Of a stretch of 48,479 bases of DNA, positions 1-48,479 are shown piece by piece (position 1 is the first letter of the stretch; every line of letters begins with the position of its first letter). Origin of the DNA: a virus; the IMG/VR virus record IMGVR_UViG_3300008110_005229, positions 1 through 48,479 of that record. One strand, given 5' to 3'. The notes under the pieces are model-generated. The model was given only the letters and a program-made list of their open reading frames with translations, did no database searches and was not told the DNA's origin. A program made the position numbers and the translations under genes.

Positions 1-1
1 C

Positions 2-742
2 ACAGGTCCCAGTGGTATCACAGCAAATCCTCAAGCACAGCAGTTGGTCATGATGGACTACGAATGGTATGGTGCTGGACAGGTAGTGTTTATGTTTGTG
101 ATGAACGGCTTGCCCAGAGTTATACACACCTTTAACCACGGTAATAGACTACAGAGTCCTTGGGCGAAAACTCCATTCTTGCCCATCAGGCTGGAGATAG
201 AAAATCTCACTGGAGCTGCGGGCACACCCTATCTATGGCAAGGATCCAACAGTATTCTAGCAGAAGGTAGTGTTGAAAAACTAGGCATCGCTGAAAGTAT
301 TCTAACACCGTTAACTGGTATCAACATGCCCAGTGCTAATACTTTTTATCCCATAGTCAGTATTAGAATAAAAAGCACAGCATTGACTGGTATTGTGTTA
401 CCTACCTACTTTCAAGCAGGCACATTGGACAACACTGACATTTACTACAAACTTATACGCAACGCTACAGTGAATGGCACGTGGGTGGATCATCCAGATC
501 CCAATGCCTTCACACAGTACAACTATACTTCAACAGGTGCTATCACAGACGGTGTTGAACTGTCAGCAGGTATGATTACTTCGGGCGCAGGTGCCGGACA
601 GATTAGAGTGGACACTGACACAGTTTATCAACTTGGGCGAAGTAGTTTAGGCACAGTCAGCGACACCTTGACCCTAGCCATCGCTGCCAAGAATGCCAAC
701 AAGAATGCTGTGGCCACACTGACTTGGATCGAACAGAGATGA
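2..742 (+). CDS. Virion structural protein, C-terminal part (5' end outside window)
   Basis: The frame is open from base 2 with no stop, so the gene begins upstream of the window; the TTG at 44 is not a convincing start. The protein has a WYGAG stretch followed by an NGLPRVIH/NHGNR region and an RLEIEN segment. This pattern recurs in large virion proteins of marine T4-like phages, where a WYGAG...R..EI.N block precedes a beta-rich C-terminal domain. The remaining 150 residues are rich in Thr, Gly and Asn, as in tail or neck-fibre proteins. It overlaps the next gene by ATGA. The structural role is likely, the exact position in the virion unknown. Confidence 0.65.
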   Translation, partial: TGPSGITANPQAQQLVMMDYEWYGAGQVVFMFVMNGLPRVIHTFNHGNRLQSPWAKTPFLPIRLEIENLTGAAGTPYLWQGSNSILAEGSVEKLGIAESILTPLTGINMPSANTFYPIVSIRIKSTALTGIVLPTYFQAGTLDNTDIYYKLIRNATVNGTWVDHPDPNAFTQYNYTSTGAITDGVELSAGMITSGAGAGQIRVDTDTVYQLGRSSLGTVSDTLTLAIAAKNANKNAVATLTWIEQR

Positions 743-1167
743 CCTACAGAAAGTATATCCGCATAGTAGAAGCAGCCAACAAGGGCTGTCCCATTGCTAC
801 CTACGACATAGACGTCAACCTAAAGAATCGTCAGAAGGCCATTGATGCATATCACTACGGTCCTGCTAATCCTGAGGAGCCAGAATCATATTGGAAGGAT
901 GCTGCTGATCGTTGGGATATTACAGAGAAAACTGCTCGTACTATGAAGTGCGGTAACTGTGCGGCATTTGATGTCAGTGACAAAATGTGGGCATGTATAG
1001 AAGCGGGTATCAAAGGCGATGAAAAAGACGCAGATGCTATGGCTTCAATACACAAGGCTGATTTAGGTTATTGTAACTTCCTGCATTTTAAATGTGCAGG
1101 CACACGTAGTTGTACAGCCTGGGTCACAGGCGGCAGCATAGACAACAAAGACAGAACACACAAGTAA
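739..1167 (+). CDS. Cysteine-rich HiPIP-like phage protein
   Basis: I chose the ATG at 739 because it overlaps the upstream stop as ATGA; a TTG at 724 would add five residues. The product has 142 residues. It carries CGNC near residue 72, a single Cys about 15 residues later, then C-NFLHFK-C and a further Cys before AWVTGG. The cysteine spacing recalls high-potential iron-sulfur proteins, and similar proteins occur next to structural genes in T4-like cyanophages. The N terminus (MTYRKYIRIVEAA) resembles the short lead peptides of other genes here. Iron-sulfur binding is inferred from the cysteines only. Confidence 0.6.
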   Translation: MTYRKYIRIVEAANKGCPIATYDIDVNLKNRQKAIDAYHYGPANPEEPESYWKDAADRWDITEKTARTMKCGNCAAFDVSDKMWACIEAGIKGDEKDADAMASIHKADLGYCNFLHFKCAGTRSCTAWVTGGSIDNKDRTHK

Positions 1168-1184
1168 ATTCAAATTAATATCAA

Positions 1185-1805
1185 ATGTTTAAAAGACATG
1201 ATTTGCATTTAGTATCAAACCCAACATGCTCTAGGGCAATTAAAGATCTTGTTGCTAGAGATTTTCAATTCTATGACAAAGACGGATTTGAACTTAACAT
1301 AGCAGAACGCAAATTCTATTCTGCAATGGGACATCCTATCGAGCATGAAATTTTAAATCACTGCTGTTGGCAAGAGCCCTGGTTTGAATTAACAGATTCC
1401 GAATCTTCTTTGATTTTAGATCATTCAATGTTTCTCTGTAGATGTAACTACTCAGGTGAAGCGTTGGATCAATTGCTGGAATTAAAAACTACCGTTCCAT
1501 TGGCCGCATATCTAGTTCAAACAAAGATTAAGTGGGGATTTGATTTTGCGTTAGATGCAAACATCGATGGTAACCTCTTTGAAGTGCTACACATAGAATA
1601 CGATGATCAAGACTACGAAACATTCAAAAATAGAATGCTTACCTTTGACTTTACTGTTCGCCACACTGACTGGATTGATGCTGCTAGAAAAATATGGCAG
1701 CATAGACATGAGTGGGAACATCTAAAAGGATTTGATCAAAACAACTGGAAATCTAAATTTCTCATAGGTTGGAACAAATCTGAGTACACAGAAAAAAGTG
1801 TATGA
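1185..1805 (+). CDS. Conserved phage hypothetical protein
   Basis: A 206-residue protein that I do not recognise beyond a general resemblance to uncharacterised marine myovirus proteins. It is soluble, with several Trp and His residues and no membrane segment or signal peptide. A short 17 bp gap separates it from the previous gene, and an intrinsic terminator follows at once, so it probably ends the rightward unit running in from the left edge. Codon use matches its neighbours. No function is proposed. Confidence 0.6.
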   Translation: MFKRHDLHLVSNPTCSRAIKDLVARDFQFYDKDGFELNIAERKFYSAMGHPIEHEILNHCCWQEPWFELTDSESSLILDHSMFLCRCNYSGEALDQLLELKTTVPLAAYLVQTKIKWGFDFALDANIDGNLFEVLHIEYDDQDYETFKNRMLTFDFTVRHTDWIDAARKIWQHRHEWEHLKGFDQNNWKSKFLIGWNKSEYTEKSV

Positions 1806-1806
1806 T

Positions 1807-1834
1807 AAAAAAAGGCCCGGAAAGGGCCTTTTTT
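1807..1834. terminator. Bidirectional intrinsic terminator
   Basis: A GGCCC/GGGCC stem with a GGAAA loop is flanked by seven A on the left and six T on the right, so it can end transcription in both directions. It sits between convergent genes (plus strand ending at 1805, minus strand ending at 1889). Confidence 0.9.
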
Positions 1835-1888
1835 GTTAATATAACAAATTGCTCTATGAGCGTAATATAATTTACTGTAATGTAATAT

Positions 1889-2155
1889 TTATTTCTTTAC
1901 GCTGCTATTGACAAATGAGTACATTTTCTCAGCAGTCTCAAGAACCTTTTCAAGTCCTGGATGCTCTGGCATGCCAACTGTGGTAACAATCTGTCCAGTC
2001 TTTTCATCGCGTTGTGCAGTCATTTCCCAACCTTGGAACTTAACGTGAAAATCATCACTGATAAGATCTTTGGCCATCTTTAAGATGTCTGTACGGATTT
2101 CATAGCCGTTCTTGTTAAATTTAACTTCTGGTAATTTTGGTGTAAAATCTGACAT
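1889..2155 (-). CDS. Small conserved protein of unknown function
   Basis: An 88-residue acidic protein read leftwards, preceded by a clear AAGGAG ribosome site. It has no membrane segment. It contains a YEIRTDILKMAKDLI helix followed by FHVKFQGWEM and a C-terminal helix. It follows another small minus-strand gene (2190-2411) and the two probably form one unit from the promoter at 2441-2469. Proteins of this kind occur in marine T4-like phages, but I know no function. Confidence 0.6.
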   Translation of the reverse strand: MSDFTPKLPEVKFNKNGYEIRTDILKMAKDLISDDFHVKFQGWEMTAQRDEKTGQIVTTVGMPEHPGLEKVLETAEKMYSFVNSSVKK

Positions 2156-2189
2156 ATTATTCTCCTTATGTGTGTATGTCTATGAGCCT

Positions 2190-2411
2190 TTAGGCGGCTC
2201 CGTCCTTCTTTGGAAACAGTACTTTAGATACTGATTCTACAGAATACTTGGTCATGTCAATGGTGTTGTTAACAGCCATTTTAGCGAATTGAGTTTGTGC
2301 ATCAATATAGGCGTGTGCAGCCTTATTCAATGCTGGGTCTTTGAATACTTGATCAGTTACTAGCTTTTTAGTGCTTTGAAAAGATTCAATAAAAAAGTGT
2401 GGTGTAAACAT
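2190..2411 (-). CDS. Small helical protein, weakly phasin-like
   Basis: A 73-residue helical protein with an AGGAGA ribosome site. The pattern FIESFQSTKKLV...ALNKAAHAYIDAQTQFAKMAV resembles the amphipathic helices of phasins, which coat polyhydroxyalkanoate granules, but the length is well below the roughly 110-180 residues of true phasins. The resemblance may reflect only an amphipathic helix. It is the first gene after a leftward promoter and is followed by the gene at 1889-2155. Confidence 0.5.
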   Translation of the reverse strand: MFTPHFFIESFQSTKKLVTDQVFKDPALNKAAHAYIDAQTQFAKMAVNNTIDMTKYSVESVSKVLFPKKDGAA

Positions 2412-2440
2412 ATTTGTCTCCTGTGTGTAAAGTATGTGTT

Positions 2441-2469
2441 ATTATATATATCTTTTTTAGAAATAGCAA
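2441..2469 (-). promoter_or_regulatory. Leftward sigma70-type promoter
   Basis: Read on the minus strand: TTGCTA (2469-2464), 17 bp spacer, TATAAT (2446-2441). It lies about 30 bp ahead of the start at 2411. The -10 is perfect and the -35 matches 4 of 6. Confidence 0.6.
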
Positions 2470-2482
2470 TAGAAAATAATGA

Positions 2483-2602
2483 TCATTTCACCATTAACGC
2501 TTTTGCTTCTTCATATCGTCCTATGCGAGCTAATGCGCATGCCGCTCTGGTTTGTCCAATTGATAGGCAAATGTTGTACAATGTATTTAAAAAGTTTTTC
2601 AT
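2483..2602 (-). CDS. 39-residue protein
   Basis: Its ATG overlaps the stop of the upstream minus-strand gene as ATGA. The product is basic and helical, with an LARIGRYEEAKALM segment. That segment resembles small proteobacterial and phage proteins with the pattern LAR.GRYEEA, which I know only as uncharacterised. The coupling to its partner supports that it is real. No function can be given. Confidence 0.6.
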   Translation of the reverse strand: MKNFLNTLYNICLSIGQTRAACALARIGRYEEAKALMVK

Positions 2603-2775
2603 AGATAAGTTTCCTTGTGAGAATTAAATTGTCGGATATAGTTTTCCAACTGTGCGGCATCGGTAATGCCTTTGGTGTTTAGATAAGCGTCTAAACGGCT
2701 TTGGTAACTAGAACCTGGAAACATTTCGCTCAAACGTTCCATGATCCTAATCATTTGCTCTGATATGAATTTCAT
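2599..2775 (-). CDS. 58-residue DUF3563-like protein
   Basis: The product begins MKFISEQMIRIMERL and ends with a helix around YLNTKGITDAAQLENYIRQF. The pattern of a Tyr-Leu followed by a short acidic loop and LE..IR.. resembles the short DUF3563-type proteins, though the match is by eye. It starts a two-gene leftward unit with the 39-residue protein, facing away from the rightward gene at 2909. The roughly 130 bp between them (2776-2908) holds promoters for both directions and no other gene. Confidence 0.6.
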   Translation of the reverse strand: MKFISEQMIRIMERLSEMFPGSSYQSRLDAYLNTKGITDAAQLENYIRQFNSHKETYL

Positions 2776-2908
2776 GTTATAATCCTAGTGTAAGTGTGTG
2801 CAGATACTCATGGTTTCTACTAATATATTTAGCAAAATGTTATTGCCCTGCACAAAAAACATTTGATTCTTTAAAAAGGTTAAATATAACAAAGGATTAT
2901 AGGTAAAA

Positions 2909-3166
2909 ATGCGTAAAAGTACCAGATCGATTCTGCAGGAATTAAGTGATTTAGGCATAAATCGTAACAAGGACTTGGTTATAGAAAGCCGAGGTACCAA
3001 CCTTATCGAAAGTGCTGTCAATCTATTGACTATGATTCGCGAGAATTACGATTTAGAAACAGCAGCTGAATTAGAAAGGCGTTTCCTTAACGCTATACGA
3101 ACAGGCGAGCCAGCTAAATTTAAGCGCGGCATCAAAAAAATACAGGAAAATAAAGACAATGGCTGA
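2909..3166 (+). CDS. Small conserved phage protein
   Basis: An 85-residue charged helical protein. A RSILQEL start, an IESRGTNLIESA.NLL middle and an ETAAELERRFLNAIR end match a small conserved hypothetical of marine T4-like phages. It overlaps the next gene by 8 bp and so is probably translated together with the nucleotidyltransferase-like protein that follows. No catalytic motif is visible. Confidence 0.65.
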   Translation: MRKSTRSILQELSDLGINRNKDLVIESRGTNLIESAVNLLTMIRENYDLETAAELERRFLNAIRTGEPAKFKRGIKKIQENKDNG

Positions 3167-3938
3167 AAAAGGCAGTAGAGTCTTTGGTGATACTGTGCCC
3201 TTCCAAAAGAAGTACGCAGACGAGATAAAGGCTAAAATGGACAAGTACCTAGGTAAAATAGGTTTACAATCTGTTGGCGTTGGATCAACTGCTGATCCCG
3301 ACAAAGATCCAGAAGAAACAGCCAGTGACCTAGATACCATGGTAGATCTTGATGACATCATCCAAGCACTTAATCCGCAGGTAGATCAGTCAGACAAGAA
3401 AGACAGCATTGAAAAAGCAGCTCGCCGAGCATTATCTAGTGCAATACAACAAATGGGTCTACAGACCAGCCAAGCAGGTGTAAACGTATTTGTACGTATG
3501 CCCTTTGGTCCTAATGCACATCAAGTTGATTTAGAGTGCATACGCAAAGTACCTAAAGTAAGTCGTTACCATCAGCACAAAATTCCCAAAGGCAGTCCCT
3601 ACAAGGGAGTAAACAAACAGCTGATGATTGCTAGCCTAGCCAAACAAAAAGGCTATGTGTATAGTGCATGGGAAGGACTGTATGTTCGTACTCCTGAAAA
3701 TAAAAAGGGAGACCTAGTAGCAGATGACTGGGATGAAATGGCCAAAGTGCTATTAGGTCCAACTGCTGACGGCAATAATCTTTCCAGCGTAGAAGCAATA
3801 ATGAAGAGCCTTCCAGCTGATCAAGCTGAAGCTCTGTTGGCCCATGTAAGACAAGATAAGAACTGGGCGGAGAAACAAGCACAGCCCAAGGTTAATACTA
3901 CTGAGTGGTTTAAAAACATGTTAGGCAGAATAGAATGA
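3159..3938 (+). CDS. Nucleotidyltransferase-like protein
   Basis: A 259-residue protein. Residues 42-43 (GS) and the D57-L58-D59 triplet in SDLDTMVDLDD match the GS...DxD signature of nucleotidyltransferase-fold enzymes, in which the two aspartates bind metal. A third carboxylate may be in QVDLECIR near residue 125. It is joined by overlaps to an upstream small protein and to the KxDG protein downstream, suggesting shared work on a nucleic acid or nucleotide substrate. The fold assignment is inferred from the motif; the substrate is unknown. Confidence 0.6.
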   Translation: MAEKGSRVFGDTVPFQKKYADEIKAKMDKYLGKIGLQSVGVGSTADPDKDPEETASDLDTMVDLDDIIQALNPQVDQSDKKDSIEKAARRALSSAIQQMGLQTSQAGVNVFVRMPFGPNAHQVDLECIRKVPKVSRYHQHKIPKGSPYKGVNKQLMIASLAKQKGYVYSAWEGLYVRTPENKKGDLVADDWDEMAKVLLGPTADGNNLSSVEAIMKSLPADQAEALLAHVRQDKNWAEKQAQPKVNTTEWFKNMLGRIE

Positions 3939-5086
3939 GAGCCAGAGAATTTTTACGCGAAGCAGAAGCTGCCACAGTTAAGAAGCTAGGTCGTGCATTC
4001 AACCATTTAGAAGATCTAGTATTCTTCTATGGCAGTAAAGGTACACTAGAGTCATTACAACATCTACGAGAAATTGCATCAGAAGAAGGCAGTAAGACTG
4101 TGCGTATGAAGTGGGACGGTAATCCGCAGATCTATTGGGGCCGTGCTGCAAAAAATGGACCACTAGTACTGGCAGGACACAACGGTTGGAGTAGAGGTGC
4201 AGTCACAGATAACCCACGAGAGCTCTATGACTTCATAGCTAACAAGAGCGGCACTCCTAAAACTCCAGAAGAGAAAAAACAACGAGATGCTTTCGCCAAA
4301 CAGTTTGCCAGTCTATATCCATTGTTTGATCGTGCCACACCTAAAGACTTTGTTGGCTATGTTTATGCTGACGGGCTGTTCCTACAGCGTCCGCAGGTAG
4401 ACCAACAAGGTGTTTATAATTTTTGTCCTAACCCAAAAAGCAAAACCTGTTATCATGTACGAGCAGACAGCCAACTAGGGCAACAAATTGGTCAGGCACA
4501 GGTTATGGTTGTGGGACATGCTTACTTCTCAGAGTTTGGCATGGACGACAGCGACCAGGAGCCCATGGACGACTTCAGCATGTTTAACACTACTCCTGCT
4601 CTAATAGTACAAGGACCTGTGTATAACAGTACGCCAGTTAATCTTGCCAGCGATAGCATAGCTGAAGTAGAAACGTTCCTTACCAAGAACGCTGGTCAAA
4701 TAGACAGCTTCTTGCAAAACACTCCAGGGCTTGGCGATCTTAAAAATATATTGTATACCTATGTAAATCAAACTGCCAAAGTTAGGGCACTTGATCAATT
4801 AGGTCCGCAGCACTTTTTCAATTGGATGACCACAAGCAAGGTCAGTACCAACAAGCAGACTAAAATAAAAGAGCTAGCACAGCAACATCAGAATGCTCTT
4901 GACTCTATCTTTACATTGGTTAGAATGATCATGGATCTCAAAGACGATGTGATCAACCAAATAGAATCAGGTGAAAAGGGAGAGATCTGGGACACTGAAG
5001 GCGAAGGCCGTGTTCGTTATGCTGGGCAGGGCAAGCAGTTCGGTAATGTTAAGCTAGTGCCTAGAAAGCGTTGGACTCCTACATAA
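3935..5086 (+). CDS. DUF6267-like protein with a ligase-type KxDG motif
   Basis: A 383-residue protein. The first ten residues (MRAREFLREA) look like a T4-type capsid-targeting peptide. Residues 59-62 are K-W-D-G in VRMKWDGNPQIYWGR, close to the KxDG motif of covalent nucleotidyltransferases (DNA/RNA ligases, capping enzymes). A family in cyanophages that I recall as DUF6267 has the same KYDGAP/W.G arrangement. Whether the Lys is adenylated is not known. It overlaps the nucleotidyltransferase-like gene by ATGA and the next gene by TAATG. Confidence 0.65.
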   Translation: MRAREFLREAEAATVKKLGRAFNHLEDLVFFYGSKGTLESLQHLREIASEEGSKTVRMKWDGNPQIYWGRAAKNGPLVLAGHNGWSRGAVTDNPRELYDFIANKSGTPKTPEEKKQRDAFAKQFASLYPLFDRATPKDFVGYVYADGLFLQRPQVDQQGVYNFCPNPKSKTCYHVRADSQLGQQIGQAQVMVVGHAYFSEFGMDDSDQEPMDDFSMFNTTPALIVQGPVYNSTPVNLASDSIAEVETFLTKNAGQIDSFLQNTPGLGDLKNILYTYVNQTAKVRALDQLGPQHFFNWMTTSKVSTNKQTKIKELAQQHQNALDSIFTLVRMIMDLKDDVINQIESGEKGEIWDTEGEGRVRYAGQGKQFGNVKLVPRKRWTPT

Positions 5087-5745
5087 TGTTTACAGATATA
5101 GAATTAGCCACAATGAACGGTGGCCATGCTCTTTATACTCCTGCTAAAGGTAAGATGAGCTTTATCAAAGAACTCAAAGAAGCTAGACTGCTGTACAGTT
5201 TAGATGATCTCAAGAGCAGTTACTCCGACACATGTGAAAACTTATACCTAGCCCTGTTAGCTTTAGAGCTCACGGCACATTGTAAAGAAACACAGAGCTT
5301 TGCTAAAAAGTATGCCAGCGAAACTGTCAAGTGGGGCGTAGAGTACAGAGAGTTTAGATCCAGTGCCAACGACCTCTACAACCTCATTTATCTTGTACAG
5401 GCAGAACCTAGCAAAGTAGAAAAAATATTTAAAAGTGAAGATGCTAGAAAGCTGCGAGAAAAAACGCAGTTACCTTTGATGCAGCTCAACGGATATCTTA
5501 CCAGTCTTACTACGCCCAACAACAGAGATATCTATTTCCTCATGCGTGTTGAACAGGCATTATCTATTAAGAATTCAAACTCTAAAGAAATACGCAGACT
5601 ATTAAGCTATAAAAACCCCACAGACAGCGATGTAAAACAGCTGGCCTATAGGATCCTTAATGAGTTTAGAAACAGACTATCGCAGTTTGATCTACTACCC
5701 GACCTAGAGCGTCAATTAAGCAAGAATCTTACTTTTGATCGCTGA
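5086..5745 (+). CDS. Conserved phage hypothetical protein
   Basis: The ATG at 5086 overlaps the upstream stop (TAATG), which I prefer to an in-frame TTG at 5071. The 219-residue product is helical and charged with no recognisable motif. It ends the rightward unit that starts at 2909; the next gene has its own late promoter. No function is proposed. Confidence 0.6.
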   Translation: MFTDIELATMNGGHALYTPAKGKMSFIKELKEARLLYSLDDLKSSYSDTCENLYLALLALELTAHCKETQSFAKKYASETVKWGVEYREFRSSANDLYNLIYLVQAEPSKVEKIFKSEDARKLREKTQLPLMQLNGYLTSLTTPNNRDIYFLMRVEQALSIKNSNSKEIRRLLSYKNPTDSDVKQLAYRILNEFRNRLSQFDLLPDLERQLSKNLTFDR

Positions 5746-5779
5746 TTTTGTCTATTTGAGCCCAATTTTTTTCAGTTGG

Positions 5780-5787
5780 TATAAATA
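5780..5787 (+). promoter_or_regulatory. T4-type late promoter, TATAAATA
   Basis: Perfect TATAAATA about 57 bp ahead of the gene at 5844, the place expected for a late structural gene. T4 late promoters consist of this -10 box alone and are read with the phage sigma gp55. Confidence 0.7.
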
Positions 5788-5843
5788 ATATTACAAAGGC
5801 CACAGAGTCGTGGTCTAAAGCATAAATCAGAGGAGATTTTATT

Positions 5844-6311
5844 ATGCCAGATATTTCAAGCGTAGTAGTTGGTTCAACAACAGTTGGTGCTAACTATCTT
5901 AAAGCCGTACAAAGCCCAGGCGCTGCATTAGGTGGTTTAACAGCCAGCGACACAGTACCATTGTTAACATTCAGCACACCAAATTTACGTCTATTCAGAG
6001 TTTCTCTTGCAGGCGTAGATCTAACAGCTACTCCAGGTGCTGCAAACAGCGCATGGTCTAAAGCTGTTCGCGCACTACAAGTAACTAGTGAACTATTTGC
6101 TGTATTTGCACCAGAGTATGACACAGTTACAGAAGGTGCTAGCACATTCTGCTATATGGCTCCAGACTTCAACACAAACGTTGGTCCAGCTACAAACAGC
6201 AACCCATTGAGCACTCCGCTATTCACAACAGTTGAGACAGCTATTAATGATGCAACTGGTGGTACAGCTACCGTTAGCTATGTAGCCTTAACAGGTGTAG
6301 CAGTAGCTTAA
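5844..6311 (+). CDS. Abundant virion protein, unidentified
   Basis: A 155-residue protein rich in Ala, Thr, Val and Ser with no charged clusters, typical of a beta-rich coat, decoration or tail component. It stands alone, with a perfect late promoter, a strong GAGGAG ribosome site and an intrinsic terminator right behind, which suggests very high late expression. I cannot tie it to a specific T4 gene product. A capsid decoration or tail-tube role would fit the size and composition. Confidence 0.6.
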   Translation: MPDISSVVVGSTTVGANYLKAVQSPGAALGGLTASDTVPLLTFSTPNLRLFRVSLAGVDLTATPGAANSAWSKAVRALQVTSELFAVFAPEYDTVTEGASTFCYMAPDFNTNVGPATNSNPLSTPLFTTVETAINDATGGTATVSYVALTGVAVA

Positions 6312-6334
6312 TTCTTTATCAAACGGGATGGGAA

Positions 6335-6363
6335 GGGGCCCTAGTTTTTACTAGGGCTTTTTT
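6335..6363 (+). terminator. Intrinsic terminator
   Basis: GCCCTAGT/ACTAGGGC stem (338-345 with 350-357), TTTT loop, followed by six T. It closes the single-gene unit at 5844. Confidence 0.9.
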
Positions 6364-6381
6364 ACGACTATTAAATACAGC

Positions 6382-6879
6382 ATGAAAGACGAAACTTTAA
6401 AATTACTTAATATTCATAAGAAACATGTTACTATTACATCTGAGTTAATAGAACGTGTTTTAAAACTTAAAGACTATCATCCTAGTAGACAAATGACCAA
6501 CAGAGGAGGATGGCGATCTGATAAGTTTATCGATGAAGAACTATGGATTAAAGAATTGCGAGAATACATAGAAGAACTGTGCGAATCTGCTACTCGTAGA
6601 TTTTGGATTAATATTAACGGCAAAGGACACTGGAACGAATGGCATACGCACGAATACGCAAGATACGGTATTGTATTTTACCTACAAGTTCCCCAAGACT
6701 CTGGAGACATAGTTTTTAGAAAAGATGACATAGAATACCCGCTAACTCCTTATCCAGGTTTGTTGTTAATGATTCCTGGAAGATTAGAGCATAAAGTATT
6801 ACCTAATAATAGCGAAGAAAATCGTATAAGCATTGCTGCAAACCTAGAAAAATTAGTAGACCCTTTGAGCCCATATTAA
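6382..6879 (+). CDS. 2OG-Fe(II) oxygenase-like protein
   Basis: A 165-residue protein with the layout of the small 2-oxoglutarate/iron oxygenases common in marine phages. It has WHTH (H88, H90), then GIVFYLQVP and SGDIVF strands, a PGLLLMIPGRLEH segment with distal H137, and R148 in NRISIAAN to hold 2-oxoglutarate. The usual HxD pair seems replaced by HxH or HxHE, which should be checked. Its substrate is unknown; in phages such enzymes are thought to modify proteins or nucleic acids. It follows a terminator, so it needs its own promoter, perhaps the TTAAATA just upstream. Confidence 0.75.
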   Translation: MKDETLKLLNIHKKHVTITSELIERVLKLKDYHPSRQMTNRGGWRSDKFIDEELWIKELREYIEELCESATRRFWININGKGHWNEWHTHEYARYGIVFYLQVPQDSGDIVFRKDDIEYPLTPYPGLLLMIPGRLEHKVLPNNSEENRISIAANLEKLVDPLSPY

Positions 6880-6886
6880 ATAATCC

Positions 6887-7288
6887 ATGCAATATAAACT
6901 ATATACACTAGTTGACATAACTAACACCGGACAATATAGATTTGAAGACGGCAAAGAAGATCTTTGGAAAAAAGAACAGAACTTCAATACTCTACTGTTT
7001 ACACTAGGGCTACGGTCAAACATAACATATACAACAAAACCGCAGAGACTAGAAGTAGGCGGCCGCCTCATAGGCTTTGACACTGATGAGATCATACGAG
7101 TTTGGCGGTTTGACTGGTCTACAGAGGGTGATTATTATACCGTAGATGATGATAATATTGGTTACCTAAAACAGGACTTCCATCTGGTGCCCTATATTGA
7201 AGGGTTAGATGAAGCAATGGAGCAGAGGCACCGTGTGTTCTGTACCCAGGATCCAGGCAAGAATATTGTTTTCTTTTTGAAACAATAA
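6887..7288 (+). CDS. Conserved T4-like phage protein
   Basis: A 133-residue protein with the sequence features of a marine T4-like family of unknown function: YTLVDITNTGQYR at the start, NFNTLLFTLGLRSN in the middle, and YLKQDFHLVPYIEGL near the end. It begins 8 bp after the oxygenase gene. It has no signal peptide or membrane segment. Confidence 0.65.
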   Translation: MQYKLYTLVDITNTGQYRFEDGKEDLWKKEQNFNTLLFTLGLRSNITYTTKPQRLEVGGRLIGFDTDEIIRVWRFDWSTEGDYYTVDDDNIGYLKQDFHLVPYIEGLDEAMEQRHRVFCTQDPGKNIVFFLKQ

Positions 7289-7367
7289 ATAAAGAGTAGG
7301 CTCATATATAGGCGATAGTTAAAGGCACATGTCCGGAAGGAACTTGACCAACAGGAGACCCGCCTAT

Positions 7368-7673
7368 ATGGCAACCACAGCAGAACGTTTGGGCATTGTA
7401 GAAACCAAAGTCCATAATTTAGATGAAAAAATTGATCATCTAAAATCAGATGTTAGAGATGTACACGACTGTTTAGATCGTACTGGTGACGAGCTTAAAC
7501 AACAGTTGCAGACCATGCACGACGATTCCTGCAGACAGCACAATGAGCTGGCTGGGAAGATCAGTGAGTTAGAAAAATTTAGATTAAAATGGACATATAT
7601 GATTGCAGGTGCTATTGCTGTGCTGGGAATTATGTCAGGCCACTTTGAGAAAATAGAAACTTTTTTTAAGTAA
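7368..7673 (+). CDS. Coiled-coil protein with one C-terminal membrane segment
   Basis: I chose the ATG at 7368, which has an AGGAG site 10 bp ahead; an ATG at 7329 would add 13 residues and has a weaker site. The 101-residue product has a long heptad coiled coil (about residues 5-70) and one membrane helix near residues 75-95 (WTYMIAGAIAVLGIM). This layout is like XhlA-type hemolysin/holin partners. It may take part in lysis or membrane anchoring; the SleB lysin is far away at 25.5 kb. The function is a guess. Confidence 0.6.
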   Translation: MATTAERLGIVETKVHNLDEKIDHLKSDVRDVHDCLDRTGDELKQQLQTMHDDSCRQHNELAGKISELEKFRLKWTYMIAGAIAVLGIMSGHFEKIETFFK

Positions 7674-7679
7674 TGTACA

Positions 7680-8399
7680 ATGTATCTACGAGAATTTACC
7701 CAAGAAGGAATTGTTGATGCCGCAGTCCAATTTCATAGAGAGCTAAACCCTAAACTATGGAATGGTAAAGTACTCAAACCAATAGTAAGATACAAACTTT
7801 TAGAAATTGCTAGACATTTTATTGAATTCATAGACATACCTAATCTACGTTTGAAAGACGTTACTATATCAGGTAGTAACGCAGCCTACAGTTATACATC
7901 ACAGAGCGATATAGATCTACACCTAGTAGTTGATGTTCCTGAACAACAGGAAAAACTACTAAAACCTCTATACGATGCTAAAAAGAATCAATACAACTAC
8001 AATCACGATATTAAAATCAAAGATATAGATGTAGAGTTATATGTACAGCCCAGTGTAGACAAACATCACAGTCTGGGCATTTTCAGTGTACTAGATAACA
8101 AATGGATATCAGAGCCTACCATGGGCTCAGTAAAGATCAACGACAGCGATGTGCAGTTAAAAGTTGACAATTATTTAAATAAAATAATGCAGGCACTGAC
8201 CAGTGATGAACTGGCCACTGCAAAAGATATACAGCAAGAAATAAGCAAGATAAGACAAGCTGGTCTAGAGCAAGGTGGAGAATTTAGCATTGAGAACGTA
8301 GCCTATAAGGTTTTACGTGCTAAAGGATTCATCGAGCAACTGCGCCAGCATATATACAAGTTACAAGACAAAGAGCTGAGTCTCGGAGAACAAAAATGA
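7680..8399 (+). CDS. Predicted nucleotidyltransferase with capsid-targeting-like N terminus
   Basis: A 239-residue protein. GS at residues 65-66 and D77/D79 in SQSDIDLHLVVD give the classic nucleotidyltransferase signature; D117 in DIDVELYV is a good third carboxylate. The first residues MYLREFTQEG match the lead peptide seen on several genes here. It overlaps the next gene by ATGA. The active-site residues are all present, so it may be a working enzyme (for example a toxin-like or tRNA-modifying transferase) delivered with the virion, but the acceptor is unknown. Confidence 0.7.
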   Translation: MYLREFTQEGIVDAAVQFHRELNPKLWNGKVLKPIVRYKLLEIARHFIEFIDIPNLRLKDVTISGSNAAYSYTSQSDIDLHLVVDVPEQQEKLLKPLYDAKKNQYNYNHDIKIKDIDVELYVQPSVDKHHSLGIFSVLDNKWISEPTMGSVKINDSDVQLKVDNYLNKIMQALTSDELATAKDIQQEISKIRQAGLEQGGEFSIENVAYKVLRAKGFIEQLRQHIYKLQDKELSLGEQK

Positions 8400-9814
8400 A
8401 ACGCAATGAAATCATAGAAGGCCTACGCGATCCCAAAGATAATCCCTGTTGGAAGGGCTACAAGCCTGTAGGTACTAAAAAGAAAGGCGGCAAGACTGTG
8501 CCTAACTGTGTGCCAAACGAGGGAGTAGAAGAAGGGCGATATGATCGTCGAGATGCTTACCAACGTGATTATGATTCGAGCATTTCAGGAATGGATGGCA
8601 GCGATCGTCGCGAATTCAAACGCCGTGAAATGGAACACGAACTAGGACACGAGACTAACAACTATGCTGTGGCCATTGACGGACGTACATGGAAAGTGTT
8701 TGCCAGCAAGAATCATGCGCAGGCAGTGGCCCGTTCTTTGCAAAACAAAGGCAAGAATGCCACAGTACATGAAACAGGCGCTGAGCCAACAAATGAAGCT
8801 GTTAAAAAAGAAGCACCTAAACCTCGTAACTTCGTAGCCAAGAACGCTAAAATGGGCGGCGCCGGACAGCACAAAGATAAAAAGAAAGCTGAAAAACAAG
8901 GCGATGCTAAACATAAAAAGCCTTACTATGAGCAGAACTATACAGCCGACGAAATGGTAGATATTCTTTCTGGAAAGAAAACACAAGCACAGGTAGATGC
9001 AGAAAGAAAAACAAAGCCGCAGACAGCTCCGCAGGGTCAAGCACCGCAACAACCTAAAGCACCTAAAGCACCCGCAGTACCAGTAGCGCCTGCTAGAGAA
9101 GCATCGGGCGAACTTAAGGTACAGAAAGACGATGACAAAGCCACTGTGTTGCTTAATCCAGCAACTGGAGTTCAAACACAGATTGACAAAACAAATCCTA
9201 ACTCTCCAAGACTAACACAAGACCCTACAGGTAAACTTAAACTTACTGCTCCACAAGGAGCACAGTCTGGCGGACTAGCACAGAAACCAAATCTTGCTGG
9301 TAAGAGCGTTGAAATAGAAGCTCCTCCGATGGAGGCGCATCAAGAAAAACGGCAATCAACTCCGCAGGCTCCAGTAAGAAATCCGAATATGACTCAGCAG
9401 ACACAGGATAGATTGGGAATATCGTTGGACAGTCAAGGACGAACGGCTCCCGGAGCCAATTTGGCAAGACCCGCTGGACCACAACAGGGCGAAGTTGGCT
9501 CGGAACTAGCCCGTCTCAGCGGCGGTGAATTTGCTACCCGGGCTGACAGATTGAATAAGGCCAAAGTTGATGCTATATTGCAAGGACAATTAAGATTGGG
9601 CCCCGGATACGAGGCTGGCAGTGCTGCTGCCAACAGGGAGCTACTCAATTTTTTCCGCCGCAAAGAGGTAGTAGACAAAAATTTAGCTTGGTCCCTGGCA
9701 TTGTCTAGGAAAGAGCGCGAACGTATTGAAGCTGAGAAAGACAAATCCACCAAGACTTTACCCGAAGATAAAAATCAATTGACGAGATTGATGAAACTGT
9801 CAGGGCAACGTTGA
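8396..9814 (+). CDS. Low-complexity internal virion protein
   Basis: A 472-residue protein beginning MKRNEIIEG and then a CWKGYKPVGTKKKGGKTVPN block found at the start of several marine T4-like phage proteins. Residues about 110-380 are Pro/Gln/Ala/Lys-rich and probably disordered. The C terminus ends in LMKLSGQR, related to the LKIAGLR and LRIAGLR tails of the next two genes. A packaged internal protein or prohead-core component fits best. No enzymatic motif is visible. Confidence 0.6.
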   Translation: MKRNEIIEGLRDPKDNPCWKGYKPVGTKKKGGKTVPNCVPNEGVEEGRYDRRDAYQRDYDSSISGMDGSDRREFKRREMEHELGHETNNYAVAIDGRTWKVFASKNHAQAVARSLQNKGKNATVHETGAEPTNEAVKKEAPKPRNFVAKNAKMGGAGQHKDKKKAEKQGDAKHKKPYYEQNYTADEMVDILSGKKTQAQVDAERKTKPQTAPQGQAPQQPKAPKAPAVPVAPAREASGELKVQKDDDKATVLLNPATGVQTQIDKTNPNSPRLTQDPTGKLKLTAPQGAQSGGLAQKPNLAGKSVEIEAPPMEAHQEKRQSTPQAPVRNPNMTQQTQDRLGISLDSQGRTAPGANLARPAGPQQGEVGSELARLSGGEFATRADRLNKAKVDAILQGQLRLGPGYEAGSAAANRELLNFFRRKEVVDKNLAWSLALSRKERERIEAEKDKSTKTLPEDKNQLTRLMKLSGQR

Positions 9815-9815
9815 T

Positions 9816-10514
9816 ATGAAAATACTAGAAGTTACCCAATCTGTACAACCTGTACAACCTACACCTAATCCTAGAATAGATATTACCTTCCCAGATGGAA
9901 GAACATCTAAAGACACAGATAAACTAAAACCCGCTGTTAAGCCAGTTGGGGTTAAACCTACCGGTAAAGTTGTACCAATTTCTCAACCTTCACAAATGGG
10001 GCAGATGTTGCAAGGTGCTGGCATTCCAAACATAGATTTGCCCGCAACACCTCCCTTGCCACAACAGGCCGGTTCAGGTGAAAAAATAGAAACTTTACCA
10101 AACGGTACAACAAGTTACACTGGAGGCTTTGGACGTTACATCTACGATAAGACAGGCAAACCCCTTACATATCAAACCCCTTCTTTTAGCGGATTATCGC
10201 AAACAAACGATCTAGTCACCGGAGTTATAACAGTTAGATATGCAGCTGGGCCGCTGGTTTTATCAACAAAATTTGATAAGACTGGTAAGCCGTTAGACTC
10301 TACTAAAATTCAATATGATCTAGGATTAGGGGTAATGGGCTATGAAAAAGACAAGGGGATAACAGCTACTACTTGGCAAGACCGCGGTGATAATGTTGTT
10401 CAAAGTCGAGATATGGTAAAAGACCCTGCTGCCTATGACCGTGCAATGGCACAGGTACAGCAGACAACCAACGAAGAATTAAACACAGTATTAAAGATAG
10501 CGGGATTAAGATGA
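9816..10514 (+). CDS. Virion-associated protein with IAGLR tail
   Basis: A 232-residue protein. It starts MKILEVTQ, is Pro-rich to about residue 95, then has a Gly/Thr/Tyr-rich beta-like domain, and ends VLKIAGLR. The N- and C-terminal short motifs match its neighbours although the bodies are unrelated, so the tags may be sorting or assembly signals. It overlaps the next gene by ATGA at a sequence repeated at the far end of that gene. Confidence 0.55.
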   Translation: MKILEVTQSVQPVQPTPNPRIDITFPDGRTSKDTDKLKPAVKPVGVKPTGKVVPISQPSQMGQMLQGAGIPNIDLPATPPLPQQAGSGEKIETLPNGTTSYTGGFGRYIYDKTGKPLTYQTPSFSGLSQTNDLVTGVITVRYAAGPLVLSTKFDKTGKPLDSTKIQYDLGLGVMGYEKDKGITATTWQDRGDNVVQSRDMVKDPAAYDRAMAQVQQTTNEELNTVLKIAGLR

Positions 10515-10530
10515 AAATTAATGAGTTACT
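10491..10530 (+). repeat. Direct repeat, left copy of IAGLR/MKINEL junction
   Basis: This 40 bp stretch is 34/40 identical to 12236-12275. Both encode the end of one gene (IAGLR) and the start of the next (MKINELL), bracketing the peptidase gene as a cassette. Confidence 0.75.
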
Positions 10531-12259
10531 TGGCGAAGCCGTTACAGACACTAAAGATGCTTTAGCTTTAAGCTCAGCAATAGTAGACTACATCATCGCA
10601 AATAACCTCAATGTGCCAGGCACAAAAATTGATATAAATCAAATACCTAATTTACCTAAAATGTTAAGCCAGGACGGCGAAACATTAATTAATGCCACAC
10701 GACTTATTGTTGTTGATCCTGTTAAAATTTGGGGAGCAGAAAATGTAGGAGGCGATGCTGCCTCATGGTACACAGATGCTCAAGGTAATTTTGTTAATCA
10801 ATCTCCGGCGATGGATGCTAGAAGAAGTAAAGCTATTAGAAAAGGCGTTGGATTTGATGCAAAATTTTGGGGGATTAAACCAGATGACCCCGAATGGCGT
10901 GATCTTATTAGCGCCAGAGGCAAAGAAGGGAGCAAGATGAACATCCGTTTGCCGTTTAACGCTCTCAGTAAAGCAAACAAAATTTGGATATCTCAAACAT
11001 TATCACACGAATTTAGTCATTTATTAGACACTATCAAGGGAAGATATCTTGGCAAAGAGTTCGAAGATGTTCTTAAAAACAAAGATGCACGAGAAAGACT
11101 GGAAAAACATAAAGAAGCACTGAAATTAGTCACACCTGAAAATCCTAATCCAGAAGGGCTATTGAGCAAAGCAGAAGAAAAACAATTAATTAAAATATTA
11201 AAAGTAACTCCGACACAATACGCACCGCATATGAGCTCTGGTTACTTTGGTCGTGTTACAGAGATAAACGCAAGGTTAGTTGAATCGTCCCACCTGCTAG
11301 CTTTATGGGCTCCAAAGATGCTGCAAACCCAACACAACGTTGAAGACATTATTAAGTCTGCGCTTATTCGAGCAAAAGTTGCACATTCGTTTGTTAAATG
11401 GCCAGACGAAGCAGCATTTAGCAAAGGGCTAGGATATAACTTAACTGAACAACAATGGAAAGAAGCATTCGCTAATCCTGAGTTTCAAAAAGTTTATAAA
11501 CGAATCTATAAGTTTATGGCTGATGAATCTGTAGGGGCAGGGTTTATTGCACAAGCACAGAAAGATAATTTCCGTTCATGGACACATGTGTCTGCCGGCG
11601 GCAAGTCTTTTAAAGATCGTTTTCTTGAAAAGTTTAGACAGATAGTTATCAATCAGGTTCAGTTAGCTAAAGATACTGCCCAACTTGCTGCTCGTCAAGT
11701 TAAAAAAGAAGTTCAAATAGTAGCCAATTCTGTAGCTAAAATTGAACAGTACATTATTAAAAATATGCCTACAATACTAGCCAAAGCTGGAGTTAAGAGC
11801 ATACCGTTAGTAGGCATACTTTTTGGTGTAGCATTTGCTATACCTAGACTAATTAAAGGTGATGTTCCTGGTGCCGGCCTTGAAGTGGCTGGTAGCGTTG
11901 GCAGTCTAATTACTGTGATACCGACAGTAGCTTACCAGATATCGAGAGATGTCTACGGTGAAGTTTATCAATACGAGGACGGCAAGAACGCAGTATTTGA
12001 ATATGACATGGCGGAAGATCCTGCAGGTACACAACAACGTGTCAAAGAGCTCAGAGATAAGATTACTGAGTTATTAGAAAAAGCAGTAAAACTAAATGCT
12101 TCAAAATATCCAGAAGCATTTCAAAGTACTCAGGGCGGCGCTGCTGTAGGTAATCCTATGATTGCTAGACAAGCGGGTAAAGTAAGAGCACAGAGAGATC
12201 AATCTCCAGTGCAGGATATACCCTTTGAATCAATGTTAAGGATAGCAGGATTAAGATGA
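10511..12259 (+). CDS. HExxH metallopeptidase fused to a hydrophobic domain, capsid-targeting-like N terminus
   Basis: A 582-residue protein. Residues 1-10 (MKINELLGEA) resemble a capsid-targeting peptide. HEFSH at 166-170 is a zinc-peptidase HExxH motif in a helix (TLSHEFSHLLD), with an EINARLVES stretch downstream that could give a third ligand. From about residue 431 a long hydrophobic Gly/Val/Ile-rich segment (IPLVGILFGVAFAIPRL, then GAGLEVAGSVGSL) looks like the membrane-inserting part of phage ejection proteins. It ends MLRIAGLR. I infer an injected protease that may act at or across the host membrane. The gene is bracketed by near-identical 40 bp junctions. Confidence 0.65.
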   Translation: MKINELLGEAVTDTKDALALSSAIVDYIIANNLNVPGTKIDINQIPNLPKMLSQDGETLINATRLIVVDPVKIWGAENVGGDAASWYTDAQGNFVNQSPAMDARRSKAIRKGVGFDAKFWGIKPDDPEWRDLISARGKEGSKMNIRLPFNALSKANKIWISQTLSHEFSHLLDTIKGRYLGKEFEDVLKNKDARERLEKHKEALKLVTPENPNPEGLLSKAEEKQLIKILKVTPTQYAPHMSSGYFGRVTEINARLVESSHLLALWAPKMLQTQHNVEDIIKSALIRAKVAHSFVKWPDEAAFSKGLGYNLTEQQWKEAFANPEFQKVYKRIYKFMADESVGAGFIAQAQKDNFRSWTHVSAGGKSFKDRFLEKFRQIVINQVQLAKDTAQLAARQVKKEVQIVANSVAKIEQYIIKNMPTILAKAGVKSIPLVGILFGVAFAIPRLIKGDVPGAGLEVAGSVGSLITVIPTVAYQISRDVYGEVYQYEDGKNAVFEYDMAEDPAGTQQRVKELRDKITELLEKAVKLNASKYPEAFQSTQGGAAVGNPMIARQAGKVRAQRDQSPVQDIPFESMLRIAGLR

Positions 12260-12275
12260 AAATCAATGAACTTCT
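12236..12275 (+). repeat. Direct repeat, right copy of IAGLR/MKINEL junction
   Basis: Partner of 10491-10530. The core GGATTAAGATGAAAAT is identical in both copies; differences are mostly silent. Confidence 0.75.
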
Positions 12276-12468
12276 AACAGGATTTACAATATTCACTTCT
12301 AGAGAGGAAGATGCTATTCTTGAGCGTCTAAACTCTATGTCTTATCTACACAGTTTTACAGAGCGCGAACAAGTCATAATTGAGGGGTTGGTACGCAAGA
12401 GTTTGGTAATTAAGATAGGGGATACCAATCCTAGGGTAATTGCCAATGAATTTGACACGCCAAGCTAA
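12256..12468 (+). CDS. Small conserved phage protein
   Basis: A 70-residue protein. It starts MKINELLTG, then has FTSREEDAILERLN and FTEREQVIIEGLVRKSLV, and ends with a loop NPRVIANEF. This pattern is common in small proteins of marine T4-like phages that sit among structural genes. It overlaps the peptidase gene by ATGA and the next gene by 23 bp. It is probably virion- or head-related by context. Confidence 0.65.
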   Translation: MKINELLTGFTIFTSREEDAILERLNSMSYLHSFTEREQVIIEGLVRKSLVIKIGDTNPRVIANEFDTPS

Positions 12469-12880
12469 AAAGCTAGAAAACTACTTAAATCAAGAACTCA
12501 GCTCAAAACTGCCAGTAACAGTTCTGAACAATGGAGATCTTGTTTATAAAGAATTTAAGATTAAAAAAAACAAAAAAACAGACAACTGGGATCTATACTC
12601 AGTTAAGTATGGAAAAGTTGACTCTTTTTATCTTAAAGCCTGTGCCCTTATAGCTACAAATTTTTACAGCGCAAGCTCTTTGAGCAGATTTAAAGAAATA
12701 AAGCTCATGGATTCACAGTATCAAAAAAACTTTATAGACGCAGAAATATTTAAATATAGATATGACACTACAAAAGATCCTGAAAAACGCGATACATATC
12801 TTTGGCGCTGGGAACTTACCAACGCTAGAGCCAAAGCTATCAAGCAACAAATCACGATCAAGTTTAGATCTATGTTTTGA
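12446..12880 (+). CDS. Conserved phage hypothetical protein
   Basis: I chose the ATG at 12446 over a TTG at 12440. The 144-residue product is basic (MNLTRQAKKLENYLNQEL...) with a WDLYSVKYGKVDSFYLKACA segment, a pattern seen in uncharacterised T4-like marine phage proteins. It overlaps the preceding small gene and ends in the late promoter of the next gene. No catalytic motif is visible. Confidence 0.65.
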   Translation: MNLTRQAKKLENYLNQELSSKLPVTVLNNGDLVYKEFKIKKNKKTDNWDLYSVKYGKVDSFYLKACALIATNFYSASSLSRFKEIKLMDSQYQKNFIDAEIFKYRYDTTKDPEKRDTYLWRWELTNARAKAIKQQITIKFRSMF

Positions 12881-12886
12881 TAAATA
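12879..12886 (+). promoter_or_regulatory. T4-type late promoter variant, GATAAATA
   Basis: One mismatch to TATAAATA. It overlaps the stop of the gene ending at 12880 and lies about 30 bp before the ATG at 12916. Confidence 0.5.
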
Positions 12887-12915
12887 ACTACAAGAAGCCT
12901 TATAGGACCGCTAAC

Positions 12916-13824
12916 ATGCAAATCAGAGAATTATCGAATAAATTTAATAGCGACGTTTTAAACGAAAGTTTAGCTAAAAAGTTTGGCTATAGAATTAACG
13001 TTGACCAGCTCACAAACGAAGAGCTCGATACTGTTCGTTTAAAACTTACTAACAATATCACTAGTTTTGAAAAAACTAACAGTTTTGATTCTGTGCTAGA
13101 AAATCACGAATATCAAAAGCAACGTGCAATGCTAGACGTTATACGTCAAGCTATAGACGAACGCACTCTTAATCCAGAAGAGAAAGCCAAGAAAGAAAAG
13201 TTTGTCAAAGGCATGAAACAGGCAGATTCAACTTTTAAAAAGAAATACGGTAAAGATGCTGAGAAAGTTAAACATGCTACAGCAACTAAAATGGCCAAGA
13301 AAAAATCAATGGACGAAGCAATGGCCGTGTTACGCGGTGTATTGAATGAGCGTACATTGTTAGAAGGCGAAGAAGAAAAAGCAGCCCTAATTATGAGTGC
13401 TCGTGATATGGTAGATCGTATCACAGGTTGGTTAGAAGACACAGCCAGCATGAAGAGCGAGAGCATGTTAGAGTTGGTAGACTCTATAAGAGACGAAATG
13501 GGCAATGAACTGTCACAGCAGTTCTCTGACACAGTTAAACCAGCGTTAGAAGAATTATACACATCATTAGAAACTACTCGTACTACACTAGCACAGGCAG
13601 TGAGTATCCTTACAGGTGAAGAAGGCCCACAAGGCGCCCCAACGCCAGGCCCAAGTATGGGAGCAGAAATGCCTTCCACTATGTCAGCTCCAGAAGAACT
13701 AGGCGATGAGTTTGGTGCTTCTCCAGCAGCCGCAGGTGGCGCAGAAGCCGCAGGCCGTGCAAAAAGAGAAAGCATTGAATATAGTCGCAGACTAGGCACA
13801 ATTTTAAGCTCAAAAAAAAACTAA
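12916..13824 (+). CDS. Prohead-core-like virion protein, ends at an A9 slippery run
   Basis: I chose the ATG at 12916 (MQIRELSNKF), which follows a late promoter; an upstream in-frame ATG at 12877 lies inside the promoter. The 302-residue product is helical. The ARDMVDRITGWLEDTASM...LELVDSIRDEMG...ETTRTTLAQAVSILTGEE section matches a conserved marine T4-like structural family, possibly a scaffold or core protein. A Pro/Ala/Gly-rich tail follows. The last codons are tcA AAA AAA AAc TAA, and the -1 frame continues for 110 more codons (see next entry). Confidence 0.7.
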   Translation: MQIRELSNKFNSDVLNESLAKKFGYRINVDQLTNEELDTVRLKLTNNITSFEKTNSFDSVLENHEYQKQRAMLDVIRQAIDERTLNPEEKAKKEKFVKGMKQADSTFKKKYGKDAEKVKHATATKMAKKKSMDEAMAVLRGVLNERTLLEGEEEKAALIMSARDMVDRITGWLEDTASMKSESMLELVDSIRDEMGNELSQQFSDTVKPALEELYTSLETTRTTLAQAVSILTGEEGPQGAPTPGPSMGAEMPSTMSAPEELGDEFGASPAAAGGAEAAGRAKRESIEYSRRLGTILSSKKN

Positions 13825-14150
13825 ATGAAGACTCGGACGTACTAGTTCGAGTTCTTTCTAATCTACAGGGACGGGCAGATAGTAAAAATACTTCTGCCCA
13901 ATTTTCTTGGATGGCTATATCAAAGATGATGCAGAACATGACTGGGCAGACAGTTGACTATGACTCATTCAAAGCTGAATTTGATAAGACCCCGGAACTA
14001 AAGAATCTCATTGACAACTTCGACGAAAACGGTATAACCATTAAAACTAAAAATAAAGTAGAAGAGCCTGGGACTGTAGGTGACAAAGCCAAAGCTAAAA
14101 ATGCTGTAAATTCCAGCGCGAAACGAGCAGCTGCCAAGATGATAGGTTGA
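13818..14150 (+). CDS. -1 frame extension of the 12916 gene
   Basis: From the A9 run at 13812-13820 the -1 frame is open to the TGA at 14148. It reads LNEDSDVLVRVLSNLQGR and SAQFSWMAISKMMQNM before reaching its first possible start, an ATG at 13911 with no ribosome site. The 30 codons before that ATG have normal protein-like composition. The C-terminal part is acidic and then Lys/Ala-rich. The likeliest reading is that it is made as a C-terminal extension by -1 frameshifting or polymerase slippage. A missing A in the assembly (A9 for A10) would give the same picture. Confidence 0.6.
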   Translation, partial: KLNEDSDVLVRVLSNLQGRADSKNTSAQFSWMAISKMMQNMTGQTVDYDSFKAEFDKTPELKNLIDNFDENGITIKTKNKVEEPGTVGDKAKAKNAVNSSAKRAAAKMIG

Positions 14151-14175
14151 CAGTTGCTTTCTGTTGCTATATAAT
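14147..14175 (+). promoter_or_regulatory. Consensus sigma70 promoter giving a leaderless exonuclease mRNA
   Basis: TTGACA (14147-14152), 17 bp spacer, TATAAT (14170-14175), perfect in both boxes. The ATG at 14182 is seven bases after the -10, so transcription should start at or next to the start codon. The stop codon of the previous frame lies inside the -35 box. Confidence 0.85.
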
Positions 14176-14181
14176 AGCACT

Positions 14182-14871
14182 ATGAAACTACTAATAGAAA
14201 GATACCAATATAAACCCTTATCTAGAGACGAAAGCCAAGGCAGACGATTATACTCTACACCTGAAGGACATAAAGTCCCTAGCGTTACGACTATCCTAGA
14301 TAAAACTAAACCTGCAGAAGCCCGCGAAGCATTAGCTCGTTGGAAGAAATCGGTAGGTGAAAAGAAAGCACAGGAAATTGTTACAGAGGCTGCTAATCGC
14401 GGCACACGTATGCACAAGTTCTTGGAAGACTATGTCAAGCAGGGCGACATTAATGATCCCGGCACTAACCCCTTTAGCCAGCAAAGCCACAAGATGGCTA
14501 GTATTGTTATTGCAGAGGGCATGAAGAATGTAACAGAAGTATGGGGCAGTGAGGTACCTTTGTACTTTCCTGAACTATATGCAGGTACTACAGACTGTTG
14601 CGGAGTCCATCTAGGCGACGAAGCTATCTTGGACTTTAAACAAACTAACAAGCCCAAGAAATTAGAATACATCAGCGATTACTTCCTACAGCTTACAGCC
14701 TACGCCCTAGCACACAACGAAGTACACGGTACAAACATACGCAAAGGCGTTATTCTTATGTGTAGCAAAGACTATGAATATCAGGAGTTTATCCTAGAAC
14801 CCAAAGACTTTGACATGTGGACAGAACGCTGGTGTCAGCGAGTAGAGGAATACTACAAGTTAAATGGCTAA
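14182..14871 (+). CDS. PD-(D/E)XK exonuclease, RecB/Cas4-like
   Basis: I chose the ATG at 14182 (MKLLIERYQY); the TTG at 14164 lies within the promoter. The 229-residue protein has an early RGTRMHKFLEDY segment, then AGTTDCCGVHLGDEAILDFKQTNKP, which supplies the D...(D/E)xK catalytic residues (AILDFKQ), and a YFLQLTAYALAHN helix as in RecB-family nucleases. T4-like cyanophages carry a related exonuclease. It probably processes DNA ends in replication or recombination, or degrades host DNA. The perfect promoter suggests early expression. Confidence 0.8.
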   Translation: MKLLIERYQYKPLSRDESQGRRLYSTPEGHKVPSVTTILDKTKPAEAREALARWKKSVGEKKAQEIVTEAANRGTRMHKFLEDYVKQGDINDPGTNPFSQQSHKMASIVIAEGMKNVTEVWGSEVPLYFPELYAGTTDCCGVHLGDEAILDFKQTNKPKKLEYISDYFLQLTAYALAHNEVHGTNIRKGVILMCSKDYEYQEFILEPKDFDMWTERWCQRVEEYYKLNG

Positions 14872-14893
14872 ATATCTAAAATGAGGATATTTC

Positions 14894-16864
14894 ATGGCCG
14901 TTTTTCAAATCAGTAAAATCCAGGTTCGTCGTGGCAAGAAAGCAGTTGCTGGAATGCCGCAACTTGCCAGCGGAGAACTAGCCTGGGCTATAGATACACA
15001 AGAACTTTATATCGGTAATGGTGCTATTGCAGAAGGATCTCCCTTTGTTGGCAATACCAAAGTGCTCACAGAAAAAGACAACATCTTTACTCTAGCAGAG
15101 CAATATTCTTACAAGCCGTTAAGTGCTAGTATATTCACCGGAATCGGTGTAGACATTGGTAGAAGTCTACAGTCTAGATTAGACGAAGGTTCAGTCAATG
15201 CTAGAAGCTTTGGCATCGTAGCAGAAGAAGGCCCAGTACCTCTCAAAGATCAAACAGAACTTATTCAAAACGCAATTTGGAGTCTGTACAGTGACGGCTT
15301 TACTATGCTTAATAAGGTTGTACTAGAGTTTGATCCCGGCTACTACAAAATATCAGGAACAATTTACTTGCCAAGCAATGTAAGCATTCAGGGCACCGGC
15401 ATTGGTAAAACTGTATTTTACTACGAAAAAGGCGGCATCAATTATAAAACAACATTTACCATCACTGGCACATCTACTGGCAGTAATTCTGCCGGTGTGT
15501 ACACTGACATACCTTTGGTAACAGTTACTGGCAGTGGCAGTGGAGCCACAGTAAGAATTACCAAAGGCGGCGATCTTCCCTACAGCGGAAACTCTAGTGT
15601 TACTATTATAAACAGCGGTAAAGGTTATGCATCAGGCGATCAAGTAAAAATTCCAGGAAGTGTTTTTGGTGCAGGCAGTGTAAGCCCTACTAATGATATG
15701 TTAATAACGCTAGTTAACAACGAAGTACTGGCCACTGCTTATCCATCATTTAATACCGATACCATTTTTGAATTTGTTAACAGTAGTTCTAATAGAGATA
15801 CAAGAAATCCAACTCCAACATCTACAACGAATCAAGCATCGAATGTTAAACTGTCAGACTTTTCTGTAGCAGTAAACAGAGCTAACCCAACAAGAGTATT
15901 TGCCATCGATGATTTAACCAGCAGTCAATTTGTTAATATTGATGCTGTCAGTGAAGATAGAACAGGACTAATAGTTTCTGTGTTTTCACCTACAGTAGAC
16001 GATCAATTTAATTCAGTAATTTCTTTAACTGCAACCAGTTCGGTGTTGACCTGTCAAGAAAACTCGTTTACTAATATCAAAGCTAGAGGATTTGCCTATG
16101 CGGTCTTTAGTGCAACTGATATAATCAATAATATTTTTACAAATTGTCTATTTGAAGATCTTTATAAAGGAATTGGATTTGGTATTGGAGCCAGCCTCGG
16201 TGCTAATGGACCAAGGAAGAATATTATAGAAAATTCTCTATTCAATAGAATATTACAAGAAGGTATATTTGTCGAAAAAGGTTACGGTAATAGATCTAAA
16301 GGAAATACATTCCTCAATGTTGGAACAAACTTGTCAGGCATTGATGATGCAATCTTTCCTGTGATTAAATTTGTGTCTGTAGGTAACAGCAGCGTTAATG
16401 ACAATTTTGATAGATCAGAGCCATATAGTAGTTTAAATTTAAGTAGAACTAATTTTACTAAACCTTATGCTCCAGAAGTAGCGGGCCGAGCAAACTATCA
16501 AGAAATGATGCCATCTGAACTTACTTTAGTGTATACTGCGGTACCTGAAGAAGCATTTAAGATACCCGTTAATAATGTAAACAACATTGAAATTAATTAT
16601 GTGTTTAAGAGTACAGTATTCAATCAAACTAAAAAAGGCACACTACATATTGTAGTTGATCTGTTATTGAATAGAGTACAACTTGTAGATGAGTTTGAAT
16701 ATGTTGGCACATCAGGGCAAGACAACAGAATTCAATTTACCGCTGCCATTGCTAGTAACACAGGTTCAGGCGGCACAGTTGTTCAATCATTAATAATATT
16801 TTATAGTAATCTTAATATATCTGACTCTAATACATTTACCTATACCTATAAAATATTAAGTTGA
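14894..16864 (+). CDS. Tail fibre or spike with beta-helix domain
   Basis: A 656-residue protein. Residues 1-50 (ISKIQVRRGKKAVAGMPQLASGELAWAID...LYIGNG) form the short domain found at the start of many phage tail-fibre and tropism proteins. From about residue 95 (ARSFGIVAEEG...QTELIQNAI) it has a pectate-lyase-like right-handed beta-helix layout, with many Asn/Ser/Thr repeats such as NIFTNCLFEDL. The C-terminal 120 residues are a separate beta domain. It probably binds or degrades a host surface polysaccharide. It lies apart from the main structural genes and overlaps the next gene by TGATG. Confidence 0.75.
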   Translation: MAVFQISKIQVRRGKKAVAGMPQLASGELAWAIDTQELYIGNGAIAEGSPFVGNTKVLTEKDNIFTLAEQYSYKPLSASIFTGIGVDIGRSLQSRLDEGSVNARSFGIVAEEGPVPLKDQTELIQNAIWSLYSDGFTMLNKVVLEFDPGYYKISGTIYLPSNVSIQGTGIGKTVFYYEKGGINYKTTFTITGTSTGSNSAGVYTDIPLVTVTGSGSGATVRITKGGDLPYSGNSSVTIINSGKGYASGDQVKIPGSVFGAGSVSPTNDMLITLVNNEVLATAYPSFNTDTIFEFVNSSSNRDTRNPTPTSTTNQASNVKLSDFSVAVNRANPTRVFAIDDLTSSQFVNIDAVSEDRTGLIVSVFSPTVDDQFNSVISLTATSSVLTCQENSFTNIKARGFAYAVFSATDIINNIFTNCLFEDLYKGIGFGIGASLGANGPRKNIIENSLFNRILQEGIFVEKGYGNRSKGNTFLNVGTNLSGIDDAIFPVIKFVSVGNSSVNDNFDRSEPYSSLNLSRTNFTKPYAPEVAGRANYQEMMPSELTLVYTAVPEEAFKIPVNNVNNIEINYVFKSTVFNQTKKGTLHIVVDLLLNRVQLVDEFEYVGTSGQDNRIQFTAAIASNTGSGGTVVQSLIIFYSNLNISDSNTFTYTYKILS

Positions 16865-17298
16865 TGTACAAGTTCTTGGAAGAGCAATCCAGCCAGCGCC
16901 TGAAAAATTGGTATCAATTTAGACAACAGCTAGAAACATCGTCAACACCGCTTGACGATGTAGTCAAATACTTTTCTAAAGTTCCTAAAGTAAAAATCTA
17001 CACTGACCCCTACGACCAATCAACATGGCCCACCGCTTGGGAATTGATTGACGAAAATGAGTACTGCCAATTTAATATAATTTTGGCAATATGCTTCACA
17101 CTCCAACTGATTAAACAGTTCAAAAATATTCAACCATTGATTAAAATAGCGATTGACAAAACTAATAAAGTAGTATATTATTTGTTATTTGTAGATGATA
17201 AGGTTTATGGCCTTGTAGAAGATGAGTGGATTCCTGCTAAAAACCTACCTACAACATTGAATTACTTAAAGATTTATACCATGCCGCCACTCCACTAA
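16864..17298 (+). CDS. Conserved phage hypothetical protein downstream of tail fibre
   Basis: A 144-residue protein. The TGATG overlap at 16864 supports this start. The segments VVKYFSKVPKVKIYTDPYD, TWPTAWELI and YCQFNIILAICFTLQL match a family of unknown function in T4-like cyanophages. Its tight coupling to the fibre gene suggests a tail-fibre assembly or chaperone role, but this is context only. Confidence 0.65.
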   Translation: MYKFLEEQSSQRLKNWYQFRQQLETSSTPLDDVVKYFSKVPKVKIYTDPYDQSTWPTAWELIDENEYCQFNIILAICFTLQLIKQFKNIQPLIKIAIDKTNKVVYYLLFVDDKVYGLVEDEWIPAKNLPTTLNYLKIYTMPPLH

Positions 17299-17366
17299 AT
17301 AGTTTTCTTACTCAGAAAAAGAAAGCTGTCAGTGGCGACAGAAGCATTATTATTAGAGACGGAAAC

Positions 17367-19706
17367 ATGACAAACATAACTGTAATCAAGCGTAGCGGCA
17401 AAAAAGAGCCGCTCACTATCGAAAAATGGCAAAATCAAATTGCTAAAGTATGTCAAGGGATTGCAGATGTTAGTCAAAGTATGATTGAAATCAAAGCCCA
17501 GCCACACTTCTACGACGGCATAACCACAGAAGAAATCGACGGTATCACTCTACGTGCTATTGTTGACCTGATTGATGTTGAATCAAATCCTGACATAGGA
17601 CATGTTAACTATCAATACGTAGCAGGCAAACAACGTTTAAGTATGTTGCGTAAAGATGTATATGGAGATTACCAACCTCCCCACCTCTACGAAATTGTAA
17701 AGAAAAATGTTGGAGTTGGTCTTTATACCGCAGAACTTCTAGAATGGTACAGCGAAGACGACTGGAATCGAATGAATGACATGTTGGAACATGACAAGGA
17801 CGAGCAATACAGTTATGCTGCCATTGAACAATTAATTGAAAAATATTTGGTACGCAATCGTGCGACAAAGGAAATTTATGAAACTCCACAGATTAGATAT
17901 ATGGTTGCAGCCGCTACTGTATTCCATAAAGAAGAACCTAATGCAGCTCGTATGCGCTATATCAAAGAGTATTACAACTGCGCCAGTGATGGTCTTTTTA
18001 CTCTTGCTACTCCTGTACTCGCTGGCCTTGGTACTCCTACCAAACAGTTTAGTTCCTGTGTTCTTATTCGTAGCGATGATGATTTGGACTCTATTTTTGC
18101 CTCTGGGGAAATGATGGCCAAGTATGCCAGCAAACGTGCAGGCATTGGTTTAGAAATTGGACGCTTACGACCACTAGGTAGTCCTATCAGGGGCGGTGAG
18201 ATTATGCACACTGGCATGATACCTTTCCTTAAAAAGTGGTTCGGTGATTTGCGCTCATGCTCACAAGGAGGTATCCGCAATGCAAGTGCTACTGTATTCT
18301 ATCCTATTTGGCATCATCAGTTTGATGATCTTATTGTACTTAAGAACAACCAAGGAACCGAAGAAACCCGGGTCCGTCATATGGATTATGGGGTTGTGCT
18401 GTCAAGTTTCTTCTGGAGAAGATTTAAAAACAAAGAAGACATAACATTCTTTGATCCCAACGAAGTACCCGACCTTTACGAAGCTTTCTATTCAAACACG
18501 GAACGGTTTAACGAACTATACGTCAAGTACGAAAAAACTCCGGGTATTAGAAAGAAAACAATGAGTGCTGAAGAAGTATTCAAAAGCGGTATCCTAAAAG
18601 AACGCACAGATACAGGACGTATCTATCTTGTATTCATTGACAACGTAATGAATCAAGGACCATTTGATACAGAGTATCATACCATTTACCAGAGTAACCT
18701 TTGCTGTGAAATCTTATTACCTACTCGATCTTTCCGTCGTCTCGATGATGATAGTGGCCGTATTGCTTTGTGTACACTTGGTAGTATCAACTGGGGAGCT
18801 TTCAGGAATCCAGAAGATATGCGTAGGGCTTGCCGCATACTTCAGCGTTCTTTATGTAATATTCTTGATTATCAAGACTTTCTGAGTATACAGAGTAAGT
18901 TAAGCAACGATGAGATACAGCCGTTGGGCATTGGAGTTACTAACCTTGCCTACTGGCATGCCAAACGTAACCTCAAGTATGGTGAGAAAGATGCGCTAGC
19001 TGATGTTAAGAGTTGGATGGAGCATCAGGCATACTATCTAACAGAAGCCACAGTTGAACTAGCCAAAGAACGTGGCAAGTGCCTAGACAGTGACAAGACA
19101 TGGTATGGACGAGGCGTGTTCCCCTGGGAGCGCAGAGCACAAGGTGTAAATGAGCTAGCAGATTTTAATCCTGAGCTAGACTGGGAACCACTACGCGAAC
19201 AAATGAAAACCTATGGTGTACGCAATGCTACGTTGATGGCAATTGCACCAGTTGAATCAAGTAGTGTTGTTATAAACAGTACAAACGGCATTGAGCTACC
19301 CATGAGTCTTATCTCAACTAAAGAATCAAAGGCAGGATCATTTACACAGGTTGTGCCCGAATACCATAAGTTGAAAAACAAATATCAACTAATGTGGGAA
19401 CAGAAAGACTGTTCAGGTTATATTAAAACAGCGTCAGTATTGGCTGCGTATGTTGATCAAAGCATTTCAACAAACACATTTTACAATCCTGCACACTTTG
19501 CTGAACGCAAAGTGCCAATTACATTGATTGCTAAAAATCTCATGCAGGCACATTACTGGGGATTGAAAACATTCTACTACAGCTTGATTAACAAACAAGG
19601 TTCTAGAATGCAAGAAGATCAACCAAAACTTAACGGATATCACGAAATAGAATTTAACGGCACGGAGGTCGCTGATTTAGAAGATTGCGAAGCGTGTAAA
19701 TTATGA
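17367..19706 (+). CDS. nrdA: Ribonucleoside-diphosphate reductase class Ia, large subunit
   Basis: A 779-residue protein that reduces ribonucleoside diphosphates to the deoxy forms for phage DNA synthesis. An ATP-cone regulatory domain is at about 5-95. All catalytic residues are visible: C231 in FSSCVL and C469 in ALCTLGS (the redox pair), N444/C446/E448 in NLCCEI, the Tyr737-Tyr738 radical pair in FYYSL, and the C-terminal C774-x2-C777 relay. It overlaps nrdB by ATGA, and a glutaredoxin follows, so electron supply and both subunits are co-expressed. It is full length and intact. Confidence 0.97.
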   Translation: MTNITVIKRSGKKEPLTIEKWQNQIAKVCQGIADVSQSMIEIKAQPHFYDGITTEEIDGITLRAIVDLIDVESNPDIGHVNYQYVAGKQRLSMLRKDVYGDYQPPHLYEIVKKNVGVGLYTAELLEWYSEDDWNRMNDMLEHDKDEQYSYAAIEQLIEKYLVRNRATKEIYETPQIRYMVAAATVFHKEEPNAARMRYIKEYYNCASDGLFTLATPVLAGLGTPTKQFSSCVLIRSDDDLDSIFASGEMMAKYASKRAGIGLEIGRLRPLGSPIRGGEIMHTGMIPFLKKWFGDLRSCSQGGIRNASATVFYPIWHHQFDDLIVLKNNQGTEETRVRHMDYGVVLSSFFWRRFKNKEDITFFDPNEVPDLYEAFYSNTERFNELYVKYEKTPGIRKKTMSAEEVFKSGILKERTDTGRIYLVFIDNVMNQGPFDTEYHTIYQSNLCCEILLPTRSFRRLDDDSGRIALCTLGSINWGAFRNPEDMRRACRILQRSLCNILDYQDFLSIQSKLSNDEIQPLGIGVTNLAYWHAKRNLKYGEKDALADVKSWMEHQAYYLTEATVELAKERGKCLDSDKTWYGRGVFPWERRAQGVNELADFNPELDWEPLREQMKTYGVRNATLMAIAPVESSSVVINSTNGIELPMSLISTKESKAGSFTQVVPEYHKLKNKYQLMWEQKDCSGYIKTASVLAAYVDQSISTNTFYNPAHFAERKVPITLIAKNLMQAHYWGLKTFYYSLINKQGSRMQEDQPKLNGYHEIEFNGTEVADLEDCEACKL

Positions 19707-20803
19707 GCAAACAACAATACAACCTAAACACAAAAACAGATTATCTTCAACGTAAAATGTTTCTTGACCCAGAAGGTCCTGTAACCATACAACGATTTGA
19801 AGAAGTAAAATATAAAAAGATTGCAGACTTTGATGCCACAGCACGTGGCTTCTTTTGGCAACCAGAAGAAGTAACTCTTACCAAAGACAGCAATGACTTT
19901 AAAGAAGCCAGTGATGCTGTCAAGCACATCTTCACTAGTAACTTGCTACGTCAGACAGCATTGGATAGTTTACAAGGCCGTGGACCTACACAGGTATTCA
20001 CTCCTGTGTGCAGTCTCCCAGAAGTAGAAGCACTGATGTACAACTGGGGTTTCTTTGAAACTAACATTCACAGCAAGAGCTACAGTCACATTATTCGTAA
20101 CATCTACAATGTGCCAAAGGATGTGTTTAACACTATTCACGACACTAAAGAAATAGTAGACATGGCCAGTAGTGTTGGGGCGTATTACGATAAGCTACAT
20201 CTAATTAACTGTCTAAAAGAAACTGGCGAAAAGATAGACGAAGCAGTTCATATCAAAGCAATTTGGATGGCACTGAACGCCAGCTATGCATTGGAAGCAT
20301 TCCGCTTTATGGTTAGCTTTGCTACAAGTTTGGCCATGGTTGAGAACAAGATCTTTATTGGTAACGGCAACATCATCAGTCTAATCCTGCAAGACGAATT
20401 GTTACACAAAGGTTGGACTGCATACTTGATCAATCAAGTGGTCAAAGAAGACAGTCGCTTTGCTCAAGCCAAGGTTGAATGTGAAGCAGAAGTATATAAG
20501 ATGTACATGGATGTTATCCGTGAAGAAAAAGAATGGGCTGACTATTTGTTTAAGATGGGCCCAGTTATCGGATTAAATGCCAATATTCTCAAAGACTTTG
20601 TAGACTACACTGCACTAGGTGCGCTGAAAGATATTGGTATCAAATACAATCATCCTGCTCCAAAGTCTACACCTATTCCCTGGTTCAACAAACACAGTGA
20701 CACCAGCAAGAAACAAACTGCTCTACAAGAAAATGAAAGTACCAATTATGTTATTGGTGTAATGAGCGACAGTATTAACTACGACGAATTACCGGCATTA
20801 TAA
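19703..20803 (+). CDS. nrdB: Ribonucleoside-diphosphate reductase class Ia, small subunit
   Basis: A 366-residue radical-generating subunit. Visible elements are EEVTLTKD (first Asp ligand), H123 and radical Tyr127 in IHSKSY, the Glu in AMVEN, and the DELLH pair (Glu, His). One oddity: the Glu before His123 is E119, four residues away (FETNIH), whereas the E. coli enzyme has Glu-x-x-His; T120 sits at the expected place. This may be a variant of marine enzymes, with the helix still placing the Glu near the metal. It is translationally coupled to nrdA. Confidence 0.95.
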   Translation: MSKQQYNLNTKTDYLQRKMFLDPEGPVTIQRFEEVKYKKIADFDATARGFFWQPEEVTLTKDSNDFKEASDAVKHIFTSNLLRQTALDSLQGRGPTQVFTPVCSLPEVEALMYNWGFFETNIHSKSYSHIIRNIYNVPKDVFNTIHDTKEIVDMASSVGAYYDKLHLINCLKETGEKIDEAVHIKAIWMALNASYALEAFRFMVSFATSLAMVENKIFIGNGNIISLILQDELLHKGWTAYLINQVVKEDSRFAQAKVECEAEVYKMYMDVIREEKEWADYLFKMGPVIGLNANILKDFVDYTALGALKDIGIKYNHPAPKSTPIPWFNKHSDTSKKQTALQENESTNYVIGVMSDSINYDELPAL

Positions 20804-20813
20804 GGAAATAAAA

Positions 20814-21044
20814 ATGAAAGCTATTGTATGGAGTAAATATCAGTGCCCGTTTTGTGATCAAGCTAAAGCCCTGTTAAAACAAAAAGGCATTGCGTTTGAA
20901 GAAAAGAAAATTGGCGATGGGTACACTAAAGAAGACCTATTAGAAGCAGTACCAACAGCTAGAACTGTCCCGCAGATATTTCTAGGTGAACAGCTCATTG
21001 GTGGGTTTACAGAATTGAAAAGACATTTAGAAGAGGCAGCGTAA
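20814..21044 (+). CDS. Glutaredoxin
   Basis: A 76-residue thioredoxin-fold protein with CPFC active site (C11, C14), the TVPQIF cis-proline loop and a GGFTEL glutathione-binding end. It probably feeds electrons to the ribonucleotide reductase encoded just upstream, like T4 nrdC or bacterial NrdH/GrxC. The ribosome site is AAGGAA, and the stop overlaps the next start as TAATG. Confidence 0.93.
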   Translation: MKAIVWSKYQCPFCDQAKALLKQKGIAFEEKKIGDGYTKEDLLEAVPTARTVPQIFLGEQLIGGFTELKRHLEEAA

Positions 21045-21361
21045 TGCTATTAGAAAAATCAAAATTTACAGACAGTGACGTAGTTAGTTTTAAACTGATC
21101 AACGGAGATGAAATTATTGGCAAGTATGCCAAAGAAGACATGGTCAGCTACACTATTAATAGACCAGTCATGCTAGCAATGACTCCAAAAGGTCCAGCTA
21201 TGGCTCCTATTATGATGACAGTGAACCCTGACAAAGACTACACAATAAATAAATCAGCAGTGATGTTCAGCGGCGAAACTGTTAAAGAAATTGCTGAACA
21301 GTACATATTCCAGACCACAGGTATTCAACCTGTAAGTGCTGGCAGCATTGTAACAGGATAA
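21044..21361 (+). CDS. Sm-like small beta protein of marine phages
   Basis: A 105-residue protein: VVSFKLINGDEIIGKYAKED... then RPVMLAMTPKGPAMAPIMM and a short C-terminal helix. The five-strand pattern with a GDEIIGK turn looks like an Sm/SH3-type barrel. Similar proteins follow nrd genes in T4-like cyanophages. RNA or protein binding is possible. It is coupled to the glutaredoxin gene by TAATG. Confidence 0.6.
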   Translation: MLLEKSKFTDSDVVSFKLINGDEIIGKYAKEDMVSYTINRPVMLAMTPKGPAMAPIMMTVNPDKDYTINKSAVMFSGETVKEIAEQYIFQTTGIQPVSAGSIVTG

Positions 21362-21365
21362 TATT

Positions 21366-22019
21366 ATGGCAGTGACTTTTACCGCATCTCAAGCTATTTT
21401 AGCTGTACAAGCAACTGCTCTCGCAGCTGAAGCTACTACTGCGGGGTTAACAGCTCTTGCCACTGCCTTAACTAATTTATCTACAGAGATAACACAGACA
21501 CTTACTGAACAAGAATTTTTTGGTGGTGGCACAACTACCTATACAGCTGGCGGCGGCAGTGGAACTGATTATGATTCAGCAGCTCTAGTATGGACACAAA
21601 CTTTAAACTCTGCGGCAAATATTATACAGTCAAGAAATTCTAATTTTATTAAAGCTTCTCTTTCTGCTATTGAAACAGACATTGATGCCGTTGCCACAGA
21701 TATTGATACTATGGCTGCTAATTCTACAATTATTAAAGATAAACAATCAGTCATAGCTGACAAGCAAACTGTAATAGCTGATAAAACTAGTTCAATTGAA
21801 ACCTATCAAAAGAAACTCAAAGAGCTAGGCGAAACATCTGGCATACGAAGCAGAGGTCCTTTTGAAGCATGGGGTAATATTTCTACATACAAGTATCTAA
21901 TTGAGCAGGCCAAGATACTTGACTCTGCAGACAATGCAACCCCAGAGAAACAAACACAGGCATTGGCCGCAGTTAAAAACTATACTGACGCTATTAACGG
22001 TAGGTTCAAGGAGTTCTAA
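21366..22019 (+). CDS. Ala/Thr-rich coiled-coil virion protein
   Basis: A 217-residue protein with Ala/Thr-rich helices, a Gly-rich turn (GGGTTTYTAGGGSG) near residue 60, and a repeated DKQ.VIADKQ/T motif in a coiled coil at about 120-145. The next gene, a PAAR protein, starts at its last base. A tail or baseplate-linked role is likely by context. I do not recognise the family. Confidence 0.55.
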   Translation: MAVTFTASQAILAVQATALAAEATTAGLTALATALTNLSTEITQTLTEQEFFGGGTTTYTAGGGSGTDYDSAALVWTQTLNSAANIIQSRNSNFIKASLSAIETDIDAVATDIDTMAANSTIIKDKQSVIADKQTVIADKTSSIETYQKKLKELGETSGIRSRGPFEAWGNISTYKYLIEQAKILDSADNATPEKQTQALAAVKNYTDAINGRFKEF

Positions 22020-22324
22020 TGCCAGGCGTTGCAAGACAAGGCGATTCAACAACCACAGGACACGGATGTGATGGTTCTACAACAATCACAGGCCCTACTG
22101 GTGCAGGCGCCAAAGTCTTTGCCAACGGCATTCCAATAGAGTGCAAAGGTAACCCCACAGTAGTACATAGATATGGCGGCCGCAGATGCTCTGCACAGCA
22201 TCAGGCTGCTATAAACGCAGGATCGCCAAATGTGTTTGTTGGCGGTGTAGCAGTGGCCAGGATAGGCGATTCCACAGACGGTGGCGCAATCAGTTCTGGA
22301 TCAGGAAATGTCATAGCCAATTGA
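22019..22324 (+). CDS. PAAR-repeat tail-spike tip protein
   Basis: A 101-residue protein that caps the central membrane-piercing spike. It has the PAAR pattern: MPGVARQGDS at the start, TTGHGC, then FANGIPIECKGN, and FVGGVAVARIGDSTDGG. His and Cys residues in the loops can bind the metal at the tip. T4 gp5.4 is the counterpart. It is coupled to the upstream coiled-coil gene. Confidence 0.88.
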   Translation: MPGVARQGDSTTTGHGCDGSTTITGPTGAGAKVFANGIPIECKGNPTVVHRYGGRRCSAQHQAAINAGSPNVFVGGVAVARIGDSTDGGAISSGSGNVIAN

Positions 22325-22325
22325 C

Positions 22326-22352
22326 TTGACAAGTTCTCTTTTTTTCTATAAT
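22326..22352 (+). promoter_or_regulatory. Sigma70-type promoter with short spacer
   Basis: TTGACA (22326-22331) and TATAAT (22347-22352) are both perfect, but the spacer is 15 bp; the overlapping TTGACT at 22321 would give 20. The ATG at 22361 is nine bases past the -10, so the mRNA would have almost no leader. Confidence 0.6.
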
Positions 22353-22360
22353 ATTAGCAC

Positions 22361-22867
22361 ATGAACATCTATATTGATATGGACGACGTTGTCGCCGATT
22401 GGATGCCCGCCGCAAGGGCAATAGTTAATCGCAACTGGAATTATGGAGAACGTATTCCGGACAGTGATTGGAATAAGGTAAAAGCCAAAGAAAGATTCTA
22501 TAGGCATTTGCCATTGAAGGAAGGCGCACATGATCTAGTTAACTGGTGCAGACTGTACCATGCTAGGACTAGATGCGGTCTTTTCTTTTTAACAGCACTA
22601 CCACATGACAATTCTATGCCCTGGGCGGCACAGGATAAAGTATGGTGGGCTAACGAACATTTCCCGGGAATACCTGTATTTTTTGGACCTTACAGCTATG
22701 ATAAGTGGCAGCATTGTAAGAGTCCAAAAGACATACTTATAGATGATAGAACTAGCAACATTACAGAATGGACTAGAGCAGGAGGTAGGGGATTTCTTTA
22801 CAGAAATTGGCCCGAATGTAAAATTTGGTTAGATAATATTTTAGCCGAAGATTTAGCTGATAATTAA
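22361..22867 (+). CDS. HAD-family 5'-nucleotidase-like protein
   Basis: A 168-residue protein. Motif I is DMDDVVADW (D7, D9); LTALP gives motif II; the Lys in SPKDILIDDRTSN and its DD give motifs III/IV. This is the arrangement of 5'(3')-deoxyribonucleotidases, which strip phosphate from dNMPs. It fits a nucleotide-pool role next to the reductase genes. It is transcribed from its own promoter with almost no leader. Confidence 0.78.
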   Translation: MNIYIDMDDVVADWMPAARAIVNRNWNYGERIPDSDWNKVKAKERFYRHLPLKEGAHDLVNWCRLYHARTRCGLFFLTALPHDNSMPWAAQDKVWWANEHFPGIPVFFGPYSYDKWQHCKSPKDILIDDRTSNITEWTRAGGRGFLYRNWPECKIWLDNILAEDLADN

Positions 22868-22884
22868 AATACAAGGAGATTATT

Positions 22885-23079
22885 ATGGCAGCAAATAGAT
22901 ATACAGAATTCGCAAAATTAGTAGAGGCAATGGAAGGTGACTTCGAAAAGTTCTACGACAAAGAAGTAGGTGCCGCTGGTACTCGTGTACGTAAACATTT
23001 GCAGGAACTTTCAAAGCTCTGCAAAGAAGTGCGTAACGATGTTACCGCAGTTAAGAACGCTCGCAAAGAAGCCAAATAA
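22885..23079 (+). CDS. Histone H1-like (Hc1-type) nucleoid protein
   Basis: A 64-residue basic protein with an AAGGAG ribosome site. The segments FAKLVEAMEGDFEKFYDKEV, AAGTRVRKHLQEL and CKEVRNDV match the chlamydial Hc1/bacterial histone H1-like domain (pattern FYDK...AAGTR.RK..QE). Such proteins bind and condense DNA. Here it could help pack phage DNA or remodel the host nucleoid. Confidence 0.75.
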   Translation: MAANRYTEFAKLVEAMEGDFEKFYDKEVGAAGTRVRKHLQELSKLCKEVRNDVTAVKNARKEAK

Positions 23080-23082
23080 TGG

Positions 23083-23090
23083 AATAAATA
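23083..23090 (+). promoter_or_regulatory. T4-type late promoter variant, AATAAATA
   Basis: One mismatch to TATAAATA. It lies only 5 bp before the ATG at 23095, so it either makes a leaderless iscU message or serves no purpose. Confidence 0.35.
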
Positions 23091-23094
23091 CTGT

Positions 23095-23481
23095 ATGGCA
23101 TACAGTAATCAAGTAATCGATCATTACGAAAATCCCCGCAACGTAGGGTCGTTTGAAAAAGGCGACCCTACAGTTGGCACAGGGATGGTCGGTGCACCTG
23201 CGTGTGGTGATGTAATGAAACTACAAATAAAGGTCGATGATGATACAGGTATTATTACAGATGCAAAGTTTAAGACTTATGGTTGCGGAAGTGCTATTGC
23301 AAGTAGTTCATTGGTCACTGAATGGCTTAAAGGCAAAACACTTGACCAAGCAGGACAAATTAAGAATAGTGAGATTGCAACAGAGCTTGCACTCCCTCCG
23401 GTCAAAATACATTGTTCTATTCTAGCAGAAGATGCTATCAAAGCAGCCGTACATGATTATAAAGAAAGGCATGCCAAATAA
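23095..23481 (+). CDS. iscU: IscU-type Fe-S cluster scaffold
   Basis: A full-length 128-residue scaffold on which iron-sulfur clusters are built. C37 and D39 (GAPACGD), C64 (TYGCGSA) and the Cys in KIHCSI are the three cluster Cys plus the Asp. LPPVK is the Hsp70-binding motif recognised by HscA in bacteria. A phage scaffold could take sulfur from the host cysteine desulfurase. It is coupled by TAATG to an SGNH gene and lies close to an IscA-type gene, so a small assembly module is likely. Confidence 0.93.
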   Translation: MAYSNQVIDHYENPRNVGSFEKGDPTVGTGMVGAPACGDVMKLQIKVDDDTGIITDAKFKTYGCGSAIASSSLVTEWLKGKTLDQAGQIKNSEIATELALPPVKIHCSILAEDAIKAAVHDYKERHAK

Positions 23482-24287
23482 TGAATGTGTTAATTGGCAT
23501 AGGCGATAGCTGGACCTCAGGTATTGGTGGTATACCAGACTACGAAAAACCTGCTAATTATCCCGACGACCGAAATTATTTTTATTGGCATGGCGAAGAC
23601 CTTGATAAAATTCCAAATTATATTAATAAAGAATTAACATCGTCTTGGGTTAACAAATTAGCATCCAAGTTAAATGTTGTTCCTATTAATCTAGGAGTAC
23701 CTGGATCAGGTAACAAAGGATCTATAAAATCGTTACATTTAAATGATATTGCATGGAATAATATAAATGGTGGCTACCTAATATACATGCTGTCAACAAG
23801 AATTAGATTTGATTTATTTGATCGTAGCGATATAGAAGAATTACAAAACTCACACCAACGACCATTCTATACAATTACTCTACCTGATGAAGAAGCAGAC
23901 CCTGTATCATATGAAAAACATACTTGGTGGTATAAAAACATTTATTCTGAATCAATAGCGAACAATACAACTATAATGAGTATTTTAGAAGCACAGCATG
24001 TATCAAAATTAAAAAATTTAAAATTTTATTTTTGTTTTGCATTCGAAGATTGTAGTGAATTAATGAACACTAACAAACTTTCTTCAAAGATTGATTGGGA
24101 TCGATGTCTCACAAAAAATACATCATTCTTAAAAATTTTAGCAGATCTTCAGAATACGCCCGACATCATAGAATACTATAATCAATTAAATAATTCTACT
24201 GAATATATTAGTAAATGTGGTCATCCTACTAGTAATGGATATAGTTACATAGCTGACTACATGTTTGATCAAATAATTGAAAAATGA
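23481..24287 (+). CDS. SGNH/GDSL-like hydrolase
   Basis: A 268-residue protein. Block I is GIGDSWTSG, an LGVPGSGN stretch fits the Gly/Asn oxyanion part, and CGHPTSNGYSYIADYMFDQI near the C terminus gives the catalytic His. It is likely an esterase or acyl-hydrolase, perhaps acting on a surface glycan or lipid. Its base composition is more AT-rich than its neighbours and it splits the iscU and iscA genes, which suggests a later insertion. Similar proteins occur singly in marine phages. Confidence 0.65.
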   Translation: MNVLIGIGDSWTSGIGGIPDYEKPANYPDDRNYFYWHGEDLDKIPNYINKELTSSWVNKLASKLNVVPINLGVPGSGNKGSIKSLHLNDIAWNNINGGYLIYMLSTRIRFDLFDRSDIEELQNSHQRPFYTITLPDEEADPVSYEKHTWWYKNIYSESIANNTTIMSILEAQHVSKLKNLKFYFCFAFEDCSELMNTNKLSSKIDWDRCLTKNTSFLKILADLQNTPDIIEYYNQLNNSTEYISKCGHPTSNGYSYIADYMFDQIIEK

Positions 24288-24610
24288 TTACCGTGACCAA
24301 CACAGCGGCTAAAAAAGTCAAGCAAAACCTAGAACGCCGAGGTAAGGGTGTAGGTATACGATTGGGTGTAAGAACTACAGGATGCAGTGGGCTTGCTTAC
24401 ACACTAGAATATGTTGACAGTTATACTGCTGAAGAAGGTATAACTAATTTTGCCCAACCAGATTTTGTAGTATTAGTTGATGCAAAGTCTCTAGCATACT
24501 TACAAGGACTTACAGTTGATTGGGTTCGAAACGGACTCAATGAAGGATTTGAATTCCGCAATCCAAACGAACGTGATCGTTGCGGCTGCGGGGAAAGTTT
24601 TAGAGTATGA
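24284..24610 (+). CDS. IscA/HesB-type Fe-S carrier
   Basis: A 108-residue A-type carrier. C34 in TTGCSGLAY and C100/C102 in the C-terminal CGCGESF are the three conserved cysteines that hold a cluster or iron. It has the usual N-terminal TNTAAKKVKQ start and normal length. A-type carriers are known in marine phages; having one within 1 kb of an IscU is less usual. It overlaps its neighbours by 4 bp on each side. Confidence 0.92.
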   Translation: MITVTNTAAKKVKQNLERRGKGVGIRLGVRTTGCSGLAYTLEYVDSYTAEEGITNFAQPDFVVLVDAKSLAYLQGLTVDWVRNGLNEGFEFRNPNERDRCGCGESFRV

Positions 24611-24945
24611 CAAAGTATTGGGCAAGAGAAGATACACAATATTGGATAGCACAGCTAGAAAATCGTTTGGAAGATATAGATTATTATTTGAATCGCACAG
24701 TTGAATGGTGTGAAAACAACGGATACTGGGATCAAGAAAAAGTTTTCAGTTTGGCATTTGTTACAGTACTTTGGGTATGTCATATGCGAAACGAAGACGT
24801 AAGCCGACAGGAAATCTACGAACTTTTGGGTATAGAAGATTACTATAACTGTGAAGATCATGTGATGGAATTGGGCGATAAACTCAGTGGAATGGACTGG
24901 GAAGAGATGCTTTGTTTGGTTGCAGAAACTTTTTCAAAAGACTAG
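24607..24945 (+). CDS. Hypothetical acidic protein
   Basis: A 112-residue acidic helical protein, rich in Trp and Tyr, with four scattered cysteines but no paired motif. It overlaps iscA by ATGA and ends just before a promoter. The position suggests co-expression with the Fe-S genes, but I do not recognise the family. Confidence 0.6.
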   Translation: MTKYWAREDTQYWIAQLENRLEDIDYYLNRTVEWCENNGYWDQEKVFSLAFVTVLWVCHMRNEDVSRQEIYELLGIEDYYNCEDHVMELGDKLSGMDWEEMLCLVAETFSKD

Positions 24946-24971
24946 ACAAATTCCTAAAAAGAAGTTACAAT
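24943..24971 (+). promoter_or_regulatory. Sigma70-type promoter
   Basis: TAGACA (24943-24948), 17 bp spacer, TACAAT (24966-24971): 5 of 6 in each box. It lies 31 bp upstream of the gene at 25002. Confidence 0.65.
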
Positions 24972-25001
24972 ACGAGCTGTGTTTAACTTTAGGAGTTTGA
25001 T

Positions 25002-25403
25002 TTGTCAATGCATTTAGAAGGCCCGTGGCTCAGTACTACAGGCAAACGAAAAGGTAAACAAAAGTTTGCATCTGCTGATGCCAAACGAAAGAGTGAACAA
25101 TTGGACAAAGAATGGAAAGAGCTTCAAAAACGTTGGGGTGTTGAAGCAGAAGAAAAGAAACGTGTTCGTGCATTGTCTGCACCTGCACTAGGTAGTTCGG
25201 GTTATTCTTTGAGAATTCCCGAAGGACGTAATACTACTGCTCATATCAAGAGCGTAGACACTGGTTTGGGCAATGCTGTATTAAAGCCAGCCAAACAGTA
25301 TACCGGTACCAAAGTTAAGGGTATCGCTACTATGCATAAATCTAATGCTGTACCTGTTTTTTCCGACGAAGAGGCAGTGGACATTAGTAAAATGCGTAGA
25401 TAA
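25002..25403 (+). CDS. Conserved phage hypothetical protein
   Basis: A 133-residue basic protein. I prefer the TTG start at 25002, six bases after AGGAG, over the ATG at 25008, which is 12 away. A LSTTGKRKGKQKF opening, a KELQKRWG helix and a C-terminal QYTGTKVKGIATMHKSNAVP block match a protein found widely in marine phages. The function is not known. Confidence 0.65.
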   Translation: MSMHLEGPWLSTTGKRKGKQKFASADAKRKSEQLDKEWKELQKRWGVEAEEKKRVRALSAPALGSSGYSLRIPEGRNTTAHIKSVDTGLGNAVLKPAKQYTGTKVKGIATMHKSNAVPVFSDEEAVDISKMRR

Positions 25404-25463
25404 TACTGATGTAAATAAGTTGCTGATTCGTTGATCAGTTAATCCCGCGTAAAGGAGAAAGAA

Positions 25464-25997
25464 ATGATACGCTTTATAAAATTATTACTAATAGCCCTAG
25501 GATTAGCCATTGTTGGCTTGATTGGCTACAAAGCTGTTATGTATAAACTTGATGCCAGTAGGCAGACAAGTTTTATAAAAGGAACCGCAGTTACCGCTGA
25601 AGTGCGTAACAAACAATTAGAGTGTCTTGCTCGTAACATTTATTACGAAGCAGGCGGCGAGCCTTTTGAAGGTAAAGTTGCTGTGGCACAGGTTACTATT
25701 AACCGAGCCAACAGTGGAAAATTTCCCGAAGATATTTGTAGGGTGATTTATCAAAAGAATGTAGTCTACGACAAAGTAGTTTGCCAATTCAGTTGGTATT
25801 GTGAAAGCCCTAGTGGAATTAAACCACGCAATGCGGCTGTTTACAAAGAATCTGAAATTGTAGCACGACAGGTCCTTTTGGAGAACTTTAGATTGCCTAG
25901 TTTGAAAGATGCATTGTACTTTCATGCTACGCATATAAACCCCAAATGGAACAAAGAAAAAGTAGCAGTTATTGGTGGTCATATTTTTTATAAATGA
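25464..25997 (+). CDS. SleB-type cell-wall hydrolase with N-terminal membrane anchor
   Basis: A 177-residue likely endolysin. Residues 5-27 form a hydrophobic signal-anchor, so it may be exported by the host Sec system. Residues 54 onward (CLARNIYYEAGGEPFEGKVAVAQVTINR) are the SleB/hydrolase_2 catalytic domain with E62 and E66, followed by VVCQFSWYC. It should cut peptidoglycan late in infection. The next gene overlaps it and is a membrane protein, a natural lysis partner. Confidence 0.85.
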   Translation: MIRFIKLLLIALGLAIVGLIGYKAVMYKLDASRQTSFIKGTAVTAEVRNKQLECLARNIYYEAGGEPFEGKVAVAQVTINRANSGKFPEDICRVIYQKNVVYDKVVCQFSWYCESPSGIKPRNAAVYKESEIVARQVLLENFRLPSLKDALYFHATHINPKWNKEKVAVIGGHIFYK

Positions 25998-26008
25998 AAG
26001 AGGATTAT

Positions 26009-26329
26009 ATGCAAGTAAATTTGAGAGATCTAGTTAACATTCGTAAAATTATGGACAATATTCGCGAGAACATTGGTCATTTAAGTGCAGAAACTTTGGG
26101 CTGGGTAGCAGTAATTCTTATCCATTTAGCCACTATTCCTACTTTGGTTGCTGTACTTACTGGACTTACAGAAAAACTGCCCCCAGTTGACATTGTAGTA
26201 TTGATGTGGTTGGGTCTTTTTATGTTCTTTGTACGCTCAGTTATTGCAAAAGACCTACTAAACATCATTACTATTGGGTTTGGCTTCTTTGTACAAGCGG
26301 TATTACTGGCCCTAATCGTTTTTAAATGA
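26009..26329 (+). CDS. Three-helix membrane protein, holin candidate
   Basis: I chose the ATG at 26009, which has AGAGGA four bases upstream; the ATG at 25994 overlaps the lysin stop and would add five residues. The 106-residue product has three membrane helices: LGWVAVILIHLATIPTLVAV, VVLMWLGLFMFFV and IGFGFFVQAVLLALIVF. The position right after a cell-wall hydrolase supports a holin role, though holins are too diverse to be sure. Confidence 0.65.
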   Translation: MQVNLRDLVNIRKIMDNIRENIGHLSAETLGWVAVILIHLATIPTLVAVLTGLTEKLPPVDIVVLMWLGLFMFFVRSVIAKDLLNIITIGFGFFVQAVLLALIVFK

Positions 26330-26336
26330 ATAAATA
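26329..26336 (+). promoter_or_regulatory. T4-type late promoter variant, AATAAATA
   Basis: One mismatch to TATAAATA, 24 bp before the ATG at 26361, an ordinary late-promoter distance. Confidence 0.55.
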
Positions 26337-26360
26337 CTAGAACATTAAGGAACCTTTAAC

Positions 26361-26975
26361 ATGCCTTCAGGATTTCAACAAGACCTAAACCAACTATCGC
26401 CCGATTTTTATCGTGTGGTAATTACCATGAACGGTGGAACAGCCGCATGGAATGCAGCCAGCCCAGCCAACGGTGCTTTGAACCCGTACAACTGGGACAG
26501 CTTTGCTACTAAACCTAGTTCAGACGCCAACGGCGAAAGACTGGCTAGAGGTAATATGCGCTGGCAAGCCGTTATCGAAGAACTAACTAATCACGCTGAT
26601 GCTCAAATCATTGACGTAGAAGTTACTAGTGCAGGTAACACCGATGCAAACAATGTACCAACAGCTATTGCTTTCACAGTTAAATATGACAGAGATGAGT
26701 TTGTTCTAACTGGAGCAACTGAAATTGCCGAAACATTTACTCCAACTACAGGTGGTGCAGTGACGATTGACTCTGTGGCCAAAGCTATTAGATTTTTAGT
26801 AGCCACTGCTATCACTCGCAACGCATACACTAAAAAATGGTGGACATGGGATTATACTAATCAAAGCGGTAAATTAGCTTCTATCACAATTAATCAACCA
26901 GATACACTAGCCGATGTGTTAGATGATGTTGCAGTACAAATACTAGACGGAACTGAGTTAGTATCCACTGTTTAA
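26361..26975 (+). CDS. Virion structural protein
   Basis: A 204-residue Ala/Thr/Asn-rich protein with a WTWDYTNQSGK segment near residue 155 and a MPSGFQQDLNQL start. It has its own late promoter. The composition is like that of the virion gene at 5844. Proteins with this start are found in marine T4-like phages as structural components. The exact location is unknown. Confidence 0.6.
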   Translation: MPSGFQQDLNQLSPDFYRVVITMNGGTAAWNAASPANGALNPYNWDSFATKPSSDANGERLARGNMRWQAVIEELTNHADAQIIDVEVTSAGNTDANNVPTAIAFTVKYDRDEFVLTGATEIAETFTPTTGGAVTIDSVAKAIRFLVATAITRNAYTKKWWTWDYTNQSGKLASITINQPDTLADVLDDVAVQILDGTELVSTV

Positions 26976-26982
26976 GGATAAA

Positions 26983-28116
26983 ATGATTTTAGCCTGGCTA
27001 TTACTGCTTACCGGCCTCACCATTTCAGCAGTCGCGATCTATTACTCTGTAATAGGTCTGGCTGCTATTTTTGCCGCTGCCACTATTCCCATCTACATTA
27101 TGGGTGGCAGTTTGGAAGTGGCAAAGTTGGTCTGTGCTAGTTGGTTAAAAGCAAACTGGGACCGAGCACCCCTGTTCATGAAATCATACATGATTGCGGC
27201 AGTGGTGGTACTTATGTTTATTACTAGCATGGGCATATTTGGTTTCTTATCAAAAGCTCATACTGATCAAAGTCTAGTTAGCGGTGATGTTCAAAGTAAG
27301 ATTGCTATCTACGATGAAAAAATCAAAACTGCAAAAGACAATATTGACGCTAACCGCAAGCAACTTAAACAGATGGATGAAGCTGTCGACCAAGTCATGG
27401 CACGAAGTTCAGATGAAAAAGGTGCTGACAAATCAAACGCTATCCGCAGGTCGCAACAACGTGACCGTGCAAACATTGCCAAAGACATTGAAGCCAATCA
27501 GAAGCTTATTGCTAAACTCAATGACGAAGCCGCACCAATTCGTGCAGAGGTGCGTAAAGTTGAAGCTGAAGTAGGCCCTATCAAATACATTGCTAAATTA
27601 GTTTACAGTGATGATCCAGATACCAACATGCTCGAAAAAGCAGTTACCTGGGTTATTATTCTTATTGTAGCAGTATTCGATCCATTGGCTGTTATCATGC
27701 TATTGGCTGCTCAAATGACCTTTGGTTGGTATAGAGAGCAAAAAGAACAAGGGAATAAACCCGATGCTTGGGTTGCTGATGTAGGTGAAAAACCCACTCA
27801 AGAAGAAAAAGACGACTTCTTACCAACCTATGAAGAAATAACTCCCAAAGAAGAACCTAAAGAGCCTGCTCCACATCATCCAGATACACACCCGTATCTT
27901 AAGCAAGGATTCGCATATCCAGCAGACTGGGCATTTCATCCGCCTATTGTAGCTACTGATCCTGAAGAAGCTCAACAGCCATTGACAGTTGATACTACAG
28001 AAGTTAAAGTAGACGAACCTGCTTACAAAATACTACCCGAGTTAGAAGAAGAGTCAAAAAAAAAGACTTTCATGATCAAGGAAAACGGGGTACAGATAGT
28101 GAAGAACAAACAATAA
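26983..28116 (+). CDS. Large membrane/coiled-coil protein, contains an A9 slippery run
   Basis: A 377-residue protein. Two or three membrane helices lie before residue 90, a long Lys/Asp-rich coiled coil spans about 100-200, and another membrane pair sits at about 220-245 (WVIILIVAVFDPLAVIMLLAAQM). The tail is Pro/Glu-rich. This arrangement is common in marine T4-like phages. Near the end it reads tcA AAA AAA AAg and stops 17 codons later, while the -1 frame stays open for 105 codons (see next entry). That is the same run and phase as in the gene at 12916. Confidence 0.7.
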   Translation: MILAWLLLLTGLTISAVAIYYSVIGLAAIFAAATIPIYIMGGSLEVAKLVCASWLKANWDRAPLFMKSYMIAAVVVLMFITSMGIFGFLSKAHTDQSLVSGDVQSKIAIYDEKIKTAKDNIDANRKQLKQMDEAVDQVMARSSDEKGADKSNAIRRSQQRDRANIAKDIEANQKLIAKLNDEAAPIRAEVRKVEAEVGPIKYIAKLVYSDDPDTNMLEKAVTWVIILIVAVFDPLAVIMLLAAQMTFGWYREQKEQGNKPDAWVADVGEKPTQEEKDDFLPTYEEITPKEEPKEPAPHHPDTHPYLKQGFAYPADWAFHPPIVATDPEEAQQPLTVDTTEVKVDEPAYKILPELEEESKKKTFMIKENGVQIVKNKQ

Positions 28117-28376
28117 CTTACATTCAAAATGCTGAACAAAGCCCAGGCACACTTTGGAGTAGAATACTCAACAAGGATCAATTAAATCCATCGGACAGAC
28201 TATATAAAGAGTACAGCGAACATGAATTTAAAGGATTGCTTGTTGACGAAACTGTAGAACCAGAGTTGGCAGAATTTGTAAAAAGAATACAAGAAAAAGG
28301 ACCAAAGTTTAGTATCTACAATAAAGAACAGTTAGAATACTTTGCTCAAAGAATTTATGAACTTCGGAAAAATTAA
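28062..28376 (+). CDS. -1 frame extension of the 26983 gene
   Basis: From the A9 run at 28056-28064 the -1 frame is open to the TAA at 28374. It encodes a protein-like stretch including SEEQTITYIQNAEQSPGTLW, SDRLYKEYSEHEFKGLLVD and KEQLEYFAQRIYELRKN. There is no ATG start or ribosome site in the first part. Its end overlaps the next gene's ATG by 20 bp, the packing expected of a real gene. It is best explained as a C-terminal extension made by -1 frameshifting or transcript slippage, or by a one-base homopolymer error in the assembly. Confidence 0.65.
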   Translation, partial: KDFHDQGKRGTDSEEQTITYIQNAEQSPGTLWSRILNKDQLNPSDRLYKEYSEHEFKGLLVDETVEPELAEFVKRIQEKGPKFSIYNKEQLEYFAQRIYELRKN

Positions 28377-28773
28377 TCTTATTACTCCACCAGACACATT
28401 GTTTAATAACAATCCAGGATACTTACTAGTTAAACCTAGCACCAAACTCAAAGTACAATTCCAAACTATATTAAGTGCAATTGACATTGATATCAATGTT
28501 TATGTATATGATTCTGACGAAGCAGATATAGCATGGATGTTGAACGCAGCCAATAATGCAGACTTTATTATCATTGACATTGATAACTGTGACTCAATTA
28601 CTAAAAATTTTGTGAGCTTGTTGTTAACTAATTCTAATACCTACTACATGACCAGTGATGAAATCACACCTTGGAGCCTGATAAGTAGAAATAGAATATA
28701 TAATTTAGACTGGATTTTAGAAGCCATTAAAACCATCGAGGAAGATGAAGAGGATGAAGATGAGAGAGAATAA
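28357..28773 (+). CDS. Hypothetical acidic protein
   Basis: I chose the ATG at 28357 (MNFGKINLITPPDTL) over a TTG at 28342. The 138-residue product alternates short strands and helices (VQFQTILSAIDIDINVYVYDSD, ADFIIIDIDNCD) like a Rossmann-type domain and ends in a run of acidic residues. It overlaps the -1 extension before it and the bS21 gene after it. No function is recognised. Confidence 0.6.
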   Translation: MNFGKINLITPPDTLFNNNPGYLLVKPSTKLKVQFQTILSAIDIDINVYVYDSDEADIAWMLNAANNADFIIIDIDNCDSITKNFVSLLLTNSNTYYMTSDEITPWSLISRNRIYNLDWILEAIKTIEEDEEDEDERE

Positions 28774-29002
28774 TACCCCAAGGTCATTTGGAACAACCGT
28801 TTATTTAAGAGACGGTGAAGACGTTAACAGAGCCCTGCGTAAATTTAAAAACAAAGTTGAAGACAGCGGTAAGCTTAAAGATCTCCAAAAGAAAGAGTTC
28901 TATGAAAAGCCAACTACTACTCGTAAACGCAAAGCCAGTGCTGCCAAAGCTCGTTGGCAGAAGAAGCTCAAAGACCAGCAATTACCTAAAAAATTCTATT
29001 GA
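28760..29002 (+). CDS. rpsU: Ribosomal protein bS21
   Basis: An 80-residue small-subunit ribosomal protein. TTVYLRDGEDVNRALRKFKN is the typical bS21 opening, followed by a basic helix rich in Lys/Arg (TTRKRKASAAKARWQKK). I chose the ATG at 28760, six bases after GAGG; earlier in-frame ATGs at 28745 and 28754 add a few residues. bS21 is near the anti-Shine-Dalgarno site and affects initiation. Phage copies, known in several marine phages, are thought to enter host ribosomes and favour phage mRNAs. Confidence 0.9.
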   Translation: MRENNTPRSFGTTVYLRDGEDVNRALRKFKNKVEDSGKLKDLQKKEFYEKPTTTRKRKASAAKARWQKKLKDQQLPKKFY

Positions 29003-29027
29003 CATTCTATCTGTTATTTGCTATAAT
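28999..29027 (+). promoter_or_regulatory. Consensus sigma70 promoter
   Basis: TTGACA (28999-29004), 17 bp spacer, TATAAT (29022-29027). The leader to the ATG at 29056 includes GTTCTT pairing with AAGAAC (29047-29052) over the ribosome site. Confidence 0.85.
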
Positions 29028-29055
29028 ATAAGTTCTTAATTTTAGAAAGAACATA

Positions 29056-29643
29056 ATGGCAAAAACAGATATAATGATCGATTTAGAAACATTGGCAACA
29101 TCTCCAGATGCTGCCATTCTTACGATCGGCGCAGTAAAATTTGATCCGTTTGGTGATGATATCAACGAGCCAAATTGCGACAAGTTTTACGTTAAAGTTG
29201 ACCTTGACAGTTGTGATCGAATTGGGCTAGTAACACACGATGATACTATTGCTTGGTGGGCCAATCAAAGCAAAGAAGCACAAGAAGAAGCATTTAGTCC
29301 AGATAACAGAATTGACATTGTTGATGCTATGAATCAACTGTACAAATTTTGCTGGGGTGCTAAACGTGTATGGTCACATGGTGCAAGTTTTGACGTAGTG
29401 ATATGTGAACATATCTTTGGCAAGATTCAAAAAGCAGTTCCTTGGAAATTCTGGGAAGTCCGCTGTACACGTACTCTTTTTGATATTGGTATTAATCCTG
29501 AACGTCCTCCTGTGTTAAAACATCACGCATTGGAAGATGCTTGGAATCAAGCAGTTGGAGTACAACATGTATTCCAAAAATTAAGAGGATCGACACAGTA
29601 TGACGGAAAAATGATTCAGCCGTTTGCTAGAGAAGGAAGATAA
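29056..29643 (+). CDS. DexA-like 3'-5' exonuclease
   Basis: A 195-residue DEDD-type exonuclease. IMIDLETLA holds the first D-x-E, a SHGASFDVV segment the second Asp, and HHALEDAWNQ the last His and Asp. The layout is like T4 exonuclease A (DexA) and Rv2179c-type exoribonucleases. It may degrade host RNA or DNA ends. It has its own perfect promoter, like the exonuclease at 14182, so early expression is likely. Confidence 0.85.
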   Translation: MAKTDIMIDLETLATSPDAAILTIGAVKFDPFGDDINEPNCDKFYVKVDLDSCDRIGLVTHDDTIAWWANQSKEAQEEAFSPDNRIDIVDAMNQLYKFCWGAKRVWSHGASFDVVICEHIFGKIQKAVPWKFWEVRCTRTLFDIGINPERPPVLKHHALEDAWNQAVGVQHVFQKLRGSTQYDGKMIQPFAREGR

Positions 29644-29644
29644 C

Positions 29645-29929
29645 ATGGACAGTCAAACAAAAGAAGTAATGGATATTCTGCAAGAAGAATGTGCAGAAGT
29701 AATTCAAGCAGTAAGTAAAATTAGTCGCTTTGGACTTGATAACTACAAGCCTGGAAAACCTAAAACTAATCGTGAGCACCTAGAAGAAGAACTAGGTGAC
29801 ATGTTGGCTATGATCGATATTTTGCATAGTATGGATATTGTCAGCTATGCTAATATTGAACGAGCACAGGCTGCTAAAATAGAAAAACTTAAAAAATGGT
29901 CAAATATTCAAAATTTAGAGAATATCTGA
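29645..29929 (+). CDS. MazG-like nucleotide pyrophosphohydrolase
   Basis: I chose the ATG at 29645 after GGAAG, rather than a TTG-led longer form. The 94-residue product has EECAEVIQAVSK and EELGDMLAMIDIL, the EExxE...ExxD metal-binding pattern of MazG-type enzymes. They cleave nucleotide triphosphates, and phage copies have been proposed to reset host (p)ppGpp or the nucleotide pool. It lies directly behind the exonuclease gene. Confidence 0.82.
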   Translation: MDSQTKEVMDILQEECAEVIQAVSKISRFGLDNYKPGKPKTNREHLEEELGDMLAMIDILHSMDIVSYANIERAQAAKIEKLKKWSNIQNLENI

Positions 29930-29937
29930 TATAAATA
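29930..29937 (+). promoter_or_regulatory. T4-type late promoter, TATAAATA
   Basis: Perfect box overlapping the end of the MazG gene, 56 bp before the dnaK start. Confidence 0.65.
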
Positions 29938-29942
29938 AATTT

Positions 29943-29992
29943 GTAGAGCGCCGTAAGGGCCTACATATTCTTGCTTAATTAAGGAGAAAATT
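29943..29992 (+). promoter_or_regulatory. dnaK leader with possible RNA thermometer
   Basis: GTAG (29943-29946) can pair with CTAC (29961-29964) around a GTAA loop. TTCTT (29968-29972) can then pair with AAGGA (29981-29985) of the ribosome site. The same TTCTTGCTTAA before AAGGAGA recurs in the hsp20 leader. A U-rich strand masking the ribosome site is the plan of fourU-type thermometers. Inference only. Confidence 0.45.
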
Positions 29993-31876
29993 ATGAGCAA
30001 AGTCATCGGTATCGATTTAGGTACCACAAATTCATGCGTAGCCGTTATTGAAAACGGTGTCACAAAAGTAATCGAAAACAGCGAAGGCGCACGTACTACA
30101 CCTAGTATTGTTGCATACGCAAACGATGAAATCCTAGTAGGTGCTTCAGCAAAGCGTCAAGCAGTAACAAATCCTAAAAATACAATCTATGCAGCCAAGC
30201 GTCTTATTGGACGTAAGTTCGATGAGAAGGCTGTACAAAAAGACATTGAACTAATGCCTTACACTATTATCAAAGCTGATAACGGTGATGCATGGGTTAA
30301 GGTTGAAGATAAGAAATTAGCGCCGCCCCAGATTTCAGCTGAAGTGCTACGCAAAATGAAAAAGACTGCGGAAGACTACTTGGGTACAACTGTTACTCAG
30401 GCAGTTATCACGGTCCCTGCATACTTCAACGACAGCCAACGACAGGCTACTAAAGATGCTGGTAAGATTGCAGGACTTGAAGTACTGCGTATTATCAACG
30501 AACCCACTGCGGCCGCATTGGCCTATGGTGTTGACAAACAAGACAAGCAGGATCGCAAGATTGCTGTCTATGACTTGGGTGGTGGCACATTTGATGTATC
30601 TATCATTGAAATTGCCAACGTTGATGGCGACAAACAAATTGAAGTATTGAGTACTAACGGTGATACATTCCTAGGCGGTGAAGACTTTGATCAAAGGCTT
30701 ATGGACTATCTGGTTGATGAATTCCTCAAAGACTCAGGTTTTGATCTTACCAAAGATGTGCTGGCACTACAGCGTTTAAAAGATGCCGCTGAAAAAGCCA
30801 AGATTGAATTGTCTAGCACACAACAAACATCTGTAAACTTGCCCTACGTCACAGCTGATGCCACTGGTCCTAAACACCTTAATGTAAACATCAGCAGAGC
30901 AAAGCTTGAACAGTTAGTTGATGAACTGGTCCAACGTAGTTTAGAACCTTGCCGCCAGGCTATGAAAGATGCTAATGTAACTCCAGCAGACATTGATGAA
31001 GTTATCCTTGTTGGTGGACAAACACGCATGCCTAAAGTACAAGAAGCAGTTGAGAAATTGTTTGGCAAGGCTCCACGTAAAGACGTTAACCCAGATGAAG
31101 CAGTGGCCGCAGGTGCTGCCATCCAAGGTTCAGTACTAGCTGGCGATCGCACAGACGTTTTATTGTTAGACGTAACACCATTAAGTCTTGGTATCGAAAC
31201 TATGGGCGGTGTGTTTACTAAATTGATCAGTAAGAATACAACTATCCCTACAAAGCATAGCCAAGTGTTTTCAACAGCAGAAGATAATCAACCTGCTGTT
31301 ACAATCAAAGTAGGACAGGGGGAGCGTGAGCTTTTCCAGTACAATAAACTATTAGGTGAATTTAACCTAGAAGGTATTGCACCAGCTCGTAGAGGTACTC
31401 CGCAGATTGAAGTTACACTAGACATTGATGCCAACGGTATCTTAAATGTAAACGCCAAAGATAAAAACACTGGTAAAGAAAACAAGATTACAATTAAAGC
31501 CAATTCAGGATTATCCGATGATGAGATTCAACAAATGGTTCGTGATGCTGAAGCCAATGCAGAGTCAGATAAAAAGCAAAAGGATTTAATTGAAGCTAGA
31601 AATCAAGCCGAAGGACAGTTGCACAATCTACGCAGTGATATGAAAGATGTAGAGAGTCAACTTACTGAAGAAGAAAAGACTGCGGCTAATGAAGCATTTG
31701 CCAAAGTAGAAGAAGCTATCAAAGGCACTGACACAGAAACAATTACTAAATCAGTAGAAGATTTGTTTACTGCCGGTATGCCAATTATGAAAGCTAAATC
31801 CACTGCCAGCACAGAAAGCCCATCTCAAACTACAGTTGATGCAGAAGTAACTGAAGTTAAAGAAAAAGCTGCATAA
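29993..31876 (+). CDS. dnaK: Hsp70 chaperone DnaK
   Basis: A complete 627-residue Hsp70. It opens with [17 protein letters not shown], has the [13 protein letters not shown] and [14 protein letters not shown] signatures of the ATPase domain, a [15 protein letters not shown] linker, a substrate-binding domain (about 390-505) and a helical lid. It folds proteins with DnaJ and GrpE, neither of which is in this window, so it may use host partners. The ribosome site is AAGGAG. A full-length DnaK is rare in phages. It sits directly before hsp20 and clpS. Confidence 0.97.
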
Positions 31877-31880
31877 AAAT

Positions 31881-31909
31881 TTGACACAGACAGACAGTAT
31901 TGTTAAAAT
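31881..31909 (+). promoter_or_regulatory. Sigma70-type promoter for hsp20
   Basis: TTGACA (31881-31886), 17 bp spacer, TAAAAT (31904-31909), 5 of 6 in the -10. The start would be near 31916. Confidence 0.75.
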
Positions 31910-31910
31910 T

Positions 31911-31963
31911 ATAGGGTGCTCAGGTGAGGCCCTATACAGTTCTTGCTTAAAAGGAGATCTAAA
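31911..31963 (+). promoter_or_regulatory. hsp20 leader with possible RNA thermometer
   Basis: TTCTT (31940-31944) can pair with AAGGA (31951-31955) of the ribosome site, loop GCTTAA. This repeats the dnaK leader almost base for base. A second stem, ATAGGG with CCCTAT (31911-31916, 31930-31935), forms only in transcripts starting upstream of the local promoter. Confidence 0.45.
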
Positions 31964-32386
31964 ATGACACAATTAAGAACTATCGACACAGCCGCTCTAG
32001 CACAATTGAGCAAAGCACTAATAGGATTTGATCGCTATTTCAGTGCACCACATCACCAAAACGGTAACTATCCTCCTCATAATATTGTAAAATATGATGA
32101 AACCCATTATGGAATTGAAATTGCTGTAGCTGGTTTTAGTAAAGAAGAAATTACAGTAGAAGTTGATCAAGATCAACTCACTGTAAAAGGACGTAAACTA
32201 AATCAAGCAGACAGTCGTTTTGAATATCTACATCGCGGGTTAGCCGCTAGAGATTTTGAACAGACATTTACTCTTGCTGAGTATATGGAGGTTTATGCGG
32301 CAGAAGTTAAGGATGGCATGCTTGTGATTGAAATCATGCGTGTTGTACCGGAAGCACTAAAACCTCGCCAAATCGAAGTTAAATAA
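31964..32386 (+). CDS. Hsp20 small heat-shock protein (IbpA type)
   Basis: A 140-residue small heat-shock protein. The start at 31964 follows AAGGAG. The alpha-crystallin domain (about 38-128) reads YGIEIAVAGFSKEEITVEV, then VKGRK and FEYLHRGLAARDFEQTFTLAEYMEV, typical of IbpA. It binds unfolding proteins and passes them to DnaK, encoded just upstream. T4-like cyanophages carry related Hsp20 genes. It has its own promoter and a terminator behind it. Confidence 0.93.
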   Translation: MTQLRTIDTAALAQLSKALIGFDRYFSAPHHQNGNYPPHNIVKYDETHYGIEIAVAGFSKEEITVEVDQDQLTVKGRKLNQADSRFEYLHRGLAARDFEQTFTLAEYMEVYAAEVKDGMLVIEIMRVVPEALKPRQIEVK

Positions 32387-32393
32387 ATATCAC

Positions 32394-32417
32394 GGGGGAG
32401 GAAACTCCCCCATTTTT
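32394..32417 (+). terminator. Intrinsic terminator after hsp20
   Basis: GGGGGAG (32394-32400), GAAA loop, CTCCCCC (32405-32411), then five T after one A. It separates hsp20 from clpS, although clpS starts only 11 bp on. Confidence 0.88.
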
Positions 32418-32427
32418 GGAGTCTATC

Positions 32428-32730
32428 ATGCCTACCACCGAAATTCAAATTGATGAAAAGATTAAAAGCAAAATTTCTGAACCTAAACGCTGGAAAGTTG
32501 TACTACTAAACGATGATACTACTCCAATGGACTTCGTCATGGGTGTACTCACAGAAATTTTTAAACACACTCAAGAGACAGCTAAAGAAATTACTCTAGA
32601 GATACATACTACAGGTAGTGGCATTGCCGGCGTCTATAGTTTTGAAATCGCTGAAGTAAAAGCAGTAGAGGCAACTCAACTAGCAAGAGCTAATGGCTTC
32701 CCACTCCAGATCAAAATGGAAGAAGAATGA
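32428..32730 (+). CDS. clpS: ClpS adaptor of the Clp protease
   Basis: A 100-residue ClpS. The start at 32428 lies six bases after GGAG. It contains WKVVLLNDDTTPMDFVMGVL, the ClpS signature with the N-degron pocket, and a VEATQLARANGFPLQI end. ClpS directs N-end-rule substrates to ClpAP and can redirect the protease away from tmRNA-tagged proteins, which may matter because this phage also encodes a tmRNA. It overlaps the heme oxygenase gene by ATGA. Confidence 0.92.
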   Translation: MPTTEIQIDEKIKSKISEPKRWKVVLLNDDTTPMDFVMGVLTEIFKHTQETAKEITLEIHTTGSGIAGVYSFEIAEVKAVEATQLARANGFPLQIKMEEE

Positions 32731-33260
32731 GCCTAAAAGAAATAACCAAAGATTTACACACAGAAGCAGAACGAACTATATTTGCCAAAAAGTTAATCAA
32801 AGGCGATCTTACCACAGAAGAATACGCTAACTATCTTTGGCAAATGGTACTTGTTTATAACGGCATTGAAGTTGCTGCCAACAGTCAGGGCATGTTAAAA
32901 AACTTACCTGATATAGAAAGAACGCACAAAATTTATCAAGACTGTATAGAACTAGTAGGTCCACATCATACACTGAAATGGAATCCCACTACTGTCGAAT
33001 ACTATCAATATCTCCTAGCATTAAACTACAATCAAGATCGTAAACATCTAGTTAAAGCACACATGTACTGCCGTCATATGGGAGACCTGTTTGGCGGACA
33101 GATGATCAAAGGTCGTGTTCCTGGCAAAGGTAAGTTCTATGAGTTCAAAGATCCAGAAGGACTCAAAATGGCCATACGTGCTGAACTTACAGATGACCTC
33201 GGAGAAGAGGCTCGCGTAGCGTTTCAATGGGCTATTAAACTTATGGAAGCACTACAGTAA
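32727..33260 (+). CDS. ho1: Heme oxygenase
   Basis: A 177-residue enzyme that opens heme to biliverdin with release of CO and iron. H11 in KDLHTEAE is the proximal heme ligand. VKAHMYCRHMGDLFGGQMI is the distal helix signature with the flexible GDxxGG motif. It is shorter than plant or cyanobacterial forms (about 240). It is co-transcribed, by ATGA and TAATG overlaps, with an aldolase-like gene and a bilin reductase, so its product is probably used for bilin synthesis. Confidence 0.92.
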   Translation: MSLKEITKDLHTEAERTIFAKKLIKGDLTTEEYANYLWQMVLVYNGIEVAANSQGMLKNLPDIERTHKIYQDCIELVGPHHTLKWNPTTVEYYQYLLALNYNQDRKHLVKAHMYCRHMGDLFGGQMIKGRVPGKGKFYEFKDPEGLKMAIRAELTDDLGEEARVAFQWAIKLMEALQ

Positions 33261-33892
33261 TGTTAGAAACAATCTGCGAAACACTAGTAGAAGCCTATCG
33301 TCGTAATTGGATTACTAGCCGTGACGGCAACGTTAGTATACGGCACCACGATCGAGACCACTTCTATATTACACCCAGCGGTGTACGTAAACAAACTCTA
33401 CAGCCTGATCAATTTAAAAAAATTGGCATTATGTTTCAACCAGTCAATCGGTGGAATCATACAGATCTACCGTATACTGATATCAGCGCCAATTTAAAAC
33501 CAAGTGGAGAGTTGCCTCTTCACTTTGGACTACAAAAAATGATGGGACAACACAGTAACGATGTTCGAGTAGTAGTACATGTACATCCTACATATTGTAT
33601 CGCCGCAATGCACGCCGGGATTGATCTCAGCACTATCAGCAGTGATTTTCCTGAACTTAATCGCTACACAAAGGTAGCACCCAATGTAGGCGATGTGCCT
33701 CCTATCAGCCAAGAGCTAGCTGATCGCTGTCACGAAAATTTACAGCTAGATGAATACGGCAACATTGCCTATGATATCGTAGGTATTAAAGGACACGGAG
33801 TTGTTGCCATTGATACTAGCCCGTGGCGTGCGTTTGAACACATAGAACGACTAGAACACATTTGTAAAATTGTATTAGCGAGTAAAATATGA
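33260..33892 (+). CDS. Class II aldolase/adducin-family protein
   Basis: A 210-residue zinc aldolase fold. SRDGNVSIR and ITPSGVRK bind the substrate phosphate in this family; SGELPLHF supplies the acid; HVHPTYCIA holds two zinc His, and a third is in GIKGHGVVAI. Relatives include fuculose-phosphate aldolase, ribulose-phosphate epimerase and methylthioribulose-phosphate dehydratase. The substrate cannot be read off. It sits between heme oxygenase and the bilin reductase with overlaps on both sides, an unusual partner for bilin genes. Confidence 0.85.
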   Translation: MLETICETLVEAYRRNWITSRDGNVSIRHHDRDHFYITPSGVRKQTLQPDQFKKIGIMFQPVNRWNHTDLPYTDISANLKPSGELPLHFGLQKMMGQHSNDVRVVVHVHPTYCIAAMHAGIDLSTISSDFPELNRYTKVAPNVGDVPPISQELADRCHENLQLDEYGNIAYDIVGIKGHGVVAIDTSPWRAFEHIERLEHICKIVLASKI

Positions 33893-34569
33893 GCATAGTT
33901 TGGGATACACTTACTGAAGTAGAAAATTACTTTGAAATGGCCTTTAACGAGAAAGGCTGGTTAATTCACGAGCCTGGTATGGAACGTTTTAACCAACCTG
34001 GTTGGGTTAATATGGTATGGGAAAGCGACATATATCGCAGGGCGCACATTGATGTAGTAGATGCTCGCGAAACTAAAGGACTGTGGATGATGCATTGTTG
34101 CGTCTTCCCGCATACTGACAATCCTGCACCTATTTTTGGCTTTGATGTAGTTGCAGGTAAGAATAAAATTACAGGTTGCTTCCATGACTTTAGTCCAGCA
34201 GGCGATCCTAACCATCCGTTAATTACATGGTTTGGTGAAGAAGTTAGCCGTTACGAATGGAACAAAAAACGTCCGTTACCAGAGTGGGCACAGCGTATTT
34301 TTACAGAACATATGGTGGCTGCGGGCAACGTCAGCGAACAGCACGAATTAGTACAGATTCTGGGTATGGCCCGTAAAACACTGGATCACTACTTGGAAAA
34401 TGTAGGCGAAACTCGCGGCCACGCAGTAGATACCAAAGACGCACAGAACTTCTATGCACAGAACCAAAAGCAAAACCCGCATACTCCTAAAGTTATGACT
34501 AGTTTAGGCTTAAACGAACAAGATGTACAGATATTCGTGCAGGAGTGTTTGTTCCCAGAAATTCGCTAA
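33889..34569 (+). CDS. pcyX: Ferredoxin-dependent bilin reductase, PcyX-like
   Basis: A 226-residue ferredoxin-dependent bilin reductase. The central WMMHCCVFPHTDNPAPIFGF then DVVAGKNKITGCFHDFSP, and the C-terminal LPEWAQRIF segment match this family, with candidate catalytic Asp in FGFDVV and FHDFSP. Phage members include PebS and PcyX; PcyX is known from uncultured marine phages next to a heme oxygenase and makes phycoerythrobilin. I favour PcyX from the context but cannot exclude other branches. Electrons would come from a ferredoxin not encoded here. Confidence 0.82.
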   Translation: MSIVWDTLTEVENYFEMAFNEKGWLIHEPGMERFNQPGWVNMVWESDIYRRAHIDVVDARETKGLWMMHCCVFPHTDNPAPIFGFDVVAGKNKITGCFHDFSPAGDPNHPLITWFGEEVSRYEWNKKRPLPEWAQRIFTEHMVAAGNVSEQHELVQILGMARKTLDHYLENVGETRGHAVDTKDAQNFYAQNQKQNPHTPKVMTSLGLNEQDVQIFVQECLFPEIR

Positions 34570-34579
34570 ATATTATACT

Positions 34580-36154
34580 ATGAGATTTCGCGAATTTAAA
34601 CTATTAGAAACCCTAAACACAACGATATCTGCTGATCATTTAGATGGTCTAAAGGATGTAATTGCCCGCCGAATTAGATCACTACCCGATGATCAAACTA
34701 CAGCAAAGGCCCTTAAAGATATTGAAGACCTACTTCAACATCTTGGATCAGGCGGACGTATTGGTTCAATTGGCAAAGAACTAGCTGACGTAAAAGATTC
34801 AGCAGTTGACGATGCTAAAAAAGTTCTAGGGCGATTAGTATTAAGTATTGCGGAAGAACTAAATGCTTCTCCAGAGCAAAAAGAAGAATTTTTCCGATTA
34901 TGGAAAGCTGACCAAATAGTTAATGTTGAAACTATTATTGATCCAGAAAATAGAGGTGTGAGCTTAAACTTCAACGATGTTTTTAATGGTTATTCTAGTA
35001 ACCCACTAATGACAGAATTTATCAATGAAGTAATGACAGTTGCTGAGTTAGGTATGGGACGCGGAGAGTTTGGTCTTAACGTGTTGAGTAAAAGTATCAC
35101 TGTTTCTAAAGGTGGTAAAAAAGAAGAGACTGAAGATGGCGGATCCAAAAAAGGAGATCTACAATTTATTATCGGTGGCAAAACGTACCAGATAGAATTA
35201 AAAACTGAACAAGGTGGCGCTGCTCGTTTTGGCGATCAAGAAGTGCGGCCTGCAGAAGGCTTTGAAGCAGCCGCAGTGGCATTAAACAACTATGTAAAGA
35301 AACACAAGCTTTATAAAGGTATTGGATTTACATTGTCTGGCAGCGGCATGAATTTAAATCAAGCAATACAATTTCATCAGGCATTAACTCCTGCTGATAG
35401 ATCTACGTTTCTTGGCATGGTAAGAAAATGTCTAACTCTAATCTTTGGCAATCTTAAAAGCGGCCGCAAAGATCATTTGATGAGATTAAAAAGAAACATA
35501 AATGAAATTATGGATGCTATCGAAGTAGGTCGCGGTGGTCAAGCAGCACAGGCGTATAGCCAAGCTAGTTTTAATTTTTATATGAGTCGCAAACACGACG
35601 ACGGTGTATTATATACAAATCTTAATAATAAAACTTTTGTCTATTATGATGACGCGGCACAGCTATTAGCTGCCGGTTTACGATTCCATGCATCTACTCC
35701 TTATATTAGTGCAACCAAAGATCCAGTACGTGCTGTGTATCCGCAGATCAGTGTTCAATCTACAACATTTGGTGGCGAGAAAGCACAAAAAGGATTAAAA
35801 CAATTATCCAAGGGAAAAAATCCGTTTGATGATCCAGAATTTGCCAGCAAAATACAAAATTGGACTGCTGCATTAGCTGCTCCTCGCGGCGTTAAAAATA
35901 AAAATACTTTAAACAAAATTTCTATAAGAGTAGTCCAACTCATGGGGCAAAAGATGCCTACTGATCAAATCATTACTACATTAGAACTAGAGTTCCCAGA
36001 ACTAGCAGTAAAAGTAAAAACTACACCAAAACTAACTCCTAGAGCACCTGCAAAGGTCTCTGTACCCGCACCTGCAGGCTCTGTGCCAAAGACTATGGCT
36101 CCTACACCACAGCAACCAGCACAAACCCAACCGGCTCCAACAGCCACAGTATAA
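34580..36154 (+). CDS. Predicted PD-(D/E)XK nuclease with capsid-targeting-like N terminus
   Basis: I chose the ATG at 34580; a longer TTG form would run into the reductase gene. The 524-residue protein starts MRFREFKLLETLN, like other lead peptides here. GEFGLNVLS (E163) and KKGDLQFIIGG...IELKTEQGG (D193, E206-x-K208) form a PD-(D/E)XK-type core, followed by GAARFGDQE. The C-terminal 40 residues are Pro/Ala/Thr-rich and probably disordered. It could be a packaged nuclease that attacks host DNA on entry. Confidence 0.6.
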   Translation: MRFREFKLLETLNTTISADHLDGLKDVIARRIRSLPDDQTTAKALKDIEDLLQHLGSGGRIGSIGKELADVKDSAVDDAKKVLGRLVLSIAEELNASPEQKEEFFRLWKADQIVNVETIIDPENRGVSLNFNDVFNGYSSNPLMTEFINEVMTVAELGMGRGEFGLNVLSKSITVSKGGKKEETEDGGSKKGDLQFIIGGKTYQIELKTEQGGAARFGDQEVRPAEGFEAAAVALNNYVKKHKLYKGIGFTLSGSGMNLNQAIQFHQALTPADRSTFLGMVRKCLTLIFGNLKSGRKDHLMRLKRNINEIMDAIEVGRGGQAAQAYSQASFNFYMSRKHDDGVLYTNLNNKTFVYYDDAAQLLAAGLRFHASTPYISATKDPVRAVYPQISVQSTTFGGEKAQKGLKQLSKGKNPFDDPEFASKIQNWTAALAAPRGVKNKNTLNKISIRVVQLMGQKMPTDQIITTLELEFPELAVKVKTTPKLTPRAPAKVSVPAPAGSVPKTMAPTPQQPAQTQPAPTATV

Positions 36155-36157
36155 ATA
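36150..36157 (+). promoter_or_regulatory. T4-type late promoter, TATAAATA
   Basis: Perfect box overlapping the stop of the nuclease gene, 46 bp before 36203. It may drive the membrane protein and the curli cluster behind it. Confidence 0.65.
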
Positions 36158-36202
36158 CATTTGAATTAAACACCTAGTTTTTAATTTTAAAGCTGGTGTT
36201 TA

Positions 36203-36589
36203 ATGCATAAATATTTGTACATGGAAATACTCCTACTTTTAACCCTATTACAAATCAAGCACTGGTACGCTGATTTTAAAATACAGACCTACATGCAGAC
36301 TGTGAAAAAAGGCGTGTGGTTAGATCCTATTGGCGTAAGCCATAGTATAGATCATATGTGGTGTACCCTTGTGGCATTGTTAGTCTTTAGTATTTTCTAT
36401 CCAATTACAGTTGGTGCCATATTTTTAGTAGCTTTCATAGAAGGCATTGTACATTACCTTATAGACTACACTAAAGTAAAATATGGTTGCAAAGACAATA
36501 CCAAACCTCTGTTTTGGAATCAATTTGGTCTTGACCAATTAGCACATCAAATCTGTTACATACTGATTGTATTTTTCCTCCTAGTCTAA
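36203..36589 (+). CDS. DUF3307-like membrane protein
   Basis: A 128-residue protein with three or four membrane segments. KHWYADFKIQTYMQ near the start, HSIDH in the middle and DQLAHQICYILI at the end match the small DUF3307 membrane family (H..xDF..Q, then a D...H pair). The histidines suggest a metal-binding or enzymatic role in the membrane. It lies just upstream of csgF. Confidence 0.72.
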   Translation: MHKYLYMEILLLLTLLQIKHWYADFKIQTYMQTVKKGVWLDPIGVSHSIDHMWCTLVALLVFSIFYPITVGAIFLVAFIEGIVHYLIDYTKVKYGCKDNTKPLFWNQFGLDQLAHQICYILIVFFLLV

Positions 36590-36655
36590 ATCTGCTAGTT
36601 TAATTCTTCATCTCGGGTCATTAAATAATAATGACAGACTGCCGGGAGCGAATCA

Positions 36656-37108
36656 ATGAAAAAACACATAGCAGTTCTAATTATAACAGTTGCCTCTTCT
36701 GTACAGGCCGCTGAATTAGTACACCAATTTACTAGTCCATCCTTTTCTGGAATAGGATTCTCAAGTCATGCACTTACAATCTATAACCAAGAGTTAAGTC
36801 GTAAGTTAGCCATTGCAGCTGAAAAGAAAGCAGACGCACTTAAAGCTGAACAAGATGCTAAAAACACCACTATGGCTAAATTTATATCAAATTTAGAAAG
36901 TAGGATATACAACGAGTTGGCTAGACAAATAACAGAAAAATTATTTGAAGGCCAAGGCGGACAAGCGTCCGGAACTTTTGCTTTCAATGGCGGAACAATA
37001 ACATATACCAAGGTTGGTAATATGATAGAAATCACTATACGTGATGCAAATGGAAACGTCACTACAATGACGGTGCCCATTGGAGACTTTGGATGGCTAT
37101 CACCATGA
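36656..37108 (+). CDS. csgF: Curli assembly protein CsgF
   Basis: A 150-residue protein with a signal peptide (about 1-18, cleaved after VQA). ELVHQFTSPSFSGIGFSSHAL matches the CsgF start, in which the mature N terminus inserts in the CsgG pore; a long helix (40-85) and a small beta domain follow. In E. coli CsgF ties the nucleator CsgB to the secretion pore. Its stop overlaps csgG by ATGA. The ribosome site is GGGAG. Confidence 0.82.
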   Translation: MKKHIAVLIITVASSVQAAELVHQFTSPSFSGIGFSSHALTIYNQELSRKLAIAAEKKADALKAEQDAKNTTMAKFISNLESRIYNELARQITEKLFEGQGGQASGTFAFNGGTITYTKVGNMIEITIRDANGNVTTMTVPIGDFGWLSP

Positions 37109-37962
37109 AATTAATAACATCTTTAATAGCAGCTTCGTTTTTAACAGGCTGTGGCACTATAGGTAATATGGTCAGAGACTTCGACGATCCTGTTATTACC
37201 CAACCTAAATTAAAAACTGAACAAGGACTGAAAGCACCTGCCGCAGGATCTATCGCTGTAGCAGTTTACAGCTTCAGAGATATGACTGGACAGAGAAAAG
37301 CCAGCCAAAATATTGCAAGTTTAAGTTCAGCAGTTACGCAAGGGGCAGATGCTTACCTTGTTAAGAGTCTACAAGAAATAGGCGGCGGGCAATGGTTTAA
37401 AGTTTTAGAACGAGGCGGCCTAGATAATCTTATCAAAGAACGACAATTAATTCGCCAGATGAGAGAACTGTATCAAGGCGACAAAGCACAGCCTTTACCT
37501 CCAATGATGTTTGCTGGAATGATTTTAGAAGGCGGTATCATTGGCTACGACAGCAACACTTTAAGTGGTGGTAGTGGTGCTCGATTACTAGGTATTGGTG
37601 CCAGCACTGAATACCGTCAAGACGAAGTTACAATTAGTCTACGTGCAGTAAGCGTAGCTACTGGTGAAGTTTTAGTAGCTGTAAATGTCAGTAAAACTGT
37701 GTATAGCTTTATGGACAAAGCTGGTGTATTAAGATTTATGGAAGCTGGTACTAGAAGTCTTGAATTAGAAACTGGTTCAGCAACTAACGAATCTATGAAC
37801 CGTGCTGTTCAGTTGGCAATACATGCAGGTGTTATTGAAATGATCAACCAGGGAGCTACTAAAGGCCACTGGGCATTCAAGCAAGAGGAGAAGAAAGATG
37901 AGCTGGTTCAAAAAAACTCCCAACCTGAAGCGAACAGAGAAGCACCTGCCACAAAGAAGTAG
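37105..37962 (+). CDS. csgG: Curli secretion channel CsgG
   Basis: A 285-residue lipoprotein; the ATG at 37105 gives the signal MKLITSLIAASFLTGCG with Cys in the lipobox (LTGC). WFKVLERGGLDNLIKERQLIRQMRE and the MILEGGIIGYDSNT / YRQDEVTISLRAVSVATGEVL blocks are conserved CsgG features. The protein forms the nine-subunit outer-membrane pore that lets curlin out unfolded. It is close to the E. coli length (277). A small gene overlaps its 3' end in another frame. Confidence 0.9.
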   Translation: MKLITSLIAASFLTGCGTIGNMVRDFDDPVITQPKLKTEQGLKAPAAGSIAVAVYSFRDMTGQRKASQNIASLSSAVTQGADAYLVKSLQEIGGGQWFKVLERGGLDNLIKERQLIRQMRELYQGDKAQPLPPMMFAGMILEGGIIGYDSNTLSGGSGARLLGIGASTEYRQDEVTISLRAVSVATGEVLVAVNVSKTVYSFMDKAGVLRFMEAGTRSLELETGSATNESMNRAVQLAIHAGVIEMINQGATKGHWAFKQEEKKDELVQKNSQPEANREAPATKK

Positions 37963-38059
37963 TCAGGTAGCTGAAAAATTATGGAAGGAAACTGTTTTAA
38001 AACATAACGCAGAAAAGAGCGATTTAAATCCAAATAATAAAAACAAAGGAGCGGATTAA
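37898..38059 (+). CDS. 53-residue basic protein nested in csgG end
   Basis: It begins in another frame within the last part of csgG, with AGGAG eight bases before the ATG (MSWFKKTPNLKRTEKHLP...). It is basic and hydrophilic, with no signal peptide. A good ribosome site and a stop just before the curlin gene at 38061 suggest it is real. Small proteins with an N-terminal WFKK.....KRT pattern occur in other phages and bacteria, but I know no function. Confidence 0.55.
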   Translation: MSWFKKTPNLKRTEKHLPQRSSQVAEKLWKETVLKHNAEKSDLNPNNKNKGAD

Positions 38060-38060
38060 A

Positions 38061-38741
38061 ATGATTAAGAATTATAGACAAATGGCATTCGTAATGGCGG
38101 CCATATTTGCTGGTTCTGGAGCATATGCAGACAACAAAGTCTACATTGAACAAGCAGGTAGCAGTAATACGGTTACTATTACTCAAGTGGGCAGCACAAA
38201 CAGAGTAGGTAACGTTGGCACTGGTAATCAAAGCAAAATTACTGGTAGCACAAACACACTAACAACATCTCAATCAGGAGATGGCAACATTATTGATTAT
38301 ACCGTGGTAGGTAACGGTAATACGATTACTAAAACTGTAACAGGTGATACAAATCAGATTACTTTTACTTGTGGCGACGGAACAACAGCATGTACAACTG
38401 TAACAAGTTCTATGACTATAGTTGGTGAGCTGAATACCGTGACTAGCACCATTAAGGGATCAAATATTACAAATACTTTAAGTATAACTGGTGACAGCAA
38501 TACTGTTACACAAAGTATTCTTACAAGCAATAGTACTAGCAATATTACTATACTAGGTGACAGTAACGCATTTACCAGCGCAATGAGTGGTGCCAGCGGA
38601 GGCACAGGACATCATTTGATTGCTGCGGTATCAGGCACAAGCAACACACACTCAATTACACAAAGTGGTAGTGTTAATACAAATGTAAGCATTGTAACAA
38701 CAGGTAATTCGAACACAGTATCAGTAACCACTGGAAACTAA
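38061..38741 (+). CDS. Curlin-repeat amyloid protein
   Basis: A 226-residue secreted protein with signal peptide (1-23, ending GAYA). It is built of curlin-type repeats of the form SxxNxxTxxQxGxxN: VYIEQAGSSNTVTITQVGST and later GNGNTITK, GDSNTVTQSI, GTSNTHSITQSGSVN. E. coli CsgA has five such repeats of about 22 residues; here there are about eight, less regular. It should form a beta-solenoid amyloid. The ribosome site is AAAGGAG. It is probably exported through CsgG. Confidence 0.82.
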   Translation: MIKNYRQMAFVMAAIFAGSGAYADNKVYIEQAGSSNTVTITQVGSTNRVGNVGTGNQSKITGSTNTLTTSQSGDGNIIDYTVVGNGNTITKTVTGDTNQITFTCGDGTTACTTVTSSMTIVGELNTVTSTIKGSNITNTLSITGDSNTVTQSILTSNSTSNITILGDSNAFTSAMSGASGGTGHHLIAAVSGTSNTHSITQSGSVNTNVSIVTTGNSNTVSVTTGN

Positions 38742-38742
38742 A

Positions 38743-39837
38743 GTGAAATATCTATGGCTGTTAGCTTTATTAATTGCATCTGGAGCTCAGGCAAACATCG
38801 GAAAGATAACCGAGCTCCAGGGCGCAGCCGTTGAAATAAAAAGAAAAAATCAAGCAATCAAAGCAGGCAAAGACACAGTGATAGAAGCCAACGACACTGT
38901 CAGTGTTGGCTCTAATACTAAACTTACAATAACATTTGCAGATAACTCTACTGCAAAAATTACAGAAAACAGCAAACTAGTTATAGATGATTTTGTCTAC
39001 GACCCTAAAGGTTCTAGCAAGAGCGCCATGCGTGTTACTTTAGGTACAGTAAGAATGGCCTCCGGCGGTATTGCCAAACAGAATTCAGAAAGTGTAAACA
39101 TAAGAACTCCTACCGCAGCTATTGCAGTTCGCGGCACAGACTTTGCCATGACAGTCAGTGAACTAGGAGAGAGTACAGTTGTATTATTACCAACTTGTAA
39201 AGACGACAGAGATGCAACTAAAGTAGAACTACCCGGTAACTGTGTCTGTGGAGCAATTGACGTTGTTACTCAAGCTGGTAAAGTAAGTATGGAAAGTCCT
39301 TTTTTTGCCACACACGTTGCCACAGCACAAGAAGTACCACTAGTTCCAGTAAGAGTAGATCCTCAAATTATCAACGCCAGTGGGGAAGGTAATTTAAACA
39401 AACCACAAGCAGTGGCGTTAGCACATGTTGAAAAACAAGAACGTAAAGAAGCACATAAAGACAAAAGCAAAGCCAATCAAGACGAACAACGAACTGCTAG
39501 AGACAACAACAAAGATGCAGTAGATAAGAGAAAATCAGCATCTGATGATGATACTATTAATAGAGCTCTTCGTGGAGAAGTGGGTGAAATTAGAACTGCC
39601 GATGCTGGCACAGCAGCTAATCCTTGTTGGCCATTTACCAGTTGTGGTAATGAAAAAGGTTACAACTGGTATGAACACGTAGACCCCTTACGTGGCAATA
39701 TTATTCATATTAGAACACTAGAAACAACAGATACAACAACATACAATATTTCAGTAAACAATGTTGACGTCAGCCAACGTCAAGTAGGCAGTGGTGCCAA
39801 TGGTAACGTAGTAACGGTGAGACAATGGAACAGATGA
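38743..39837 (+). CDS. Secreted FecR-domain protein
   Basis: A 364-residue protein with a GTG start one base after the curlin gene and a signal peptide (1-17). The FecR domain spans about 20-130: GKITELQGAAVEI, DTVSVGSNTKLTITFADNS, RTPTAAIAVRGTDFAMTV. Lys/Asp-rich and Cys-bearing segments follow. FecR domains are often periplasmic signalling parts and are also found next to curli genes and CHASE2 cyclases in bacteria. Here it lies between two curlin-repeat genes and upstream of such a cyclase. Confidence 0.8.
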   Translation: MKYLWLLALLIASGAQANIGKITELQGAAVEIKRKNQAIKAGKDTVIEANDTVSVGSNTKLTITFADNSTAKITENSKLVIDDFVYDPKGSSKSAMRVTLGTVRMASGGIAKQNSESVNIRTPTAAIAVRGTDFAMTVSELGESTVVLLPTCKDDRDATKVELPGNCVCGAIDVVTQAGKVSMESPFFATHVATAQEVPLVPVRVDPQIINASGEGNLNKPQAVALAHVEKQERKEAHKDKSKANQDEQRTARDNNKDAVDKRKSASDDDTINRALRGEVGEIRTADAGTAANPCWPFTSCGNEKGYNWYEHVDPLRGNIIHIRTLETTDTTTYNISVNNVDVSQRQVGSGANGNVVTVRQWNR

Positions 39838-41768
39838 AAAAGATACTGTTAACCTTATTGTTTTTATGCTCTAATGCATATGCTGACCTAACTGATATCA
39901 AATTCGGCCAAAGTCAGATCGCTGACAGTCAATGGAACGTTAATGCCTGTCTTAACACCACCACCTGCCAGATTTATAGCAAACAACCTGGAACAGCTTA
40001 CAAGATTCCTTGGACTAGTGGGCAGGTACAATGGGCTGCTGGAGACTATGTAAAATTTGAAATGAGCGGAAACAACTCGTTTCCCTATACTGCAAAGCAA
40101 TACGACAGCGCAGGTAATGTTAAATCTACACTGGGCAGTGGTAAAATTGTTAATATGGGTCCTGACTATTTTTTCTTTGTAGGTAGTGATAATAACACTG
40201 GACAACTATTCAGCGGTAGCAGCGGTATGAGCGGAACAGCAGGAGTAAGTTGGACTGGCACACTTAACCCTTCGGTGGCACAGGCCAATACCTATGCTGA
40301 TGCTAGTTACTCTACCGTTCCGTTAACCGCAGGACAGACTGCAACAACTACACCTAGTAGTTCAGCGCCTCCACCTGCTCCGCCACCATCTACAGGGCCT
40401 GTTAGTCCTACTGCTACTAATGCTAATTTTGGATTTGAATCTGGTACTACTGCTAACTGGACAATCAGTAATGGTACTGGTACAGAAAAAACTGATCCGT
40501 GGAGCGACAATGGCAGTGGTGTAAACACTTCTAAAGGTATGGCAAACTATAGTCCAGACGGACAAAAGTCTTGGACAGTGACACCTTATGGTACATACAT
40601 GCTGGCGATTCAAGCTGGCGGCGGCAGTCCTAACTTTGATCCTGCTATGACAAGTTTAGGTTTAACTACTACACATATAACTGAGATAAGAAACTATCTA
40701 ACAGGATTAGGTGGAAATAGTTCACCAACAAATGCTTCTTGGGCAAAACGTACAGTTACACTGGAAGCAGGCAAAACTTATGTTGTAGCATGGCAGTATA
40801 TGAGCACTGACTATGTACCGTTTAATGACGGCTCTATGATGACTTTAATACACTCTACTGATCCTAGTAAAGTGCCTACACTAAACAACAACACAAAGAA
40901 TTATGCCTTGCTAGGATTTACTAATCCCGGCACAGGTAACTATGCCACTGACAGTTACGGTTCTACTGGTTGGCAGTTGGCTACTATTACTGTGCCTATC
41001 ACAGGAGATTATATACTAGGTTTTGCCAGTTTCAATCTAGGCGATACTGCGTTAAGTCCTATTTTGTTTGTTGACGATTTACAAGGCGCAACGTTTTTAA
41101 ATGGCACAACATTTGGTCCTATTGCTCCTAACGCAGGAAGTAACGCTCCAGTAACTGGTGGTGGTGGCAGCACACCCCCACCTTGTCCTAACAGTTCTAC
41201 ATGCTCTACAGATGCGTTTGCTGCCAACACTGGATTTAACAATCGTGCCAATGTATGGAGCCAACAAACTGGCAACAAAGTTATCATTGAACAGATTGGT
41301 AGCTATAATGTTATCACAGTAGGACAGTCTGGTCGTAAAAATTATTCAGAAATTGATATTATAGGTAGTAATAATTCAGTAACAACTATTCAAACAAGTG
41401 GATTAACATCTGCTACAAATTATATGGAAATATCAGTTAACGGAAGTAATAATACCATAGAAAATAGACAAAACAGTACTGGTGGTGCTAAAGGTAGTAT
41501 GACTACGGTTAACAACAATAATAATCAAGTTGAAATATGGCAGAAAGACAACGGCAATCATTATGCAGAAATCAACGTATCGGGCGGCAGCAAAACAGTT
41601 GGTGTTATACAAGAAGGTAGTGGAAGCCATATGGCTAAAATAACTCTTACAGGCGGCGCTACAACTATCAATACTACACAAAGTGGCAGCACACAGCAGT
41701 TCTACTCAATAACACATAGCTGTGCCCAAGCGAGCTGTGCGGCAATAACTGTTACTCAAGGGCAGTAA
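39834..41768 (+). CDS. Large secreted protein with C-terminal curlin repeats
   Basis: I chose the ATG at 39834 (MKKILLTLLFLCSNAYA signal peptide), overlapping the FecR stop. The 644-residue product has an N-terminal beta domain, a Pro-rich linker (PPPAPPPSTGP) near residue 180, a central jelly-roll-like domain (NANFGFESGTTANWTISN ... ILFVDDLQGATF, about 195-425) and curlin-type repeats from about 480 (NKVIIEQIGSYNVITVGQSG and on). It may be a nucleator, a CsgB analogue, with a surface-binding domain. Confidence 0.75.
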   Translation: MKKILLTLLFLCSNAYADLTDIKFGQSQIADSQWNVNACLNTTTCQIYSKQPGTAYKIPWTSGQVQWAAGDYVKFEMSGNNSFPYTAKQYDSAGNVKSTLGSGKIVNMGPDYFFFVGSDNNTGQLFSGSSGMSGTAGVSWTGTLNPSVAQANTYADASYSTVPLTAGQTATTTPSSSAPPPAPPPSTGPVSPTATNANFGFESGTTANWTISNGTGTEKTDPWSDNGSGVNTSKGMANYSPDGQKSWTVTPYGTYMLAIQAGGGSPNFDPAMTSLGLTTTHITEIRNYLTGLGGNSSPTNASWAKRTVTLEAGKTYVVAWQYMSTDYVPFNDGSMMTLIHSTDPSKVPTLNNNTKNYALLGFTNPGTGNYATDSYGSTGWQLATITVPITGDYILGFASFNLGDTALSPILFVDDLQGATFLNGTTFGPIAPNAGSNAPVTGGGGSTPPPCPNSSTCSTDAFAANTGFNNRANVWSQQTGNKVIIEQIGSYNVITVGQSGRKNYSEIDIIGSNNSVTTIQTSGLTSATNYMEISVNGSNNTIENRQNSTGGAKGSMTTVNNNNNQVEIWQKDNGNHYAEINVSGGSKTVGVIQEGSGSHMAKITLTGGATTINTTQSGSTQQFYSITHSCAQASCAAITVTQGQ

Positions 41769-41805
41769 TATTGGCACAGTAAAGTATCATTAGCTAAAAA
41801 AGTCT

Positions 41806-41813
41806 AATAAATA
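41806..41813 (+). promoter_or_regulatory. T4-type late promoter variant, AATAAATA
   Basis: One mismatch to TATAAATA, only 4 bp before the ATG at 41818. Confidence 0.4.
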
Positions 41814-41817
41814 CTTA

Positions 41818-42228
41818 ATGCGATTCCAAGAATTTAAAAATACTGAACCACAGTTTCTTCAAGCATTACAGGACTTCCTGCCCATTGCTATGCAAGAACT
41901 TGATATTAAGTCTCTTCCTAAAATCAAATTAGAAAAAATCGTTCCAGACGATGAACAACCTACTTTTGGACGGATGGACTACGACGACAAAACTATAACT
42001 ATAGGTCTAGCCAATAGACATATAATTGACATACTGCGTACTTTGGCACACGAACTAGTGCATTGGAAACAACTAACACTAAACCAATTAGGCGATATGA
42101 GTGGAGAAACAGGCAGTCCTGAAGAAAACCAAGCCAACGAAGTAGCTGGTGTTATAATGAGACACTTTAATAAAAAGTTCCCTCAGTACTTTCACACTAA
42201 ACCTTTAGATATGGACGTAAGCAAATGA
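41818..42228 (+). CDS. Small HExxH metallopeptidase-like protein, capsid-targeting-like N terminus
   Basis: A 136-residue protein starting MRFQEFKNTEP, one of the shared lead peptides. H78-E79-x2-H82 (TLAHELVHWKQ) is a zinc HExxH motif; E108 in NQANEVAG could be the third ligand. It is short for a protease, roughly the catalytic core alone. It may be packaged in the head. Its stop overlaps the cyclase gene by ATGA. Confidence 0.65.
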   Translation: MRFQEFKNTEPQFLQALQDFLPIAMQELDIKSLPKIKLEKIVPDDEQPTFGRMDYDDKTITIGLANRHIIDILRTLAHELVHWKQLTLNQLGDMSGETGSPEENQANEVAGVIMRHFNKKFPQYFHTKPLDMDVSK

Positions 42229-44279
42229 AGAAAATTTTACTTAATCCCTGGACGGCTCTGATCACACTGGCTGTAGTTTTATTGATCCGTGCTTGGGATC
42301 CAAGTTTTGTAGAAAGTGTAAGACTACGTTACTTTGATCAACTAATTACATCTGCACCTAAAAAACCTGTTCCAGTACATACTGTTAACATAGACGAAGC
42401 AGCACTAGACAAATACGGTCAATGGCCTTTCCCTCGTGATGTATATGCAAAGATAATTCAAGACTTGTATAAACGAGATGTGGCACTGGTTGTATTCAAT
42501 GTAATGATGCCAGAAAAAGATCGCTTTGGCAAAGATGCTGTACTAGCAGACACATTGAAACAGTTTCCAGTTGTACTACCCGCAGTAGGCAGTACAAAAA
42601 GTAAGAATACAGATAGAGGCAGTCCTGTACAGCTAGTGGGTCAGGACCCAACTGGAAAAATGGCAGAGTATCATGGACTGATTAATTCCGTAGATGTAAT
42701 AGCAGACCTAGCTGCAGGTGTTGGTATTGTTAATACATTTCCAGAGATAGACGGTGTTGTTCGACGCATGCCTTTGGTCATCATAGCAGGCGGTAATGTT
42801 CATCCTGCACTGAGTTTAGAAACACTCAGAACTGCGGCCAATGACAAGATACAGGTTAAGATCGGGGATAAAGGTGTAGAAGCTCTACGTATTCCACAAA
42901 TGGGCAAGTTTGACACAGACAATTTAAGTCGCATTTGGATTGACTGGTCATCCAAGCCAACAGAACACAGTCTTGCTGACCTACCAAAAAGTTTTAACGG
43001 TGAAGTCGTTATTGTTGGATTAAGCGCAGCAGGTCTTGTAAATCCTGTGTCGACAGCACAGGGAGAAGTGTGGCCGCAGTACTTACAGGCCGCAGTATTC
43101 GGCACAATGGTCAGCGGCAGTAATATTCAACGTTCAGGCCATGCTGATGATTTAGAAATTATACTAATATTGATCGCAGGCGTAGCACTGATATTTTTAA
43201 TGAGGTGGACCTATGTGGGCATTGCGGCAACTGTTGTTGTTATTGGTGGGGTCATTGGTGGTAGCATTTACGCTTACAGTAGCCATATGGTATTATACGA
43301 CTCAACTGCCTTTGCAGTTGGCGTTGGACTGGTCGCTTTGCATGCCTACATGGTCAAGTTCGTCTCAGAGTTCTTACAGAAGCAACAGATCAGAAAGCAG
43401 TTCCAAAGCTACCTCAGTCCCGACCTTGTTGCCAAACTGATTAAAGATCCTAGTCTATTACGTCTAGGCGGAGAGGAAAAAGAACTCAGTATTATGTTTA
43501 CTGACGTTCGTGGCTTTACCAGCATCAGTGAACACTACGGCAGAGATGTGCAGGGCTTAACCAGCATTATGAATCGTTACATGACTGCTATGACTAGAAC
43601 TATTCTTGAAACAGGCGGTACACTAGACAAGTATATTGGTGATGCACAAATGGCTTTCTGGAATGCACCACTTGATGAGACCAAGCATTGTAAAGATGCT
43701 GTCAAAGCCGCACTCGAAATGTTAGGGAGTTTAGATGGGTTTAATAACAGTATTAAAGAAGAAGGTGTTCCACCCTTTGGCATGGGTATTGGCATTAACA
43801 CTGGGGTTGTTGTTGTTGGTAATATGGGCAGCGAGCAGCGTTTTGACTATACTTGTCTTGGTGATTCTGTCAATCTTGCATCCAGACTTGAAGGACAAAG
43901 TAAAAACTATGGCGTCCTCATTGTACTTGGTCCCGTAACTGCTGAACGTGTAGCCACTGACTATTTTACTCTAGAACTAGACTGTATTGCTGTTAAAGGT
44001 AAGAAAGACGGGGTAAACATCTATACAGTATTCTACAATCCTTCTACTGAAGAAGAACTTAAAGAATGGAAACATGACAGAGAACTACATGATCTCATGT
44101 TAGAATACTATCGTAAGCAACAATGGGATAAAGCCATTGCGTTAATTGAAACTGTGAGAGGCAAGTTTGCCGGTGGCATGGATCATTACTATGATCTATG
44201 GTTAGAACGAATAGAGGAAATGCGTAATGCGAATTTACCTAGCGACTGGGACGGAGTTTTTAGAGCCACGAGCAAATGA
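42225..44279 (+). CDS. CHASE2-type class III adenylate cyclase
   Basis: A 684-residue membrane enzyme. An N-terminal membrane helix leads to an extracytoplasmic CHASE2-type sensor (about 28-300: IDEAALDKYGQWPFPRDVYAKII...), then three membrane helices (about 305-385) and a cytoplasmic cyclase domain (about 415-600). D427 in MFTDVRGFT and D473 in IGDAQMAFW bind metal; K469 and the Asp of FDYTCLGDSVN fit ATP over GTP. It should make cAMP in response to an external or periplasmic signal. I know of few or no phage examples. Confidence 0.88.
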   Translation: MKKILLNPWTALITLAVVLLIRAWDPSFVESVRLRYFDQLITSAPKKPVPVHTVNIDEAALDKYGQWPFPRDVYAKIIQDLYKRDVALVVFNVMMPEKDRFGKDAVLADTLKQFPVVLPAVGSTKSKNTDRGSPVQLVGQDPTGKMAEYHGLINSVDVIADLAAGVGIVNTFPEIDGVVRRMPLVIIAGGNVHPALSLETLRTAANDKIQVKIGDKGVEALRIPQMGKFDTDNLSRIWIDWSSKPTEHSLADLPKSFNGEVVIVGLSAAGLVNPVSTAQGEVWPQYLQAAVFGTMVSGSNIQRSGHADDLEIILILIAGVALIFLMRWTYVGIAATVVVIGGVIGGSIYAYSSHMVLYDSTAFAVGVGLVALHAYMVKFVSEFLQKQQIRKQFQSYLSPDLVAKLIKDPSLLRLGGEEKELSIMFTDVRGFTSISEHYGRDVQGLTSIMNRYMTAMTRTILETGGTLDKYIGDAQMAFWNAPLDETKHCKDAVKAALEMLGSLDGFNNSIKEEGVPPFGMGIGINTGVVVVGNMGSEQRFDYTCLGDSVNLASRLEGQSKNYGVLIVLGPVTAERVATDYFTLELDCIAVKGKKDGVNIYTVFYNPSTEEELKEWKHDRELHDLMLEYYRKQQWDKAIALIETVRGKFAGGMDHYYDLWLERIEEMRNANLPSDWDGVFRATSK

Positions 44280-44452
44280 TTGATCCATTTGCTTTATGGT
44301 TTGATTATCAGGTGTGGTTAATGCTACAAATGAAATTTATGACACCTGCATACATGATGAGTAACAATGATGATATGCAGGCGTTTTTGAAACAGTTTAG
44401 CTTAAACGGTATTAAGGCTTCTAATCTTTGCAAGCCCTACGATTCTAAATAA
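44276..44452 (+). CDS. Possible 58-residue protein, convergent overlap
   Basis: Its ATG overlaps the cyclase stop (ATGA). The product is Met- and aromatic-rich (DPFALWFDYQVWLMLQMKFM) with a hydrophobic first half. Its last 51 bp overlap the 3' end of the minus-strand desaturase. The coupling argues for expression; the overlap leaves some doubt. No function is known. Confidence 0.45.
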   Translation: MIDPFALWFDYQVWLMLQMKFMTPAYMMSNNDDMQAFLKQFSLNGIKASNLCKPYDSK

Positions 44453-45118
44453 CGTAAACCACATCCAACCTATGTCAAATTCGAACCAGCGTCTGCTGAG
44501 TTTAGGATTTGCTGGATCAAGATGGTGATTGTTGTGCAGCTCTTCACCGCCAATTAAGATACCCCAAGGACTTACATTGTGTGAGCGATCTTTAGTTTCG
44601 CCATTACGATATCCCCACCAATGTCCAACTCCATTGATAAAGCCAGCAGCCCAGAATGGTATCCAGATCATCTGAACACCCCACACTAAAAATCCCCATG
44701 GCCCAAATAATAACAGATCTATGATCAACATTAAAAGAATGCCCAGTCGATGGTGAGGTGTATAAAGTTTGCGCTCGATCCAGTCTTTGGGAGTACCCAT
44801 GCCGTATTTCATAACCATGTGTGCATCTCTACCTGCTTGATTATAAAATTTAACTCCGCCAAAGACTAGTTGCCAAATGCCAAATACGTGTGGGCTGTGC
44901 GGATCGCCTTCTACGTCTGTATTCTGATGATGTTTACGATGTATTGCCACCCATTGTTTAGTAGTCATACCAGTGGTCATCCATAACCAAAATCGCATAA
45001 AGTGACTCAGTGCAGGATGAAACTCAATACCTCTATGTGCTTGGCAGCGATGCAGATATAGGGTAACACAAACGATAGTTATGTGTGTACAGATTAATAT
45101 ATAGATAAATTCATTCAT
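44402..45118 (-). CDS. Membrane fatty acid desaturase (delta-9 type)
   Basis: A 238-residue integral-membrane desaturase. The three histidine boxes that bind the di-iron centre are all present: HRCQAH (H23, H28), HRKHH (H60-H64) and HNNHH near residue 195. At least four membrane helices are seen. It introduces a double bond into acyl chains using electrons from the host and could alter membrane fluidity. It is the last gene of a leftward unit of small membrane proteins. It is short but complete relative to bacterial acyl-CoA or lipid desaturases. Confidence 0.9.
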   Translation of the reverse strand: MNEFIYILICTHITIVCVTLYLHRCQAHRGIEFHPALSHFMRFWLWMTTGMTTKQWVAIHRKHHQNTDVEGDPHSPHVFGIWQLVFGGVKFYNQAGRDAHMVMKYGMGTPKDWIERKLYTPHHRLGILLMLIIDLLLFGPWGFLVWGVQMIWIPFWAAGFINGVGHWWGYRNGETKDRSHNVSPWGILIGGEELHNNHHLDPANPKLSRRWFEFDIGWMWFTLFRIVGLAKIRSLNTV

Positions 45119-45125
45119 CTAGTAT

Positions 45126-45473
45126 TTAATCATCTCCGGCCGAGTCTTTAATTTCTTGTTTAGTGGCTTTGCGCTTGCCAATTGGAGCATCTTCTGAAGT
45201 TTTATTAATTTCCTGTTCAGCTTTGATACGCTCATACTCAATGGTCTTACCGCGTAGTTCCATTACAGTTTCAACCTTTTGATTTAACCGAATAAGATCG
45301 TTATCAAGCATACGAATACGATCAATAAGAGCAATAAGAGTTCCATTGGCTTGTCCTATAACAGGTTTGATTTCTGTGGTTACCCAGGTCCACACGTAAT
45401 AGATGAAATAACCCATGCCGCCAGCAGCCACAATTGGGAAACCATATTTGTTTACTAGTTCTACCGGATCCAT
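45126..45473 (-). CDS. One-helix membrane protein with coiled coil
   Basis: A 115-residue protein. LVNKYGFPIVAAGGMGYFIYYVW (about 6-28) is a membrane helix; a coiled coil (about 45-90) and a charged tail follow. It resembles the protein at 45614-45889 (E.GFPI..AG.. start, then IDRIRM/LDARVD coiled coil), so the two look like paralogues. It is coupled by overlaps in the leftward operon. A holin-like or virion-associated role is possible. Confidence 0.62.
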   Translation of the reverse strand: MDPVELVNKYGFPIVAAGGMGYFIYYVWTWVTTEIKPVIGQANGTLIALIDRIRMLDNDLIRLNQKVETVMELRGKTIEYERIKAEQEINKTSEDAPIGKRKATKQEIKDSAGDD

Positions 45474-45614
45474 TTATTTTTCCTCACTCCAAAATCCCCA
45501 CGGGTTATAAATCTTCTTTTCTACTTTTTTTGACTCTTTGTAATAAAGAACATAAGCAGTTATTAAAACTAAACATTCTAACAAATAGAATACTAGAAAG
45601 GATTCAAATATCAT
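45474..45614 (-). CDS. 46-residue membrane protein
   Basis: A small protein between the two paralogues. It starts with a TAATG overlap, has one membrane helix (about 5-25, FLVFYLLECLVLITAYVLYY) and a basic tail ending in NPWGFWSEEK, and stops directly before the next ATG. Gene packing strongly supports it. Function unknown. Confidence 0.65.
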   Translation of the reverse strand: MIFESFLVFYLLECLVLITAYVLYYKESKKVEKKIYNPWGFWSEEK

Positions 45615-45889
45615 TAGTCCTTCCTTTGATCGGTTTGTTCTGCTCTGCTTATGCGATCATAGTCAGGTTGAAGGCCTAGTGCGTGACTGACTTTAACATC
45701 AATACGTTGTAATTGGTTAGTCATCGTGTCTACACGAGCATCTAATCCTTTGATAATACCGCCCATACCGTTGACACTGCTAGTAACACCAGCAAGAATA
45801 AATTTTAGTGTTAAGAATACAAAATAGCCTGCTGCCATTGCTCCTGCAATAGGAAAACCTAACTCTGCTACTAATTTTAAAAAGTCCAT
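45614..45889 (-). CDS. One-helix membrane protein, paralogue of 45126-45473
   Basis: A 91-residue protein with an AGGAG ribosome site. LVAELGFPIAGAMAAGYFVFLTL is the membrane helix; the rest is a short coiled coil. The GFPI start and topology are shared with the gene at 45126. It is the first gene of the leftward operon that ends with the desaturase. Confidence 0.62.
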   Translation of the reverse strand: MDFLKLVAELGFPIAGAMAAGYFVFLTLKFILAGVTSSVNGMGGIIKGLDARVDTMTNQLQRIDVKVSHALGLQPDYDRISRAEQTDQRKD

Positions 45890-45913
45890 TTTCGCTCCTG
45901 GATTTTATATGTG

Positions 45914-45921
45914 TATTTATT
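45914..45921 (-). promoter_or_regulatory. T4-type late promoter variant on minus strand
   Basis: AATAAATA read leftwards, about 25 bp before the start at 45889; likely drives the desaturase operon. Confidence 0.5.
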
Positions 45922-45941
45922 AAATTTGGGCTAATCAGAAT

Positions 45942-45970
45942 TTGACAATTTGCGTTAAATATGTTTAAAT
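45942..45970 (+). promoter_or_regulatory. Sigma70-type promoter
   Basis: TTGACA (45942-45947), 17 bp spacer, TTAAAT (45965-45970), 4 of 6 in the -10. It could drive the 24-residue peptide and the tmRNA. Confidence 0.5.
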
Positions 45971-45975
45971 ACAGT

Positions 45976-46050
45976 ATGGATGATGATTTAACAAGATTTG
46001 TAATCGGATTTGTTGTTATAGTAACAGTGATGTTACTGATCTTGTTGTAA
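45976..46050 (+). CDS. 24-residue membrane peptide
   Basis: The frame reads MDDDLTRF followed by a continuous hydrophobic stretch, ending LLILL. It is charged at the N terminus and has one membrane span, like small phage toxins or lysis modulators. It starts six bases after the -10 of a promoter and has no ribosome site, so it would be a leaderless message. Real expression is uncertain. Confidence 0.4.
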   Translation: MDDDLTRFVIGFVVIVTVMLLILL

Positions 46051-46055
46051 GTTAT

Positions 46056-46448
46056 TGCTGTATGAAGCAAAGAGAAAAGTGTTCTGGACGCGGGTTCGAC
46101 TCCCGCCAGGTCCACCAAAAGGATATTTATGAAGTACACCGCATTGTGCCCAAATTGTTTTATTAGATTTGGTTGGGTAATGAGGAAAGGCTTAACAAAA
46201 CATAAGTGTTTTTCTGATGGGCCTGCCATGGTTTCGACAGGGCAAAGAGTAACGGAGTGGACAGCTCGGGAAAGCAGAACCCGTAGGATTGGGGTAACCC
46301 GGTCGTAGAAGCAAAAACCATAAATGCAAAAACAGCATTTCAGTACTGGCAAGCTCCAGTTGGCGTTTCAGCAATGAACGACAGCGAGTTCGCCCTAGCT
46401 GCCTAAAAAACAGAGTGCCGGGGTTGGCTACCTTGTAACCCAATAGCC
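46056..46448 (+). ncRNA. ssrA: Permuted two-piece tmRNA
   Basis: The 3' acceptor piece lies first: GGACGCGGGTTCGACTCCCG is a T arm, ending in CCACCA at 46117. The coding piece follows about 100 bases later from 46219 (GGGCCTG, then CCATGGTTTCGACAGGG). GGGCCUG pairs with CAGGUCC in seven pairs, with the third pair G-U as in alanine acceptors. The tag frame begins GCA at 46311, runs 31 codons and ends ...MNDSEFALAA before TAA (46404). A pseudoknot forms from 421-425/437-441 and 426-430/444-448 (positions plus 46000). The 5' edge and cut points are approximate. Confidence 0.9.
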
Positions 46449-46473
46449 GATAGGGCTTCGGCCCTATCTTTTT
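46449..46473 (+). terminator. Intrinsic terminator of the tmRNA
   Basis: GATAGGGC (46449-46456), TTCG loop, GCCCTATC (46461-46468), five T. A strong UUCG-capped stem right after the tmRNA pseudoknot. Confidence 0.93.
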
Positions 46474-46509
46474 CTTTTGTTGCAAAAACACCACATTATA
46501 ACATGGTTC

Positions 46510-46538
46510 TTGACAAGAGATATAAATACTCATATAAT
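46510..46538 (+). promoter_or_regulatory. Consensus sigma70 promoter P1
   Basis: TTGACA (46510-46515), 17 bp spacer, TATAAT (46533-46538). First of three tandem promoters ahead of the tRNA region. The spacer itself contains TATAAATA. Confidence 0.85.
46521..46528 (+). promoter_or_regulatory. T4-type late promoter, TATAAATA, inside P1
   Basis: Perfect late box inside the spacer of P1, so the same DNA could be read early by host sigma and late by phage sigma. Chance is possible in this AT-rich spacer. Confidence 0.4.
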
Positions 46539-46604
46539 AGAAAACATTGTACAGCAGTGAAGTCCGGAAAGACCCTACAGTTTACTCAGAATTAAACTAG
46601 AGGC

Positions 46605-46633
46605 TTGACAGCAGAGACTAATTACTATACAAT
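46605..46633 (+). promoter_or_regulatory. Sigma70 promoter P2
   Basis: TTGACA (46605-46610), 17 bp spacer, TACAAT (46628-46633). It is followed from 46641 by AGTTAGCAAGCAA, which recurs after P3. Confidence 0.8.
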
Positions 46634-46704
46634 AGAGACAAGTTAGCAAGCAAAGCGTTTGAAGTTGTTGTAAAAATACAACAAACAAAGATAGCCAAAA
46701 GTTG

Positions 46705-46733
46705 TTGACAAGGGTGTTGAAAGACACTATAAT
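46705..46733 (+). promoter_or_regulatory. Consensus sigma70 promoter P3
   Basis: TTGACA (46705-46710), 17 bp spacer, TATAAT (46728-46733), exactly 100 bp after P2, followed from 46741 by AGTTAGCAGGCAA. Confidence 0.88.
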
Positions 46734-46792
46734 TAAGACTAGTTAGCAGGCAATGGTGCTTGTTAACACAAAAGGATTTTAAGAGAAAGCAA

Positions 46793-46951
46793 ATGACAAA
46801 CGTAACGATACATTATTGCAGACAAGACGCCAAACAGGCAGGCTTTATGCCCACCTCTTGGTTACTGTCAAGTAATGATCGTACACCAGAGATTTGCCAG
46901 GGACCCTGGGGTTTTTGTTTGTCAAAACGAAAGTATGATAGAAACAGATAG
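46793..46951 (+). CDS. Small protein of unknown function (52 aa)
   Basis: The first gene behind P3, starting MTNVTIHYCRQDAKQAGF and ending basic (SKRKYDRNR). It has three cysteines (positions 9, 35 and 42) and a GPWGFC stretch. The ribosome site is weak (AAGAGAAAG). It overlaps the next small gene by 17 bp. Early phage genes behind strong promoters are often small host-takeover proteins, which is the likely class here. Confidence 0.5.
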   Translation: MTNVTIHYCRQDAKQAGFMPTSWLLSSNDRTPEICQGPWGFCLSKRKYDRNR

Positions 46952-47090
46952 TAAGAAACAACGAGAGGCTGAGTTTACACAAAAGCACACTCTAACTGAA
47001 CAAGATTTTCGTAAGATGATTTTGGAAAAGATGGAACGTGCTAGATTGTACAGCAAAGCCGTAAGAAAGCGCGAGATTGCTCACGAGTGA
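46935..47090 (+). CDS. Small helical protein of unknown function (51 aa)
   Basis: Starts with ATG at 46935 inside the previous gene. Very charged: MIETDSKKQREAEFTQ then LTEQDFRKMILEKMERARL. It looks like a single helix, perhaps a nucleic-acid- or protein-binding early protein. The ribosome site is poor, so translational coupling to 46793 is likely. Confidence 0.45.
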   Translation: MIETDSKKQREAEFTQKHTLTEQDFRKMILEKMERARLYSKAVRKREIAHE

Positions 47091-47309
47091 TTGTAGACCG
47101 CAAAGTGTGAAGAACTAGTAACGAGGACTAGGCCCTGCACTTAAAACACGGGGCGAACGGGCGGCCTGTAGGATGAAACTCTTCTTCTAGAGCGAAAAAT
47201 TACAGCGTATAAAGCAAATTGGTTCCCTCTTAATTTTGACTTAAGATGTGGTTGCATAGCGATACAGTTTGTTTTATACGACACATTCTAAAGAGTGTGT
47301 GAAATTTTT
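47091..47309 (+). ncRNA. Folded non-coding segment before tRNA-Tyr
   Basis: No gene. It can form CTAGT/ACTAG and AGGCC/GGCCT stems and, at 47207-47221 with 47265-47279, a 15-pair stem (two G-U) closing a 73-base unit. A further hairpin (47281-47300), followed by GAAATTTTT, precedes tRNA-Tyr and could be a terminator or processing site. Confidence 0.45.
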
Positions 47310-47397
47310 GGGGGCTGTTCTCTACGGCGGACTGTAAATCCGTTGCCTTAATATGTAGAGTGGCGGCAGTTAGGTTCGATTCCTTCAGTCCCCACCA
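47310..47397 (+). tRNA. tRNA-Tyr (GUA)
   Basis: Type II tRNA with long variable arm. Acceptor GGGGGCT/AGTCCCC, anticodon loop CTGTAAA, T loop TTCGATT, encoded CCA. Confidence 0.9.
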
Positions 47398-47403
47398 GAC
47401 AAT

Positions 47404-47479
47404 ATCGCGGTGGACTTCTGGGTTAGGTCATCACCCTTTCAAGGTGACTAGGCGGGTTCGATTCCCGTCCGCGATACCA
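47404..47479 (+). tRNA. tRNA-Glu (UUC)
   Basis: Acceptor ATCGCGG/CCGCGAT with discriminator A, anticodon arm TCACC-CTTTCAA-GGTGA, encoded CCA. Confidence 0.9.
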
Positions 47480-47483
47480 ATAT

Positions 47484-47559
47484 GCCGTTGTAGTCCTCTG
47501 GGTAGGGCACCTGATTGTCTATCAGATTTAGGCGGGTTCGATTCCCGTCGACGGCGCCA
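47484..47559 (+). tRNA. tRNA-Asp (GUC), atypical anticodon loop
   Basis: Acceptor GCCGTTG/CGACGGC, discriminator G, CCA. Anticodon loop TTGTCTA has U at position 37, where a purine is nearly universal, and a C-A mismatch at the top of the stem. A normal tRNA-Asp lies at 48004. Confidence 0.75.
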
Positions 47560-47624
47560 AACAAGGGGCGTGAGATAATATCAAGACGATCGTCGCTGGA
47601 GCACCTACCCAGCACAAATTCTAT
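47560..47624 (+). other. Spacer between tRNA-Asp and tRNA-Asn
   Basis: No gene. One GCTGG/CCAGC hairpin is visible. Confidence 0.5.
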
Positions 47625-47703
47625 TCCGTGAAATCCAAGCATGGTGCAAGGACCTGACTGTTAATCAGTGATTAGGTGAGTTCGATCCTCACACACGGAG
47701 CCA
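47625..47703 (+). tRNA. tRNA-Asn (GUU)
   Basis: Anticodon arm CCTGA-CTGTTAA-TCAGT, T arm GTGAG/CTCAC, encoded CCA. The last acceptor pair is A-A mismatched. Confidence 0.82.
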
Positions 47704-47832
47704 TTATAGAAATGCACTTTCAATCTGAATTGACAGATACAAACAACCAAGGGGATCCGCTGGGTTCATTCCAGGTACATCCTGAATTGACAGGAACAAG
47801 GTTGTAAGGGGAGCCAAGTGTGTTTCTATAAT
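47704..47832 (+). ncRNA. Folded RNA segment between tRNA-Asn and tRNA-Ala
   Basis: A 15-base closing stem (ATTATAGAAATGCAC with GTGTGTTTCTATAAT) spans the gap exactly from the CCA of tRNA-Asn to the first base of tRNA-Ala. Inside are two 5-pair hairpins with the same AATTGA loop but different stem pairs (ATCTG/CAGAT, TCCTG/CAGGA) and a CTGG/CCAG hairpin. Confidence 0.55.
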
Positions 47833-47907
47833 GGGGGCAGTAATGGGTTACGGGTTTGCCTTGCAAGCATACTGACTAGAAGGGTTCGATTCTCTCGGTC
47901 TCCACCA
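47833..47907 (+). tRNA. tRNA-Ala (UGC)
   Basis: Anticodon loop CTTGCAA. The acceptor shows G3-U70, the alanine identity pair. T loop TTCGATT, CCA encoded. Two mismatches in the stems lower certainty slightly. Confidence 0.82.
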
Positions 47908-47920
47908 AAACAATATTAAT

Positions 47921-47998
47921 GTAGGTATGGCGGAGAGGCCCAACGCAACGGTCTGCAAAATCGTAAAACCGTCAGTTCGAATCTGACTACCTACTCCA
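47921..47998 (+). tRNA. tRNA-Cys (GCA)
   Basis: Acceptor GTAGGTA/TACCTAC with discriminator T (U73, the Cys mark), anticodon arm ACGGT-CTGCAAA-ATCGT, CCA encoded. Confidence 0.9.
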
Positions 47999-48003
47999 TA
48001 TTT

Positions 48004-48078
48004 GGTCTCAAAGTGTTCATGGACGCACATCAGCCTGTCACGCTGAAAGAAGGGGATCGTTACCCCTTGGGACCGCCA
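48004..48078 (+). tRNA. tRNA-Asp (GUC)
   Basis: Acceptor GGTCTCA/TGGGACC, discriminator G, anticodon arm TCAGC-CTGTCAC-GCTGA as in bacterial tRNA-Asp, CCA encoded. The T loop ATCGTTA departs from the usual TTC start. Confidence 0.82.
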
Positions 48079-48378
48079 AAATCCCGTCGACTGTAAACGT
48101 TATTACAGTCGTCCGCTATGCGACAATAGCCGGGGGCGGTGAACCGTGAAGAAAGATTCTCAAGACGTATCAGAGACTCGAACCGCTGGGGTGATGCTTA
48201 CATCCGAGGAAACAAATTAGACGGACAGGGTAACAACTCATGTAGGGGCGAAGTGGATATCGTAGCCTACAAAAATTTAAACAAGGAGAATGACATGAAA
48301 CGTGCTAAACGATAGTGTCATCCTAGACCCCCGTATGGTCCTGGATGGCACGTAAAAGAAAATCAATTACGAATCCAT
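48079..48378 (+). ncRNA. 300-base folded segment of unknown function
   Basis: No normal gene. It begins with a 9-pair hairpin (CGACTGTAA/TTACAGTCG, 48088-48111), later TGTAGG/CCTACA, and ends with a 9-pair stem GTGTCATCC/GGATGGCAC. The middle, with runs such as GGGTGATGC and CCGAGGAAAC, looks like a structured RNA. An AAGGAG precedes a six-codon frame reading MKRAKR (starting 48296). I do not recognise a known RNA family. Confidence 0.4.
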
Positions 48379-48454
48379 CCACAGCTGGCGTTAACGGTAG
48401 CGTACTCGGCTCTTAACCGATGAGGTGTCAGTTCGAATCTGACGCTGTGGACCA
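48379..48454 (+). tRNA. tRNA-Lys (CUU)
   Basis: Acceptor CCACAGC/GCTGTGG, discriminator A, anticodon loop CTCTTAA, T arm TTCGAAT, CCA encoded. Confidence 0.88.
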
Positions 48455-48457
48455 TAT

Positions 48458-48479
48458 GGGGGTATAATTCAACGGCTAG
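48458..48479 (+). tRNA. tRNA, partial at window end
   Basis: Starts GGGGGTATAATTCAACGGCT, a tRNA acceptor 5' strand and D arm; the anticodon lies beyond the window. Confidence 0.65.

Follow-up and report, generated by a model that had tools for sequence, protein, structure and literature searches.

Examination of the window, namely, the complete 48,479-base stretch considered here, which corresponds to a linear IMG/VR virus record, revealed the following features.

36611..36649, plus strand: predicted csgF leader hairpin (fold and arm co-variation in relatives)
36656..37108, plus strand: CsgF homologue, 150 aa (PF10614, 1e-17; phrog_35372, 4.5e-39)
37093..37962, plus strand: CsgG outer-membrane pore lipoprotein, 289 aa (PF03783, 7e-51; PDB CsgG 6lqh, 1.3e-47)
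38061..38741, plus strand: curlin-1, 226 aa, beta-solenoid fibre-subunit candidate (PF07012, 9.4e-7; AlphaFold model)
38743..39837, plus strand: FecR-domain protein, 364 aa, GTG start (PF04773, 1.8e-11)
39825..41768, plus strand: curlin-2, 647 aa (PF07012, 6.3e-5; model, structure alignment and cassette exchange)
41818..42228, plus strand: short ORF containing an HELVH (HExxH) motif (sequence; weak phrog_87 metallo-protease match, 0.0094)
42225..44279, plus strand: CHASE2 sensor and class III cyclase, 684 aa (PF05226, 5.3e-35; PF00211, 8.2e-20; phrog_35576, 2.5e-231)

According to the original prediction, positions 36656-41768 contain a single run of ORFs, encoding CsgF, CsgG, two curlin-repeat proteins and, between these two, a FecR-domain protein; profile searches for CsgF, CsgG and the curlin repeat had been proposed. 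Coordinates and Pfam matches agree with this placement, the matches of CsgF, CsgG, both curlins and the FecR protein all exceeding curated cut-offs. The end assigned to the run came too early, however, since the conserved set extends past 41768 to include the CHASE2-cyclase gene, ending at 44279. Within the run, csgF overlaps csgG and fecR overlaps curlin-2, while a single base separates the curlin-1 stop from the fecR start. The small HELVH-containing ORF found between curlin-2 and the cyclase lies outside the conserved set. The resulting order, csgF-csgG-curlin-FecR-curlin-cyclase, is that of the phage type VIII secretion system (T8SS) module (Wittmers et al., 2022). A histidine kinase preceding csgF is described as constant in T8SS podophages (Wittmers et al., 2022; PMC9599517); in the window, a Pfam scan detected none at this position, which is instead occupied by a DUF3307 gene (PF11750, 4e-10), and the second gene upstream of csgF returned no Pfam match.

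The N-terminus of CsgF appeared signal-like, as judged by eye, and the CsgF profile scored over its cut-off in all ten virus records searched, although a single-sequence search of the PDB matched no CsgF chain. CsgG matched the solved Escherichia coli CsgG in the PDB (1.3e-47), being homologous along its length, and its G19-C20 pair, containing the lipobox cysteine, is invariant in 16/16 aligned CsgG sequences. By contrast, the CsgE profile scored over its cut-off in none of the ten virus records, the window included, whereas the same search was positive in E. coli; the absence of CsgE had been correctly anticipated. A sub-threshold CsgE match (16.1 bits) in one genome, G004, contains an internal stop. 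Because alphaproteobacterial curli modules likewise lack CsgE (PMC9599517), its absence is no bar to membership in the curli or type VIII class. As such, with a lipobox-bearing CsgG, CsgF and curlin-repeat substrates, the locus is, by gene content, a curli-type locus, of which secretion and amyloid formation are putative functions. Pfam profiles and AlphaFold models thus bear out the earlier reading of secretion pore, coupling factor and curlin-type substrates as all being present.

The further claim that a full export-plus-substrate set was unreported in phages did not hold. The same order is found in the Melnitz-3 and HTVC008M records, and a complete T8SS set with FecR and cyclase was published for pelagi-podo- and -myophages by Wittmers et al. 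(2022; PMC9599517), such that a first full set in a phage, already annotated and published, is ruled out. Indeed, the pelagiphage module (HTVC008M and HTVC023P-type podophages) resembles the window in both genes and order, the HTVC008M FecR and second curlin genes, annotated as hypothetical, being recognised by phmmer. The window CsgG is about 46% identical to that of HTVC008M and is placed in another viral clade. Methylophilales phage Melnitz (Melnitz-3 record) is also alike in gene order, with a tmRNA nearby, but its curlin-2 comprises 341 residues rather than 647, two of the catalytic residues intact in the window cyclase are missing from that of Melnitz, and its csgF is not preceded by the TAAATA found at a hairpin tip in the window. 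As an indirect pointer to the host of the window phage, a beta_tmRNA match was barely at its cut-off (84.1 vs. 84). E. coli csg and alphaproteobacterial csgFG-curlin operons have CsgG, CsgF and the curlin repeat in common with the window. What is already known is the gene set from ocean phages; what is added here, by computation, is another phage group, an exchangeable curlin-2 domain and the leader hairpin. Word searches of three phage T8SS papers (Zaragoza-Solas et al., 2020; Buchholz et al., 2022; Wittmers et al., 2022) gave no passage on a hairpin in the leader or on lectin or carbohydrate domains.

To describe the distribution of the set, viral loci with at least 7 kb downstream and at least 0.7 kb upstream were counted (63 of 104 different CsgG, some found through curlin-2). 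CsgF was present in 62 of these, curlin-1 and FecR in all 63, curlin-2 and the cyclase in 58 each, and all five in 53. Carriers of the set are not confined to the CsgG clade of the known phages (HTVC008M, Melnitz-3 and pelagiphages); outside it, the large carriers found, seven contigs of 250-372 kb, each bear a T4-type capsid gene; 20 of 21 further csgG genomes were included, G092 being left out. Among bacterial loci with at least 7 kb downstream (66 of 80, the length filter having removed L055, in which FecR is present), FecR and a CHASE2-cyclase lay within reach of csgG in just one; 20 additional loci, taken from the order to which that exception belongs, yielded no other case. FecR and the cyclase thus accompany csgG in the viral lineage and rarely do so in bacteria. 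In a Hyphomonas MAG (L053; 705 kb contig), csgF-csgG-curlin-FecR-cyclase lies between ordinary chromosomal-looking genes, and in the tree its CsgG groups, with a long branch, on the viral side. Four further loci on that side, namely, L054, L055, L059 and L080, found on contigs of 3.1-6.9 kb, may be viral. A megablast search with the first 25 kb of the window matched no phage record, and several related contigs may be of freshwater origin, going by their IMG numbers.

The two curlin-repeat proteins were next considered through structure prediction, also proposed originally, and each model contained solenoid-type strand repeats. Neither of the results named at the outset as refuting, profile searches failing to back CsgF/CsgG or repeats predicted to form no solenoid, was obtained. 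The curlin-1 model (mean pLDDT 89.3; pTM 0.82) comprises stacked beta strands and aligned with the CsgA fibril of E. coli (8enq) at Z 13.2, though with an rmsd of 8.5. As other beta-helix proteins fit better, such as the SufB-SufD complex (Z 17.3, rmsd 3.6), the model points to a solenoid and is not proof of amyloid. In the curlin-2 model (mean pLDDT 80.6; pTM 0.49; Z 13.6 and rmsd 8.3 against 8enq), strand repeats span residues 484-646. The predicted layout is an N domain (residues 21-170), a jelly roll (approximately 200-430) and the curlin solenoid (484-647). Structure alignment matched the jelly roll to a porphyran-binding module (Z 9.8), making it carbohydrate-binding-like by fold, a match that does not establish glycan binding. 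A Foldseek search of the PDB with curlin-2 returned no match at E<=0.001, a result that does not speak against known folds for the N domain, which was modelled just as part of the whole protein; the match to HTVC008M is limited to residues 484-645. Among 49 aligned curlin-2 sequences, mainly longer ones chosen from 76 different ones available, F5/8 type C domains matched in 24 and PA14 in one.

Comparison with CsgG was restricted to the 35 of these 49 curlin-2 proteins gathered through CsgG rather than through curlin-2. Identity of the curlin module followed that of CsgG (Spearman 0.60; 595 pairs), as compared to 0.36 for the N domain (231 pairs) and 0.10 for the middle domain (458 pairs). Likewise, pairs sharing under 60% identity in CsgG yet over 60% in the segment numbered 67/342 for the middle domain and 22/177 for the N domain, but only 1/468 for the curlin module. 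As read from these alignments, curlin-2 is modular, with a solenoid that follows CsgG divergence and carbohydrate-binding-like and N-terminal domains that are exchanged.

In the leader of csgF, the centroid fold places a stem at 36611-36647, with TAAATA (36622-36627) at the tip and the Shine-Dalgarno sequence GGGAGC (36644-36649) in, or adjoining, the 3' arm. Taken alone, the fold in the window is not significant (-13.6 kcal/mol; z -1.57; 13 of 200 shuffles equally good). Across 73 leaders, however, the arms co-vary, with own arms pairing at -10.0 kcal/mol as opposed to -7.0 when swapped, and own arms being better in 3872 of 5184 swaps; in control leaders with TAAATA, the values were -3.5 and -3.7, own arms being better in 1747 of 3796. 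TAAATA is enriched in csgF leaders (66/105 vs. 12 expected) and before genes of one large phage (37/335 vs. 14), and 41 of 80 TAAATA-bearing leaders fold with z < -2; the motif is absent from 24 of 104 leaders and from before csgF in Melnitz. TAAATA is just part of the T4 late consensus, the leader motif being mostly NTAAATA[C/A]TA, and the full TATAAATA occurs in 10 of 107 csgF leaders. In the window, TATAAATA is at chance level (4 vs. 3.9 expected), and as a positive control it was sought before gp23, where it is absent from some 440 bases upstream in 7/7 large phages. Counts of sigma-70 promoter and terminator signals at the operon were near those of shuffles (21 vs. 20.4 and 10 vs. 6.4, sd 2.5, respectively).

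Leader hairpins that delay translation have precedent in T4 gene e and I-TevI (PMC3014915; PMC2988022). The T4 gene e, soc, 49 and I-TevI leaders and the csgF leader alike place the ribosome-binding site in the hairpin 3' arm and a late-promoter-like motif at the tip; the csgF leader differs in its motif, in preceding a secretion operon and in being known from sequence alone. The csgF ribosome-binding site is thus predicted to be sequestered in a hairpin conserved across relatives, as in gene e, and, by analogy, the hairpin probably delays production until late infection.

We consider there to be an even chance that the operon provides a late-expressed amyloid-adhesin display. Read-through transcripts would fold the leader hairpin and csgF would be poorly translated, while a TAAATA-type late promoter at the tip would yield transcripts without the 5' arm, such that the operon would be translated late. 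Curlins would be exported via Sec and then via CsgG-CsgF, with curlin-1 building a fibre that the curlin-2 solenoid would join, displaying exchangeable glycan-binding-type domains. Infected cells or their remains could then stick to other cells or polysaccharide, keeping released virions near new hosts; alternatively, the display could hinder competing phages. 'Sibling capture' had been put forward earlier by Zaragoza-Solas et al. (2020; PMC7029224). More tentatively, and with some doubt, T4-like phages, including very large ones, may run the curli operon like a lysis gene, with a hairpin hiding the ribosome-binding site and a late promoter at its tip holding back the amyloid machinery until infection is well advanced; the fibre, bearing exchangeable glycan-binding domains, would make the infected cell a sticky trap, the target specificity of which would evolve by domain swapping, like that of tail fibres.

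For Melnitz, where no clumping was seen, Buchholz et al. (2022; PMC9004378) preferred a lysis-timing pore. Here, CsgG-CsgF would act as a pinholin- or secretin-like timing or membrane-depolarising device, with fibres being secondary, a notion compatible with the comparable sequestration known for T4 lysozyme gene e, early translation of which could lyse the cell (PMC3014915). This leaves unexplained both the exchanged display domains and the retention of curlins (curlin-1 in 63/63 and curlin-2 in 58/63 well-covered loci); moreover, the argument drew on the absence of csgA/B, whereas GenBank labels two Melnitz-3 genes 'curlin associated repeat protein'. We regard it as unlikely. Rather unlikely, too, is the superinfection barrier proposed, together with aggregation, by Wittmers et al. 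(2022; PMC9599517), in which fibre-bearing infected cells exclude competing phages. The fibre-display mechanism is common to this reading and to host capture, the two differing in what the phage would gain. Diversifying surface domains would suit both, but late expression, if right, would be late for an exclusion system. Finally, an ungated channel admitting nutrients or cofactors to the infected cell (Zaragoza-Solas et al., 2020, PMC7029224; Wittmers et al., 2022, PMC9599517) agrees with the CsgE gate not being found in 10/10 virus records searched, yet is improbable, having no need for the curlins, CsgF and display domains that are kept.

If the amyloid-adhesin display is real, certain phages have the host cell build, at a defined time, a lectin display anchored in amyloid, and 'sibling capture', 'superinfection shield' and 'lysis pore' become testable by timing, target and effect. 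The exchangeable curlin-2 domains would, moreover, offer a route to asking what such fibres stick to in nature.

Canonical FecR proteins reside in the membrane and regulate a FecI-type sigma factor. The N-terminus of the window FecR protein is signal-like, with topology judged by eye, and a Pfam scan of ten surrounding proteins gave no match for a sigma-factor partner. A curlin-like repeat at the FecR C-terminus was considered and found to be weak only: the curlin-2 profile matched 86 of 90 genuine tails, with a top score of 13.4 bits, and 216 of 450 shuffled ones, with a top score of 9.3, and gave hhalign probabilities of 47.7 against curlin-2 and 11.1 against curlin-1. In the cyclase, positions D427, K469, D473, D541, N550 and R554 are intact, which we take to be the two metal Asp residues, the Lys/Asp purine-specificity pair and the Asn/Arg transition-state pair. 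Among 17 hand-chosen aligned sequences, all six are kept in ten and two are lost together in seven. Our guess would be that the FecR protein and CHASE2-cyclase act together as sensors in the periplasm and signal through cAMP.

Five genes of a curli set were found in the window, forming one tight run on the + strand that is continued by two further ORFs, as follows:

36656-37108, + strand: CsgF, Pfam score above curated cut-off
37093-37962, + strand: CsgG, Pfam score above curated cut-off
38061-38741, + strand: curlin-1, Pfam score above curated cut-off
38743-39837, + strand: FecR-domain protein, Pfam score above curated cut-off
39825-41768, + strand: curlin-2, Pfam score above curated cut-off
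41818-42228, + strand: small HExxH ORF, continuing the run after curlin-2
42225-44279, + strand: CHASE2-cyclase gene, following the HExxH ORF

The curli gene set is real, beyond chance, and the original prediction of this cluster at 36656-41768 was borne out, as was the reported lack of CsgE, for which no match over the cut-off was obtained in 10 of 10 virus records searched. CsgG of the window matched the solved E. coli CsgG over residues 10-273 (1.3e-47) and, as read by eye, begins with a lipobox, while Sec-type signal sequences are seen at the start of CsgF, both curlins and the FecR-domain protein. Immediately upstream of the csgF leader lies a DUF3307/phrog_2470 membrane protein (36203-36589), a homologue of which also precedes csgF in some relatives.

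When 50,697 phage records were searched by tblastn, CsgG matches were obtained in seven, namely, four Melnitz phages, HTVC008M twice and a 1.5 kb unannotated 'Salmonella phage' record. The last of these (OR851715.1; 1499 b; 43.6% identity) may be host DNA. The gene order of the window set is that of Melnitz-3 and HTVC008M, and passages of Wittmers et al. (2022; PMC9599517) describe the complete set, FecR and cyclase included, from myophages and nine podophage genomes, as well as its expression in metatranscriptomes. The supposition that a full export-plus-substrate set was unknown in phages is therefore contradicted, and the window is a member of a known phage curli kind, in another phage clade. 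Two earlier reports describe csgF/csgG, with csgA/B regarded as missing (Zaragoza-Solas et al., 2020, PMC7029224; Buchholz et al., 2022, PMC9004378); the subjects of all three papers are pelagiphages and Melnitz, and neither cassette swapping nor a leader hairpin was found in their passages or by word searches.

With the window CsgG as sole query, 20 loci were found in IMG/VR, while a profile-derived search returned at least 593 stretches, 80 of which were kept. The dominant order among 129 viral loci, some of which share or overlap contigs, was F-G-curlin-FecR-curlin-cyclase, and all five CsgG partners were present in 53 of 63 well-covered different viral loci. A T4-type Gp23 capsid match was obtained in each of the seven contigs of 250-372 kb among these loci (7 of the 10 records in that search) and was absent from a 64 kb record, a 138 kb record and a bacterial MAG; no capsid gene was identified in the window's own record. 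A related locus on a 357 kb contig (L010) falls within the window's subclade in the CsgG tree, its CsgG being 67% identical to that of the window. A limited literature search found no report of jumbo or freshwater phages with curli. In some related loci (L017, L019), curlin-2 is separated from the cyclase by other genes, by sequence a phosphoesterase-like and a glycosyltransferase-like ORF.

A CsgG tree of 205 rows, built by a quick method, was split by a branch with SH-aLRT 99 into 106 viral plus five MAG rows and 94 bacterial rows; HTVC008M and Melnitz share one viral subgroup, with the window in another. FecR and cyclase accompanied csgG in 1 of 66 bacterial loci having at least 7 kb downstream, namely, L053 of a Hyphomonas MAG, whose 705 kb contig carries a chromosomal-looking csgF-csgG-curlin-FecR-cyclase operon, and neither was found in 20 further loci from the same order, using profiles built from viral proteins that distant bacterial FecR or cyclases could escape. 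As such, FecR plus cyclase is a mark of the viral lineage with one chromosomal exception, as also stated in Wittmers et al. (2022; PMC9599517).

A Pfam scan of neighbouring proteins revealed no sigma factor beside the FecR-domain protein, making a role as a Fec-type iron regulator unlikely. The gene neighbourhood suggests that FecR may be paired with CHASE2. The window cyclase keeps the six catalytic positions, among them the transition-state Asn and an Asp for specificity. These two residues were lost together in 7 of 17 aligned phage cyclases, Melnitz included, which suggests that some phages keep the CHASE2 sensor without ordinary cyclase activity. The cyclase of a related locus (L033) also lacks a stretch with a metal Asp.

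In the structure model of curlin-2, residues 21-170 form an N domain, with pLDDT above 90 for the most part, followed by a predicted jelly roll (about 200-430) and, as the original prediction anticipated for its repeats, a predicted curlin solenoid (484-647). The jelly roll aligned best with the porphyran-binding module 8xmz (Z 9.8, rmsd 2.9, 126 aligned), followed by CBM16 (Z 8.5), with unrelated proteins of similar fold also aligning at Z about 8. Foldseek with the curlin-2 model returned nothing from the PDB at E<=0.001 and, from BFVD, phage proteins named 'Curlin associated' (2.2e-33). The window's domain is replaced by F5/8 type C in 24 of 49 curlin-2 relatives and by PA14 in one. Among 35 rows gathered through CsgG, the N cassette occurred in nine, the window-type jelly roll in 14 and both in two, the window and a related locus (L005). 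In these rows, identity tracked that of CsgG for the curlin module (Spearman 0.60), less so for the N domain (0.36) and the middle domain (0.10). Despite CsgG identity under 60%, identity above 60% was seen in 22 of 177 pairs for the N domain, 67 of 342 for the middle domain and, when curlin modules were compared, in 1 of 468, these pairs not being independent of one another. The plain reading would be that display domains were recombined onto a resident fibre module. A curli fibre displayed as an adhesin would be the explanation that employs every part of the gene set; with late expression included, we regard it as about as likely to be right as wrong.

TAAATA was found at -75 to -20 in 66 of 105 distinct csgF leaders, for which Markov shuffles predict 12.3 (maximum 27), and in 38 of 417 other large ORFs. 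The usual form in csgF leaders is NTAAATA[C/A]TA, with TAAATAnTA in 45 of 71 csgF leaders versus 10 of 63 elsewhere. Of 53 occurrences of TAAATA followed by GGGAGC, the window's Shine-Dalgarno, in the redundant viral loci, 46 lie directly upstream of csgF. Among 104 folded leaders, 80 carry TAAATA, with folding z < -2 in 41 and at least three TAAATA bases unpaired in 64; mean z was -0.6 in the 24 lacking it. In 73 leaders, the upstream arm paired better with its own ribosome-binding-site arm (-10.0) than with arms taken from other loci (-7.0), the own arm being preferred in 3872 of 5184 swaps, a preference absent in 64 control TAAATA leaders (1747 of 3796). Pairing is kept although stem sequences vary widely. 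The same architecture has been reviewed for T4 gene e, soc, 49 and I-TevI; there, late transcripts begin within the structure and are therefore without its 5' arm (PMC3014915; PMC2988022). HTVC008M has TATAAATA but no demonstrated hairpin close upstream of csgF, while Melnitz has neither.

The hairpin is better supported than the promoter in this model of the leader. An A immediately precedes TAAATA in 11% of csgF leaders versus 52% elsewhere, such that the complete T4 late consensus is rare (10 of 107). In the window, TATAAATA is no more frequent than chance, and 7 of 7 large phages lack TAAATA upstream of gp23. Enrichment of TAAATA upstream of genes was seen in one large phage (37 of 335 versus 14), where ten chosen examples include genes for a baseplate wedge, for a virion structural protein and for a weak match to a tail protein, together with those for ribonucleotide reductase, for an HNH endonuclease and for a methyltransferase. 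According to Zaragoza-Solas et al. (PMC7029224), late promoters in pelagimyophages could not be predicted. Possibly, the motif is a protein-binding operator instead of a promoter.

Past the operon, a fatty-acid desaturase is encoded on the - strand (44402-45118; PF00487, 1.2e-15; 393.7 bits against the NCBIfam DesA-type cut-off of 400); L033 has a homologue upstream of its curli genes. A permuted tmRNA (45996-46497; tmRNA_permuted 109.6 bits; beta_tmRNA 84.1 against a cut-off of 84) is followed by several tRNAs.
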